Positions 1-64,000 of a stretch of 64,000 bases of DNA are shown piece after piece (position 1 is the stretch's first letter; each line of letters starts with the position of its first letter). Location: contig NZ_CP010271.1 of NCBI RefSeq assembly GCF_001456355.1, positions 2,232,001 through 2,296,000 of the forward strand. Reading direction: 5' to 3'. The translations under genes and the position numbers were made by a program. The DNA comes from Mycobacteroides saopaulense. Lineage in GTDB: Bacteria; Actinomycetota; Actinomycetes; Mycobacteriales; Mycobacteriaceae. The notes under the pieces were generated by a model. That model did no database searches and was not told the DNA's origin. It worked only from the letters and a program-made list of their open reading frames with translations.

Positions 1-25
1 GCGACGAGCGCTCATCGCCGCTCAT
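1..25 (-). CDS. garA: possible start of garA (FHA protein), cut by window edge
   Basis: Only about eight codons are visible. An ATG at 25 opens a minus-strand frame that begins M-S-G-D-E-R-S-S and runs off the window. In mycobacteria the gene after gcvH is garA, which encodes the FHA-domain regulator of glutamate and 2-oxoglutarate metabolism. The call rests on that gene order, not on recognisable sequence. Another ATG at 15 is in a different frame. Confidence 0.3.
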
Positions 26-46
26 TTCCGACCGTACCGTCTGACT

Positions 47-80
47 GCCCGTAACGGGCCACCTCTGCCGTATCCGGCAG
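47..80. other. two tandem hairpins between gcvH and garA
   Basis: Two back-to-back inverted repeats are visible: GCCCG-TAA-CGGGC at 47-59 and CTGCCG-TATC-CGGCAG at 65-80. They lie in the only non-coding gap of this block, downstream of gcvH and upstream of the putative garA start. No T-run follows, so an intrinsic terminator is not obvious. They could be a partial terminator or processing site, or sites in the garA leader. Confidence 0.4.
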
Positions 81-131
81 TGGTCCACCCGAAATTCTGG
101 TCGTCAGACCGTTTGGAGAACCGGTGCCCTC

Positions 132-527
132 CTAATCGGTGGCGTCACCATATCCCGACGCGTCTAAGAGGTCATTAAGAGCCGCATCGAGATCCGCAGC
201 ACTGGCGGCCTCAAGATCCACCAACCAGCCCTCGCCGTACGGGTCGGAGTTGACCAGTTGTGGGTTGGAGTCCAAATCGCCATTTACGGCAACGACTTTG
301 GCGGTGATGGGGGCGAACAGGTCCGACACCGATTTGGTCGACTCCACCTCGCCGAAGGTGGCGCCGGCGGTCAGGTCGGAACCGGCGTCCGGCAGCTGGA
401 CGAACACCACGTCACCGAGTTGGGACTGTGCGTAGTCGGTGATTCCGATACGCACGGTGGTGTCACCGGTGCGCCGCACCCACTCGTGTTCCTCGGTGTA
501 GTGCAGGTCGGCAGGAATTTCGGTCAC
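132..527 (-). CDS. gcvH: glycine cleavage system H protein
   Basis: This is the lipoyl carrier protein of the glycine cleavage complex, which shuttles the aminomethyl group between the P, T and L proteins in the cytoplasm. The 131-residue length is normal for the family. The lipoylation site is Lys65 in the motif G-E-V-E-S-T-K-S. The GTG start at 527 follows an AAGGA Shine-Dalgarno sequence. The gene ends the run pgsA2-DUF881-DUF1290-DUF881-gcvH, as in M. tuberculosis (Rv1822-Rv1826). P and T protein genes are not nearby, also as in M. tuberculosis. Confidence 0.96.
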   Translation of the reverse strand: MTEIPADLHYTEEHEWVRRTGDTTVRIGITDYAQSQLGDVVFVQLPDAGSDLTAGATFGEVESTKSVSDLFAPITAKVVAVNGDLDSNPQLVNSDPYGEGWLVDLEAASAADLDAALNDLLDASGYGDATD

Positions 528-582
528 GGTGAGTCATCCTTGCTCTCGGTCAGTGGTCTGCGTAGTAGCTGAGCCCGCAGGG

Positions 583-1341
583 CTACTTGCCGGGCTGAGC
601 GTATTGGCGAGGTTTCGGTTCTCGCAAGGTGGTGATGTCCACGCGCGCCGGCTGGTCGATGGTAACGCTGCCGCCGACCCGCGAGACGGTGTCCATGGCG
701 CCACCCGGAATGTTCATCGCCGCCGCGAGTGTCGGCGGATCGCCTATCGCCAGAACCGAATACGGGGGCGAGAGGGTTGTGCCATCCACCACGAGTTGTC
801 CAGGTGCGCCGATGACCCACGAATCGGCCCCGATGCGCACGGATTTGTCGCCGGCCTTGATCTCAATGGCCTCGGCACCCGCCGCCCGCAGCTCGTTGAC
901 GATGTCGAGCAGCGCTTCCGGGCCCAGGCCTTGTCCAGGGTCGTCGATGGTGAGGATCACACCCGGTCCGGTGGCGCCGACGGTCCCCACCATGATGGAC
1001 AGCGCCGACAGCCGGGCTTTGGCGTCGTTGATCACGGCTTGATTGCCGGTTCCACTGGCGCGCATGGTGATTAGGCTCTGCTGCAGATCCGCGATTTCCT
1101 TGTTGAGGTTGGCTTCGCGCTGCTGCAACGAGTCGAGGAGCACCAGCAGGTCGGCCGGTCGCGCGGTGTCGAGACCATCACCGGATTCGGTCTGGCGAAC
1201 CTGGGTGGTGATTGCCAGTCCCAGCAGTGCACACAGTGCCACGCCCAGCACCCCGAACGTCACCTGCGTGCGGGTCGACGGCCGGCGTGTCTTGGGCATC
1301 TCGTGTTTGCCGGGATGCGGTTCGTGCTGTGAATCCGTCAT
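583..1341 (-). CDS. DUF881 membrane-anchored protein (Rv1825-like)
   Basis: 252 residues: a short basic cytoplasmic tail, one membrane segment (about 26-48), a coiled-coil stretch (about 70-95), then the DUF881 domain. The domain shows the typical pattern around V-N-E-L-R-A-A-G-A-E-A-I and P-P-Y-S-V-L-A-I-G. DUF881 proteins resemble the B. subtilis division-cluster proteins YlxW/YlxX, but their biochemical role is unknown. I chose the ATG at 1341; a TTG at 1356 is in frame but would overlap the DUF1290 gene more. The neighbours suggest an envelope or division role (inference). Confidence 0.88.
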   Translation of the reverse strand: MTDSQHEPHPGKHEMPKTRRPSTRTQVTFGVLGVALCALLGLAITTQVRQTESGDGLDTARPADLLVLLDSLQQREANLNKEIADLQQSLITMRASGTGNQAVINDAKARLSALSIMVGTVGATGPGVILTIDDPGQGLGPEALLDIVNELRAAGAEAIEIKAGDKSVRIGADSWVIGAPGQLVVDGTTLSPPYSVLAIGDPPTLAAAMNIPGGAMDTVSRVGGSVTIDQPARVDITTLREPKPRQYAQPGK

Positions 1342-1345
1342 CGGC

Positions 1346-1678
1346 TCACGCCCCAAACAACCTGCGCCGTAGTGCGGCAGCGTTTCCGAAGATCCGAATA
1401 CCGAGAACGACGATGATGGCGGTGGACAGTTGCGTGCCGACGCCGAGCTGGTCGCCGACGAACACGATCAGCGCCGCTACCAGGACGTTGAACACGAAGG
1501 ACACCACGAAGACCTTCGAATCGAATATCTGGTCCAGATACGCACGGGCGCCGCCGAACAGGGCGTCGAGCGCGGCCACCACCGCGATCGGCAGATATGG
1601 GGCGACGGCGTCGGGCACGTTCGGGTGAAACACCAACCCCAGAACCACGCCGATCGCCAGCGCGACTATGCCGATCAT
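1346..1678 (-). CDS. small basic protein, DUF1290 (Rv1824-like)
   Basis: A 110-residue polytopic membrane protein with hydrophobic segments near residues 2-18, 25-40, 56-76 and 80-98 and a basic C-terminus. It matches the 'small basic protein' Sbp family that sits between two DUF881 genes in many Gram-positive genomes. GAGGAAG lies upstream of the ATG at 1678. The function is unknown. The conserved sandwich between DUF881 genes suggests that the three products act together at the membrane. Confidence 0.88.
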   Translation of the reverse strand: MIGIVALAIGVVLGLVFHPNVPDAVAPYLPIAVVAALDALFGGARAYLDQIFDSKVFVVSFVFNVLVAALIVFVGDQLGVGTQLSTAIIVVLGIRIFGNAAALRRRLFGA

Positions 1679-1714
1679 CGTCTACTTCCTCTCCACGTCA
1701 CGGTCGACTCTCCC

Positions 1715-2683
1715 TCACCGGTTCCCCGGAGGAATCTCTTTGGCGTATTTGACATCCCGATTGGCTGCCGGGGCCATCTGCACGTCCTCCTGGGTGGCGA
1801 GGGTGAGCCGGATGCCGTACGACTTCTGCAGCAGCCGCATCCGGGCCATTCCCGGACTGCGCTCAAATGCGGCTTTCATCGTGTTGGCCGGACCGATGGC
1901 CACGATTCGGTATGGCGAGCTGGTGGGTTGATTGTCGACAAGGATCGCTCCCCCGGCCTGCCGCATGGTCACATTCGGGCCGATACGCACATCGGAGATC
2001 GAAATAGCCTCCGCGCCACTGGTCCACAGAGAGTTCACGACCAGCTGCATGTCGCGATCCAGGATGACCTGCTGGCTGCGTGGGATGCGCTCCTTCGAGA
2101 CGTCGGAGAGGTCGCCGCCGCTGCCTGGATCGGCCAGCGTTACGACGAGCGCGGGACCGCGCACCTCGGTGCTCGCTGCCGAAAGGCCTAACTGATCCAA
2201 CTGATTCAGCAGTTCCTTGCCCTGCTCGTTGCCCTCCAGCTGGCTGCGCCGGGCACCGGCAACCTCGCCCGACAGCTGGTCGCGAGTCGACTCCAGTGCT
2301 CCCGTATCGCGCTGTTCACTGCGGATGCTTGCCAGAAGCCCCTGCTTCTCCTGTTTGACGCCCGGTGCGATACGTGTCGTCTGAGCGACCGCCGCGGCGA
2401 AGACCGCGGCGATGGCAATGGCAGCGATTGCCTGCCAACCCCATTCGGCCAGTCGCGAGCGCGGTGCCGCACCGCCCCGTCGCGCTGCCGCCGCCTCGGC
2501 ATATCCGGCGTCGAGGTGATCGGAGAGCAGCGTACGCAGCAGTGAGGGCACCGGATTGCGCTTGGGCCTGTTGGCAGTGTGATGTCCCAGGCCCTCCTCG
2601 GGTTCGAAGCCGCCCATGAGATGCGGCCCGGTGCCGTGTATCTGGGGGTCCCGCCCACCCGCCGGCGGATCCTGCGTCCCCAT
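1715..2683 (-). CDS. DUF881 membrane-anchored protein (Rv1823-like)
   Basis: 322 residues, a paralogue of the protein encoded at 583-1341. It has a longer cytoplasmic N-terminus (about 80 residues, rich in P, R and A), one membrane segment (about 84-103), a coiled-coil stretch (about 110-165) and a C-terminal DUF881 domain with V-V-N-S-L-W-T-S-G-A-E-A-I and S-P-Y-R-I-V-A-I-G. The ATG at 2683 follows the pgsA2 stop by one base, so translation is probably coupled. The role is unknown. Confidence 0.88.
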   Translation of the reverse strand: MGTQDPPAGGRDPQIHGTGPHLMGGFEPEEGLGHHTANRPKRNPVPSLLRTLLSDHLDAGYAEAAAARRGGAAPRSRLAEWGWQAIAAIAIAAVFAAAVAQTTRIAPGVKQEKQGLLASIRSEQRDTGALESTRDQLSGEVAGARRSQLEGNEQGKELLNQLDQLGLSAASTEVRGPALVVTLADPGSGGDLSDVSKERIPRSQQVILDRDMQLVVNSLWTSGAEAISISDVRIGPNVTMRQAGGAILVDNQPTSSPYRIVAIGPANTMKAAFERSPGMARMRLLQKSYGIRLTLATQEDVQMAPAANRDVKYAKEIPPGNR

Positions 2684-2684
2684 C

Positions 2685-3281
2685 TCAGGTACTCACCTTC
2701 GGCAGCTTCCGGACGATCATGACGATCTGTGCGACGTAGAGCACGAACGTCCACAGGTACATGCCCAGCCCCCAGATCAGGAATGCCCACCCACAGGGGC
2801 CGATCACCCTGCCCCACAACGAGTCCCATTCGCCGATCAGGATGAGTGGGAACGCAGACATCAACGCGAAGGTGGCGGCCTTGCCGATGTAGATGACAGG
2901 CAGCGCCTCGATTCCGCGCCGGCGCACGATCGGCAGGCCCAGTGTGAGAATGAGATCCCGGGCCAGCAGGGTGATCACGATCCACCACGGCACGATGTCC
3001 CGGATCGCGAACGCGATCGGGGTGGTGACCATGTAGAGCCTGTCGGCGGCCGGGTCCAGCAGGGTCCCCAGGTGCGACGACTGATTCATCAGCCGGGCGA
3101 TCTTGCCATCGGCCCAGTCGGTAAAGCCGCTGAGCATCAGGATGGCGACAGCCCAGCCGTCGGCATGCGTCACCAGCAGCAAGTACAGGAACAGCGGGAT
3201 GAACGCCAAGCGGATGACACTCAGCAGGTTGGGGATCGTGAGAATCCGGTCGTCGCCGGTTGACGGTTCCGCGGTTCCCAT
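2685..3281 (-). CDS. pgsA2: CDP-alcohol phosphatidyltransferase (PgsA2-like)
   Basis: An integral membrane enzyme that transfers a phosphatidyl group from CDP-diacylglycerol to an alcohol. The family signature is complete: D58-G59-x2-A62-R63-x8-G72-x3-D76-x3-D80, the metal-binding aspartates of the active site. At 198 residues with about six hydrophobic segments it has normal size. By position it is the Rv1822 orthologue. The family includes glycerol-phosphate and cardiolipin synthases, and the acceptor alcohol cannot be read from sequence. The ATG at 3281 is preceded by GAGAGG. Confidence 0.9.
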   Translation of the reverse strand: MGTAEPSTGDDRILTIPNLLSVIRLAFIPLFLYLLLVTHADGWAVAILMLSGFTDWADGKIARLMNQSSHLGTLLDPAADRLYMVTTPIAFAIRDIVPWWIVITLLARDLILTLGLPIVRRRGIEALPVIYIGKAATFALMSAFPLILIGEWDSLWGRVIGPCGWAFLIWGLGMYLWTFVLYVAQIVMIVRKLPKVST

Positions 3282-3337
3282 CCGGCCAGCCTCTCATATT
3301 CGCGAAGAGATACCCCGCGCAAACAGGCGGCTTGTCG

Positions 3338-5671
3338 TCAGCTGAAGACGCCGGGCAGGTTCAGGATCGAGAGGCTGTCGTTCTTGCGCGGGTCGTCGTG
3401 GATCATGTACGTCCACGTCGACGTCGGCCGGGCGAGCTTGGACAGATCCAGTCCCTGTTCTTCGTCAACCAGATTCGCGGTGTCGAAGGTCTGCTGGGCT
3501 GCTTCCACCGCGTCGGCGGCCAGCGATGCGAACGCGTCGACGGCAAGCCGGTGGAACTCGTCGATCGGATTCTGTCGTCCGAGCGCCCGCAGGTGGATGC
3601 TCTCTCGTACATCGGAGAGGTACGCCAGGTGATCTGCCCAGCCCCGATCGAGGTGATACAGCATGATCTGCCGCGAGATGCGCTCCAGCCGCTCTTCGGA
3701 AAGTTCCTCGGCCAGCTCGTCGTAGCGCTCGGGAGAACGTTCCTGCAGTTCCTTGCGGGCGGTGTCGGTGCGCAGCAGGGTGTCACGACGATCGGAGATG
3801 ATGGCGCGCTGCTGTGCGATCAGCTGGTTGTAACGCCAGGTGTTGGCATGCAGGTCGAGCATCGCGCCCTCGGCGACGCGCTGGGCGTGGTCGATCAGGC
3901 CGCCGGCCTTGGGGCTGACGATCTGTCCGTCGTCATCGGTTTCGGTGGGTAGCTTGGCCGAATCCAGGTGTGCCACAACGACCTCGTCCTCCCAGCTGGA
4001 GAAGAACACCGAGGATCCCGGGTCGCCCTGGCGTCCGGCGCGCCCGCGTAGTTGGTTGTCGAGCCGTTCGGTGCGGTGCCGCCCGGTGCCGACGACATGC
4101 AGCCCACCGGCCTCGACCACGGCGGCTCGTCTCTTGGGGTCCGACTCGTCGGACCCGCCCAGCCGGATGTCGGTACCGCGGCCGGCCATCTGGGTGGAGA
4201 CCGTCACCACGTTGAGCGCCCCGGCCTCGGCGATGACGCGCGCCTCCTCGGCGTCGTTCTTGGCGTTCAGAACCACCGCGGGAACCCCCGCCCGCACCAA
4301 CCGGTGATGCAGCGCCTCGGATTCGGCGACGTCGTGCGTGCCGACGAGCACCGGCTGGCCGGTGGCGTGGATCTCGGCGATATGCGCGACGATCGCGTCG
4401 TTCTTGCTCGCCTCGGTGATGAAGACGCGGTCGGGTTGATCCTCGCGAATGTTCGGGGTGTTGGGCGGGATCGGTGAGACCCCCAGCTTGTAGAACTGCC
4501 GCAGCTGCTCGCCGGCCGCGAGCGCGGTGCCGGTCATGCCGCTGACCCGCGGGTAGCGGTTGATGAGCGCCTGCACGGTGATGGTGTCGAGAACCTCACC
4601 GGTGTCGGTGGTTTCGATGCCTTCCTTGGCTTCGACGGCCGCCTGCAGGCCGTCGGGCCAGCGCTGCAGGGCGGCGATGCGCCCGCGTGAGGAGTTGATG
4701 AGGTGGACGGCTCCGTCACGCACGATGTAGTGCACATCGCGCTCCAGGAGCACGTGCGCGTGCAGTGCGACGTTCACCTCGGTGAGGGTGGTTCCGACGT
4801 GGTGTTCGGAATACAGGTCGATGTTCCCCAGCCGCTTTTCCAGCTTCTGGGCACCGGTGTCGGTCAGGAAGATGTTGCGGCGGTCGTTGTCGGCCTCGTA
4901 GTCCTCGCCGGCGGTCAACTCGCGTACCGCCTCGATGACCTCCGAACTGGGTGCCTCCCGGTGGCTGGTTCCGGCCAGCACCAGTGGCACCAGCGCCTCG
5001 TCGACGAGCACGGAGTCGGCCTCGTCGACCACGGCGACATCGGGACTCGGCGACACCAGGTCGTCGACATCTATCGCCAACTGGTCGCGCAGCACATCGA
5101 AACCGATCTCGTTGACCGATCCGTAGGTGACGTCGCAAGCGTAGGCCTTACGACGTTCGTCGGCGGTGGACTCCTCGGTGATCCAGCCGACAGTCAGACC
5201 CATCCGCTCCAGGAACGGTCCCATCCATTCGGCGTCGCGCCGGGCCAGGTAGTCGTTGACCGAGATGACGTGCACGCTGCGTCCGCCCAGCGCGTAGCCG
5301 GCGGCCGTGATCGCTCCGGTCAGGGTCTTGCCTTCGCCGGTGGCCATCTCGATGACGTCGCCGTCGAGCATGCGCAGTGCGCCCAGCAGCTGCACATCGA
5401 AGGGCCGCTCGTCGATCGTGCGTTCGGCGGCCTCGCGCACGATGGCCAGGAATTGGCCGATGTCCTTGGACTCGAGGCCCTCGGTGAGGTCGAGCTTCTT
5501 GGCCGCCTTGGTGAGCTGTTCGTCGGTGAGGTCCTTGGCCTTCTCGTCGTACTTCTTCGAGGCATCGACGAGCTCCAGCGACTGGCTCTGGTTCTTGTCG
5601 GTGGTGGCACCGAGCAGCTTCCAGAACTTTCCGGTGAACCGTGAGGCGGTGTTCGACTTGCGCACATGCAC
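3338..5671 (-). CDS. secA2: accessory preprotein translocase ATPase SecA2
   Basis: 777 residues, the usual SecA2 length and shorter than SecA1 (about 900 or more). Walker A is T-G-E-G-K-T at 111-116 and Walker B is V-V-D-E-A-D at 214-219. The helicase motif II region G-T-D-I-R-L-G-G and the [11 protein letters not shown] motif are intact. The C-terminal zinc/SecB-binding tail of SecA1 is absent, as expected. SecA2 exports a small set of proteins, including virulence factors, together with SecYEG. The start is a GTG at 5671; an in-frame GTG at 5665 is possible. It begins the minus-strand block that continues into pgsA2. Confidence 0.96.
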
Positions 5672-5710
5672 ACGGTACGTCAGAGCACGATGGGCGCCCG
5701 ATAAGCACCG

Positions 5711-6544
5711 TCAGGCGAACTCCACGATCACCGAATCGGCGACGGCCCGGAATCCGAGCTTGCGGTAGATCGAGTTGGAGGTCGGGTTGGCCAGGTCGGT
5801 GGTGAGGACGATCTCGCGTGCCCCGGCCCGGTACGCCCAGGCACAGGCGGCAGCGGTGATGGCGCTGCCGTAGCCGTGGCCGCGGTGCTGTCGCGGCGTG
5901 TAGACCGGGCCGATTCGCGAGACGCCCTCGATCGGTGCGCGCACGCCCGCCATCGCAACGGGGGTGCCGGCCTGTTCCCAGCGCAGGTAGACGTCCCCCA
6001 GCTGATAGGAACCGGCGAGCCAGAGCAGTGCCTCGGCGGCCTGCTTATCGGCGCCGAAGGTTTCCTTGGCGTATTCGATGCTCCAGGGCACCAGGGACTC
6101 GATGTTCCCGGGGGCGACCAGCGTCGGCTTCCCCGGAACCCGTGGCGAGAGCAGATCGGTGAGACGGTAGAGCCGCTCGTCGGTGGTGGCCGCGACGGTG
6201 GCGCCGGTCGACCTTGTCCAGGCTTTAGCCAGGGCCTCGGTCACCCCGCGCGATCCGCGTACCGAGGGCAGCCGAATTGCGCGATCTGTCAGCAGGCCGA
6301 CGGTTGGGCCGACCCCGGGGCCGGGGATGGCATTGCACATGAGCCCCTGACCGGTGCCGAATGCGGCGCCCACCAGCTCGTCCCGATCGGTGAACGTGAT
6401 GAGCGTCAGCGCCGGATCGGGGCCGGTCTGTCGAAGCCGTGCCGCCACGTGAAGCTCGAAGGTGTGCACCACGGGATCGGCGGAATACAGCGGCCCGGCC
6501 AGGGCCCAGTACTGCGCCAGATCCTCGTGAAGATGCGCCCGCAT
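5711..6544 (-). CDS. GNAT-family N-acetyltransferase
   Basis: 277 residues. The C-terminal half carries the GNAT fold with the acetyl-CoA loop R-G-H-G-Y-G (about 225-230) preceded by V-Y-T-P, and the late N-P-T-S-N-S-I-Y-R-K-L-G-F motif typical of the family. The N-terminal half is a divergent domain with no clear signature. The substrate cannot be predicted. It lies between the secA2 block and the acyl-CoA dehydrogenase, on the same strand as both, and may be transcribed from its own promoter. Similar two-lobed acetyltransferases are common in mycobacteria. Confidence 0.85.
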   Translation of the reverse strand: MRAHLHEDLAQYWALAGPLYSADPVVHTFELHVAARLRQTGPDPALTLITFTDRDELVGAAFGTGQGLMCNAIPGPGVGPTVGLLTDRAIRLPSVRGSRGVTEALAKAWTRSTGATVAATTDERLYRLTDLLSPRVPGKPTLVAPGNIESLVPWSIEYAKETFGADKQAAEALLWLAGSYQLGDVYLRWEQAGTPVAMAGVRAPIEGVSRIGPVYTPRQHRGHGYGSAITAAACAWAYRAGAREIVLTTDLANPTSNSIYRKLGFRAVADSVIVEFA

Positions 6545-6580
6545 CGCCCTAGCGTGATACGGCGGCGCTGGTGTGTCGAG

Positions 6581-7858
6581 CTATTTCTCTGCCAGCAGCC
6601 CCTTGGCGATATGGGTGATCTGAACTTCGTTGCTGCCGGCGTAGATCATGAGTGACTTGGCATCGCGTGCCAGCTGTTCGACGCGGTACTCCGTCATGTA
6701 GCCGTTGCCGCCGAAGAGCTGCACGGCGTCCATCGCGACATCGGTGGCGGCCTCGGAACAGTACAGCTTGATGGCAGAAGCCTCCGCCAGCGACGGTGTC
6801 TTGTTCTCCGACAGGCTCTCGATGGCGTGGAACAGCATGTTGCGCACATTGAGTCGCGCCACTTCCATCTTGGCCAGCTTGAGCTGGATGAGCTGGAACT
6901 GAGCAATTTCCTTGCCCCACAAGGTACGTGTCTTGGCGTAATCCAGCGAGAGACGCAGACACTCTTCGATGACTCCGAGTGCGAGCGCCGCCACCCCGAT
7001 GCGTTCCATCGAGAAGTTGGCGCGCGCGCTGTCGCGGCCGTCTCCCTGATCGTTGGACTCGGTCTCGCCGAGCAGCCGATCCTTACTCAGGCGCACGTTC
7101 TCGAAGAACAGCTGGCCGGTGCGGGAGCTGTGAATCCCCATCTTGCGGAAGGGCTTCGACTGCGTGAAGCCTTCCATACCCTTGTCCAGCACAAAGGTCA
7201 GCACCTTGCGATCCCGCTTGTCGACCGACGGGTCCTTCTCGTCCAACTTGGCGTAGACGACGATGACGTCGGCGTCGGGCCCGTTGGTGATGAAGGTCTT
7301 CTGGCCGTTGAGGATGTAGTCCTCACCGTCGCGTGTCACGTAGGTCTTCATGCCGCCGAATGCATCGGAGCCCGAGTCGGGTTCGGTGATGGCCCAGGCG
7401 CCCACCTTCTCGTAAGTGACCAACTCGGGCAGCCAGCGCTCCATTTGCGCGGCGGTGCCGCGGGAGGCGATGGTCGGCACGGTCAGACCCATGCTCACGC
7501 CCATACCTGTCACGAGACCCATGCAGACGCGCGAGATTTCGCTGGTGAGAACGAATCCCATGCCGGCCGAGCCGCCGGCCAGGCCCATGGCTCCCCCGCC
7601 GCCGTCGGATTTCTTGGAATCCGACGGCGGCTCTCCGGCCGCGAGCGCGGCTTCACGAGCCTTCTTCTTCTCGATCTGCTTCTGCAGCGCCTCTTTGGCA
7701 AGAGCGTCGATGCCGAAGGTGGCGAACATCTTCCGGATGATGGGGTACGGCTCCATCTCGCCGGATTCCAGTGCATCGACGTGAGGCCGGACCTCCTTGT
7801 CGATGAACTGGCGAACGGCGTCACGCACCGCGAGGTCAATGGGTGACCAGTCGAGCAT
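6581..7858 (-). CDS. acyl-CoA dehydrogenase, isovaleryl/long-chain-type active site
   Basis: A FAD enzyme that oxidises an acyl-CoA to the 2-enoyl-CoA. 425 residues from the ATG at 7858; the frame runs further upstream without family similarity. Family signatures are W-A-I-T-E-P-D-S-G-S-D (155-165) and the C-terminal Q-L-F-G-G-N-G-Y (380-387). The usual MCAD catalytic Glu position reads Y-A-G-S (Ala407). Glu285 in S-M-E-R-I aligns instead with the catalytic Glu of isovaleryl- and long-chain acyl-CoA dehydrogenases. A charged, Gly-rich insert (about 60-98) separates the N-terminal helices. It lies 58 bp after the SRPBCC gene and shares its direction, so it is probably in the same operon under the TetR-type operator. 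Confidence 0.92.
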   Translation of the reverse strand: MLDWSPIDLAVRDAVRQFIDKEVRPHVDALESGEMEPYPIIRKMFATFGIDALAKEALQKQIEKKKAREAALAAGEPPSDSKKSDGGGGAMGLAGGSAGMGFVLTSEISRVCMGLVTGMGVSMGLTVPTIASRGTAAQMERWLPELVTYEKVGAWAITEPDSGSDAFGGMKTYVTRDGEDYILNGQKTFITNGPDADVIVVYAKLDEKDPSVDKRDRKVLTFVLDKGMEGFTQSKPFRKMGIHSSRTGQLFFENVRLSKDRLLGETESNDQGDGRDSARANFSMERIGVAALALGVIEECLRLSLDYAKTRTLWGKEIAQFQLIQLKLAKMEVARLNVRNMLFHAIESLSENKTPSLAEASAIKLYCSEAATDVAMDAVQLFGGNGYMTEYRVEQLARDAKSLMIYAGSNEVQITHIAKGLLAEK

Positions 7859-7916
7859 GTGTCCTGCTTTCTTCGGTGAAAGTGGTCGATAACGAACGGG
7901 CCCGGCCCGGGGCTCG

Positions 7917-8393
7917 TTAGCCGAGTTCCTTGGCCAGCAAGTCCTTGAGGCGGGCGACGGAGTTCTCGAGCTCCTCCTGCACGGCCTTGTCGATGGCGGT
8001 GCCGATCGCACCGGTCAGCATCTGCCCGGTGAAGGACGAGTCCACGTTCACCCTGGTGTTGTCGGCGTCGATTTCCTCGACGCTGGACTTGATGATGGCC
8101 TCGACCCCGGCCATGCCGGTGCCCCCCAGCTTGAAGGCGCCCTTCTTGGCGGACAGCACCTCGGCGGCGGGGGTGAACTCCTGCACGGTCCACTCGACCG
8201 TGTTGGCCATGCCCATCAGGGTGACGATCTCGGAGAACTTGGTACCGACCTTGATGTCTTCGACCGCGGGGACATCGCCCTTGAATCCGGTGTGGATGGT
8301 CATCCACTCGTCGTACTTGTTGAGGTCCGGCAACACCGACCAGAGCTTGTCGATGCTGTACGGGAGATCAATGCTGGAGTGCAGCTCGGACAT
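7917..8393 (-). CDS. SRPBCC (CoxG/polyketide-cyclase-like) protein
   Basis: 158 residues forming one START-like SRPBCC domain: it begins with the typical S-S-I-D-L-P-Y-S-I-D-K-L-W-S-V-L-P-D and ends in the long helix with E-L-E-N-S-V-A-R-L-K-D-L-L. The fold binds hydrophobic ligands such as lipids, sterols or quinone precursors. No catalytic function can be assigned. The ATG at 8393 has a strong AAAGGAG sequence. The acyl-CoA dehydrogenase follows on the same strand. The operator at 8454-8475 overlaps its probable promoter, placing it under the same control as the two ABC1 kinases (inference). Confidence 0.86.
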   Translation of the reverse strand: MSELHSSIDLPYSIDKLWSVLPDLNKYDEWMTIHTGFKGDVPAVEDIKVGTKFSEIVTLMGMANTVEWTVQEFTPAAEVLSAKKGAFKLGGTGMAGVEAIIKSSVEEIDADNTRVNVDSSFTGQMLTGAIGTAIDKAVQEELENSVARLKDLLAKELG

Positions 8394-8453
8394 GGGCGAA
8401 AGACTCCTTTGTCTATGGACTGGCACGGATTGATGCCAACGGCTCCGAACGTA

Positions 8454-8475
8454 ACATACATACCCTCGTGTATGT
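8454..8475. promoter_or_regulatory. operator copy 1 (ACATAC-N10-GTATGT), SRPBCC promoter
   Basis: Inverted repeat ACATACA-N8-TGTATGT. On the minus strand the sequence reads GGTATGTATGTTA, and the same 13-mer recurs at the third copy (12300-12312, plus strand). A plausible -10 (TATGTT) for the SRPBCC gene is built from the operator itself. The spacing and arms are those of a dimeric TetR-family site. Confidence 0.75.
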
Positions 8476-8604
8476 AAGATCCAATTCCTGCAGATCTCGC
8501 GCGTCGAACTGACTAAATGCAGGTATATGGCGGTTAAATACCGACAGACCTGTGGGCGTTGGAGCCTTAACCGGTCGCAACCTGACGGTAGCCGGGCGCA
8601 CGTT

Positions 8605-8634
8605 ACATACAACTGTGCTCGTATGTATTACAGT
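8605..8634. promoter_or_regulatory. operator copy 2 with leaderless promoter of ABC1 kinase 1
   Basis: Inverted repeat ACATAC (8605-8610), N10, GTATGT (8621-8626), with the same arms and spacing as copy 1. A -10 hexamer TACAGT sits at 8629-8634, seven bases before the ATG at 8642. Transcription would therefore start at the initiation codon (leaderless). The operator occupies the -35/-10 spacer, an ideal position for repression. Confidence 0.75.
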
Positions 8635-8641
8635 GGCGCTC

Positions 8642-10162
8642 ATGACCACCCCCGAGGGCGCGGGCAACGACGCGGCGCCCCTCGCTACCGGACTGTCCGA
8701 GAACGGGAAATCTACGCCCGTCACCCGGGAATCTACCTCGGAGCCACCCTCCGAGGGGGCGGAATCGCCTCCTGCCAGTGGGGCGATCGATATCGAGATC
8801 ACCCGCCCGAGGGTCCGGTTGCATCCGCCACCGTTTCGGGTGGAGGCGGGGCGGTTTGCACTCACGGTTTCCCGACTCGCCGGATCGGGCGCGCGCCTGC
8901 TGGTGAAGCCCCGACGTGGCAAGCCCCTCGAGGTGCGGGCCGCGCACGAGCTGCGTCGGACGTTCGCGCTCATGGGCCCCACCTACGTCAAGCTCGGGCA
9001 GCTGATCGCGTCTTCGCCCGGCGTCTTCCCCGAAACGCTCTCCAACGAATTCCGCACGCTGCTCGACAGGGTGCCACCGGCGTCCTCGCAGCTGATCCGG
9101 CAGACCGTGCGCGAGCAGTTAGGCGCCGACCCGGCAACGATTTTCGCGACATTCGACGATCACCCGTTCGCGTCGGCCTCTATCGCGCAGGTTCACCGCG
9201 CGACGCTCAAGACCGGCGAGCGTGTGGTGGTGAAGATTCAGCGCCCGAAGATTCGTACCAGGCTCGCCGCCGACGTCCGGATCATCGGGCGGCTCGCGCG
9301 TGTGATCGTCAAGACCGACCTGGGCCGGGCCACCAATGCCACGGAGATCGTCGAGGACTTCGAGCAGAACCTCAACGAGGAGCTGGACTTCGCCGCCGAG
9401 GGGCACGCGATGGAGCAGTGGATCGCGAGCCTTGCCGACACCGAGTACGGCGATAAGGTGCGCGTTCCCAAGGTCTTCTGGGAGTACACCACCGAGCGGG
9501 TGCTCACGATGGAGTATGTCGAGGGCATCAGGATCGACAACATTGCCGAGCTGGCCTCGGCGGGATTCGACGGCGTCGGACTGGTCAAGGCCATCGTCTA
9601 CTCGCTGTTCGAGACGGGGTTTCACAAGGGGCTCTTCCACGGAGACCTGCACGCCGGCAATCTGTTGGTGGACTCCGATGGCCGGATCGTGTTCCTGGAC
9701 TTCGGCATCGTGGGGCGTATCGACGAGCGCAGTCGCAAGATTTTTACCGAGATCATGGTCGACCTGTTCGTGAAGAACGACCACGCGGCGGTGAGCCGGG
9801 GCATCTACAAGCTTGGCGCCATCGGTGATCGGGGTAAGTCCGTGGATCCGGCGACGGCCGGTAAGACGATTTCCGACTTCACCAATCCCCTGCAACAGTC
9901 CAAGCTTTCAGCGATCGAGTACGGGCAGCTCGGCAAGCAGTTGGCAGTGCTGGCCAAGGAATACGACGTTCGGCTTCCCCGGGAGCTGGTGCTGATCTCC
10001 AAGCAGCTGCTCTACGTGGAGCGGTACATGAAGCTGCTGGCTCCCGACTGGGCGCTGCTCTCGGATCCGTCGTTCATCGGATACTTCGGGAACATGGTCA
10101 TCGCGGCCGAGCAGTCACGCATGGAGGATGCCGCGGCACGGGAGTCGGCGGGCGGAAACTGA
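8642..10162 (+). CDS. ABC1 (UbiB/AarF-type) atypical kinase 1
   Basis: 506 residues. The ABC1 domain is complete. It has the K-x-G-Q motif (K117-L-G-Q120), the alanine-rich loop F-A-S-A-S-I-A-Q-V-H (176-185), the ATP-site lysine K198 in V-V-K-I-Q-R-P, H-G-D-L-H-A-G-N (333-340) and L-D-F-G (352-355). In bacteria the family supports quinone or other isoprenoid-lipid metabolism as ATPases rather than classical protein kinases; the target here is unknown. About 70 Pro/Ser/Glu-rich residues precede the domain and are missing from kinase 2. The ATG at 8642 was chosen because the promoter -10 ends seven bases upstream. The upstream in-frame ATG lies before the operator. Confidence 0.92.
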   Translation: MTTPEGAGNDAAPLATGLSENGKSTPVTRESTSEPPSEGAESPPASGAIDIEITRPRVRLHPPPFRVEAGRFALTVSRLAGSGARLLVKPRRGKPLEVRAAHELRRTFALMGPTYVKLGQLIASSPGVFPETLSNEFRTLLDRVPPASSQLIRQTVREQLGADPATIFATFDDHPFASASIAQVHRATLKTGERVVVKIQRPKIRTRLAADVRIIGRLARVIVKTDLGRATNATEIVEDFEQNLNEELDFAAEGHAMEQWIASLADTEYGDKVRVPKVFWEYTTERVLTMEYVEGIRIDNIAELASAGFDGVGLVKAIVYSLFETGFHKGLFHGDLHAGNLLVDSDGRIVFLDFGIVGRIDERSRKIFTEIMVDLFVKNDHAAVSRGIYKLGAIGDRGKSVDPATAGKTISDFTNPLQQSKLSAIEYGQLGKQLAVLAKEYDVRLPRELVLISKQLLYVERYMKLLAPDWALLSDPSFIGYFGNMVIAAEQSRMEDAAARESAGGN

Positions 10163-10163
10163 G

Positions 10164-10877
10164 TCAGTCGGAAAGGCTCAGCCTTCCGGTGTCGATCGTG
10201 CGCAGGGCAGAGTCGAGCGGTGCGCCGACCGTTGGCGACTCGACGATGTTCAGCAGCATTGCCTTGGCGCGGGCCCAGCGCTGATCGCGAACCTCTTGCG
10301 GGGCGGTCATGCTGTTGACCAGTATTCCGCGGACGGCATCCATCGCGGTGAGGGTGATGTTCCGAATGATGCGGAGTTCTTCGGCGGTCTGGCTCACCGA
10401 TTGTCCAAGTGTCGAGAATTGTTGCATCACAATGAATTCGAACTGGTCCATCTGTGCGGACAATTCCGGATCGGTACGAGCGGCGATCCACAGTTCCATG
10501 GTGGCGATGAACATCGATCCCTGATGCATGCGCCAGAGTGCGTCAAGGCAGCGGCTGATGAAATCGGAGTCGCTTTCGCGGTCCAATGCGATCAGCTCGG
10601 ACAGGATCTCCTGGCCCTGCTTGAACGCCAAGTGCCGCACGGATTCTCCGAGAAGCTCGGATTTCGATTGGAAATGGTGCACCAGGGCGCCGCGGGTGAC
10701 ACCGGCACGCTGGGCCACCCGGGTGGTCGTGGTGCCCGCGTATCCGTACTTGACCAGGCAGTCCACCGTGGCATCGAGCAGCCTGCCGCGCATGGCCGCG
10801 CTGCGCTCCTCCTGGGTTCGTCGTTCGGCGCGTTGGGTACGGGCGGTCCGCGCCGGACTTCCGGCGGTGCGTGTCAT
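10164..10877 (-). CDS. TetR-family regulator of the ABC1-kinase regulon
   Basis: 237 residues. The DNA-binding domain has the helix-turn-helix at about 49-70 (T-T-T-T-R-V-A-Q-R-A-G-V-T-R-G-A-L-V-H-H-F), preceded by about 25 basic residues, and is followed by an all-helical ligand domain. Its ATG overlaps the stop of ABC1 kinase 2 (ATGA), so the two are [12 protein letters not shown]. The end of kinase 1 converges one base away. Because its own operon and two nearby units carry the same palindrome, it is the likely repressor of all three (inference). The inducer may be a lipid or acyl-CoA. Confidence 0.88.
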   Translation of the reverse strand: MTRTAGSPARTARTQRAERRTQEERSAAMRGRLLDATVDCLVKYGYAGTTTTRVAQRAGVTRGALVHHFQSKSELLGESVRHLAFKQGQEILSELIALDRESDSDFISRCLDALWRMHQGSMFIATMELWIAARTDPELSAQMDQFEFIVMQQFSTLGQSVSQTAEELRIIRNITLTAMDAVRGILVNSMTAPQEVRDQRWARAKAMLLNIVESPTVGAPLDSALRTIDTGRLSLSD

Positions 10878-12241
10878 TCTCCGAGCCCGTCCTTGTCGTT
10901 CTTGATTTCCTCGCGGGCCTGCTGGTACTCCGATATCAGGCTGCCAAAATAGGTGAGAATCTCCGGGTCCCCCACCGGCTGCCAGTCGGGCGCAAGCAGT
11001 TTGGTGTATCGCTCGACGTAGAGCAGCTGCTTGCCCACCAGGATGAACTCCTTGGGCAAAATGGCGTCGTGCTCGCGGCCCAGCGAGGTGAGTTGTCGGC
11101 CTATGGTGCCGTACGAGATCTTGCCCAGCGAGGTGCCCATGGGCCGGGTGACCTTCCGCAGTGACGCGGCGACTTTGGCGGGGTCGGCATGGGGATCGAT
11201 GGCTCCCAGCTTGATGAGCGTGCGCGCGGCGGCCTCGTCGTCGGGCTCGATGATCAGCGCGCCGATCAGCTCGCGCAGGGTTTTGCGGGTTCGCTCATTG
11301 AGGCGGCCCACGATCCCGAAGTCCAGGAACACGATTCGCCCTGCCGGGTCCACCATCAGGTTCCCGGCGTGCAGATCGCCGTGAAAGGTGCCTGCGGCGA
11401 ACGCGGAGTCGAACAGGGTGAGCATCAGGGTCTTGACCACTTCGGGGCCGTTGAATCCCGCCGCGCGGATCGCGTCCGCGTCGTCGATCCTGATGCCCTC
11501 GACGTACTCCATGGTGAGCACCTTGTCGGTGCAGAGGTCCGGGTAGAGCTCGGGCACACGTACTTTGGGGGCGTACTTGGAGCCCGCGAGCCCCACCGTC
11601 CAATCCCGCATGGCCTGCGCTTCCAGGGTGAAGTCGAGTTCCTCGGCGAGATTGGCCTCGAAATCGCGCATCACCTCGTAGATGTTCGACATCCGGCCCA
11701 TCTCGGTGAGCTCGAGACCGCGGGCGATCTGTTTGAGGATTTGCAGATCGGCGGCCAGCCGGGTGCGGATCGCGGGGCGCTGGATCTTGACGACGACAGC
11801 GGTGCCGTCCTTGAGCGTTGCCCTGTGCACCTGCGCGATGGACGCCGACGCGAACGGGACCTCGTCGAACGAGGCGAAGGCATTCTCCGGTGGTGCGCCG
11901 AGCTCGGCGGCGAGCATGGATCGGATGGTCTTGGGGTCCGCCGGCGGCACCTGATCGAGCAGCGAGCGGAACTCCGCGGAAAGGTCTTCGGGGAACATTC
12001 CCGGCGACGACGCGATGAGCTGCCCGAACTTGACGTAGGCGGGCCCGAGCTCGGCGAATGACCTGCGCATCTCCTTGGCAACGACCTGACGCAGGTCCCG
12101 CTCCGTCGGGCGTTGGCTCAGGATTCGTGACCCGGCCTTGAGAAGCTGGCCCGCCGTCGCGGCGAGCCGATCGAACTGAATCTCGGCGGAAACCGGATCG
12201 AGCCTCCGGGGCCGCCGGGGCTCATCGGATGTATCGCTCAC
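10874..12241 (-). CDS. ABC1 (UbiB/AarF-type) atypical kinase 2
   Basis: 455 residues, a clear paralogue of kinase 1 with all motifs in place: K-F-G-Q (71-74), F-A-S-A-S-I-A-Q-V-H (130-139), V-V-K-I-Q-R-P (about 150-156), H-G-D-L-H-A-G-N (287-294) and L-D-F-G (306-309). I chose the GTG at 12241 because GGGAGGGAG lies just upstream; in-frame ATG 12259 and GTG 12262 remain possible. It leads a two-gene operon with the TetR regulator. Having two family members under one operator suggests related or partner functions in lipid or quinone handling (inference). Confidence 0.91.
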   Translation of the reverse strand: MSDTSDEPRRPRRLDPVSAEIQFDRLAATAGQLLKAGSRILSQRPTERDLRQVVAKEMRRSFAELGPAYVKFGQLIASSPGMFPEDLSAEFRSLLDQVPPADPKTIRSMLAAELGAPPENAFASFDEVPFASASIAQVHRATLKDGTAVVVKIQRPAIRTRLAADLQILKQIARGLELTEMGRMSNIYEVMRDFEANLAEELDFTLEAQAMRDWTVGLAGSKYAPKVRVPELYPDLCTDKVLTMEYVEGIRIDDADAIRAAGFNGPEVVKTLMLTLFDSAFAAGTFHGDLHAGNLMVDPAGRIVFLDFGIVGRLNERTRKTLRELIGALIIEPDDEAAARTLIKLGAIDPHADPAKVAASLRKVTRPMGTSLGKISYGTIGRQLTSLGREHDAILPKEFILVGKQLLYVERYTKLLAPDWQPVGDPEILTYFGSLISEYQQAREEIKNDKDGLGE

Positions 12242-12283
12242 CGCGACTCCCTCCCTCATCACCGGGTCGTGTACGTCGAGGAG

Positions 12284-12312
12284 ACATTACCGACAAACTG
12301 GTATGTATGTTA
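12284..12312. promoter_or_regulatory. operator copy 3 at the kinase 2/tetR promoter
   Basis: The plus strand reads ACCGAC (12289-12294), N10, GTATGT (12305-12310) followed by TA. One half-site is perfect and the other matches 4 of 6. The 13-mer GGTATGTATGTTA at 12300-12312 is identical to the reverse complement of copy 1. On the minus strand a -10 TAATGT (12289-12284) lies just downstream of the conserved half-site, about 40 bases before the kinase 2 start. Confidence 0.7.
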
Positions 12313-12375
12313 ATCGAACGCGGTGAGTGATGCTGTGATGACCAGCGAAGGAACCGATGAGCCGGGAGGTATCGC

Positions 12376-12771
12376 TTAGCGCAGGGCGCGTTCGACTTGG
12401 GCTATCCGATCGTCTGCGAAGTCCAGCACGATCTTCGTGGGGTACAGCGCGACCTTGAGTACGCGGATGAGCGGGTTGACGACGTCGATCAGCGTTTCGA
12501 GGCTCGTCATCGTGTTGGCCAGGGTTGTGGTGGTTTCGGCCAGGTTGTTCAAGGTGAGATTGAGCGAGTCGAGGGAGTCGTCCAGTCGCTCCAGGCTGGA
12601 GTCCAGGTGGTCCAGCATCGAGCCCACCCGATCGGTGAGGTCGTGAACCTCGACGGCCATCGATTCGATGTGTCCGACGGTGCCGTCGATGTTGAGCGCG
12701 ACGTTGGCCAGCTTCCGGATCTTGCGTGCCGGCGCGGGCCGGTTCCCGTTGCTGGTGTAGACCTCCGCCAT
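12376..12771 (-). CDS. coiled-coil hypothetical protein
   Basis: 131 residues from the ATG at 12771, with GGAAAGG eight bases upstream. Residues about 45-95 form a heptad-rich coiled coil (repeated L-x-x-L-D-x-S-L). They are followed by a hydrophobic stretch, V-V-N-P-L-I-R-V-L-K-V-A-L-Y-P, that could be membrane-associated. No signal peptide is visible. The product resembles small mycobacterial proteins of unknown function with methyl-accepting-like helices. Its neighbours are the kinase 2 promoter and the FAD oxidoreductase, and no operon link to either is evident. Confidence 0.7.
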   Translation of the reverse strand: MAEVYTSNGNRPAPARKIRKLANVALNIDGTVGHIESMAVEVHDLTDRVGSMLDHLDSSLERLDDSLDSLNLTLNNLAETTTTLANTMTSLETLIDVVNPLIRVLKVALYPTKIVLDFADDRIAQVERALR

Positions 12772-12893
12772 TGGAGTCACCTTTCCGTTGCGCCCAGACT
12801 AGGTGACGCGTTCGCCGAGACCGATCGGCTCCCCCGCTGAGCGGTCATTTGATGCACTTTTGTGACCGGCCTCACACAGCGTGCCGGGTCTGC

Positions 12894-14357
12894 TTAGCCG
12901 GTAGATATCCGTGCTGACGCGTGCGAACCGGCTCGTCGGCCGAAGAACGAGGCTTCGCCGAGCCTGGTTCCGCTGCTGTAGCCCTTGCCGTCCTGAGCAA
13001 TGTTCGAGGCGCTCGCGCCCGCCGCATAGAGGCCCGGAATTGCCTGCCCGGATTCGGTGAGCACCCGCCCGTCGGCGTCGGTGCGCAGGCCGCCCAGGGT
13101 GAAGCCGGCGTACATGGCCTTGCCGAGAGTGAGATCGAACGCGCCCCAGGGGCCGACGCCCTGCGACGCAAGGTATTTCGGATACTTGTGGAAGTCGGGG
13201 TCCTCTCCCCTGTCGGCGTACTCGTTGTATCGCTGGAGCGTCTTCTCCAGATTTCCGGCCGGGATGCCCAGTGCCTCTTCCATTTCCGCGATGGTCTCCC
13301 ATCCGTCGATGAAGGGTGTCAGCGGCAGCGTCGGTCGATCCATGTGCTCGGAGTCGATGATCAGGTACGCGGCGCTGTCCGGCTGGTCCATGACGAATCC
13401 CGAGGTGCGGGAATGGTAGGAGTCCTCGGCGACAAACCGTTCACCGTTCTTGTTGACGATGATTCCGGTGAGCAGCCCCGACGGCGGGTACACCGGAGCG
13501 GTCACGAAGATCTGGTTCATGTTGCGGGTGGCGCCGCCTGCGGATACCCCGAGTCTGATGCCGAGCCCGTCGTCATAGGTGCTACCGAGTACGAACGGCT
13601 TCTCGGCGAGTTTGGGGGTGTACTCGGCCACCATGGCAGGGTTCATGACGAATCCGCCCGCGGCGATGATCACCGACTTGGCCCGTATTGCACCGGTTTC
13701 TGTGAAGTGCTTCCAGGTGGCGCCCACCACTGCGCCCTCCTCGTCGAGGATGAGAGCGGTGGCACCGGTCTCGTAGCGGATGGGTACGCCCAGCTCGCCG
13801 GCGCGTTGGGCCAGTAGGTCCACGACCATGCCGGCCCCGCCGGTGTCACCCGGCTTGGGGACCTTGTGGCCGCGGGGCGCGGGGACCGCCTCGTCACGGT
13901 ACGGCCACACCAGCTCGTTGCCCGTGAACATCAGCCCTTCGGTGTTGGGCTGGATGACGGCCTTTTCCGGATAGAAACTGCGCTCGAACTGAAAGCCCAG
14001 TGCTTCAAGCCAATTGAAATGCTCGACGCTCCCGTCGCAGTACAGACGGATCTTCTCCGGATCGGGATCCGGAGAAACGGCCATGAGGTACTTGTACATC
14101 TCGTCGGCACTGTCGGGGTGCCCGGTGGCTTCCTGAACGGCCGTGCCGCCGCCCAGGTAGAAGTGTCCGCCCGCCATCGCGGTGGTGCCGCCGGCCGAGG
14201 CCGCGCGTTCGAGAGCCAGCACCTGTGCGCCTGCCTCTGCGGCCGACACCGCAGCACATCCGCCGCCCATCCCGAAGCCGATGACCAGTACGTCTACCTC
14301 GTCAGACCACTCGGTGATGTCTTGGACCGCCACGGTTTCCGGTATCGCTGCCGTCAT
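12894..14357 (-). CDS. FAD-dependent oxidoreductase, ketosteroid-dehydrogenase/fumarate-reductase family
   Basis: 487 residues. The N-terminal dinucleotide fold is G-F-G-M-G-G (27-32) with the acidic end of the second strand at Glu50. The central substrate domain and the closing motif G-L-Y-A-A-G-A-S-A-S-N near the C-terminus are typical of FAD_binding_2 proteins (3-ketosteroid 1-dehydrogenases, fumarate reductases, Rv0785-like proteins). The last part, G-K-G-Y-S-S-G-T-R-L-G-E-A, would contact FAD. The substrate is not predictable; a steroid or other cyclic enone is plausible. It overlaps the upstream VOC gene by four bases, so the two form an operon. Confidence 0.88.
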   Translation of the reverse strand: MTAAIPETVAVQDITEWSDEVDVLVIGFGMGGGCAAVSAAEAGAQVLALERAASAGGTTAMAGGHFYLGGGTAVQEATGHPDSADEMYKYLMAVSPDPDPEKIRLYCDGSVEHFNWLEALGFQFERSFYPEKAVIQPNTEGLMFTGNELVWPYRDEAVPAPRGHKVPKPGDTGGAGMVVDLLAQRAGELGVPIRYETGATALILDEEGAVVGATWKHFTETGAIRAKSVIIAAGGFVMNPAMVAEYTPKLAEKPFVLGSTYDDGLGIRLGVSAGGATRNMNQIFVTAPVYPPSGLLTGIIVNKNGERFVAEDSYHSRTSGFVMDQPDSAAYLIIDSEHMDRPTLPLTPFIDGWETIAEMEEALGIPAGNLEKTLQRYNEYADRGEDPDFHKYPKYLASQGVGPWGAFDLTLGKAMYAGFTLGGLRTDADGRVLTESGQAIPGLYAAGASASNIAQDGKGYSSGTRLGEASFFGRRAGSHASARISTG

Positions 14358-14869
14358 GCCTGCTCACTTTTGATGTAGTTGTAGAACGCCCGGATCTCGG
14401 GCGGGACGAAGGCCAATTCCATGTACGGGAGGGCGGCCGCGGGCGCCGATAGATAGGCAAAACGCATACCGCCCGGCATCACGCCGTCCTGGATCACCTC
14501 CGCGCCGCGCGCCCTGGCGTGGTCCAGCGCGGCGTCGAGGTCGGGCGGCTCGAAGCACACATGATGCAATCCCGCGGGACTGGTTTCCAGGAATTCGGTG
14601 TAGATGCTTGTCCCGCTGACCGGGAGGATCAGCTCGAGCTGCATGTCGCCCAGGTAGCTCAGCGCGATGGTCGCGGTGAAGTCGGCCGGTGCGCCGCGAT
14701 ACGTGCACGTGTTCGGGCCGAAGTGTACATCTGGAATTCGCGTCCATTTTTTGACGCCGAATACGGCGCTGAGCATGCCTTCGGTGGCGTCGAGATCATC
14801 AGTAACCCAAGCAATTTGGGTGACGTGTCCAAATTCAGAGACATCCGGCGGCGTTGCCGATGTGGTCAT
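14354..14869 (-). CDS. VOC (glyoxalase/dioxygenase superfamily) protein
   Basis: 171 residues with two beta-alpha-beta-beta-beta modules. Candidate metal ligands are the His in G-H-V (about 14), the Glu in L-E-L-I-L-P, the second His of G-L-H-H-V and the late Glu in Y-M-E-L-A-F, which fits the methylmalonyl-CoA-epimerase/glyoxalase pattern. The reaction is unknown. A -10 hexamer TACTAT (14881-14876, minus strand) ends six bases before the ATG at 14869, predicting a leaderless message. It is translationally coupled to the FAD oxidoreductase, so both may serve one catabolic step (inference). Confidence 0.83.
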   Translation of the reverse strand: MTTSATPPDVSEFGHVTQIAWVTDDLDATEGMLSAVFGVKKWTRIPDVHFGPNTCTYRGAPADFTATIALSYLGDMQLELILPVSGTSIYTEFLETSPAGLHHVCFEPPDLDAALDHARARGAEVIQDGVMPGGMRFAYLSAPAAALPYMELAFVPPEIRAFYNYIKSEQA

Positions 14870-14905
14870 GCGCCGATAGTAGCGCCCGCTGTGGCGTGCG
14901 CCACC

Positions 14906-15550
14906 TCAGCCCGCGGTATAGGCCGCTGTGGTGCGGTCAGCCATGGCGCGCGCCTGCGCTGTGTCCATGCCGGCGGCGAGTGCGGCCTCGTACCACCGCT
15001 CGCTGGAACCGCTCATGAATGCGCGGCCTTCATCGCTGGCCGCCCATGCCGCACCTTCTTCGGGAGTGATGCGGTCGTCGGGCGACGCGAGATATCCGGC
15101 CAGGCCGAGAAGTCCGGAATCCCAACCGACTCCGACCGCACCAGGGCCGAACTGCAGCCAATGCTCGTCATCGTCGTCGATGTCGGAGATGTGTTCCAGG
15201 GTGAGGGTGGCTCGTTCTGTGGGACTCTCCGGCGCGGCTGTGATTGTCACCTCGATCCAGCTGATCCCGCCGCATTCCCATGTCGCAGTGAAAGAGCGGG
15301 GTGCGTCACAGGTCAGCACCGTGCCGGATGCGTTGCCCTCCAAGGAATACTGGCCTCCCAACCGGAGGTCGCCGGAGATCGGTAAGAACCATCGCGCAAT
15401 GCGCTCGGCACTGGTGCAGGCGTCCCATAGATCCTCGGCGTCGGTGTCATAGGTCTGGCTGACCGTCACGACGCGGGCCTGGCGGGCCTCGAATGTCTTG
15501 GTGCCGAGAGTGCGGCGCACGGAGTTGAGCTGGTGCTGGACATCGATCAC
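14906..15550 (-). CDS. AHSA1-type SRPBCC protein
   Basis: 214 residues. Residues about 25-150 form an AHSA1 (activator of Hsp90-like) SRPBCC domain with W-D-A-C-T-S-A-E-R-I-A-R-W-F-L-P and a later L-T-L-E-H. The C-terminal 60 residues are a helical extension. Start GTG 15550 overlaps the ArsR stop (GTGA) and has AAGGAG upstream; the frame continues further upstream only as a shadow inside arsR. ArsR-AHSA1 pairs are common in actinobacteria, and the ligand of the SRPBCC partner is usually unknown. Confidence 0.86.
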   Translation of the reverse strand: MIDVQHQLNSVRRTLGTKTFEARQARVVTVSQTYDTDAEDLWDACTSAERIARWFLPISGDLRLGGQYSLEGNASGTVLTCDAPRSFTATWECGGISWIEVTITAAPESPTERATLTLEHISDIDDDDEHWLQFGPGAVGVGWDSGLLGLAGYLASPDDRITPEEGAAWAASDEGRAFMSGSSERWYEAALAAGMDTAQARAMADRTTAAYTAG

Positions 15551-15903
15551 GAGGTGCTCTCCTTGTGTGTGGCGGTGTTTCGTCGTGCTCTCTTGCCGCG
15601 TGCGATCTCGGTGGTCAGTGCGTCCAGGTGCGGCGTCCAATTGCGACGGAAGGTGTCCAGCCAGCGATCGACCTCACGCAGCGGGGTGGTGTCCACGCTG
15701 TACAGACGGCGGGTTCCTTCGGTGCGCACCGTGGCGAACCCGTTGTCGCGTAGGACCTTCAAATGCTGGGACACGGCCGGTTGGCTGATCGCGAACTCCG
15801 CCCGGATTACCTCGGTGACGGCGCCGGAGGACATCTCTCCGGCGTGGATCAGCTCCAGAATGCGTCGGCGTACCGGGTCTCCCAGTATGTCGAAGGCGTG
15901 CAC
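15547..15903 (-). CDS. ArsR-family transcriptional regulator
   Basis: 118 residues with a winged helix (recognition helix about 41-55: Q-P-A-V-S-Q-H-L-K-V-L-R) and the wing R-R-L-Y-S-V. The domain begins with the typical F-D-I-L-G-D-P-V-R-R-R-I-L-E-L. There is no cysteine metal site, so it is probably not a metal sensor but of the type paired with AHSA1 proteins. The GTG at 15903 lies exactly where transcription should start from the promoter at 15911-15940. It is coupled to the downstream AHSA1 gene. Confidence 0.9.
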   Translation of the reverse strand: MHAFDILGDPVRRRILELIHAGEMSSGAVTEVIRAEFAISQPAVSQHLKVLRDNGFATVRTEGTRRLYSVDTTPLREVDRWLDTFRRNWTPHLDALTTEIARGKRARRNTATHKESTS

Positions 15904-15910
15904 CTGGACG

Positions 15911-15940
15911 ATATTAAAATTAATTACTTATATAAGTCAA
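15911..15940 (-). promoter_or_regulatory. arsR promoter with palindromic operator
   Basis: On the minus strand: -35 TTGACT (15940-15935), an 18-base spacer and -10 TAATAT (15916-15911). The GTG start is at 15903, giving a leaderless transcript. A perfect 12-bp palindrome ACTTATATAAGT (15926-15937) overlaps the -35, a position suited to autorepression by ArsR. This AT-rich patch stands out in its surroundings. Confidence 0.78.
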
Positions 15941-15950
15941 GGGTGAATAA

Positions 15951-16715
15951 CTACCCCCAGGTCAGCGGATCCAGACGCAGGTAGAACTCCAGGCGTACGG
16001 GGTCCGCTGGGGTTCCGTAGATGTCCTGGAACCGCGCATGAGCCGCCGCGGCGTGAGTGTCCTCCGGCCAGGTCTCGCGGGAATTGGCGAAGAGCAGTGC
16101 GAGATCGGCGTGTCGGTCGGCCAGTCCCAGTCTGCCCAGGTCGATGAATCCAGTCACCGAGTAGTCCGGTGCGATGACGATGTTCGGCAGGCACAGGTCG
16201 CCGTGGCACACGACCAGGTCGCCGGTCTCCTGGGCGAGGCGTTCGGAGAATTGGCGGCTGATGCGGGAGAGGAGCTCGGTTACGGGTCTGCCTCGGTCCT
16301 CGTCCGGCAGGAAGTCCGGGTTGACCGCGCCGCGGGCCACCACGTCCCGGGCCAGCGCCAGGGTCGTGGCGAGATCGCGGGTGAAGGGGCAGCCGGTTGT
16401 CGGCAGGGAATGCAGCCGTCGCACGGCGTCGGCGATGGCCGGCCAAGCCTTGTCCAGGTCGTCCGCGGGGAGCCGGTCTGCGGGTGTGCCCTCGACGGCC
16501 GACGTGATCAACACGGGGCCGCTCGACCACTCCAGCACGGTGGGTCCCGGGATGTGTTGGCCGCTAAGCCATTCGATGCGGTCTCGCTCGGCCTCGAGGT
16601 CTGCGCTGCCCGTTTTCGCATAGCGCGAGCGGTCGGGCGAAAGGTAGACCGAGGCGCCGGACTCCCCCGTCGTGACGGGTTCCCATGCCGAGAGGTCGAT
16701 CAGACGCCCGTCCAT
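15951..16715 (-). CDS. aminoglycoside phosphotransferase, APH(3'') type
   Basis: 254 residues. It transfers phosphate from ATP to an aminoglycoside hydroxyl. The Brenner motif is H-G-D-L-C-L-P-N (171-178), the metal-binding aspartate is in I-D-L-G-R-L-G (191-197), and K34 in R-Y-A-K is the likely ATP lysine. The D-L-C-L-P-N and D-R-H-A-D-L-A-L-L signatures are those of APH(3'')/APH(3') enzymes. Close relatives known to me are APH(3'')-Ic of M. fortuitum and MAB_2385 of M. abscessus, both linked to streptomycin resistance. The gene starts inside the end of the upstream gene (16-bp overlap), so they are cotranscribed. No mobile element flanks it, suggesting an intrinsic gene. Confidence 0.9.
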   Translation of the reverse strand: MDGRLIDLSAWEPVTTGESGASVYLSPDRSRYAKTGSADLEAERDRIEWLSGQHIPGPTVLEWSSGPVLITSAVEGTPADRLPADDLDKAWPAIADAVRRLHSLPTTGCPFTRDLATTLALARDVVARGAVNPDFLPDEDRGRPVTELLSRISRQFSERLAQETGDLVVCHGDLCLPNIVIAPDYSVTGFIDLGRLGLADRHADLALLFANSRETWPEDTHAAAAHARFQDIYGTPADPVRLEFYLRLDPLTWG

Positions 16716-17269
16716 GCCGCGTCGAGACGGTGTGCGACGTCAATCGTGCGGGCCGCCATGGCCTTCGGGTTGTCGACCTCGTCGGCCACGTACTTGGCGA
16801 TGAACTTGCTGATCAGCTGATCGACACCCGCCAAGATGCGCAGCAGCTCGCCGCGGATGGTTGTCGAGGACACGTCGACGGTGATGTCTCCGGGGCCGGG
16901 CGGCGCCACGTCGATGACCAGTTGCAGCGGTGCCGCGGCACGGGCGGTGGCCTTGAGATTGATATTGCCCGCGACGTTGAACCGGCTCTTGTCGAGCTTC
17001 AGGTCGATCAACAGGTCGATGGCCAGCGGCACCTGGATGTCGAAGGTGATGGTCTCGCCGGCGTTGCGGGTGACGATCGGGTCCAGGATCTGAACCTTCG
17101 CGGTGACCTTCGCGATCTTTCCGGGGCCTTGAGCCATGGGGCCGACCTCGAACGGTTCGCCGGCGATCGACGCGACCGCGGCCTTCACCCGGGCTTCGCT
17201 GACGGCTATCTCGAAGAACGCCCTGCCGAACTCCTCATAGGTGAGGTACTGGTGGTCATCCGTGATCAT
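16700..17269 (-). CDS. conserved mycobacterial hypothetical protein
   Basis: 189 residues and no family I can name. It starts with a hydrophilic segment that includes Y-E-E-F-G-R-A-F-F and continues as a beta-rich domain (alternating hydrophobics, V-P-L-A-I-D-L-L-I-D-L-K-L-D-K) ending in an amphipathic helix. There is no signal peptide or membrane segment. Such proteins are annotated in mycobacteria as cytoplasmic and of unknown function; a lipid-binding fold is possible but not shown. The ATG at 17269 has no clear Shine-Dalgarno sequence. It overlaps the aminoglycoside kinase start by 16 bases. Confidence 0.75.
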   Translation of the reverse strand: MITDDHQYLTYEEFGRAFFEIAVSEARVKAAVASIAGEPFEVGPMAQGPGKIAKVTAKVQILDPIVTRNAGETITFDIQVPLAIDLLIDLKLDKSRFNVAGNINLKATARAAAPLQLVIDVAPPGPGDITVDVSSTTIRGELLRILAGVDQLISKFIAKYVADEVDNPKAMAARTIDVAHRLDAAWTGV

Positions 17270-17544
17270 GATAGGAACTACGTTCTCACAAAGGGCGCGG
17301 AAGTGTTAACTGTCGTCCCTTCCGTGTGTCGACAATCGTGTGCCCTGACCTCGCGCGATCAGCATCGCTCCTCTAGCAAACATGTGATGGACGTTACGCG
17401 GCACGTCGGCGGTGTGGAGATGTCCGAACAGCTAGGGGGTCCTATCCAGTGGATCCCGGCGGTGCCGTCACCTCGATCGCCGCGTGCACTTTGCGCGCAG
17501 GATGGCCCAGTCATACCCGTGATGTGGTCCGGGGCGGGGAATGC
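17270..17544. other. non-coding gap upstream of the APH operon
   Basis: About 275 bases between the hypothetical gene and the tRNA-Pro terminator. The promoter of the APH operon must lie at its left end, but no convincing -35/-10 pair is visible. One frame stays open across the gap on the plus strand but runs into the tRNA gene and has no start signals. I see no other feature. Confidence 0.5.
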
Positions 17545-17574
17545 AAAAACACCACCTGTTTCCAGATGGTGTTT
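17545..17574 (-). terminator. intrinsic terminator of tRNA-Pro
   Basis: Stem AAACACCACCTG (17547-17558), loop TTTC, complementary arm CAGATGGTGTTT (17563-17574). On the minus strand it is followed by further T residues. It lies immediately after the 3' end of the tRNA gene. Confidence 0.85.
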
Positions 17575-17578
17575 GTTG

Positions 17579-17652
<74 letters not shown>

Positions 17653-17793
17653 CTGTTAGCAGACGGAAGCCTACCGCAGGTCTGGCCAGATTCTGAATTC
17701 GGTTTCCCCCGGGTGGCGCCGTACCCTCGAAATCACCTGTGTCACAACAGAATCATTCGCAACATTTCGCGGCTACCTGTCGCTGTGGCGATC

Positions 17794-17815
17794 TATTATT
17801 CGAACATAAGTTCGA
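17794..17815. promoter_or_regulatory. LexA (SOS) box with -10, before the HNH pseudogene
   Basis: TCGAAC-ATAA-GTTCGA at 17800-17815 matches the mycobacterial LexA consensus TCGAAC-N4-GTTCGA in all fixed positions. It abuts a -10-like TATTAT (17794-17799) and lies two bases before the ATG at 17818. DUF222/13E12-type genes in mycobacteria are known members of the LexA regulon. Confidence 0.85.
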
Positions 17816-17817
17816 TA

Positions 17818-19168
17818 ATGGACACCGACGCGGCTCACGTCCTGACGGGACTGCGTTCCGCGATCGATGCTCTGTCGGAACTCGATGTGTGCACACTCAC
17901 GCGTCAAGACCGCCTTGCGATGCTTCGCGACGTGGAGACGCTCGCGCGGCGCCTCCCTGCGGCGACCCATGGGATCGTCAATCAGCTGGTGGCCGAGCAT
18001 GTTCCGGGGACAATTCGGTGGCGCCACCGTGGCCGAGGTGCTGGCGGACACCCTGCATCACCCGCGCCGATGCCCACCGGCGAATCCGGGATGCCGCGGA
18101 GTTGGCCCCGACCACTGCCCTGACCGGTGGGGCGCTCGAGCCTGTGCTGACGGCGACCTCGGCGGCCCAGGCTGCGGGCTCCGCCGGGCATGACCACATC
18201 ACGGTCATCCGTCAGTTCTGGGACCGGCTCCCCCGCGCCATCGATATCCAGACCAGGATGGCCGCTGAGGGGCGACTGGCCGAGCTCGCCGGGGTGCTAC
18301 GGCCGGACGAGCGCGCAAGGCCGCAGATCGTCTTCTGGCCCATCTCGACCCCGATGGCAGCATCACCGGCGACGCTGACCGGGCTCGGCGTCGGGGGTTC
18401 CGTATGGGGCGCCAGGGCGCGGATCTCATGACGTCTGGCGCCTTCGACCTCGACCCGGAGCTGCGTTCCTATCTGGACGCGATCTTCGCCAAGTACGCCG
18501 CACCCGGCGTATGTAATCCGGACGACGAAACACCTTGTGTAGGTGCTGATCCCGACACGGTATCGGTACGGCCTGATGCCCGGTCGGTCGATCAGCGGCA
18601 GCACGACGCCCTCAAAGCAGTCTGCCGATCGGTGTTGTCTTCCGGTGAACTGGGCCATCATCGCGGGCTGCCGGTGACGGTCGTGGTCACCACGACGTTA
18701 CGAGAGCTTGAAGCGGCCACGGGCCTGGCGGTCACCGGCGGCGGCACCCTCTTGCCGATGTCGGATCTCATTCGGATGGCCGGCCACGCGCACCACTATC
18801 TGGCTATCTTCGACGACGGTGGCCGGGCTTTGCATCTCGGGCGCGCGAAACGGATTGCTACCGAGGATCAGCGAATCGTCTTGACCGCCAAAGACCGTGG
18901 CTGCACCTATCCGGGATGCGATCGGCCGGCCTATCACTGTCAGGTACACCACATGCACGAGTGGGCGGCGGGCGGCAACACCGATATCGACGACCTGGCG
19001 CTCAGCTGCGAGCGGCATCACGCGCTGCTGGGTATCGAGGATCAGCACTGGCGGACCGTGCGTGGCCCAGATGGCCGGACGTGGTGGATACCGCCCGAAC
19101 ATGTCGACCGGGCGCGGGTGCCGCGCAGCAACTGGTTCCACCACCCCGACGGCTATCTGCGGGAGTAG
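17818..19168 (+). pseudogene. DUF222/HNH endonuclease (13E12 family), frameshifted
   Basis: The reading frame is broken at least three times. It runs from the ATG at 17818 in one frame to about 18008 (one extra base). The second frame runs to about 18050, the third to about 18317 (one base missing), and then the second frame again to the stop at 19168. Read through, it gives a DUF222 N-terminal domain followed by an intact HNH zinc module near 18900-19035 (C-x4-C, C-Q-V-H-H-M-H-E-W, L-S-C-E-R-H-H). The family is repeated in mycobacterial genomes and is SOS-induced. This copy is probably inactive, though the C-terminal HNH part could still be expressed. Sequencing error is less likely with three indels. 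Confidence 0.85.
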
Positions 19169-19176
19169 CACGACAT

Positions 19177-19206
19177 CGGCCCCGCCGGGTTAACCCGACG
19201 GGGCCG
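19177..19206. terminator. bidirectional hairpin between convergent genes
   Basis: CGGCCCCGCCGGGTT pairs with AACCCGACGGGGCCG with one mismatch and a GTTAAC centre. It sits between the end of the HNH pseudogene and the end of the LysM/lectin gene. There is no strong T-run on either side, but the stem is long and G+C-rich, as in many mycobacterial terminators. Confidence 0.7.
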
Positions 19207-19239
19207 ATGGGGCCAAGAGGCTTGCTTAAGCCGGTGTGA

Positions 19240-19806
19240 CTACTCCGGGATGGTCAGCACCTGGCCCGGCTGAATCAGATCCGGGTTGGCGATCCCGCTT
19301 GCGTCGGCGATCTTCTGGTACTGGTTTCCGTCGCCGTAGAAGCGCTCGGCGATGGCCCAGAGGGTGTCACCGGACTCGACGGTGTAGGTGCGGGGCTCCG
19401 GCGCGGGAGCCGGCTCCTCCACGGCCGCGGGAGCGACCTCGACGGACTCGGCGGCCGGCGCGGCCGGGGTGTCGGTCTGGGTGCCCGAGGACCACACGGA
19501 GTCAGCACCTGCGTACAGCACCAGGTTGCGGTCGTCCTGCAGAACCAGCTTCACGTCGGAGCGGCCCTCGGTGTTGCTGCTCCACAGGGCGCCACCACCG
19601 TTGTCGTAGACGACGAAGTTGCCGTCGCTCTGGACCTCTGCGCGGCCAGCGGAGTGTCCACTGGTGTCCGAGGCCCATACCGGGCTGCCGCCGTCGGTCA
19701 GCACGAGGTTGCCGTCATCCTGCAGGGTCAGGGTGTACGCGCCGTTGTTCGATGTGAGGCTCTGTCCCGAGTCGAGCTTCTGGCCCTGGGTGAGTGTGTC
19801 CGCCAC
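19240..19806 (-). CDS. bulb-type lectin plus LysM domain protein
   Basis: 188 residues. The N-terminal B-lectin domain has three Q-x-D-x-N-x-V mannose-site repeats at 29-36, 59-67 and 90-98. The first ends in Thr instead of the usual Tyr. A Pro/Ala/Glu linker (112-138) leads to a C-terminal LysM domain (141-187: Y-T-V-E-S-G-D-T-L-W-A-I-A). No signal peptide is visible. A LysM mannose lectin of this design has been described in M. smegmatis. It probably binds mannosylated glycans and peptidoglycan, but how it would reach the wall is unclear. The start is GTG 19806 after AAAGG. Confidence 0.88.
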   Translation of the reverse strand: MADTLTQGQKLDSGQSLTSNNGAYTLTLQDDGNLVLTDGGSPVWASDTSGHSAGRAEVQSDGNFVVYDNGGGALWSSNTEGRSDVKLVLQDDRNLVLYAGADSVWSSGTQTDTPAAPAAESVEVAPAAVEEPAPAPEPRTYTVESGDTLWAIAERFYGDGNQYQKIADASGIANPDLIQPGQVLTIPE

Positions 19807-20007
19807 TGTGTTGCGCCTTTCGGTAGGTGGTTTTGATACCGCCGCAGGATGGTAGACGGTGAAACCAGCCTAGGTCGGCAAACGGAAAAAGTGGGCGATT
19901 CGGATCGGGTAGATCACAACGCGAGCGCGAATATTCGGTGAACGGAGCCTGAGAGCACAATGTGCACGGGGTCTTTTATCTTGTGCCCGTTACGATCTCG
20001 TCGAGAG

Positions 20008-21408
20008 TCAGCGCTTGGGTCCGCGCTTCTCACGGACCCGCACGTTGACGCGGATCGGGGTTCCCTCGAAGCCGAAGCTCTCGCGCAACCGGCGTTCGAG
20101 GAACCGCCGATACCCTGCTTCGAGGAAACCGGTGGTAAACAGCACGAATGTCGGCGGACGCGACGTGGCCTGAGTGGCGAACAACACGCGAGGCTGCTTG
20201 CCTCCGCGCACCGGCGGAGGCGTGGCGGCAACGACTTCCTTGACCCAGGTATTGAGCTGACCGGTGGATATCCGCTTGTCCCAGGAATCCAGCGCAGACT
20301 CGAGTGCGGGCACAAGTTTCTGGATGGCTCGTCCGCTCTTGGCTGAAATGTTCACGCGTTGCGCCCAATTGAGCTGCGAAAGCTGAAGGTCTACTTCACG
20401 TTCAAGGAGGTCGCGACGGTCCTCGTCCACCAGGTCCCACTTGTTGAACGCCAGTACCAGTGCCCGTCCGGATTCGATCACCATCGACAGCACCCGCTGG
20501 TCCTGTTCGGTGATGGGCTGCGACGCATCCAGCAGGACGATGGCAACCTCGGCCGCCTCGATGGCGCCATGGGTGCGCAGCGACGCGTAGTACTCGTGAC
20601 CTGAGGCCTGCCCAACCTTCCGGCGTAAACCGGCGGTGTCGACGAAACGCCAAGTTTTGTCGCCGAGTTCGATCAACGTGTCCACCGGGTCGACGGTCGT
20701 GCCCGCGGTGTCGTGCACCACGGCCCGCTCATCGCCCGACAGCCGGTTGAGGAGAGAACTCTTGCCCACGTTGGGTTTTCCGACCAGGGCCACCCGTCGT
20801 GGGCCGCCCTCGCCCGAACCTCGCGCGGAAACTTCGGGCAGGTCCGCGACCACGCGGTCAAGCAGATCCGCCACCCCGCGCCCGTGCATGGCACTGATCG
20901 GGATCGGCTCCCCGAGCCCCAGTGACCACAGCACCGCGGCATCGGCCTCGGCGCGATCGCTGTCAACCTTGTTGGCCGCCAGGAAGATTGGCTTGCCGGA
21001 GCGGCGAAGTAGCTTGGCGGCCTCTTCGTCGGTCGAGGTCGCACCCACCGTGGCGTCCACCACGAGAATGATCAGGTCGGCCGTCGCCATGGCATGGCGT
21101 GCCTGTTCGGCAACGAGCTGCTGCAGGCCGGTGGCATCGGCTTCCCAGCCGCCGGTGTCCTGCACCGTGAAGCGGTGATCGAGCCACTCCGCAGGGTACG
21201 AGACGCGGTCTCGGGTCACTCCGGGAATGTCCTGTACGACGGCTTCGCGGCGCCCGATGATGCGGTTCACCAAGGTGGATTTGCCGACGTTCGGCCGACC
21301 GACTACCGCGACCACCGCGGGCGGGGCGCTCGGCTCCTCGGTGCCCTGGTCTCCGTCGAATTCGGCGAATTCCCATTCGCTTTCATCGACCCATGTGCCG
21401 TCGGTCAT
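20008..21408 (-). CDS. der: ribosome-assembly GTPase Der (EngA)
   Basis: 466 residues with tandem G domains: first P-loop G-R-P-N-V-G-K-S-T (37-45), second G-K-P-N-V-G-K-S-S (210-218), N-K-V-D and N-K-W-D specificity motifs, and a C-terminal KH-like domain. It acts in 50S subunit maturation. A 30-residue acidic N-terminal extension precedes the first domain, as in mycobacterial orthologues (Rv1713). It overlaps cmk by four bases in the operon parA-scpA-scpB-rluB-cmk-der and is the last gene of that run. Confidence 0.97.
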
Positions 21409-22088
21409 CGTGATGCCCCTGCCCTCGTACGCACCAGGTCCAGCAGGTGGGCCACGACCTGATCCTGTGTCATATCGCTGGTGTCGACCTGCACCGCATC
21501 CTCGGCCGGACGCAGCGGAGATACGGCGCGGGTGGAATCCAGATGGTCGCGGCGTTGCACGTCGGCGAGCACACGTTCGTACTCGTCGGGGCCGCCGCCG
21601 GTGACGTTCTGCGTGTTGCGGCGCTGCGCCCGCGCCTGCGCCGACGCGGTCAGATAGATCTTCACGTCGGCGTCGGGCAGCACCACCGTGCCGATGTCGC
21701 GTCCCTCCACCACCACCGGGCCGCTGCCCTCGGCCAGCTCTCGCTGTCGCCGCACCAGTCGTTCGCGGACCGCCGGTACCGCGGACACCGCGGACACCGC
21801 CCCGGTCACCTCGGTGCCCCGGATGGGTGCCGAAACATCTTCGCCCGCAAGCAGAGCCGTCTGCGCATCGGGATCAGATCCCACGGACATCGGGACCTGC
21901 TCGGTGGCCGCCGAGATGGCTGCGGGATCGGTGAGATCGATGCCGGCACGCAGCACCCAGAGCGTCACGATTCGGTACATCGCCCCGGTGTCCAGGTAGG
22001 CCGCGCCCAGCTGGCGCGCCAATTCCTTGGCCACCGAGGACTTTCCGGTGCCGGAGGGGCCGTCGATGGCTACCACGACACGCGTCAC
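21405..22088 (-). CDS. cmk: cytidylate kinase
   Basis: 227 residues. It phosphorylates CMP/dCMP. The P-loop is [11 protein letters not shown] (about 10-20). The CMP-binding region includes D-T-G-A-M-Y-R and [10 protein letters not shown], both intact. It overlaps der downstream and rluB upstream by four bases each (ATGA type), so it is translationally coupled, as in M. tuberculosis Rv1712. Confidence 0.97.
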
Positions 22089-22825
22089 AGTCCCACCGCC
22101 TTGTAGAGCGAGCCGATCTCGTCGCGGCCCAGGGCACGCAGGCTGCCGGGGCGCTGATCGCCCAGCATCACCTCGCCGATCTTGGTGCGGACCAGCTCCA
22201 CGACGGGGTGGCCCACGGCGTCCATCATCCGGCGCACGATGCGGTTGCGGCCCTCGTGCAGGGTCAACTGCACCATGCTCTGGCCGTCCGCGGTGCCCAG
22301 GAACTTGAACTCGTCCACCTTGGCAGGCCCGTCGGCAAGTTCCACGCCATCGCGCAGTTGCCTACCCAGGCCGCGTGGGACGGAGCCGGCCACGGTTGCG
22401 ATGTAGGTCTTGGGTACCTCGTAGGACGGATGCATGAGCCGGTGAGTGAGCTCGCCGTCGTTGGTGAGCAGGATCAGCCCGACGGTATCGGCATCCAGAC
22501 GCCCGACATTACGGACGCCCTGATTGCCGCGAACCCGCTCCTCGATGAGCTTTCCGACACAGGGGCGACCACGGTCGTCGGACATGGTCGAGAGCATGCC
22601 GAGCGGCTTGTTGAGCGCCAGATACACCAGATTGGTGTTCATGATCACGCGGGCGCCGTCGACTCGAACCACGTTGACGGCGGGATCGATTCGCCGGCCT
22701 TGCTCGGTGACGATCTCGCCGTCTACCTCGACGCGGCCGTCGTAGATCATCCGCTCGGCCACCCGGCGTGACGCAATTCCCGCTTGCGACAACACCTTCT
22801 GGAGTCGAATACCTTCTTCGCTCAT
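22085..22825 (-). CDS. rluB: 23S rRNA pseudouridine synthase, RluB type
   Basis: 246 residues. The N-terminal S4 RNA-binding domain (about 6-50: [14 protein letters not shown]) is followed by the RsuA/RluB catalytic domain with the aspartate motif [14 protein letters not shown] (Asp in R-L-D). By position it is the Rv1711 orthologue. Length and motifs fit the RluB/E group; the exact uridine modified cannot be read. It is in the cmk/der operon. Confidence 0.93.
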
Positions 22826-22828
22826 CGT

Positions 22829-23620
22829 TCAGTCCTGATCAACGGTAAAGGCGGGGGTGGCGCCGTCGGCGGGTGTGCGGTTGAGCCGCGCGAACCGGGG
22901 CTCGTCGCCGAGATTTTCGGACAGGTCGTCGATCACGTCGATATCGGGAAGCAGCGGCGCGATATCGGGGAGATCGGACAGCGATGTGAGTCCGAGCCGC
23001 TCCAGGAACAACTCGGTGGTGCGGAACATCACCGCGCCGGACTCGTCGTCGGTGCCGGCCTCGGCGATCAATCCGCGCATCAGCAGGGTGCGCATCACGG
23101 CGTCGACGTTCACGCCGCGCACGGCGCTCACGCGCGATCGGGTGACCGGCTGGCGATAGGCAACCACGGCGAGCGTCTCCAATGCGGCGCGCGTCAGCTT
23201 GGAGCGTGCCCCGTCCAGTAGCAGCTTCTCGACGTAAGGGGCGTACTGGGCGCGGGTGTACATGCGCCAGCCATCGCTGGTCTCACGCAGATCGATGCCG
23301 CTGCGGCGATCGGTGAGTATCTCGGAAATGCGTTGCAGCGCTTCGGCTACCCGATCCAGCGGCTGGGCAACGACGGCGGCGACGGCGGCGGCGCTGATCG
23401 GGGTGTCAACCACCAACAGCAGGGCTTCCAGGGTGCTGATGAGTTCGTCCTCGGCCATCGGCACGAACTCGTCGTCGCCCGATTCGTCCTCCACAGGCTC
23501 CTGCGGATCGGATTCTTCCGGGGCGCCGAACCCGCTATCGGCATCGTGACGTTCGGGGGCCTCACCGGAGATTTCGGTGGACTCCTCCGACCCCTCGACA
23601 GAGGTGGTCTGCTCGCTCAT
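22829..23620 (-). CDS. scpB: segregation and condensation protein ScpB
   Basis: 263 residues. Winged-helix dimer that joins ScpA and the SMC ATPase in chromosome condensation. An acidic N-terminal extension of about 50 residues precedes the conserved start E-D-E-L-I-S-T-L-E-A-L-L. The signature V-A-Y-R-Q-P-V-T-R-S-x-V-x-x-V-R-G-V is intact. It overlaps scpA by four bases and lies three bases before rluB. smc itself is not in the window. Confidence 0.95.
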   Translation of the reverse strand: MSEQTTSVEGSEESTEISGEAPERHDADSGFGAPEESDPQEPVEDESGDDEFVPMAEDELISTLEALLLVVDTPISAAAVAAVVAQPLDRVAEALQRISEILTDRRSGIDLRETSDGWRMYTRAQYAPYVEKLLLDGARSKLTRAALETLAVVAYRQPVTRSRVSAVRGVNVDAVMRTLLMRGLIAEAGTDDESGAVMFRTTELFLERLGLTSLSDLPDIAPLLPDIDVIDDLSENLGDEPRFARLNRTPADGATPAFTVDQD

Positions 23621-24492
23621 GTGTAGTCCACTGCCTTTTCTAGATCATCCTGCGCCGGGCGCTCACCGGTCCATGAAACTTGGAGCGGTCCAAGCGGTTC
23701 GGATTGCTCGAATAGTACCGCCTTGGAGCGGTACAGCTCGAGCACGCCCAGGAAGCGGGCCACGATCTCGATGGGGGCAGAGCATTCGGCCACCAGTTCG
23801 GTGAACGTCATCCATTGCCCCGCGCCACGTTCGGCGAGCAGCTCAACCATGCGTTTGGCGTGTTCGGGCACCGAGACCCGGGGTATGTGCAGATGGCTCA
23901 ATCCGACCGTTGGCACTGGCCGCGGGGTGAACGCACCGGCGGCGAGCTGGGCGAATTGGTCCCCGTCGAGTCCAAGGTGGACCGGCGGCAGCAGCTCACT
24001 GAACCGCTCCTCCAGGGCCACCGCACGCGGGTACGAGCGCAGTGCCGCGGCCTCCAGTTCGGCGAACATCTCCGCGACGTGCTTGAACGCTCGATACTGC
24101 AGCAGCCGCGCGAACAACAGGTCGCGGATTTCCAGCAGCGCCAGGTCGGCGTCGTCGTCAACCTGGCCCGAGGGCAACAACCGCGCCGCCTTCAGATCCA
24201 GCAGTGTGGCCGCCACCACCAGGAAGGCCGTGACCTCGTCGAGGCTGTACGTGTCGCCCAGCGTCTTCGTGTACGCGATGAATTCGTCGGTCACCTGGTG
24301 CAGCGCCACTTCCGTGACGTCGAGCCGGTGTTGAGAAATCAGTTGCAGCAGCAGGTCGAACGGACCCTCGAAATTCGTGAGCCGAATCCGGAAGCCGTGC
24401 GCGTCGGCGGTATCGCGTTCCGGCACCGTGGACTCGGCAGCCGCCTCGACCGGATCAGACATCGTCAGCGCTTCCGGTACGTCGACCGTCAC
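23617..24492 (-). CDS. scpA: segregation and condensation protein ScpA
   Basis: 291 residues. The kleisin subunit of the SMC-ScpAB complex. The N-terminal signature is F-E-G-P-F-D-L-L-L-Q-L-I-S (about 38-50). The central helical part includes F-L-V-V-A-A-T-L-L-D-L-K-A-A-R-L-L-P, and the C-terminal winged helix binds the SMC head. GTG 24492 overlaps the parA stop (GTGA); an ATG ten codons further in is an alternative start. Confidence 0.95.
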   Translation of the reverse strand: MTVDVPEALTMSDPVEAAAESTVPERDTADAHGFRIRLTNFEGPFDLLLQLISQHRLDVTEVALHQVTDEFIAYTKTLGDTYSLDEVTAFLVVAATLLDLKAARLLPSGQVDDDADLALLEIRDLLFARLLQYRAFKHVAEMFAELEAAALRSYPRAVALEERFSELLPPVHLGLDGDQFAQLAAGAFTPRPVPTVGLSHLHIPRVSVPEHAKRMVELLAERGAGQWMTFTELVAECSAPIEIVARFLGVLELYRSKAVLFEQSEPLGPLQVSWTGERPAQDDLEKAVDYT

Positions 24493-25370
24493 GATTCGAA
24501 CCGGTCGATTACCTCGCGAGCCAACGAGATATACGCCTGGGCGCCCGAGGATTTGGGTGCCCAGGTGGTGATCGGCTCCCCCGCCACGCTCGTCTCCGGG
24601 AAGCGGACCGTGCGCGTGATGACGGTGTGGAAGACCTGATCACCGAACACCTCGATGACCCGGGCCATCACCTCGCGCGCGTGCAGGGTGCGGGCGTCGA
24701 ACATGGTGATGACGATTCCGGACACCGCCAGCTTCGGGTTGAGCCGGTCGCGCACCTTGGCCACGGTGTCGGTGAGCAGCGCCAGCCCGCGCAGCGAGAA
24801 GAACGCGCACTCCATGGGGATGACGACGCCCTCGGAGCAGGCCAGCGCGTTCACCGTCAACAGTCCCAGCGACGGCTGGCAGTCGATGAGCACGTAGTCG
24901 TAGCGGTCGAGCACCGGATGCAACGCCCGGGCCAGCGAATGCTCTCGGCCCACCTCGTTGACCAGCTGAATCTCGGCGGCGGAGAGGTCGATGTTGCTCG
25001 GGATGAGGTCCAGTCCCTCAATGCGGGTGCGCATGAGGACGTCGTCCACCGACACCCTGGGCTCCACCAGCAGGTTGTGCACGGTGGTTTCCAGCTCGTG
25101 GTGGGCGATTCCCAGGCCGGCCGACAGGGCGCCCTGCGGATCCAGGTCCACGAGCAGGACGCGGCGCCCGTATCCGGCCAGCGCGGCTCCCAGATTGATG
25201 GTCGAGGTGGTCTTGCCCACCCCGCCCTTCTGGTTGCACATCGCGATGACCTTGGCGGGCCCGTGAGTGGTCAGCGGCTTCGGTTCGGGAATGTCTTTGT
25301 GAGGACGGCCAGTGAGATCAAGGTCGCCGTCTTCGGCGGGGAAGTCTGTATCGAGACTGCCTTCCGTCAC
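24489..25370 (-). CDS. ParA/Soj-family ATPase (Rv1708-like)
   Basis: 293 residues. Deviant Walker A C-N-Q-K-G-G-V-G-K-T-T at about 46-56, followed by the D-x-D-P-Q-G motif, as in chromosome- or cargo-segregating ATPases. No parB lies next to it. In mycobacteria this is an orphan ParA near scpAB, distinct from the parAB pair near the origin. It may position a protein cargo or act with SMC (inference). GTG 25370 has a strong GGGAGGTGA upstream and opens the operon that continues into scpA. Confidence 0.9.
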   Translation of the reverse strand: MTEGSLDTDFPAEDGDLDLTGRPHKDIPEPKPLTTHGPAKVIAMCNQKGGVGKTTSTINLGAALAGYGRRVLLVDLDPQGALSAGLGIAHHELETTVHNLLVEPRVSVDDVLMRTRIEGLDLIPSNIDLSAAEIQLVNEVGREHSLARALHPVLDRYDYVLIDCQPSLGLLTVNALACSEGVVIPMECAFFSLRGLALLTDTVAKVRDRLNPKLAVSGIVITMFDARTLHAREVMARVIEVFGDQVFHTVITRTVRFPETSVAGEPITTWAPKSSGAQAYISLAREVIDRFES

Positions 25371-25486
25371 GTCACCTCCCGGTCATCGACTTGACCCTCT
25401 TCGCGCACGCTGCTCATCGAAGGCATTCGGGCAAGTCTAGTGGGGTTGCGGCCTCCGGTAGCGGCAACCCGCGCATGCGGCCGCGA

Positions 25487-26439
25487 CTATCGAGCGCGGG
25501 GATGCGCACCGGCCCATACTTCGCGCAGCGAACTCACCGTGACCAGCGTGTAGATCTGGGTGGTCGTCACCGAGGCGTGCCCGAGTAACTCCTGGACCAC
25601 GCGGACATCGGCACCGCCCTCCAGAAGGTGTGTGGCGAACGAATGCCGCAGGGTATGCGGGGAAACCGCCGCGCTGATCTTGGCCCGTTCCGCCGCGTCG
25701 GCCAGCACCTGCCAGGCGCTCTGGCGGGACAGCCGCCCGCCCCGGGAGTTCAAGAACAGTGCGGGCACCCCGCCACGTCCTCGTCGTGCCAGATCTGGTC
25801 GGCCGCGCACCAGGTACGCCTGGAGGGCTTCGACGGCGGGCCGGCCCACGGGAACCAGCCGCTGCTTACCGCCCTTGCCCCAGAGCAGCGCCGAGCGCGC
25901 CTGGACATCCACATCGTCGACATCGAGGCCCACGGCCTCGGAGATGCGCGCACCGGTCGAATACAGCAGTTCCAGTAGCGCGCGGTTACGCAGGTCGAGA
26001 GGACCACTAGAGGTACCATCGGAGCCGCCGCCCGCCGCGGCCAGGAGCGCCTCCACCTGGTCGACGGTCAGGCTCTTGGGCAGGCGCCGGTTGGGGGTCG
26101 GCGGCTTCACGGCCCGAGCGACATCGGTGGGTACCAGCCCCTCGATGGCCGCGAACCGGTGCAGACCCCGTACGGCGATCAGTGCACGCGCGGCCGAGGA
26201 CGCGGACAGTTCCGGCACGCCGTTCTCGGGATCACCCCGGCGCAACGTCACCACGAAATCACTGACATCGGGTTCGGACACATCGGCGAGCCGGTCGATC
26301 TTGCGATCGGCGAGGTGCTGTTGATAGCGGCGCAGGTCGCGACGGTACGAGCTCAGCGTGTTGGCGGCGACACCGCGTTCGACGTCGAGGTGATCCAGAT
26401 AGGACTGGATCTCCCCGTCCAAGAGCCCGACCGCCGCCG

Positions 26440-26443
<4 letters not shown>
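25487..26443 (-). CDS. xerD: site-specific tyrosine recombinase XerD
   Basis: 318 residues. An N-terminal SAM-like core-binding domain (about 8-105) and a C-terminal catalytic domain with Arg166, His263, Arg266, His289 and the nucleophile Tyr298 all present. It resolves chromosome dimers at dif together with XerC. Size and position (Rv1701 in M. tuberculosis) support the housekeeping recombinase rather than a phage integrase. Its ATG overlaps the NUDIX stop by four bases. Confidence 0.94.
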
Positions 26444-28843
<2,400 letters not shown>

Positions 28844-28904
28844 CTAACAAACACGCCGACAACCGGCGCTGAACACGCCGCGCGGTGTGGGCTAGATCCC
28901 CCTT

Positions 28905-29849
28905 TTAGGGGACGGTGATGGAGGTAGCTCCCGGCCCCAGGCCGTATCGCCCCGACTGCCCGCCGGACTGTTCGCGCAGCGCCAGGACGGTGGTGATGCG
29001 GCCCGAGGCCATCTCGATGTCGTCGACGGTGCTCGCCGCCGAGGCCATGGAACCGTCGGCCCGGGTCACCGCGATCGCCGCGATGCCATTGGCCGATCCA
29101 CTGCGCCCTGTGAGCACGGTGCCAGAACCACGCCGATCCAGCGCGGCGGAGAATCGTGCGACGGTGGATCCTTTGTTGCCGGCATCGTCGGGCAGTGCTC
29201 CCCCGGTCACGACCACGGCGAGGTTCCCCGGTGCGACCTGCCCGTCGGTGTAGGTGATGAATCCGCTTTGGCGCAGCGCCGTCAGCGCGGTATTCCGCTG
29301 TTCATCGGTGACCGGCGGCGCCGGATCCTCTGGTGTGTGCACGGGGATCTGCATCACGATGCCGACCAGGTCACCGGCCTGCGACCCCTGGTCCACCACA
29401 TCGGTGCGCAGCTGCGTGCCGGCGGGCAGGATCGACGAGTTCACGATGGTGCGCAGCCGTTCACCCTGATTGGCGTCGGTGAACTGATCGGTCAGTCCGA
29501 TCCGGCCCGATACGGAGCCTCCCGCGGTCGCGATCAGCTGGGCGATGCCGTCGACATCGGAACGGTCTGCCTCCGGTGTGGTGATGAGCACGACCTTGCG
29601 ATCGGCCAGGGCATCCTTGACCATGCGGGGCGCCATGGTGGCATCGAAATTGCTTGCCGCGTTGAGTTTTTCGTTCAGCGCGTTCTTGTCCTGATTCAGG
29701 TCCTCGATCTGGCGCTGTTGGCTGCGCTTGTCTTCGCGCAGACCGGACAGCAGGGTGTCGTTGAGCAGGCCGGAGCCCAGTATGACGCCCACCGCAAGAG
29801 CGAGGAAAACCGCAGCGAGGGATATTGCGTGCTGGCGCAGGGTAATCAC
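28905..29849 (-). CDS. mctB: MctB/SteB-type membrane protein (Rv1698-like)
   Basis: 314 residues. The N-terminal transmembrane anchor (about 9-30) is followed by a coiled coil (about 38-68) and an extracytoplasmic alpha/beta domain. Orthologues are M. tuberculosis Rv1698 (MctB, implicated in copper efflux) and C. glutamicum SteB, the partner of SteA in controlling septal peptidoglycan hydrolysis. The adjacent steA gene, seven bases upstream, favours the septum role. The copper function may be indirect (inference). The start is GTG 29849. Confidence 0.9.
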   Translation of the reverse strand: MITLRQHAISLAAVFLALAVGVILGSGLLNDTLLSGLREDKRSQQRQIEDLNQDKNALNEKLNAASNFDATMAPRMVKDALADRKVVLITTPEADRSDVDGIAQLIATAGGSVSGRIGLTDQFTDANQGERLRTIVNSSILPAGTQLRTDVVDQGSQAGDLVGIVMQIPVHTPEDPAPPVTDEQRNTALTALRQSGFITYTDGQVAPGNLAVVVTGGALPDDAGNKGSTVARFSAALDRRGSGTVLTGRSGSANGIAAIAVTRADGSMASAASTVDDIEMASGRITTVLALREQSGGQSGRYGLGPGATSITVP

Positions 29850-29856
29850 GGGTGGC

Positions 29857-31053
29857 TCAGCTGACCAGGTTCTGCACCCAGACCGTCAACCGGTTCCAAT
29901 AGGCGAGCAGCCATTCGGCCGCACTGTCCCCCGCGCTGGTGACCCACAGCATGGTGATCACCGCCACCAGGACCGCCAGGATCAGCAGAGCGATCGCTCC
30001 GCCCGAGAACCGGTTGCGGTACAGCGTCGCAACGGCCTTGGAGTCGACCAGCTTGGCGCCGACCTTGAGTCGGGTCAGGAAGGTCGACGGATTGGACTGC
30101 TGGCGTTCGCGATCGAAGAACTCCTCGATGGATGCGGTGTGTCCCACGGTGACGATCAGCGACGCCCCGTGATGGTCGGCCAGCAGCAGCGCCAGGTCTG
30201 CCGCGGAGCCGGCGGCCGGGAAGGTCACGGCGCCTACCCCGAGATCCTGAATGCGTTCCAGACCTGCGGCATGGCCGTCGGCGTCCGCGGGAAGAACAAC
30301 CTGCGCACCGGATTTCAGGACATCGTTGCTCATCAACAACGGGTCCCCCACTACGATGAGCGGGCGGTACCCGGCCTTGCGGAGGGTGTCGGCGCCGGCT
30401 CCGACACCGATGAGAACCGGCTGGTACTCCTTGATGAACGGCTTGAGGTTCTTCAAATCGTGTGCGGCGCCAACACCATCGGAGACGACGACGACGTGGC
30501 GGTTGCGCAGGTCGATGTCGACATCCGGGATGCCGATGCCGTCGATCAGCAACGGGCTCTCACTGCGGATGAACTCGATGGTGTTGCCGGAGAACGCTTC
30601 CAGATGGGCGACGAGGCCGGTCTTGGCCTCGGTCATCAGGTGGTGGATGTCCGCGTCGGTGCGTGGGGTTCCGGCGATGAGGCGGCGGTCGCCGTTGTAG
30701 ATGCCGCCGTTGTGCACACGAACCGTGGAGCCGTCCTTGACCTTCTTGAAGACCTCAGGGCCGATGCTGTCGATAAGGGTGATGCCGTTGGCGACGAGCA
30801 CCTCGGGTCCGAGGTTCGGGTAGCGACCGGAGATCGAGGGTGACACGTTCACCACCGCGCTGACGCGGGCATCGACTAGTGCGTCAGCGGTGATGCGGTC
30901 CAGGTCGAGAATGTCGATGACCGCGATATCGCCCGGATTGAGGCGTTGCAGCAGGCGGTTGATGTCCCTGTCGGTGCGTACTGTTCCGACGATGCCGGGC
31001 CGGGAGCTGCTGCTTCGAGTGAGCATCGTGGTCAAGTTCATAAACGTGATCAT
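29857..31053 (-). CDS. steA: SteA-like septation protein (Rv1697-like)
   Basis: 398 residues. A cytoplasmic domain (about 1-340) related to thiamine-pyrophosphokinase-like folds (V-V-S-D-G-V-G-A and V-V-G-D-P-L-L-M segments) is followed by one membrane segment near 350-372 and a short extracytoplasmic tail. In C. glutamicum SteA, with SteB, recruits or controls the hydrolase RipA during daughter-cell separation. The ATG at 31053 was chosen; an ATG four codons in is also possible. A -10-like TAATGT lies at 31106-31101 on the minus strand. Confidence 0.88.
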   Translation of the reverse strand: MITFMNLTTMLTRSSSSRPGIVGTVRTDRDINRLLQRLNPGDIAVIDILDLDRITADALVDARVSAVVNVSPSISGRYPNLGPEVLVANGITLIDSIGPEVFKKVKDGSTVRVHNGGIYNGDRRLIAGTPRTDADIHHLMTEAKTGLVAHLEAFSGNTIEFIRSESPLLIDGIGIPDVDIDLRNRHVVVVSDGVGAAHDLKNLKPFIKEYQPVLIGVGAGADTLRKAGYRPLIVVGDPLLMSNDVLKSGAQVVLPADADGHAAGLERIQDLGVGAVTFPAAGSAADLALLLADHHGASLIVTVGHTASIEEFFDRERQQSNPSTFLTRLKVGAKLVDSKAVATLYRNRFSGGAIALLILAVLVAVITMLWVTSAGDSAAEWLLAYWNRLTVWVQNLVS

Positions 31054-31236
31054 GACGTGATCGCCGGGCGAGCCTGTGGAGGCGCGCCGTAACACCTGTC
31101 ACATTAGTCACTTCCGCACCCCTAGTTGCAGATGGATTTCCACGACGAGCAGACACAAAAGTGCGTGTTCGAGCGGTGTGTCGGGGGCTTACACGTCTAC
31201 TCGCCGAAGAGAGGTGCGGTGGCTCGCGGGAGGGAG

Positions 31237-33000
31237 TCAGGCCCGCTCGGAACGAGCAGCGTCCAGGAGCTCGCGGGCGTGCGCACGGCCGGTGTCCGAA
31301 TCGCCGAGACCGGCGAGCATGCGAGCCAGCTCCGCGACCCGGTCTTCGTCGTCGAGGCGTCGGACGCCGCTGCCCTTGCTGTTGACGCGGTCCACAGTCA
31401 GGTGGATATCGGCGAAGGCCGCCACCTGCGGCAGGTGGGTCACCACGATCACCTGGTGGGTATGGGCGAGCTTTGCCAGTCGCCGACCGATCTGCACGGC
31501 TGCACGGCCGCCCACCCCGGCATCCACCTCGTCGAAAACCATGGTGGTTCCGGCAGTCGAGGCAGCGAGCACAACCTCGAGCGCCAGCATTACGCGGGAT
31601 AGCTCACCGCCGGAAGCACTCTTGGCCAACGGCAGCATCGGGTTGTCGCGGTGCGCGGCGAATCCGAACTCGACGGCGTCGGTGCCCGAAGATCCCGCGT
31701 GCACAGTCTGTCCGGACGGCAGGGCCAACGGCGCCGAGTCGTCAGCTCGGGCCGGAATCGGTTCGACGGAAATGGTGAACGCCGCGCGGTCCATCGCCAG
31801 ACCGGCGAGTTCGGCGGTCACCGCCTTGCCCAGCGCCTTGGCCGCCCTGGTGCGCGCCTTGGTCAGACTGGTTGCCGCGACGCCGAGTTCGGCCGCCAAT
31901 CGATCCACGCGCTGCGCGAGTGCGCCGAGTGCATCCTCGGAGGTGTCGACCTCGGCCAGCCGCGTGCGCGCCTCCGTGGCCCAGGCAATCACCCCGCCCA
32001 GATCGGCGGCGTACTTGCGGGTCAGCATGCGCAGCTGCCCCTGACGCGCCAGCTTCTCTTCGAGCGTGCTTGCATCGCTGGGCAATTCGTCGGTGAACGC
32101 GGTGAGCTCGCGGGAGACGTCGCTGACCACCGCGAGTGCCTCGGCCAGCTGGGGCCCCAGCGCGCGCAGTGCATCGTCATCGGTGGCCTCCAACAGGGCC
32201 TTGGCCTTCGCGATGCGGTCGACGGCCGAATCGTCGGCCTCGCCGTCGGCATCCGAGCCGGATAGGGCGCCGCGTGCGGAGGCCGCCGCATCCCGGAGCG
32301 CGTCGAGCTCGGACAATCGATGGATGTCGGCGGCGAGCTGATCGTCCTCCCCCGGCTTGGGGTCCACGGTATCGATCTCGTTGAGCGCGAACCCGAGTCG
32401 ATCGGCCTCCTGCGCGAGTTCACGTGCTCTGTTGGTGCGGTCGATCAGGTCTCGCCGCGCGGTGAGCCATTCCTCGCGCAGCTTGCGGTAGGTGGTGAGC
32501 AGTGCCTCGATGCTGCCCGGCCCCTCCGCGGCGAATCTGTCCAGTGCCGCCAGCTGCTGCTCGGGACGCATCAGCCGCAGCTGGTCGTTCTGGCCGTGCA
32601 CCGTCAGCAGACCTGCGGTGAAGCTGGCCAGCGATTTGGCGGGCACGCTGCGCCCACCCAGATACGCCCGTGAGCGACCATCGGAGGTCACCGAGCGTGC
32701 GGCGATCACACTGCCATCGTCGTCGCGTTGCGCGCCTGAGGAATCCAGCACCTCGGTGACCTCGGCAGGCTCGGCGCCCAGTGGGTCGGCGGTGAGGAAT
32801 CGTCCCTCGACCACGGCGCGGTCGGCGCCTGCCCGTACCCGGTTCGCGTCGGCGCGCGCCCCGCCCAGCAGATGAAGGCTCGTAACCACCATGGTCTTGC
32901 CCGCACCGGTCTCGCCGGTCAGTACGGTCAGCCCGCTGTCGAACTCCGCGGTGGCGGCGGGAATGGCGCCAAGCGACTCGATGCGAATCTCGGTGAGCAC
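31237..33000 (-). CDS. recN: DNA repair protein RecN
   Basis: 587 residues, the usual length. SMC-like ATPase that acts in double-strand-break repair. Walker A is G-E-T-G-A-G-K-T (29-36). The signature region S-G-G-E-L-S-R-V-M-L-A-L-E and Walker B V-F-D-E-V-D-A-G-V-G-G are intact, with the coiled-coil arms between. GTG 33000 has GGGAAGGTAG upstream and follows the nadK stop by two bases; the longer frame is an artefact. No LexA box is visible nearby, since transcription comes from the tlyA/nadK side. Confidence 0.96.
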   Translation of the reverse strand: MLTEIRIESLGAIPAATAEFDSGLTVLTGETGAGKTMVVTSLHLLGGARADANRVRAGADRAVVEGRFLTADPLGAEPAEVTEVLDSSGAQRDDDGSVIAARSVTSDGRSRAYLGGRSVPAKSLASFTAGLLTVHGQNDQLRLMRPEQQLAALDRFAAEGPGSIEALLTTYRKLREEWLTARRDLIDRTNRARELAQEADRLGFALNEIDTVDPKPGEDDQLAADIHRLSELDALRDAAASARGALSGSDADGEADDSAVDRIAKAKALLEATDDDALRALGPQLAEALAVVSDVSRELTAFTDELPSDASTLEEKLARQGQLRMLTRKYAADLGGVIAWATEARTRLAEVDTSEDALGALAQRVDRLAAELGVAATSLTKARTRAAKALGKAVTAELAGLAMDRAAFTISVEPIPARADDSAPLALPSGQTVHAGSSGTDAVEFGFAAHRDNPMLPLAKSASGGELSRVMLALEVVLAASTAGTTMVFDEVDAGVGGRAAVQIGRRLAKLAHTHQVIVVTHLPQVAAFADIHLTVDRVNSKGSGVRRLDDEDRVAELARMLAGLGDSDTGRAHARELLDAARSERA

Positions 33001-33002
33001 AG

Positions 33003-33923
33003 CTACCTTCCCCGCCAGCCCTTGACAGGCAAATGGAACTTGCGAACTATCCGGTCCGCGAATGGCTTGCTGTCTAGGCGTGCCCACAGCACCGGCTGAT
33101 GCCCGCGCACCACCTCGACTCGACCGCCGGGTGGCACCCGGATCTCTCGGCGTCCATCGCAGAACAGCAGCGCGTCATGCCCGTCGGCCTCGATTTCCAC
33201 CGCAACGGTGGAGGCCGGACTGATCACCATCGGGCGCGCGAACAAGGCATGGGCGTTGTTGGGCACCACCAGAATCGCGTCGAGGTCGGGCCACACAACC
33301 GGGCCACCGGCCGAGAACGCGTACGCCGTCGACCCGGTGGGCGTGGAGATGAGTACCCCGTCGCACCCGAATCCCGACACTGGGCGCGCGTCCACCTCCA
33401 GTACCACGCCGAGTACGCCGAGCCGGGGGCCCTTTTCGATGCTCACCTCGTTGAGCGCCCAGCCGCGCTCGGTCACCTCACTGCCGATACGGACCTGCAC
33501 ATCGAGCGTCATCCGCGTCTCGACGCGGTAGGTCCCCTCGACGACATGGGCGAGTACGGCGTCGATTGCCTCGGCCTCCACCTCGGCGAGAAAACCGATG
33601 CGGCCCAGGTTGACTCCGAGCACGGGGGCGGTGGCGCTGCGTGCCAGATCGGCCGCGCGCAGGAAGGTGCCGTCCCCGCCCAGCACCAACACCAGCTCGC
33701 AGCCGGTGGCCGCGTCCTGATCGGCATCGACGACCTCGACGTCCACGCCGAGGGAACGGAACTCGGACGGGTCCAGGTGCACCGGTCCGCGATCGATCGC
33801 CTCTGCGGACAGCACCCGAAGCTTTATTCCGTTCTCCCCCAATGTTTTCGCAACACGGCGGGCGGTCTCGGTCACCTCGTCGCGGCCGGTGTGTGCGACG
33901 AGCAGGATTTTGCGTTCGTTCAC
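33003..33923 (-). CDS. nadK: NAD kinase
   Basis: 306 residues. Makes NADP from NAD with ATP or polyphosphate. The family signature G-G-D-G-T-F-L is at about 80-86, followed by the glycine-rich segment [16 protein letters not shown] and the N-E substrate motif. GTG 33923 overlaps the tlyA stop by four bases. It is the Rv1695 orthologue in the tlyA-nadK-recN run. Confidence 0.97.
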
Positions 33924-34726
33924 TGAGGTCCCCTAGACACGGCATCGGCAACTGCCGCCTCGACATCAACATCTGAATCTGTCTTACGCAGCCAGAGGAA
34001 GTATTCGACGTTTCCGGACGGTCCGGGTAGCGGACTGGCCGTCACACCTGAGGTATGCCAGCCCTGCGCCTCGGCGCGGCGAGCGACAGAGATCACCGCA
34101 TCGGCGCGCAGCTGCGGATCGCGCACCACGCCTCCCGCGCCGACGAGTTCCTTGCCCACCTCGAACTGGGGCTTGACCATCGGCACGATGTCGGCATCGG
34201 GTGCGGCGCAGGCGATCAGTGCGTCAAGCACGAGCGCGAGCGATATGAAGGACAGGTCGGCCACGATCAGCTGTGCCGGCCCGCCGATCAGTTCTGACGT
34301 CAGGGTGCGCACATTGGTGCGATCCAGCACGGTGACACGGTCGTCGGATTGCAGTGACCAGGCCAACTGTCCGTACCCGACATCGGCGGCAACCACCTCG
34401 CGCGCGCCCGCGCGAAGCAGAACCTCGGTGAAGCCGCCCGTGGAGGCTCCGGCATCCAGACACCGCTTACCTTCGACGGAAAGTCCCTGTGGGCCAAAGA
34501 CTTCCAGAGCGCCGAGGAGCTTGTGGGCACCGCGCGAAACCCATCGGTCTTCGGATTCCCCTTGCACCACCAGAGAAGCCGTGGCGGGGACTGCGGTGGC
34601 GGCCTTCGCGGCGGGTATGCCGTCGATGCGCACACGGCCCGCGTCGATCAGTTCAGCTGCCTGCTGACGCGAACGCGCGAGTCCACGGCGCACCAACTCG
34701 GCGTCGACCCTGGCGTGCCGGGCCAT
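33920..34726 (-). CDS. tlyA: rRNA 2'-O-methyltransferase TlyA
   Basis: 268 residues. N-terminal S4 domain (about 5-60) and a Rossmann methyltransferase domain with the SAM motif [10 protein letters not shown] (91-100). It methylates 16S C1409 and 23S C1920; loss confers capreomycin resistance in mycobacteria. The reading frame is intact, so sensitivity would be expected. It is coupled to nadK downstream and starts two bases after a small conserved gene. Confidence 0.96.
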
Positions 34727-34728
34727 GG

Positions 34729-34938
34729 CTATCCCTGCTCCGCGGATTCCAGTGCTCGGACCAACACGTCGTGCGCCTGCTCCAAGACCTGGGCCTGAGC
34801 TTCCAGATCCAATTCGGTCTCGGTGTCGCCCAGACTCGCGGACGAGTCGAGCTGACCGAGCAGTGCCTGTACCTGGGACCTGACCTCATCAGGGTCGGGT
34901 CCAGCGGCATGGCGGGCAACATCGTTCGGGGTGGTCAT
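34729..34938 (-). CDS. small conserved protein (Rv1693-like)
   Basis: 69 residues from the ATG at 34938. It is a single helical unit with acidic character (D-P-D-E-V-R-S-Q-V-Q-A-L-L-G-Q-L-D, then L-E-Q-A-H-D-V-L-V-R-A-L-E-S-A). The frame stays open upstream, but that part is an overprint of the HAD gene. It lies between the HAD phosphatase gene and tlyA, as in M. tuberculosis. Its function is unknown. Confidence 0.78.
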   Translation of the reverse strand: MTTPNDVARHAAGPDPDEVRSQVQALLGQLDSSASLGDTETELDLEAQAQVLEQAHDVLVRALESAEQG

Positions 34939-34987
34939 CGGGCTCAAGGCTAGTGGATTGGCCCGCGGCAGCACGGACGGCGACACA

Positions 34988-35992
34988 CTATCCAGCAGAA
35001 ACCTGCTGAAGCACCCGTTCGGCCAGGTCATCGGTGGCCACGATGGGCCTGGCGGCCGGTGCGGGGCCGGTCGCCCACACGGCAGCCGCCAGTGCCTGAG
35101 CCAGCGACAGTGGTGATCCGGTGTCATCTCCGGATTGCACCGATACTCGGTCGGATGTCACGGTGACCTGCCACGACGGCTTCGTTTCGATGCGCACATC
35201 GGCCTGCGGTAGGTGCAGTGCGCTCAGATCCGTCCCCAAGAACGTGGGCCGGTGCGTAGTGTCCGCCCAGACGGCGTCGAAGGCGCTGTTCACGCCGGTG
35301 AGCACCATGAGGCTGGGCAGCCCGGCGCCGTTGGCTCCGGAGATGTCGGTGTCCAGGCGGTCTCCGACCACCAGCGGGCGGGTGAAGCTGCCCCGTGCCA
35401 ACGCGTCCTCGATCAGTGCGCGTCCCGGCTTGCCGGCCACCACCGGATCGGCATCGGTCGCAGTCCGCAGTGCGGCGACCATCGACCCGTTTCCTGGAAG
35501 CAGACCCCGCTCGGTCGGCAGGGTGGCGTCGACGTTGGCCGCCACCCAGTAGGCACCCGCCCGGATGGCCAGTGCGGCCTCGGCGAGGATCGTCCAGCAG
35601 GTGTCGGGTGAATGCCCCTGCACGACGGCGCGCGGGGCCTTGTCGAAGCTGCGCACCGGAGTGAGGCCGACGGCCGCGACCTCCGCAGCCAGCGCCTCGG
35701 TGCCGACCACCAGTACCGCGTCATCGCGCTGCAGGGCTTCGGCGAGGAGTCGTGCCGCGCTCTGCGCACTGGTGACCACGTCACCGGCGGCCGCGGCGAA
35801 ACCCAGGGACATGAGGTGCTCGGCAACCTCGGGCGCCGAGCGGCTGGCGTTGTTGGTGACGTACAGCTGTCGTGCGCCGTCGGCTGCTGCCAGGGACGCG
35901 ATGGCGTTCGGGGTGGGCTCGGCGCCCCGGAACACGGTGCCGTCGAGGTCCAGGAGTAGGCAGTCGTACGAGTCGGCAAGAGTGTCAGGCAA
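34988..35992 (-). CDS. HAD-family phosphatase (NagD/glycerol-3-phosphate phosphatase type, Rv1692-like)
   Basis: 334 residues. Motif I is D-L-D-G-T-V-F-R-G (about 12-20), then the C2-cap residues, the lysine motif in K-P-G-R-A-L, and motif IV V-G-D-R-L-D-T-D-I-x-G-A. M. tuberculosis Rv1692 has been described as a glycerol-3-phosphate phosphatase. A C-terminal extension of about 70 residues follows the HAD core. TTG 35992 is the probable start because it overlaps the end of the upstream gene and no ATG or GTG is available at the right place. Confidence 0.88.
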   Translation of the reverse strand: MPDTLADSYDCLLLDLDGTVFRGAEPTPNAIASLAAADGARQLYVTNNASRSAPEVAEHLMSLGFAAAAGDVVTSAQSAARLLAEALQRDDAVLVVGTEALAAEVAAVGLTPVRSFDKAPRAVVQGHSPDTCWTILAEAALAIRAGAYWVAANVDATLPTERGLLPGNGSMVAALRTATDADPVVAGKPGRALIEDALARGSFTRPLVVGDRLDTDISGANGAGLPSLMVLTGVNSAFDAVWADTTHRPTFLGTDLSALHLPQADVRIETKPSWQVTVTSDRVSVQSGDDTGSPLSLAQALAAAVWATGPAPAARPIVATDDLAERVLQQVSAG

Positions 35993-36845
35993 GTTCGGCG
36001 GCCCGATCCTCGGCGTCGGTATGTCCCTCGACGTCGGCGTTCGCCGCGTACAGGAACCATTGCACCGCTTCGGGTTTGCGGTCCAGCACCAACAGAATGT
36101 CCGCATACGCATAGAACAGACGCGCCGCGATCTCGCCGACACGCGTTGGATCGGGAGCCGGTGTCGAGAGCACCGCCAACGCTTGATCGAGCTGTCCCAT
36201 GTCGGCACGTGCCCCGGCGACGACGATGCGCAATTCGTCGGCGGCATCCCCGGTGAGCGCCTTGGCCTCGTCGCCGCGCGCGAGCTCGATGGCACGCTCA
36301 GGTCGCCCGACTCCTCGTTCGCAGTCGGCGATGAGTGCCAACAGCGGCGACTTGCTGCCCATCCGACGGGCGGCACGCAGCTCGGACAATGCTTGCGCCC
36401 AATCCCCGCAGTGATACGCCGCGATGCCGAGTGCTTCCCGGACGGCCGCGATGCGCGCCGCCCGGCTCTTGGCCGCCTTCGCGTGCGCCAGCGCGGCCTC
36501 AGGGTCCTCGTCCAGCAGGTTCCCGGCGGTCACCAGGTGGCGTGCCACCGTCTCTGCGGTGTTCTTGTCGAGGCTGAGCAGCTCGGCGCGGACATCCGGC
36601 GCGAGCTGTTTGGCCTCCACCTCATCGGGTATGTGCGGGCCGAAGTTCCGCGGACCCTGGCGCTCATCGGTGCGTCGGGACCGCGGCGCTTGATTGCGCT
36701 GGGGCCGTTCGTCACCGCGGTCGTCGGACCGGCGCGGACGCCCGGTGCCGCCGCTGCGGTCGTCGCGGCGCGCGCCTGCATCGCGTGCGGGCCGACTGGG
36801 GCCTTGCTTTCTAGGCCCCTGCTGCCTGGGTCCTCGCTGGTCCAC
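35985..36845 (-). CDS. TPR-like helical protein (Rv1691-like)
   Basis: 286 residues. The first 70 residues are disordered and rich in R, G, P, D and Q. The rest is an array of paired helices like tetratricopeptide repeats (A-L-A-H-A-K-A-A-K-S-R-A-A and R-A-I-E-L-A-R-G). GTG 36845 follows AAAGGAGGAG; the longer upstream frame lacks such a signal. The HAD gene starts within its last codons. The role is unknown; TPR arrays bind other proteins. Confidence 0.82.
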   Translation of the reverse strand: MDQRGPRQQGPRKQGPSRPARDAGARRDDRSGGTGRPRRSDDRGDERPQRNQAPRSRRTDERQGPRNFGPHIPDEVEAKQLAPDVRAELLSLDKNTAETVARHLVTAGNLLDEDPEAALAHAKAAKSRAARIAAVREALGIAAYHCGDWAQALSELRAARRMGSKSPLLALIADCERGVGRPERAIELARGDEAKALTGDAADELRIVVAGARADMGQLDQALAVLSTPAPDPTRVGEIAARLFYAYADILLVLDRKPEAVQWFLYAANADVEGHTDAEDRAAELA

Positions 36846-36938
36846 GGCTCCTCCTTTACAGCGCGAGTATGCCGGTAGCGAGCCCTCCGCCGGAAATTCG
36901 GTGGCGATCCATGTGACCGGTTCCGCAGACTTGACGGC

Positions 36939-38597
36939 ATGAGCCATGTGCAGCTCGATGCCATCGGCTATCACCTCCCGGACGGCAGAGCGCTACTCCA
37001 CGATGTCAGCTTGCGTGTCGGTGAAGGCAGCAAAACCGCGCTGATCGGCCCTAACGGAACCGGTAAGACCACACTGTTACGCATCATCGCCGGCGATAGC
37101 CCCTCGCACGACGGGGCCGTCGCCCGCGGCGGGCAGCTCGGCGTGATGCGACAGTTCATCGGATCCGTACGTGATGATTCGACGGTCCGCGACCTGCTGC
37201 TGTCCGTGGCACCCGATCGCATCAGGCTGGCCGCCGACCGGATGGACCGTGCGGAGCTGGCACTCATGGAGCGCGACAGCGAGCAGGATCAGCTCACGTA
37301 CGCGCAGGCGCTGGCCGACTGGGCGGATGCGGGCGGCTACGAGTTCGAGACCGCGTGCGACGTACACACCTTGGCTGCGCTCGGAATTCCCTACGAGCTG
37401 GCCAGATTCCGTGGTGTCAACACGCTGTCCGGAGGACAGCAGAAACGCCTGGTGCTCGAGTCGCTGCTGCGTGGGCCGCATGACGTGCTGCTGCTCGATG
37501 AGCCCGACAACTATCTCGATGTGCCGGCGAAGCGCTGGCTCGAGGAGAGACTTGCCGAGTCGACCAAGACCATCTTGTTCGTGAGCCACGACCGCGAGCT
37601 GATCAACCGTGCGGCCGGACAGGTCGCCACGTTGGAACCGACCCGATCCGGATCGACCCTGTGGGTGCATCCGGGCTCGTTCGCGACCTATCACCAGGCC
37701 CGCGAGGACCGCAATGCCAAGCTCGCCGAATTGCGCCGCCGCTGGGATGAACAGCGCGCGGCGCTTCGGGATCTGGTGGTGATGTATCGGCAGAAGGCGG
37801 CCTACAACTCCGATATGGCCAGCCGGCTGCAAGCGGCCGAGACCCGGCTGCGCCGCTTCGATGAGGCAGGGCCACCCGAAGCGGTTCCGCTGCGCCAGAA
37901 CGTCCGCATGTGTCTTAGCGGCGGCCGCACCGCCAAGCGTGCCGTGATCGCGGAGAACCTCGAATTAAGCGGTCTGACAAAGCCATTCGACGCCGAATTG
38001 TGGTACGGCGATCGGGTCGCGGTCCTGGGCGGTAACGGCACCGGCAAGTCGCATTTCCTGCGCCTGCTGGCGTGCGGGGGCAGTGACCCCGAGCCGGATC
38101 AGTTGCCGGTGGGCGACATGATTCCCGAAGCCGTGCGCCACAACGGACGACTACGGCTGGGCGCGCGGGTACGTCCGGGGTGGTTCGCACAGACGCACCA
38201 TCACGCGGGCCTGATGGAACGCACGCTGCTCGACATCCTGCATCACGGGGACGAACGGCGGGCCGGTCACGGTCGCGAGCAGGCCTCGCGGATCCTGGAC
38301 CGCTACGGGCTGGCGCCGTCGGCCGAGCAGACCTTCGGCTCGCTCTCGGGTGGACAACAGGGCCGGTTTCAGATCCTGCTGCTGGAGTTGATGGGGTCGA
38401 CACTGCTGCTGCTCGACGAGCCGACCGACAACCTGGACCTGCATTCGGCGGAGGCGCTCGAAGATGCGTTGGCAGCCTTCGACGGCACGGTCATCGCCGT
38501 CACCCACGATCGATGGTTCGCGCGGACCTTCACCCGCTTCCTCATTTTCGGTGAGGACGGCAAGGTGAAGGAATCGGCTGTACCCCAATGGGTTTAG
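36939..38597 (+). CDS. ABC-F subfamily ATPase (possible ribosome protection)
   Basis: 552 residues with two ABC domains and no membrane segments. Walker A is G-P-N-G-T-G-K-T-T (37-45) and G-N-G-T-G-K-S (365-371). Signature L-S-G-G-Q occurs at 163-167 and 469-473. Walker B L-L-L-D-E-P occurs at 184-189 and 490-495. The linker at about 250-320 is charged and helical. ABC-F proteins act on the ribosome, either as translation factors or by displacing antibiotics. An M. abscessus ABC-F gene in this neighbourhood (MAB_2355c) has been linked to macrolide resistance; identity with this one is my inference. No WhiB7-type AT-rich promoter is visible. The ATG at 36939 has no Shine-Dalgarno sequence. Confidence 0.9.
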   Translation: MSHVQLDAIGYHLPDGRALLHDVSLRVGEGSKTALIGPNGTGKTTLLRIIAGDSPSHDGAVARGGQLGVMRQFIGSVRDDSTVRDLLLSVAPDRIRLAADRMDRAELALMERDSEQDQLTYAQALADWADAGGYEFETACDVHTLAALGIPYELARFRGVNTLSGGQQKRLVLESLLRGPHDVLLLDEPDNYLDVPAKRWLEERLAESTKTILFVSHDRELINRAAGQVATLEPTRSGSTLWVHPGSFATYHQAREDRNAKLAELRRRWDEQRAALRDLVVMYRQKAAYNSDMASRLQAAETRLRRFDEAGPPEAVPLRQNVRMCLSGGRTAKRAVIAENLELSGLTKPFDAELWYGDRVAVLGGNGTGKSHFLRLLACGGSDPEPDQLPVGDMIPEAVRHNGRLRLGARVRPGWFAQTHHHAGLMERTLLDILHHGDERRAGHGREQASRILDRYGLAPSAEQTFGSLSGGQQGRFQILLLELMGSTLLLLDEPTDNLDLHSAEALEDALAAFDGTVIAVTHDRWFARTFTRFLIFGEDGKVKESAVPQWV

Positions 38598-38607
38598 GTG
38601 CGCAAGA

Positions 38608-39900
38608 CTAGCGAACTCGCTGCACTCCGGCAATGTTTCGCTTGCCGCGGCGCAGCACCAGCCAGCCGCCGGTCAGGTAGTTACCCTCGCTGGGCGTCCA
38701 ATCCTCGGCGTCGATCCTGGCGTTGTTGACGTACACGCCACCTTCCTTGATGGTGCGGCGTGCGGCGCCCTTGCTCTCCGAAAGTCCGCTGATCACCAGC
38801 AGATCCACGATGGTGTCGGGTTCGCCGTCGGCGAGACGCGCGGGCTCCCCGTTGCCGGCCTCGGTGAGGGCGGCGGTCAGCGTGCTCTCGTCGAGCCGGT
38901 CCAGCTCGCCGCGGCCGAACAACGCCCCGCTGGCCAGTTCCACAGCCTGGGTTGCACTTTCGCCATGCACCAGGGTGGTCACCTCGGCGGCCAGGCGGCG
39001 TTGGGCGGCCCGCTCGTGGGCCCGTTCCGCCGTCGCGGTTTCCAACTCGCCGATCTCGTCGGCGGACAGGAAGGTGAACCAGCGCAGGTACCGCAGCACG
39101 TCGGCATCGGCGGTGTTGATGAAGTATTGGTACCAGGCGTAGGGGCTGGTCATCTCCGGGTCAAGCCAGAGGTTCCCGCCGCCGGTGGACTTGCCGAATT
39201 TGGCCCCGTCGGCCGATGTCACCAACGGAACGGTCAGGGCGTGCACGGCTGCCCCGTCGAGCTGGCGGGCCAGCCGGACACCGGCGACGATGTTTCCCCA
39301 CTGATCCGAGCCGCCGATCTGTAGTGAGCAGCCGTACTTGCGGTGCAACTGCACGTAATCGTTGGCCTGCAACAGCATGTAGGAGAACTCGGTGTAGGAG
39401 ATGCCGTCACCCTCAAGGCGCCTGCGAATGGTCTCGCGGTCCAGCATGACGTTGACCGAGAAGTGCTTGCCGAGGTCTCGCAGGAATTCCAGGGCGGACA
39501 GTTGGCCGGTCCAGTCGAGGTTGTTCGCGACGATGGCTCCGGTGGCGGTGTCGTTGAATTCGACGAAGCGTTCCAACTGGCCGCGAATTCGGCCCGCCCA
39601 TTCGGCCACCGTATCCGCGCCGTGCAGGCTGCGTTCGGAGGTGTCGCGCGGATCGCCGATGAGCCCGGTGGCACCCCCGGCCAGCACGATGGGGCGGTGC
39701 CCGGCACGCTGGAAGCGGCTCAGGGTGAGCAGGGGCACCAAGTGCCCGGCATGCAGACTCGCGGCGGTGGGATCAAAGCCTCCATAGACGCTGATCGGTC
39801 CCTTCGCTACCTCGGCAGCGAGTGCGTCAAGGTCCGTCGTTTGCGCGATGAGGCCGCGCCAGGTCAGCTCGTCGAGGATGGATGCCACGGAGACGATCAT
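38608..39900 (-). CDS. tyrS: tyrosyl-tRNA synthetase
   Basis: 430 residues. Class I synthetase with the HIGH motif as H-A-G-H (50-53), the KMSKS loop as K-F-G-K-S (234-238) and a C-terminal S4 domain (about 365-425). ATG 39900 was used; GTG 39888 is a possible alternative because AAGGG sits too close to the ATG. It converges with the ABC-F gene, leaving only ten bases between the stops. Confidence 0.97.
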
Positions 39901-39912
39901 CCCTTATCGGGT

Positions 39913-40935
39913 TCAGTGCGCCGGATACCAGTCATTCCAGTGCGGTTGCGGGCTGCCGGCGAGGTCATCCGCGACGGTGGTGATGACCTCGCGTAATTCG
40001 AGTCTTTCGAGCCAGTCCGGCGGCAGTGCCTGCTGTTCCCACCTGGCGCCGAGGATGTTCCCGGTGATGGATCCGGTGGAGTCGGAGTCGCCGGAGTGGT
40101 TCACCGACAGCCGGATTCCATGCTTGAAGTCGCGCGCAGCCAGCGCCGCATAAACGCCGATGGCCAGCGCCTCCTCCCCGACCCAGCCGCCGCCGAGCCG
40201 GGCCTCGATCTGTTCGGGCGACAGCCGGGTGTCCGCGAGTTCGACGGCGTGGAGCAGCGCCCGATAGGTCTCTTCATGGCCGGACTCGTCCCGGAGCAGC
40301 AGAATCGCGGCCTCAATCGCCAACGGCAACGCGGTGCCGACGCTGACCTCCCGGATGATCACCGACAGCGCGGCCGCACTCAGGTAGCCACTCGGATGCG
40401 AGTGCGTCAGGGCACCGAGATCGGCGGATAGGGCGAAGACGGTGGCGGGGTCGTCCCCCGTCAACCCGATAGGTGCGGCCCGCATCACCGCGCCGCACCC
40501 CTTGGAATTGTTCAGCCGATGAGTACGCGAACCACGTTCCCGGGCAGGGGAATTGGTGGATTGGAGCGCCGTCAGGCAGGTATTTCCGGGCGCGCGCAGC
40601 GAATGCAGCTCGGGGACGGTGACCAGCCAGCCGTCGATCACGTCGGCTGGTGCCTGACCGCCCTGAGTGTGCAGCCAGCGCAGATAGGAGCGGTGCGCGA
40701 TCGCGCTGGGATCGTGATCGGGTGCGCAGCGGGCCCGGATGAGCGCTTCGGCGGTGAACAGCGTCATCTGGGTGTCGTCGGTGATGAGCATCGGCCGGCC
40801 GGCCGGCGGTTCGGTGATGCCGTCGCGGCCGAACTGCAATCGGATCTGCTCGATGCTGTCGAATTCGACAAACCCGCCCAGGGCATCACCCAGGGCACCG
40901 CCGAGCAGTGTCGCGCGCACTCGTGTGTCAGGCAT
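39913..40935 (-). CDS. ADP-ribosylglycohydrolase (DraG/ARH family)
   Basis: 340 residues. Cleaves ADP-ribose from modified targets. Binuclear-magnesium motifs are intact: T-D-D-T-Q (52-56) and H-S-G-D-S-D-S-T (280-287). G-A-L-G-D-A-L-G-G near the start is also typical. The ATG at 40935 overlaps the stop of the DNA glycosylase gene (ATGCCTGA); another in-frame ATG lies at 40947. The substrate could be ADP-ribosyl-arginine on protein, ADP-ribosylated nucleic acid or free metabolites. The neighbouring glycosylase hints at a repair context (inference). Confidence 0.92.
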
Positions 40936-41557
40936 CGATCGAGGCATATGAACCAGTCTCCGGTTGTGGTGCACGGGGACTGCGCCGATAGACGGACACC
41001 TCGGGGTACTCGGGCAGCCAAAACCGCCAGGGACGGTCCGCCGCCACGCTGACACCCACCCGTGGCCCGGACTGGGCCTTGCGCTTGGGGTTCAGCATCA
41101 CCCGTACCGGGCCGGCAGCGGAGAAGACATCGACGCCGTTGTCCCCCGGGGTGATTCCGAGCGCGGCCCCGAGGTTTCCAGGGCCGCGCGCCAAGCCGGC
41201 CTCGTTGCGAGCGGTGGGCCGCCGCTGCCAGCACAGCGGTGCCCCGTCGACGATCGCCGCGGCCCGCATGAGCACACCGCCGGCGACACCGTCGGGGCCG
41301 CACACCACGTTGGCGCACAGGTGAATGCCGTGGCTCAGGTAGACGTACAGGTGGCCGGCGGGTCCGAACATCACCCGGTTGCGATTCGTCGGACCGCGAA
41401 ACGAATGCGAGGCGGGATCGGGCCACGGGCCCTCGGGTACGCCGCCATACGCCTCCACCTCGACGATCAGCGCGCTCACCCCACGAGATTCGATGGTGGC
41501 GCCGAGCAGGCGCCGCGCGGCCTTTACCGGATGGGTCTGCAGAATCTCTGCGCTCAT
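40928..41557 (-). CDS. mpg: 3-methyladenine DNA glycosylase, AAG/Mpg family
   Basis: 209 residues. Excises alkylated and deaminated purines. The catalytic glutamate lies in V-E-V-E-A-Y (Glu35), followed by the conserved [14 protein letters not shown] and later R-G-P-G-N-L-x-x-A-L-G-I segments. By position it is the Rv1688 orthologue. The last codons contain the start of the ADP-ribosylglycohydrolase gene, so the two are [14 protein letters not shown] one message. Confidence 0.95.
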
Positions 41558-41570
41558 CTCTCGATTGTCC

Positions 41571-41631
41571 TTGACAGTCGGGGTCCGACAGGATCATATT
41601 CATTCCATGATGAGTTCATCAAATGGTGAAT
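41571..41631. promoter_or_regulatory. promoter and start-codon operator of the ABC exporter operon
   Basis: TTGACA (41571-41576), 18-base spacer, CATATT (41595-41600), with the ATG at 41607 near the expected start point (leaderless). Overlapping it is an imperfect 34-bp palindrome (41598-41631) with a perfect core TGATGA-GT-TCATCA (41608-41621) that covers the two start codons. The TetR gene at the end of the operon is the obvious candidate to bind it. Confidence 0.7.
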
Positions 41632-42368
41632 TAGCTACCGGAAAACATCGGGCCGCCATCGACGTGGAGAACCTGCGTGTGGTCCGCGGTGGCCACAAGG
41701 CCCTGGACGATGTCTCGCTGCGGATCGCCCGGGGCACGATCACGGGACTGTTGGGGCCGTCCGGTTGCGGCAAGACAACGCTGATGCGCTGCGTTGTCGG
41801 TACTCAGGTCATCGAATCCGGCTCGGTGCGCGTGCTCGGCATGGATGCGGGTTCCCCCGCGCTGCGCCACCGCATCGGCTATGTCACGCAGAATCCGACG
41901 ATCTACAACGACCTGCGAGCGATCGACAACGTGCGGTACTTTGCCGCGCTATACGGCCGCACCAAGGCCGATGCCGACGCAGCACTCGATTCGGTGGGTC
42001 TGCGCTCACACCGGCTGGCCTACTGCGGTGCCCTCTCGGGTGGGCAGCGCGGACGCGTTTCACTCGCCTGTGCGCTGGTCACGCAGCCGGAGCTGTTGGT
42101 GCTCGACGAACCCACGGTGGGCCTGGACCCGGTGATGCGGGCCGACCTATGGGAACAGTTCGAACGCCTCGCGATCGGCGGCACCACCCTGCTGATCTCC
42201 AGTCACGTGATGGACGAGGCCGACCATTGCGGTGATCTGGTGCTCATCCGCGACGGCCACGTGCTCGCCCACACGACTCCGCGGCAGCTGCGCCGCGACA
42301 CCCACTGTGACGGCCTGGAAGAGGCGTTCCTCTCGGTGATCCGAAGCAGCCAGGCGGCGGCCGTCTAG
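41607..42368 (+). CDS. ABC transporter ATP-binding protein (Rv1687c-like)
   Basis: 253 residues. Walker A is G-P-S-G-C-G-K-T-T (about 51-59), Q-loop Q-N-P, signature L-S-G-G-Q-R-G-R, Walker B L-L-V-L-D-E-P, and the switch His in L-I-S-S-H. It is the DrrA/CcmA-like type that pairs with ABC-2 permeases for drug or lipid export. The ATG at 41607 is directly followed by a second ATG. It forms an operon with the permease (19-base gap) and the TetR regulator. Confidence 0.93.
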   Translation: MMSSSNGELATGKHRAAIDVENLRVVRGGHKALDDVSLRIARGTITGLLGPSGCGKTTLMRCVVGTQVIESGSVRVLGMDAGSPALRHRIGYVTQNPTIYNDLRAIDNVRYFAALYGRTKADADAALDSVGLRSHRLAYCGALSGGQRGRVSLACALVTQPELLVLDEPTVGLDPVMRADLWEQFERLAIGGTTLLISSHVMDEADHCGDLVLIRDGHVLAHTTPRQLRRDTHCDGLEEAFLSVIRSSQAAAV

Positions 42369-42387
42369 CGGAGGGGAAGGAAAACTC

Positions 42388-43143
42388 ATGTACGCCAATG
42401 CCTATATGGCCACCACCGGACGGGTACTGCGCCAGCTACGCGCTGATCATCGCAGCATGGCGATGATCCTGCTCATCCCCAGCCTGCTGATCACCTTGCT
42501 GTACTTCCTGTATCAAGACCTGCCGTCGGCGCCGAATCGGCCATCTCCGTTCAGCACCGCGTGCCTGTTCGTGCTCGGGCTCATCCCGTTTGTGGTGATG
42601 TTTCTCATCACGTCGATTTCGATGCAGCGCGAAAGGGTTTCGGGGACCTTGGAGCGCATCCTCACCACTCCCCTGCGCCGTTTTGATCTGCTGGCCAGCT
42701 ACGGCACGGCCTTCTCGCTGGCGGCCGCGGCCCAGGCCACCATCGCCTGCCTGGTTTCCTACGGCCTGCTGGGACTCGTCACGGCCGCAGGGGCGCAATG
42801 GGTGTTTCTCATCGCGATTGGTAATGCCGTCCTGGGAGTCGGGCTTGGCCTGCTGTGTAGCGCGTTCGCCCGCACGGAATTTCAGGCCGTGCAGTTCATG
42901 CCGGTGGTGGTGATTCCGCAGCTGCTGCTCTGCGGCATTCTCGTACCCCGCGCGGCAATGCCCGAATGGCTGCAATGGTTCAGTAACGTGATGCCGGTGA
43001 GTTACGCGGTGGAGGCGTTGCAGCAGCTGGGTAGTCACCCGGAACTGACGGGTGTGGCGGCAAGGGATATCGCGGTGGTATTCGCATGCGCCGCAGTGGC
43101 ACTGTGTCTGGCCGCGGCCACGCTGCGCCGCCGGACGCCATGA
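42388..43143 (+). CDS. ABC-2 type permease (Rv1686c-like)
   Basis: 251 residues with six membrane segments: about 22-42, 58-80, 103-130, 136-160, 165-190 and 222-245. The ABC-2 domain has the typical E-R-V-S-G-T-L-E-R-I-L-T-T-P-L-R coupling helix (about 82-97). The exported substrate is unknown. GGAGGGGAAGG lies before the ATG. Its stop overlaps the regulator's start (ATGA). Confidence 0.92.
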   Translation: MYANAYMATTGRVLRQLRADHRSMAMILLIPSLLITLLYFLYQDLPSAPNRPSPFSTACLFVLGLIPFVVMFLITSISMQRERVSGTLERILTTPLRRFDLLASYGTAFSLAAAAQATIACLVSYGLLGLVTAAGAQWVFLIAIGNAVLGVGLGLLCSAFARTEFQAVQFMPVVVIPQLLLCGILVPRAAMPEWLQWFSNVMPVSYAVEALQQLGSHPELTGVAARDIAVVFACAAVALCLAAATLRRRTP

Positions 43144-43745
43144 CGACGAAGCGGCCGGGCCGTAGACCGGGTGCCAGTAGCACTCGCGACGATATTCTCG
43201 CCAGTGCTCGAAAGCTGTTTTCGGCCAATGGGATCGACAAGACGTCGATACGCTCTATCGCTGCCGACGCGGGCGTCGACTCCGCGCTCATCCATCACTA
43301 CTTCGGGACGAAGCTTGATTTGTTCCGCGAGGTGGTGCAGTTGCCGGTCGACCCGAGTGTGGTATTACAGCCGCTGCGCGATATCCCGGTGGAAGAGCTG
43401 GGAGTTGCGATTCCCAGGCTCATCGTCCCGTTCTGGGATTCGGAATTCGGGGCCAGTGTGCTGGCACTGTTCCGTTCGGCGCTGTCCGGGGCCGACGACG
43501 GGTTGGTGCGGGTTTTCTTCCGCGAGGTTCTCGTGAACATCATCGCCGAACGTGTCGACAACCCCGCCGGCACCGGGGTGTTGCGTGCGGAGTTCGCGAT
43601 CACGCAGATGGCCGGCATCTTGGTGGGACGCTACATCATGGAGGTCGAGCCGCTGGCTTCCCTGACGGCCGAGGAGATCGCGCTGACCGTGGGGCCGAAC
43701 ATTCAGCGGTATCTGACCGGCGAGCTGCCCGGTATCACGCCGTAA
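43140..43745 (+). CDS. TetR-family regulator of the ABC exporter (Rv1685c-like)
   Basis: 201 residues. The helix-turn-helix is at about 35-56 (T-S-I-R-S-I-A-A-D-A-G-V-D-S-A-L-I-H-H-Y-F), followed by a helical ligand domain ending in a short linker. It is coupled to the permease by a 4-bp overlap and is the natural repressor for the palindrome at 41598-41631. Its last 11 bases overlap the convergent Trm112-like gene. Confidence 0.92.
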   Translation: MTTKRPGRRPGASSTRDDILASARKLFSANGIDKTSIRSIAADAGVDSALIHHYFGTKLDLFREVVQLPVDPSVVLQPLRDIPVEELGVAIPRLIVPFWDSEFGASVLALFRSALSGADDGLVRVFFREVLVNIIAERVDNPAGTGVLRAEFAITQMAGILVGRYIMEVEPLASLTAEEIALTVGPNIQRYLTGELPGITP

Positions 43746-43938
43746 AGCGCTGGTGTTCCTCGTCGGTCACCTCGCGCGCCTCATCGGGCAGCAGGACGGG
43801 GATAGAGTTTTCGATCCGGTAGGCCTTGCGGAGGCGAGGGTTGTACAGCAGACCGTCCGTGTCGTCCCCGACGAGTAGGAGCGTCCCACGGTCGATCGGG
43901 CAGATCAGAATGTCCAGAAGTGCGGCATCGAGAGGCAT
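43735..43938 (-). CDS. Trm112-like small protein (Rv1684-like)
   Basis: 67 residues. Begins with L-L-D-I-L-I-C-P and continues with the two-stranded pattern L-L-Y-N-P and A-Y-R-I-E-N-S-I-P-V-L-L-P of the Trm112/YcaR family. Only the first of the usual zinc cysteines is kept. In bacteria the family's role is poorly known; in eukaryotes it activates methyltransferases. It lies just downstream of the secreted-protein gene on the same strand. Confidence 0.88.
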   Translation of the reverse strand: MPLDAALLDILICPIDRGTLLLVGDDTDGLLYNPRLRKAYRIENSIPVLLPDEAREVTDEEHQRFTA

Positions 43939-43946
43939 CGGTGCGA

Positions 43947-44426
43947 TCAGCCGATCGGGATGTTCTCGTTGAAGATCTGCTGGCCGCCACCACCGGTCAC
44001 GCCGATGCCGGGACCGGGATTGACGTTCGGCGGCCCGCCGTTGGGGTTGTTGGTCCCATTGATGGGGCCGACACCGACATAGACCGGCTGCTGCGGCTTC
44101 TGTGCGGCCTTGAGGAACTGCGTCTGCGTCGCGATGACCGATTTCAGGGTGTTGATCAGCGGCATCTGACTGGGGCGCTTGTCCAATGCGGCCTTGAGGG
44201 CGTCGTTCTGTGCCGAACTGACCTGGGCGCCCTTGGCGCGCAGCTGCAGCGACGTGCGGACCAGGTTGGAAACCTGACCGCCACTGGTGCCGGTGGAGTA
44301 CTCGTGCGCGATGTCATCGAGGACGTCGGCGCTGGCAGTGCCGACGCCGGGACCGAAGACCAGGGCGACGGAGAGGCCGGCGGTGGCCAGCGTGGTGCCG
44401 GCGAGAGCACGTAGACGGGTCGGCAT
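43947..44426 (-). CDS. secreted small protein, unknown function
   Basis: 159 residues with a clear Sec signal peptide (basic M-P-T-R-L-R, hydrophobic core, cleavage likely after A-S-A at about 33). The mature part has a helical region (about 34-110) and a Pro/Gly/Asn-rich tail. There are no cysteines. I do not recognise a domain. It lies between the Trm112-like gene and the large hydrolase/synthetase gene, on the same strand. Confidence 0.75.
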   Translation of the reverse strand: MPTRLRALAGTTLATAGLSVALVFGPGVGTASADVLDDIAHEYSTGTSGGQVSNLVRTSLQLRAKGAQVSSAQNDALKAALDKRPSQMPLINTLKSVIATQTQFLKAAQKPQQPVYVGVGPINGTNNPNGGPPNVNPGPGIGVTGGGGQQIFNENIPIG

Positions 44427-44525
44427 GACGAGTTCCTTCCGGTATCGCGGACGTCAGCCTAACAACAACCCGTCACATCAGCAGCGGAAGGCGACACGAA
44501 CGGCACAGGTGCACGCCGGTGCGAG

Positions 44526-47498
44526 CTACTGCGCGGCACCTTGGAGAGACTCGTACGTGGCGGCGGTAAGCCGGTGGTAAGAACCCGATTCCGGATCGAG
44601 GTGCCAGGTTTGGCGCCCAGGCTTCGGCAACCCGAATGCCCGCAGATGGGTGGTCGACGGACGATACGAGGCGCTCAACGGCAGATTGGGCACCACCTTG
44701 ATGATGTCCGGCCGCTCGGAGATGGGGACGGTGACAAAGGCTTCTGCCAGGTCGGCGGGCGATAGCGCCTCACCCGGACGCAGCACCACCGCGGTGACGG
44801 CCACGGTTGTCTCGCCGGCCTCCACCGGATACGTCGCGACCAGATCAATGGCGCCCAGTGCTCCCAGCGCATTACTCGTGGCCTCGGCGTACACGACGCC
44901 GTGTGCGTTGCGGATGGCCGTGCCGCGGCCGTCCAGCATCCAGAAGTCACCGTCTTCGTCGCGACGGAAAAGGAACTCGGAGGACACCCAGGTGTCGCCG
45001 GGCGCAAACACACCGCGCCGTACCGCAGCGGTGGGATCCACATCTCCCGGGGGTTTGGCCAGGAGCAGGCCGACCTCACCGGGCTCGGCGATCTGCACGA
45101 AGCCGTCTTCCCCCTCGATGATCACGTCCTCGATGGGGTCGTAGGCGGCCAGTCGAACCCTGCCGCCGCCGGGCAGCGGGCGACCCTTGCTGCCGACCTT
45201 GGTGCCGGACACGTTGGCCAGCACCGCCTCGCCGTCGGTTGTCGCGAAGAACTCGACGACGTGTGCGGGATCGAACTTCTCGGTGACCCGTCGCCACAGG
45301 CCCGCGGGCATTCCGGATCCGATGAACAGACGAACGGGATGATGCGCGCCGAGAGCCAGCGCCGGATCGTCGATCACCTCGTTCATCATCGCCCAGGTGT
45401 AGGAGACCACGCTGACGCCGTACTGGTGGACCTCCTGGACGAATCGATCGGGATCCAGCCCGCGCGATAGGGCGATGCGTGCACCGCCGGCCACCGCTCC
45501 ACCGATGCTGACCAGCAGGCCGGATTGGTGGTGCAGCGGGGTGAGGCAGTACACGGTGTCATTGGAGCTCAGCGTGGCGGCCGACGCGGTGCCGAACGCC
45601 GACAACGCCCAGCGGTGGTTGGTGATCTGCTTGGGCAGCAGCTTGGTGCCGGTGCCGCTGAACATGACAAACGCCAGATCGCGGGCCTGGCCCGGGTCCG
45701 GCCGGTACCAGCCGGGCAGCTCGACCAGATCGGGGTCGATCTTCTCCATGTCGATGATCGAGCCGTCGTCGGGAATGGACAGGTCGCGCGACTCGCCACC
45801 GCCGAGCACCAGTACGTGGACAGGAAGGTCCTGTGCAGCGGGAAGGTTCGGTGGATCAGTGAGCAGCTCGGAGATCTCCCCCAGCTTGACCGCGACCTCC
45901 AGGTCGGCGTCCGGGGGCAGCAGGACGGCGACGGCGCCGAGACGTGACAGCGCGGCAATGGCGACCAGGGCGCTGGGACGCGTCTCCATGAGAATGCCGA
46001 CGCGAACGCCCTGGCGCACACCCACTTCGATCAGGCCCTTGACCACGTTGTTGATGCGTCGATCCACCGCCTCGTAGGTGTGTACGCGGCCATCGAACAG
46101 GAAGCATTCGCCGTGCGGAGTGCGCCGTGCCTGTTCGGTCATCAACCGGCCCATGGAGATTCGGGTGTGATCGTGAATCTGGCCCAGGCGTGTCAACCGC
46201 GGCAGTGTGCGTACCGCCTCGACCGCAATGGATTTCACCGATTTGTTGGCGGCCGCTGCGGCTGCTCCGGCGGTGCGGGCCGCCGTGATGGCGACCTCGG
46301 TAGTGGTGCTCAGCCCGTGCGCGACACGGGAGGTGAGCGGGACACCGCCGCGGTCCAGTTGACCGACTTCGTGCTCGTACATCAGGTCCACCGACGATGG
46401 CTTGGACCCCTCGCCCTCACGCCACTGCACCCACTGGCTGACGGTGGGCCAGGTCTGAGCGACCGCGGTCGAACCAACCACGAGGCCGAAATGACCGGCG
46501 CGGATGAGGAACTCGTACACGTCGGCCTTAGGGGCGGCACGCAGGATGCCACGCACCGACGCGGGCTGTCCGATGTCGTCGACCTCGCCCACGACCGCCA
46601 GCACCGGGCAGGTGATGTCGCTGAGGGTCACCACGCGATCGTTGACGGTGAACCCGCCGGTGGTCATGCGGTTGTGCACCACGAACTGTCGCAGCAGCTC
46701 CGCGATCGCGGGACCGGACCAGGCGATCCAACCCTCGTTGGCCAGGAACTTGCGCTGCTGCTCGCGTGGCAGCAGGGCGTCGCGGTCGTGCAGCTGCCGC
46801 AGGAAATCGAGGCGACCCTTGATGGTCTTCACCGGATCGAGCATCTGGAACCCGATCCGGGCCGACCACGCCGGAATGGAGAATCGGCTGAATACATGGT
46901 CGGCCATGAACTCGGCGATGTCGGCGGAAAGCCCTGCCGGCATACCCATGGGCATGGCGGCGGTCGCGTCGACCGGCGAACCGAAGGTGATGATGCTCGC
47001 GATGGTGCGCGACTTACGCAGCGCCGCAGTCTGATAGCAGAACATGCCGCCCTGTGAATAGCCGGCCAGGTGTACCTGGCGGCCGGTGATGCGATGCACG
47101 GTCTCGATCGCATCGCTGACCGCCACGACGTGGTCGGACAGGGTGCGCTCCATGCCGCCCGCCATCCGGTCGGGGCTGCCGAAATCGATGACCCAGGGAT
47201 CGATGCCGGCTCGGTGCAGGATGCCGACGGCGCCGCCGTCCTGGGTGACGTCCCACATGTCGGCGGCCATCATCATCGGATGCACCATGAGGACCACGGG
47301 CCCGGCGTCCCGCGTTTCGGAGGAACCCGGCGCGAAGTATCGGCGCAGCCGGTACATGGGCACGCTCTCGACGATCTGGTGTGACGAGGCGGTGCTGCCG
47401 GTTTCGAGTCCGCCCAGGCGCAGAACCTCCAGCCCGTTCTGTGCGGTGGCCGCCAGGCGTGCGACCGGCTTGGTCAAGGAGGAGAGATTGAAGGACAC
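44526..47498 (-). CDS. fused alpha/beta hydrolase and acyl-CoA synthetase (Rv1683-like)
   Basis: 990 residues, a rare fusion. The N-terminal half (about 40-365) is a PhaC-like alpha/beta hydrolase with nucleophile motif G-Y-S-Q-G-G and a late catalytic His in R-A-G-H-F-G. The C-terminal half (about 440-985) is an AMP-binding acyl-CoA synthetase with F-V-M-F-S-G-T-G-T-K-L-L-P-K (phosphate loop), the F-F-A-T-T-D-G-E adenine region and late L-D-G-R-G. The M. tuberculosis orthologue is described as a bifunctional lipase/acyl-CoA synthase tied to triacylglycerol turnover. GTG 47498 was chosen because AAAGGAG is five bases upstream; GTG 47504 overlaps it. Confidence 0.93.
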   Translation of the reverse strand: MSFNLSSLTKPVARLAATAQNGLEVLRLGGLETGSTASSHQIVESVPMYRLRRYFAPGSSETRDAGPVVLMVHPMMMAADMWDVTQDGGAVGILHRAGIDPWVIDFGSPDRMAGGMERTLSDHVVAVSDAIETVHRITGRQVHLAGYSQGGMFCYQTAALRKSRTIASIITFGSPVDATAAMPMGMPAGLSADIAEFMADHVFSRFSIPAWSARIGFQMLDPVKTIKGRLDFLRQLHDRDALLPREQQRKFLANEGWIAWSGPAIAELLRQFVVHNRMTTGGFTVNDRVVTLSDITCPVLAVVGEVDDIGQPASVRGILRAAPKADVYEFLIRAGHFGLVVGSTAVAQTWPTVSQWVQWREGEGSKPSSVDLMYEHEVGQLDRGGVPLTSRVAHGLSTTTEVAITAARTAGAAAAAANKSVKSIAVEAVRTLPRLTRLGQIHDHTRISMGRLMTEQARRTPHGECFLFDGRVHTYEAVDRRINNVVKGLIEVGVRQGVRVGILMETRPSALVAIAALSRLGAVAVLLPPDADLEVAVKLGEISELLTDPPNLPAAQDLPVHVLVLGGGESRDLSIPDDGSIIDMEKIDPDLVELPGWYRPDPGQARDLAFVMFSGTGTKLLPKQITNHRWALSAFGTASAATLSSNDTVYCLTPLHHQSGLLVSIGGAVAGGARIALSRGLDPDRFVQEVHQYGVSVVSYTWAMMNEVIDDPALALGAHHPVRLFIGSGMPAGLWRRVTEKFDPAHVVEFFATTDGEAVLANVSGTKVGSKGRPLPGGGRVRLAAYDPIEDVIIEGEDGFVQIAEPGEVGLLLAKPPGDVDPTAAVRRGVFAPGDTWVSSEFLFRRDEDGDFWMLDGRGTAIRNAHGVVYAEATSNALGALGAIDLVATYPVEAGETTVAVTAVVLRPGEALSPADLAEAFVTVPISERPDIIKVVPNLPLSASYRPSTTHLRAFGLPKPGRQTWHLDPESGSYHRLTAATYESLQGAAQ

Positions 47499-47633
47499 TG
47501 CCACTCCTTTAGATGCCGATCGTCCGCCCAGGTGAGGGCCCGCTCATCCTGTCACAACGGGTGCGCCCGGCTGACTGAATCCCTACCACGCGATTGCGCG
47601 CAACCTCGTGGTACGAGCCACTACGATGACGCG

Positions 47634-48995
47634 GTGGGGAATCTGTTGCTGAGGCCGTTGCGTCTCTGGGTGATGTACCTGCCTCAACTGGCCGCCTGCT
47701 ATCTGCTGGGCCTGTTGGGGCGAAACATCGTCATTGAGCTGGCCGCCAAATATGCGTGGAACAACTACCTTGTGGTCGACCTACTGATGCCCTTCGCGGG
47801 TCTAGCCCGGCTGGGGTCGATCATTGCGATGTTCCTAGTCCTGCGCTCGGCGATTCCGGCATTGGCTGCCATGCCCAAGATCTCCCTACGCAATGTCGAC
47901 ATATTCGCCAATGTTGTACTGCCGTTCTTTGTTATCTACCTGGCGTGGAAGATGTTCCAGGACGACTGGCTGACCTACGAGCAGAAGGCGATGTGGCACC
48001 GCGTGGGCGCCCACCTGACGACCGGCACCAAGGTGGTCAACTTGGGGGATGTTCCGGTTACGAATTACGTCTGGGTACTGATTGCGGGCGCCTTTGTTCT
48101 CCGGATGGTCTTGAACCTCAAGCCCATAAAGGACAGGCTGCCCGGGTGGTTTGTTTTCATCAGGGTGTACTTGGATGCCTTGTGGGTCTTCCTGGTGTTG
48201 TCCTTCTCCGCCAGCAAGGGCGTGAACTTCTTCCTGAGCCCGTCGGCTTGGTTCAAGGAACGCCGCATCGTTGTCTGGCTTGACGAAATGCGCAGCGAAC
48301 TGTTCTCGCATTTTCGCCCTTTGGAGGTTCTCTGGAGCTTCGTCAGTGACGCGTGGCATATCGTCTGGGGAGCAGCGGCCGTACCCCTGATCTGGCTGGC
48401 AATCGCCGGCATCATCTATGGCTCGTCCAGTAATGCCAGCTGGCGGGGAGTGCTTCGGCGGCTGGCGGGTATCGACAGCCAGGTGGTGGCCGACAGACTC
48501 GCACCCACTCGGGATCAGGTCCAGCGCCGGGTGACCGGCAGGGTATCCGAGCAGACCCGGGGTAAGGCCAAGGATTGGCTGCTATCACAGTTCGGCAGCG
48601 CCAAACCTATTGTCGATTCGGCCCGCCTGGTGCTGCACGGAGGATTAGTCCTGCTGTCCGCCTATGTACTGGTGTATCTCTGCTTGGCATGGTTGGACAT
48701 GTCCGACAGTTTCCTCACCACGCAAATGCAGGTAGGTGGATACTTGACCCGTGGTTTCGCCTGGGTGTTGGGCCCCCATCCGCTGTCCTTCTGGAATGGT
48801 GTCGCCCCGATATTGACGGCGGTTTCAGGCGTTCTTGTTGCATCGCTGAGGGTTTGCGTCATCGCGTCGGTCTTCGCCCATTGTGTCGAAAAGGCGGAGG
48901 CGGAAGCAGCGGCGCTCCATGACAACGAGGTTGTCGACTACCCAGCTGACGCGGAAGACGCTCTTGCGGTGAATCCCTTTCTCGCCGATCGGTAG
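47634..48995 (+). CDS. polytopic membrane protein, unknown
   Basis: 453 residues with about eight hydrophobic segments (near 10-28, 42-76, 97-113, 143-160, 182-196, 255-277, 329-350 and 383-420). A central cytoplasmic or loop region (about 215-320) contains R-R-I-V-V-W-L-D-E-M-R. I recognise no family. A -10 TACGAT (47622-47627) ends six bases before GTG 47634, so the message is probably leaderless. It diverges from the Rv1683-like gene and converges, with a two-base gap, on the three membrane genes behind argH. A and T at third positions look more frequent than in the flanking genes, which suggests a separate history (qualitative impression). Confidence 0.78.
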   Translation: MGNLLLRPLRLWVMYLPQLAACYLLGLLGRNIVIELAAKYAWNNYLVVDLLMPFAGLARLGSIIAMFLVLRSAIPALAAMPKISLRNVDIFANVVLPFFVIYLAWKMFQDDWLTYEQKAMWHRVGAHLTTGTKVVNLGDVPVTNYVWVLIAGAFVLRMVLNLKPIKDRLPGWFVFIRVYLDALWVFLVLSFSASKGVNFFLSPSAWFKERRIVVWLDEMRSELFSHFRPLEVLWSFVSDAWHIVWGAAAVPLIWLAIAGIIYGSSSNASWRGVLRRLAGIDSQVVADRLAPTRDQVQRRVTGRVSEQTRGKAKDWLLSQFGSAKPIVDSARLVLHGGLVLLSAYVLVYLCLAWLDMSDSFLTTQMQVGGYLTRGFAWVLGPHPLSFWNGVAPILTAVSGVLVASLRVCVIASVFAHCVEKAEAEAAALHDNEVVDYPADAEDALAVNPFLADR

Positions 48996-48997
48996 AA

Positions 48998-49579
48998 CTA
49001 GGGCAGCTCAAATCTGACCAAAATTTGGCCCGCGCTTCCTACGGGGTTTACCAGATCGACAGCGGTCATGGTCACATCGTCGGGTACCAGGAAGGTGAAC
49101 TCAAGGTTTCCTGGCTTGTCGCAGTGATCGACGACACCGTCAGCGAGCGGCACTGTGTAGATCAAGAAGGGAGCCTTCGGCCACAGATGCTCACCATCGG
49201 TGATTTTCCCGTCGCAGAAGAAATTCTGCGGAACCGGGCCGGAGCGTTCTATTGTCACCACCGCAAGTTCGGCTCCCTTGGGAACCACTCCGTTGGCTCC
49301 ATGCGGAGCTTTGCCGAGATGCCTCACTCCGGCGAGACGCCAGGTTTGGCCGTATGCCTCCGCCGACTGGCCGGCCGCAATCACGTGGAGCGGAACAACA
49401 CTCGCTCGATAGTCCCGCCACGAATCACTGAACGAGACGGCCCATACCCCGGCGAATATCGCGATGGCGATCAGTCCTGCGATGGTATTGCGAAACCAGA
49501 GGCGTGAACGCAACGGCAACCGGCCTTGGCCGTGCTCACGCCGATGTCGCGGACTTTCGGTACTTTGCGTCTCACTCAT
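48998..49579 (-). CDS. single-pass membrane protein C, unknown
   Basis: 193 residues. A basic cytoplasmic tail (1-30), one membrane segment (about 32-50) and an extracytoplasmic beta-rich domain with two Cys (F-C-D-G and D-H-C-D-K) that could form a disulfide. Segments such as A-E-L-A-V-V-T-I-E-R and L-E-F-T-F-L-V-P resemble DUF4352-like immunoglobulin folds. It is the last of three genes joined by 4-bp overlaps after argH. The function is unknown. Confidence 0.75.
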   Translation of the reverse strand: MSETQSTESPRHRREHGQGRLPLRSRLWFRNTIAGLIAIAIFAGVWAVSFSDSWRDYRASVVPLHVIAAGQSAEAYGQTWRLAGVRHLGKAPHGANGVVPKGAELAVVTIERSGPVPQNFFCDGKITDGEHLWPKAPFLIYTVPLADGVVDHCDKPGNLEFTFLVPDDVTMTAVDLVNPVGSAGQILVRFELP

Positions 49580-50202
49580 TGCTTACCCACCACCGTCTTC
49601 GGCAGCGCGATGACGGATGCGTGCGGCGCGTGCTCCGCGTCGAGCGGAATGTCTATGACGAGCCGCGAATCCCATTTGTACTGCCCAGCGGCATAGAAAA
49701 TGTACAACTTTGCGGAACGGACGTGCTCAAGAACCTGCGGGCTGACTTCGAAAACGAATACACCGGTCGCAGGGATCAGGGGAGTCAGCGGCGCGCCAAG
49801 CAAGGTGGAACCCTCAAGCCGGCTATCAGGTGTATAGCCCTTGTCGCCGAGCCCCAATATCGCGTCGGCTTTGGAAGCCTCGCTCATTGATGTGATGGTG
49901 AGTTTAACCACGACCCATTGACCGGCGGACTTGATGTTTCGTTGGCGCGGAGAAAAGCCGGTGTGTTTGACGACTGGCCCGATCCCGACCCTAGTCACCG
50001 TGGCCGAGAACAACCGGCCTGTTACCGAACTTCCCATGGTGCCGTGGACGTCAAAGGCATTCTGAGTTTCGGCGGCAGACGGCAGGCGATTCCAAACGAA
50101 GACGGAAGCGGACAGTATGACCGCCACCACCGCTACGGTGCTAGCCAGCCGCAGAAGCGGTGAGGAGGGCCTCAAAGCCGTGAATTTTTCCCAGAAGATC
50201 AC
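49576..50202 (-). CDS. single-pass membrane protein B, unknown
   Basis: 208 residues. N-terminal membrane segment at about 17-38, then an extracytoplasmic beta domain with Q-W-V-V-V-K-L-T-I-T-S and V-F-V-F-E-V-S-P, the alternating pattern seen in DUF4352-type folds. Same architecture as the products on either side, so they are probably diverged paralogues. GTG 50202 overlaps the upstream stop, and its own stop overlaps the next ATG. Confidence 0.75.
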   Translation of the reverse strand: MIFWEKFTALRPSSPLLRLASTVAVVAVILSASVFVWNRLPSAAETQNAFDVHGTMGSSVTGRLFSATVTRVGIGPVVKHTGFSPRQRNIKSAGQWVVVKLTITSMSEASKADAILGLGDKGYTPDSRLEGSTLLGAPLTPLIPATGVFVFEVSPQVLEHVRSAKLYIFYAAGQYKWDSRLVIDIPLDAEHAPHASVIALPKTVVGKQ

Positions 50203-50972
50203 GAAGACACCTCCACCGGCACTCTGGTCGTTGCGCTCTTGCCATCATCAACCCAGCCCTCGCCATAGAGCACCAGGCCACGGCTGAATTTCCGGTATGG
50301 CACCTGAACCGACACCTGGGACCCGGGGAGCACGGCGCCAGAAGGAACGCTCCATACCAGCGCCACCTTCTCGGTGATATCAGGTTGCAGCAAGACTAGA
50401 AAGCTGCCGTCCTCGACGCGAAGAGCCGATGGTTCCTGGCTCTGAATAAGGGAAGTATCTTGTGCGTCCGCCACGTTCGGCAGAGAAAAATTGCCGCTGA
50501 CGACGTCGGCTCTGTCCGAGTTGTTGGTGATTTCCGCGAGGACCGCAAGGTAGGTCCGTCCGGGCTTTTCTTTCGCGATCACAGCTCCGCCGCCCACGAT
50601 TTGCGATCGCAGCACGGCCTTTTTCACGGTAATGGTGAATTCACCATTGTCGAAGGGTTTGCCAAGATCGAAAGTCTGCGGTGTCTTGTCGACGGCGTCC
50701 AAGCCACCGAATCCGGCGGTCGCCACAATCGCGAGTACTGCGACCACGTGCCACATCTGGACGAACTCCAGGTCGTTCCACCAGTTCCGCCCCCATGCAA
50801 TGGCCCGGGCCAGAACACCGCGTGGGGCAGGTGGCGGTACGTTCTCCTTGGTCACGGACGCGGTTTGCGATAGGCCAGTCGCCACCGGTCGCCGCCACGC
50901 CGCGTTCGGGTCGTCCGGTATATCTCCCCCCGGACCGGGGCCCGACGATGTCGGGTCCGGCTCGCCGTCCAT
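50199..50972 (-). CDS. single-pass membrane protein A, unknown
   Basis: 257 residues. A Pro/Asp-rich cytoplasmic N-terminus (1-72), one membrane segment (about 75-92) and an extracytoplasmic domain with F-D-N-G-E-F-T-I-T-V-K-K-A and Y-L-A-V-L-A-E-I-T-N-N-S, again DUF4352-like. The ATG at 50972 lies nine bases after the argH stop with no Shine-Dalgarno sequence, so translation probably depends on ribosomes finishing argH. It heads the three-gene membrane set. Confidence 0.77.
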   Translation of the reverse strand: MDGEPDPTSSGPGPGGDIPDDPNAAWRRPVATGLSQTASVTKENVPPPAPRGVLARAIAWGRNWWNDLEFVQMWHVVAVLAIVATAGFGGLDAVDKTPQTFDLGKPFDNGEFTITVKKAVLRSQIVGGGAVIAKEKPGRTYLAVLAEITNNSDRADVVSGNFSLPNVADAQDTSLIQSQEPSALRVEDGSFLVLLQPDITEKVALVWSVPSGAVLPGSQVSVQVPYRKFSRGLVLYGEGWVDDGKSATTRVPVEVSS

Positions 50973-50981
50973 GGCTGGATA

Positions 50982-53596
<2,615 letters not shown>

Positions 53597-53608
53597 GTCA
53601 TCTCTCTC

Positions 53609-56218
<2,610 letters not shown>

Positions 56219-56222
<4 letters not shown>

Positions 56223-57084
56223 GACTTACTCCTGACGATTGTCCCGACGCCTTCGTCGGTGAACAGTTCGACCAGCACGCAATGCTCGACGCGCCCGTCG
56301 ATGATGTGGGCGCTGGGCACCCCGCCGTCCACCGCGCGCAGACATGCCTCGATCTTCGGGATCATGCCCGACTCCAGGCTGGGAAGTAGCACGCGCAGAT
56401 CTTCGGCCGCGATCTCGGTGACCAGCGATTCGCGATCGGGCCAGTCCGTGTACAGGCCCTCGATATCGGTGAGCATCAGGAGACGCTCGGCCCCAAGCGC
56501 TTCCGCAAGTGCGCCGGCGGCGGTATCGGCATTGAGATTGTGCACCACCCCGTCCGTGTCGGGGGCCAAGGTGGACACCACGGGGATCCGTCCGGCATCG
56601 ATCAGGTCGAGGATCGCCTCCGGATTGACTTGCGCGACATCGCCGACCAAACCGATGTCGGTCTCGATGCCATCGACGGTCGCGGTACGACGGACGGCTG
56701 TGAACAGTTGTGCGTCCTCGCCGGTGATTCCGACGGCATATGGCCCATGGCTGTTGATCAACCCGACCAACTCGCGGCCCACTTGACCGAAGAGCACCAT
56801 GCGTGCGATCTCGAGGACCTCCGGCGTGGTGACGCGGAAGCCGCCCTTGAATTCGCCTGCAACGCCGAGTTTTTTCAGCATCGCGGTGATCTGCGGACCG
56901 CCGCCGTGTACGACAACCGGATGGATGCCGCAGTTACGCAGGAACACCATGTCTTCGGCGAAGGCATTCTTGAGCGTGTCGTCGGTCATGGCGTTGCCGC
57001 CGTACTTGATGACCACGATGGTGCCGTGCAGCTTCTTGAGCCAGGGCAATGCCTCGGCTAATACGCGGGCCTTCTTCGGAGCTT

Positions 57085-57088
<4 letters not shown>
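56219..57088 (-). CDS. argB: acetylglutamate kinase
   Basis: 289 residues. Amino-acid-kinase fold: K-Y-G-G-N-A-M near the start, H-G-G-G-P-Q-I, and the nucleotide-binding D-I-E-G-L-Y region. An N-terminal helix of about 25 residues ([12 protein letters not shown]) is present, the feature of hexameric, arginine-feedback-inhibited enzymes. The ATG at 57088 overlaps the argJ stop. Confidence 0.97.
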
Positions 57089-59361
<2,273 letters not shown>

Positions 59362-59362
59362 G

Positions 59363-59390
59363 CCAAGCGCAAATATATTCGACCAAGCGC
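59363..59390. repeat. direct repeat CCAAGCGC, 20-bp period
   Basis: CCAAGCGC occurs at 59363-59370 and again at 59383-59390, exactly 20 bases apart (about two helical turns), flanking an AT-rich AAATATATT. It lies immediately upstream of the ARG-box-like site in the argC promoter region. It may be a second regulator site or a second ArgR contact. Confidence 0.55.
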
Positions 59391-59508
59391 TCTCGATTGT
59401 GGTCAACCTCAACTTGAGCTAAACGGTGTAATGCTCGGTGTCCACAGTTACGGTGAGGTAGCTGGCGAATAGCGTCGGCAATTGATAACGAGCGAGAAGG
59501 AGCCTTCC

Positions 59509-59580
59509 ATGTCGGATCGTGCCGATCGTCAGCGCCAGGAACAGCACCGCGAGCAGGCTGACCAGCGCCGAGGACAGTAA
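59509..59580 (+). CDS. 23-residue Gln/Arg-rich micro-ORF
   Basis: ATG to TAA encoding 23 residues, rich in Q, R, D and E with no hydrophobic residues. A strong GAGAAGGAG Shine-Dalgarno sequence sits nine bases upstream, far better than chance in a 250-base gap. It lies between the argC promoter and the pheT end, on the opposite strand to both. A stem-loop begins six bases after the stop. No family is known to me. It could be a small RNA-binding or leader peptide. Confidence 0.5.
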   Translation: MSDRADRQRQEQHREQADQRRGQ

Positions 59581-59585
59581 GACCT

Positions 59586-59619
59586 GCTAAGCGCGTTGGG
59601 TCGCCCCGACGCGCTTAGC
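59586..59619. terminator. stem-loop at the pheT 3' end
   Basis: GCTAAGCGCGT (59586-59596) pairs perfectly with ACGCGCTTAGC (59609-59619) around a 12-base loop. It contains the pheT stop codon and follows the micro-ORF, so it could end transcripts from both sides. No T-run follows. Confidence 0.7.
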
Positions 59620-62060
59620 CGCAGAAGCCACCGCCGCCACCCGCGCGGCGGTGGCTTCGTCTTCTGTGAGGGTTCTATCCGCGGCCCGGAAGCGCAGCCG
59701 GAAGTTCAGGGATTTGTTGCCCGCGCCGACCTGCGGTCCGGTGTAAACCTCCACGAGCCGCACATCTTCGAGCAACTCCCCCGCGCCGTCGCGCAGCGCG
59801 CCGGTGACCGTGTCGGACGGCACAGACTCGGCGACCACCAGCGAGACATCCTGGAGAACGGCAGGGAACGGCGAAATTCTCGGTGCGGGAAGCGGGTTGG
59901 TGGCTGGGAGCGCGTCGAGGCTCAGTTCCAGCGCGCAGGTGCGCTTGGGTAGGCCGAGGCGCTCGATGACCGCGGGGTGTAGCTCGCCGGCATGTCCGAT
60001 CACCCGGCCGTCCACGACGATCTCCGCGCAGCGTCCCGGATGCCAGGGCAACTCTTCGCCCGCGCGTAGCGACAGATCCACATAAGCCGCGCGACCGATG
60101 ATCCGGGCGGCCTCGAGCGCGTCGGTGACATCGGCGGCGCGTCCACGCCCCCATGGTCCGCTGGGCTCGCGTGCCCCGGTCAATACCAGCGCCACGTGAA
60201 CAGGTTGAGCGGGCAGGGATTCCAGGAGCGCGGCAAGTTCTGCCTCGGAGGGGCGATCGTTGACATCCAGCAGCGGAATGGCGCGGGTCGCCGCGGTTGG
60301 CCTCACAACCTGACCGATGGTGAACAACGCGACGTCGGTGGTTCCACGGGAGATGTTGCGTGACACCGCTTCCAGTACGCCGGGCAGTAATGTGCTGGCA
60401 AGCTCCGGGCGATCGGCTTCCAACGGGTTGAGCACCTTTGTGGTGCGGCGTCGCGGATCCTCGTCGTCCAGGCCCCACAGGTCGAACACTCCGGACGGAA
60501 GGAACGGCATTGGTAAGATCTCGGTGTAACCGTTCAGCGCCAACGACTTCCCTACTGCGCGCCGACGGCGTTGCGGCGGTGTGAGACCACCGCCTTGTGG
60601 CGCGGCAGGCAGTATCGACGGGATGTCGTCCAGCCCCTCGAGCCGGAGCACCTCCTCGACAAGGTCTGCGCCCTCGCTGATGTCCGGACGCCAGCTCGGC
60701 GGCCTCACCCGTAGCGTGTCGCCCTCGGCGAGAACCTCGGCGCCAATTTGGCGGAGCCGGTGCTGCACCACGCCGTCTGGGTAGTCAATCCCGGCGATGC
60801 GAGCGGGCAGCTCGGTGGCCATGACGATCTCGGCCTGCGCGTCGGTATCCGCAGTCCAGTCGGTGAGTTCGGGCGGTGTACTCCCGCCGGCTATCTCGCG
60901 CAGCAGAGAAGCGCAACGGTCCAGCGCTGCGACAGATATTGCGGGGTCGACGGAGCGCTCGTAGCGGCGTCCCGCCTCGCTGTGCAGACGCAGCCGACGC
61001 TGAGTACGCAGCACCGCAGCCGAATCCCACACGGCGGCTTCGAGCAGCACATCGGTGGAGTCGCCGCGCATCTCGGTGCTTCCGGCGCCCATCACGCCGC
61101 CGATGGCGGTGACGCCCGCGTCGTCCGCAATGAGAACATCACCGGATTCGAGCTTGCGCTCCACGTCATCCAACGTCACCACCGTTTCGCCTGGCGTCGC
61201 GAACCTGACCCGGAAATCTCCACTGATACGCGCTTTGTCATGGGCATGCATGGGGTGCCCGATCTCCAACATCACATAGTTGGTGGCATCCACCGCCGGT
61301 GAGATCGCCCGGATGCCGCAGAGCAGCAGACGTCGTTGTAGCCACCATGGCGACACTGCGGCCGGGTCGATGCCGATGACGGGACGTAGCCCGAAACGCT
61401 TCACCCCGGTTCCGGAATCGATATGGACCGGCAACGACGGCCGCTCCACCGGGAGCGGTTGCACCGCAGCGGGATCGATGAATTCGAGGTCGTATGCGCA
61501 CGCCAGGTCGCGGGCCAAGCCACGAACCGACAGGCAGTATCCCCGGTCCGGTGTGATCGACAGATCGAAGATGGCGTCATCTAGCCCGACAACCTCGACG
61601 GCGTCGGCACCGGGCGCCGCGGTGCCCGGTGGCAACACGAGAATTCCTGGCGATTCGGAGCCGAGCCCCAATTCGGCCGTCGAACAGATCATGCCGTCGG
61701 AGGTGTGCCCGTAGGTCTTTCGTGTCGCGATGGTGAAATCGCCGGGCAGAGTCGCACCCGGAAGTGCCACCACCACGAGGTCATCGACAGCGAAATTAGT
61801 TGCACCGCAGACAATTTCACGAGGTTCTGCCTCGCCCGCATCGACCAGGCAGAAGCGAATCGGCTTCTTGAACTCGGTGAGTTCGGTGATCTGCGCGACC
61901 CGTCCCACGACCAGAGGTCCGGTTACCGGTCCGGGCACGATGACCTCTTCGACCTCGTGGCCGATGCGAATCAGGGTTTCTTCGACATCGGCCGGGGTGG
62001 CGGAGAACCCCGGTGCGCCGACGCGCAGCACCTCGAGCAGCCAGCTATGGGGAATACGCA

Positions 62061-62061
<1 letters not shown>
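59587..62061 (-). CDS. pheT: phenylalanyl-tRNA synthetase beta subunit
   Basis: 824 residues. The domains run in normal order: N-terminal tRNA-binding OB domain (about 40-150), B3/B4 editing region (about 210-370), B5, catalytic-like core and the C-terminal ferredoxin-fold anticodon-binding domain (about 730-824). Its ATG overlaps the pheS stop by one base (TGATG), typical of the coupled subunits. Confidence 0.97.
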
Positions 62062-63113
<1,052 letters not shown>

Positions 63114-63188
63114 TCATAGGGTAAGGCGGGTTAACCACCGTCCGGTCATGCCGGACAGGCGCCGTGCCACCGGCCTAATGTCGACGAT

Positions 63189-63614
63189 GTGAATGGTGAA
63201 GCCGTACGCCGCTGGATCTTCGCGAGGCATTGTCATCCAGTGAGTGCATGGTCGCGGTGGGCGACCACACCACTGTTGCTCGTTCCGGTCTGGACACGGC
63301 GATGGCGCTGGGCGATCCCGATCGGTGTCTGGCTGGCGATCAACCCCGTTGTGACGCCGCCGCCTCGTGATGACCGATCGTTCGCCACCCGGGCTATTCG
63401 TGGCGAGGAGATCTGGATGACCAAGCCGACGTCGGATGCGATGCTCACCGGGCTGAGCATCCTCGGTGGTGCGGCTTTGGTGTCTGCGTTTGTCGCCGCG
63501 TGGCGGCGCTCGTGTGTCGGGGTGATGGTGGGAACCGCGATATCGATGGCCATCACCCTGCTGGCCTGGCGGCGTTACGACCAGATCTGGAGGTCAGTCA
63601 GACCCCGACGGTAA
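63189..63614 (+). CDS. small membrane protein, DUF6653-like
   Basis: 141 residues with hydrophobic segments at about 25-36, 42-54, 85-104 and 110-126. The N-terminal [14 protein letters not shown] fits the DUF6653 pattern (H-x-N/H-P-x-S-x-W-x-R). The function is unknown. GTG 63189 lies seven bases after a -10 TAATGT (63176-63181), a leaderless arrangement, and diverges from pheS. Confidence 0.72.
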
Positions 63615-63663
63615 TGTCCGATTTCCGCTAGCGCCTGCGGTCGGGCGCGGGCATGCTCAAGGC

Positions 63664-64000
63664 ATGGAACTCAACGCAGAGGCGTGCTACCGGGCCGTCC
63701 AGTCCCGCGACACACGATTTGACGGGCAGTTCTACACGGCGGTGCGCACTACCGGGATCTACTGTCGGCCTTCTTGTCCGGCCATCACGCCGAAACGCCA
63801 GAATGTCTCGTTTCACCCCACTGCCGCCTCCGCTCAGGCTGCCGGATATCGGGCCTGCAGGCGGTGTCTACCGGACGCCGCGCCCGGGTCGCCTCTGTGG
63901 AATATCAAGTCCCACTTGGCGGTGCGCGCGATGCGTCTCATCGGCGACGGAGTGGTCGAGCGCGACGGTGTGGACGGGCTGTCACGCGCCCTCGGATATT
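63664..64000 (+). CDS. Ada/AdaA-type DNA repair regulator, cut by window edge
   Basis: The first 112 codons are visible. The N-terminal Ada zinc domain has [17 protein letters not shown] and later C-R-R-C, the four Cys that bind zinc and accept a methyl group from DNA phosphotriesters. The next part begins the AraC-type DNA-binding domain. In mycobacteria such genes usually continue into an AlkA glycosylase (Ada-AlkA) and form part of the adaptive response to alkylation. The rest lies outside the window. Confidence 0.9.

Follow-up and report, generated by a model that had tools for sequence, protein, structure and literature searches.

The locus described here raises the question of whether a single TetR regulator governs the two ABC1 kinases, the SRPBCC protein and the acyl-CoA dehydrogenase encoded around it, and what purpose such a gene set would serve. 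The window, that is, the whole stretch of DNA that was analysed, comprises 64,000 nucleotides of the Mycobacteroides saopaulense contig NZ_CP010271.1, and its relevant features are the following.

6581..7858, minus strand: acyl-CoA dehydrogenase, first beta-oxidation step (PF00441, PF02770, PF02771)
7917..8393, minus strand: SRPBCC lipid-binding-type protein, 158 aa (PF10604)
8448..8453, minus strand: putative -10-like TACGTT, directly downstream of operator 1, recognised by hexamer form only
8454..8475, minus strand: candidate operator 1, SRPBCC-acyl-CoA dehydrogenase promoter; exact ACATAC-N10-GTATGT, including an N6 frame at 8458-8475 that is also exact
8605..8626, plus strand: candidate operator 2, ABC1 kinase 1 promoter; exact ACATAC-N10-GTATGT
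8629..8634, plus strand: putative -10-like TACAGT, 7 nt before the ATG at 8642, in apparently leaderless geometry
8642..10162, plus strand: ABC1 kinase 1, 506 aa (PF03109, 252 bits; KLGQ, ASASIAQV, HGDLHAGN and LDFG present)
10164..10877, minus strand: TetR1, put forward as the repressor; likely transcribed together with ABC1 kinase 2
10874..12262, minus strand: ABC1 kinase 2, 462 aa (PF03109, 242 bits; motifs intact)
12284..12289, minus strand: putative -10-like TAATGT, abutting operator 3 with a 1 bp overlap, as read from the sequence
12289..12310, minus strand: candidate operator 3, ABC1 kinase 2-tetR promoter; two mismatches in the N10 frame, one in the N6 frame at 12293-12310

The gene assignments of the three units made in the first-pass annotation are confirmed by Pfam. 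That annotation also described three copies of ACATAC-N10-GTATGT, which is correct for the first two; operator 3 reads ACCGAC-N10-GTATGT, and these two mismatches rule it out as an exact third copy. The 13-mer said to be common to copies 1 and 3, GGTATGTATGTTA, was found in copy 1 (minus strand) and copy 3. The half-sites are indeed not paired elsewhere in the window, since a scan allowing two mismatches added only the overlapping frame of copy 1. A TANNNT hexamer abuts each of the three sites. Operator 2 spans the -35 region and the spacer and ends 2 bp before TACAGT, and the leaderless reading of this promoter is plausible. However, sigma-70 consensus scans of both intergenic regions found no promoter, so the proposed -10 hexamers rest on their TANNNT form and on conservation.

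Shuffled windows contained an expected 0.49 matches (sd 0.77), and none of 100 shuffles reached four. Of 300 second-order Markov windows, none had an exact N10 match; with at most one mismatch in either framing, the Markov mean was 0.04 and the maximum 2, compared with four hits at three places in the real window. Genome-wide, the exact N10 form occurs at three places, two of them in the window and the third within a reading frame at 2095018, and the one-mismatch form at a single place, 331041. The exact N6 form is found only at copy 1, and its one-mismatch form at copy 3 and at 533477. At up to two mismatches the counts are 41 against 26 in the reversed control for N10, and 38 against 24 for N6. 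It is therefore only the sites with the best match that are distinctive.

A PWM was built from 23 sites, one frame per overlapping cluster, two of them from genomes of the same GTDB genus (L112 and L113). It omitted five N10-only sites, one in L103 and two each in L112 and L113. With this PWM, whose sites were chosen by near-match to the originally proposed pattern and which is hence not independent of that pattern, operator 1 scores 29.9, the top score in 206 kb of the organism's own DNA, and operators 2 and 3 score 18.9 and 18.7, barely above the highest of 50 simulated windows (17.8). The site at 533477 lies near genes resembling lipid enzymes and scores 10.1. The exact N10 match at 2095018 was rejected as a regulon member, being inside a reading frame and scoring -4.5 at best. 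That frame resembles phospholipase D by eye only.

All three sites are conserved blocks in the eight aligned Mycobacteroides genomes (8/8), with 21, 20 and 19 of 22 columns invariant in operators 1, 2 and 3, respectively. Together, 60 of their 66 columns are invariant; outside the sites, the two intergenic regions have 110 invariant columns out of 277 (p 5e-15).

The purpose of the gene set is suggested by its relatives. In other genomes the enzymes form a single operon in the order TetR-[site]-SCP2-type thiolase-SRPBCC-MaoC-SDR-acyl-CoA dehydrogenase, and all six genes stand in one run in 13 of the 24 TetR regions outside Mycobacteroides. Judged by its genes, this operon is predicted to encode a complete beta-oxidation cycle. 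The module had been called compact, which is not borne out: a further part of it lies 1.9 Mb from the window, at a second locus where thiolase, MaoC and SDR genes adjoin TetR2, a sister of TetR1, and the one-mismatch operator at 331041, one half of which is ACATTC. The thiolase there belongs to the SCP2 type (PRK08256, 682 bits against a threshold of 436) and contains NNNCSTGS, which we take to be the catalytic cysteine motif. For the module earlier described as lipid- or quinone-linked, with no purpose given, a beta-oxidation cycle is the likely purpose. Ancestrally, all these genes probably formed one operon controlled by this operator. The SRPBCC protein scores above the cut-off of the Rv0910 toxin family (NF047960, 132.1 bits against 100), and its neighbours among the called genes are the operon enzymes. 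For SRPBCC proteins encoded in such an operon, "Rv0910-family toxin" would seem to be a misleading database label.

The pairing of regulator and site, previously proposed from the window, is well supported by genome comparison. TetR1 has the TetR_N helix-turn-helix and an all-helical fold, operator 3 lies at the promoter of its own operon, and the site and this TetR type co-occur elsewhere. Among 46 thiolase loci (repeated upstream sequences removed, and the stretch required to contain a thiolase at 65% identity or above), a site with at most one mismatch was found in 15 of 17 upstream regions beside a subfamily TetR, the organism's own locus included, and in 2 of 29 without one nearby (Fisher p 3e-8); a reversed-pattern control gave 0/46. 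Both exceptions, G012 and G015, encode the TetR type elsewhere; the gene is far from the operon in G012 and also in G026. Of the non-subfamily regulators beside thiolase operons, three were examined with Pfam; two pass the TetR_N cut-off, and the one in L168 is below it. When eight TetR-bearing genomes from five genera were scanned whole, all seven exact N6 sites lay no more than 1.6 kb from the TetR gene, and at most one mismatch gave 21 matches against 7 for the control. Outside Mycobacteroides the site is present in 16 of 24 TetR regions and absent from eight; gene calls were made by a custom script, which missed the TetR of L022. The operator class can be tracked across genera together with its regulator.

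Whether one protein or two act on these sites is a separate matter. Comparison supports an operator class that goes with one TetR subfamily and links these genes, but the one regulator may be two cross-acting sister TetRs, since TetR1 and TetR2 have almost the same recognition helix. It is also conceivable, though doubtful, that two separate regulons exist, TetR1 acting on the window genes only and TetR2 on the thiolase locus only, their likeness reflecting duplication. In favour of this, there is a TetR at each locus, one half of the thiolase site is ACATTC, and the two regulators fall into separate clades; the grouping of TetR1 with TetR2 has a support of 82/100, which is below the tree program's mark for firm branches. 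Against this, their recognition helices hardly differ, and the enzymes of the two loci make up one cycle and are one operon elsewhere. The reading in which three operators of one TetR subfamily control a split beta-oxidation cycle together with two ABC1 kinases is the one preferred here, and it seems probable.

The place of the kinases within this regulon is less secure. Both proteins have the ABC1 domain and what we take to be the KxGQ, A-rich loop, HGDLHAGN and DFG motifs of the ABC1 atypical kinase family; kinase 2 is 52% identical to kinase 1, and its gene overlaps tetR by 4 bp. A search for the motif upstream of ABC1 genes elsewhere, as the first-pass annotation had proposed, was mostly negative. 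Ten of the organism's 11 full-length ABC1 loci were scanned, and the eight other than the window pair have no site, including the copy at 3634411 (L159), so the idea that each ABC1 gene has one was rejected; the eleventh, at 4130311, has no genome-wide listed site near it. In other genomes 27 of 29 homologous loci lack a site, L117 even at three mismatches, the positives being L129/L158, a strong case, and L155. With L155 counted, sites occur at two of six ABC1 loci from TetR-type genomes and at none of 23 others (p 0.04). The L155 site, one mismatch from the N10 form and 54 bp before the likely ABC1 ATG in G001, which has the TetR type, is suggestive only as an ABC1 operator, its PWM score of 7.4 being on a par with the chance-like 7.3 of L130. 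Outside Mycobacteroides there is therefore a single strong case for the ABC1 link. In that genome, inferred to be Jongsikchunia, an ABC1 gene 57% identical to kinase 1 lies inside the intact operon (identities: thiolase 74%, MaoC 66%, SDR 75%, acyl-CoA dehydrogenase 69%), and its two operators score 24.1 and 20.4 with the PWM, which was not trained on them.

These data bear on the possibility that the kinases are passengers, ABC1 genes that came to lie beside a lipid operon and are co-regulated with it but have no part in the pathway. The restriction of the site to the window pair among the ten scanned loci, and the lack of a called ABC1 gene beside the operon in the 13 full operons, are in keeping with it. 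Two kinases with two separate operators kept in 8/8 genomes, and the ABC1 gene within the L158 operon, make it unlikely. The ABC1 tree does not establish that the operon kinases share an ancestor, as it groups kinases 1 and 2 weakly (87/71) and joins the L158 copy to a wider group at 80/96. A relative of kinase 1 adjoins menaquinone genes in G026. Since the electrons of acyl-CoA dehydrogenases pass to menaquinone, the ABC1 proteins, as UbiB/COQ8-like ATPases, may serve the pathway on its menaquinone or membrane-lipid side. It can be proposed, tentatively, that the two ABC1 proteins are dedicated components of the pathway, ATP-driven partners for handling lipid or menaquinone that, together with the SRPBCC carrier, feed a membrane-borne branched or complex lipid to the SCP2-thiolase cycle and keep its electron acceptor, menaquinone, available.

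It is very improbable that the palindromes have nothing to do with TetR, being either bound by another protein or repeats linked to promoters. Of 28 distant TetR homologues (L030-L057, 41-53% identity, mostly from Amycolatopsis and Kibdelosporangium), none of which adjoins a thiolase, one has a site at no more than one mismatch and seven at no more than two in the stretch examined, leaving 21 without, but the site tracks the TetR subfamily rather than the target operon, and the exact matches of other genomes are concentrated around the gene for the TetR.

Several known systems resemble this one in part. The KstR and KstR2 cholesterol regulons of mycobacteria are likewise controlled by TetR repressors acting on lipid-catabolism gene sets through a short palindrome at several promoters. 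However, TetR1 scores 26.7 bits against a KstR equivalog cut-off of 280, and to our knowledge the KstR/KstR2 operator sequence is unlike the present site and those regulons contain no ABC1 kinases. ScbR is the best NCBIfam match of TetR1, and the operators of the ScbR/ArpA gamma-butyrolactone receptors resemble ACATAC-type palindromes, but the score (52.5 bits) falls short of the cut-off of 150 and the site here lies at lipid enzymes. MadR and FasR, mycobacterial lipid regulators, also combine a TetR fold with lipid genes; TetR1 reaches 27.4 bits against a FasR model cut-off of 330, and MadR, which is described as released by saturated acyl-CoAs (PMC8872791), governs mycolate desaturation. When the fold of TetR1 was compared with known structures, many TetR proteins came out nearly tied, fatty-acid and acyl-CoA regulators among them, and the comparison does not allow the ligand to be named.

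The kinases share the ABC1 domain, KxGQ, alanine-rich loop and DFG with UbiB/COQ8 but score 328.1 and 322.3 bits against 487.55 for the UbiB equivalog TIGR01982. They also differ from the macrolide-binding ATPase model NF050082 (98.7 and 107.5 bits against 800); MABP-1 (Rv3197) is an ATPase of the ABC1 fold according to PMC6208485. The second-locus thiolase matches SCP2-thiolase type-1 (6hsj, 6hsp, 6hrv) at 577 bits; no regulon for that type was found in the literature searched, PMC3406046 concerning another thiolase-like protein. Within the parts of the literature covered, where matches to the motif string were swamped, no description of this operator or regulon was recognised. The main text of PMC4482099 mentions neither "abscessus" nor "ABC1"; its motif logos are figures and may overlap the present operator.

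Under the preferred reading, ligand-free TetR1 and/or TetR2 would occupy a palindrome of 22-26 bp lying over the -35 region and reaching as far as the -10 hexamer, blocking the binding of RNA polymerase. An acyl-CoA or other lipid ligand would release the regulator. Derepression would then switch on a full SCP2-thiolase-type beta-oxidation cycle and the two ABC1 kinases, the window supplying the acyl-CoA dehydrogenase and the SRPBCC carrier, and the second locus, 1.9 Mb away, the thiolase, the MaoC hydratase and the SDR hydroxyacyl-CoA dehydrogenase. In Mycobacteroides, the regulator would have been duplicated and the single ancestral operon split.

TetR control of beta-oxidation is an already known kind of circuit. 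What stands out is that the operator class can be traced with its regulator from genus to genus, that one catabolic gene set is spread across two distant loci that both keep the same operator class, and that ABC1 kinases are included in a TetR-linked lipid regulon. With two such proteins under their own operators in a defined and probably inducible pathway, the role of UbiB/COQ8-like proteins in bacteria becomes directly testable. If the ABC1 proteins are parts of the pathway, the regulon would give UbiB-type kinases a physiological, inducible function in a menaquinone organism.

Comparison across genomes lends good support to the reading that TetR1, the TetR-family regulator encoded in the window, pairs with a conserved palindromic operator and controls a beta-oxidation regulon that is split between loci. 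The window (G000:C1:2232001-2296000) belongs to a single-contig genome of 4.65 Mb. The closest named relatives of the window are from Mycobacteroides, and TetR1 is 97% identical to the TetR of M. chelonae S00154. The features concerned are as follows.

6581-7858, minus strand, acyl-CoA dehydrogenase gene
7917-8393, minus strand, SRPBCC protein gene
8453-8448, minus strand, TACGTT, a TANNNT hexamer abutting operator 1 on the SRPBCC side
8454-8475, minus strand, operator 1, exact ACATAC-N10-GTATGT (N10) that also contains the ACATAC-N6-GTATGT (N6) frame
8605-8626, plus strand, operator 2, exact N10
8629-8634, plus strand, TACAGT, a TANNNT hexamer beside operator 2 on the ABC1 kinase 1 side
8642-10162, plus strand, ABC1 kinase 1 gene
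10164-10877, minus strand, tetR1
10874-12262, minus strand, ABC1 kinase 2 gene
12289-12284, minus strand, TAATGT, a TANNNT hexamer abutting operator 3 on the ABC1 kinase 2 side
12289-12310, minus strand, operator 3, left half ACCGAC, with N6 at one mismatch in 12293-12310

The first-pass annotation had taken all three operators for copies of N10, which holds for the first two but not for the third. Simulating 300 windows gave no exact N10 match; near matches, counted in both frames, had a mean of 0.04 and a maximum of 2, versus four at three places in the window. Across the genome, N10 with at most one mismatch is found at 2240454 and 2240605 (both in the window), 2095018 and 331041, and N6 at 2240458 and 2244293 (both in the window) and 533477. 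With two mismatches the excess over the reversed control is mild (41 versus 26 for N10, 38 versus 24 for N6). When the window was aligned with seven other Mycobacteroides genomes (L016-L022), operators 1, 2 and 3 had 21, 20 and 19 invariant columns of 22. They thus form conserved islands, with 60/66 columns invariant versus 110/277 in the remainder of the two intergenic regions.

The site at 331041 (one mismatch) lies between the gene for TetR2, a paralogue 56% identical to TetR1, and a run of genes for thiolase, MaoC-type hydratase and short-chain dehydrogenase (SDR). The thiolase scores 577 bits to a solved SCP2-thiolase type-1, and the same seven relatives keep the locus, each with a site at one mismatch (L023-L029). 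TetR1 and TetR2 group together with moderate support (82/100), and their recognition helix is nearly identical, AGVTRGAL(V/I)HHFQSKSEL in most rows. Combined with the SRPBCC and acyl-CoA dehydrogenase genes of the window, this locus gives the full set for a beta-oxidation cycle plus a lipid-binding-type protein. The link between regulator, site and genes proposed initially is supported by comparison, but the regulon is not compact, since thiolase, MaoC and SDR reside with TetR2.

The same gene set occurs elsewhere as a single operon. Of the 24 TetR-match regions taken from outside Mycobacteroides (L091-L114), 13 carry TetR, thiolase, SRPBCC, MaoC, SDR and acyl-CoA dehydrogenase in one run (L094, L096-L098, L100-L103, L105, L107, L108, L112 and L113; in L098 with a small called gene in between). 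Ten come from other GTDB genera and three from the same one, and their TetRs share 43-50% identity with TetR1. This arrangement is probably ancestral, and the split would have come later. A site with at most one mismatch is present in 16 of the 24 regions and absent from eight; these outside sites are often of the N6 form with additional flanking half-sites, about 26 bp. In other genera, the operator class or its two-mismatch form also stands next to SDR, aldehyde dehydrogenase and alpha/beta hydrolase genes (L101:12125; L036:4920; L050, L051, L053, L055 and L056 at about 4930-4977), neighbours that may suggest that the degraded lipid derives from esters or aldehydes.

The thiolase is common (94/201 genomes of the family, with an E cut-off of 1e-140), and among 46 thiolase upstream regions a site (up to one mismatch within 400 bp) is present in 15/17 where a TetR1-type gene lies no more than 1500 bp away versus 2/29 where none does. 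The reversed pattern occurs in 0/46. Both site-bearing exceptions, L158 (G012) and L179 (G015), are in genomes encoding a TetR1-type protein elsewhere. Of the 27 site-free loci, 25 belong to genomes without a TetR1-type match (E cut-off 1e-43); no more than 14 candidates per genome were scored, so a weak regulator may have been overlooked. L168 (G061) and L170 (G026), which make up the rest, are additional copies of the thiolase, and in both genomes the other copy does carry the site. The two site-free loci with a TetR1-type neighbour are L093 (three mismatches) and L105 (two). In eight TetR-bearing genomes scanned whole, N6 with at most one mismatch was matched 21 times (one an overlapping frame) versus 7 in the control, and all 7 exact N6 sites are no more than 1.6 kb away from the TetR gene. 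Judged by these sequence patterns, site presence goes with the regulator and not the target operon, which supports the proposed pairing. Among 28 loci of more distant TetR homologues (L030-L057; Pseudonocardiaceae and one Rhodococcus; 41-53% identity to TetR1), no thiolase adjoins TetR, and the site is present at one mismatch or fewer only in L036 and at two or fewer in 7, so proteins of comparable identity do not all come with it.

A position weight matrix built from 23 sites outside Mycobacteroides, applied to 206 kb of own DNA, scored operator 1 (29.9), the second-locus site (19.1), operator 2 (18.9) and operator 3 (18.7) highest, versus a maximum of 17.8 and median of 6.6 among 50 simulated windows of 64 kb. 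Because the training sites were chosen by near-match to the first-pass pattern, the matrix does not give a fully independent test. Shifted frames of operators 1 and 3 aside, the next scores were 15.1 for a different palindrome, next to a third TetR, and 15.0 for a second site, at the end of tetR2. A palindrome with perfect 19-bp arms (L116:11634-11677) lies upstream of an acyl-CoA dehydrogenase gene and a third TetR (41% identical), probably forming another regulator-operator pair.

The TACGTT hexamer also directly follows the second-locus operator. TACAGT ends 7 nt before the kinase 1 ATG, a putative promoter geometry as in leaderless transcripts; scanning the two intergenic regions with the sigma-70 consensus detected no promoter. 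The simplest mechanism would be steric block by a repressor over the -35 region. Since the ABC1 kinase 2 and tetR genes overlap by 4 bp, operator 3 would confer autoregulation of tetR too. The acyl-CoA dehydrogenase gene is followed in the same orientation by a GNAT acetyltransferase gene and secA2 (3338-6581). Because the gaps measure about 36 and 39 bp, transcription from operator 1 could read through into secA2.

SRPBCC proteins of the beta-oxidation operon pass the cut-off of 100 for the NCBIfam 'Rv0910 family toxin' (132 bits for 7917-8393, 168 for L209:9157-9597, 175 for L165:1031-1453), a label that looks doubtful for these members.

Kinases 1 and 2 are ABC1 family members with intact motifs, are not equivalogs of UbiB or MABP-1, and group together weakly in the tree. 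Of the genome's 11 full-length ABC1 genes, ten had their loci scanned, and only kinases 1 and 2 have the site. The expectation that the motif would precede ABC1 genes elsewhere was borne out strongly at L158 and more weakly at L155 (G001), where a weaker site lies ahead of the gene, but not at 27/29 homologous loci. L158 (inferred Jongsikchunia kroppenstedtii) has SRPBCC-like (26%, below the family cut-off), ABC1 (57% to kinase 1), thiolase, MaoC, SDR and acyl-CoA dehydrogenase genes in one direction. One operator separates ABC1 from thiolase, and another, with two mismatches, precedes the SRPBCC-like gene; their matrix scores are 24.1 and 20.4, and neither belonged to the training set. In G026 (inferred Skermania sp. 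ID1734), a kinase 1 relative (56%) lies among menD, menC and demethylmenaquinone methyltransferase genes, all of which exceed their cut-offs, and a menJ-like gene that narrowly misses its threshold (634 versus 700; L157:585-11604), which points to a menaquinone link. At all 14 same-genus loci, the kinase relative adjoins hydrolase and cyclopropane-synthase-like genes. Next to ABC1 kinase 2, 12376-12780 encodes a 134-aa protein with weak Mce-like matches; it belongs to a cluster of 8 proteins from 8 loci, one of them the window.

By analogy with MadR (PMC8872791), the ligand would probably be an acyl-CoA. We infer this ligand, the lipid substrate, the sharing of sites by TetR1 and TetR2, the direction of the split and the role of the kinases. 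Other TetR lipid regulons are the closest kinds to the present one, which would be a variant in being split over loci and in including ABC1 kinases.
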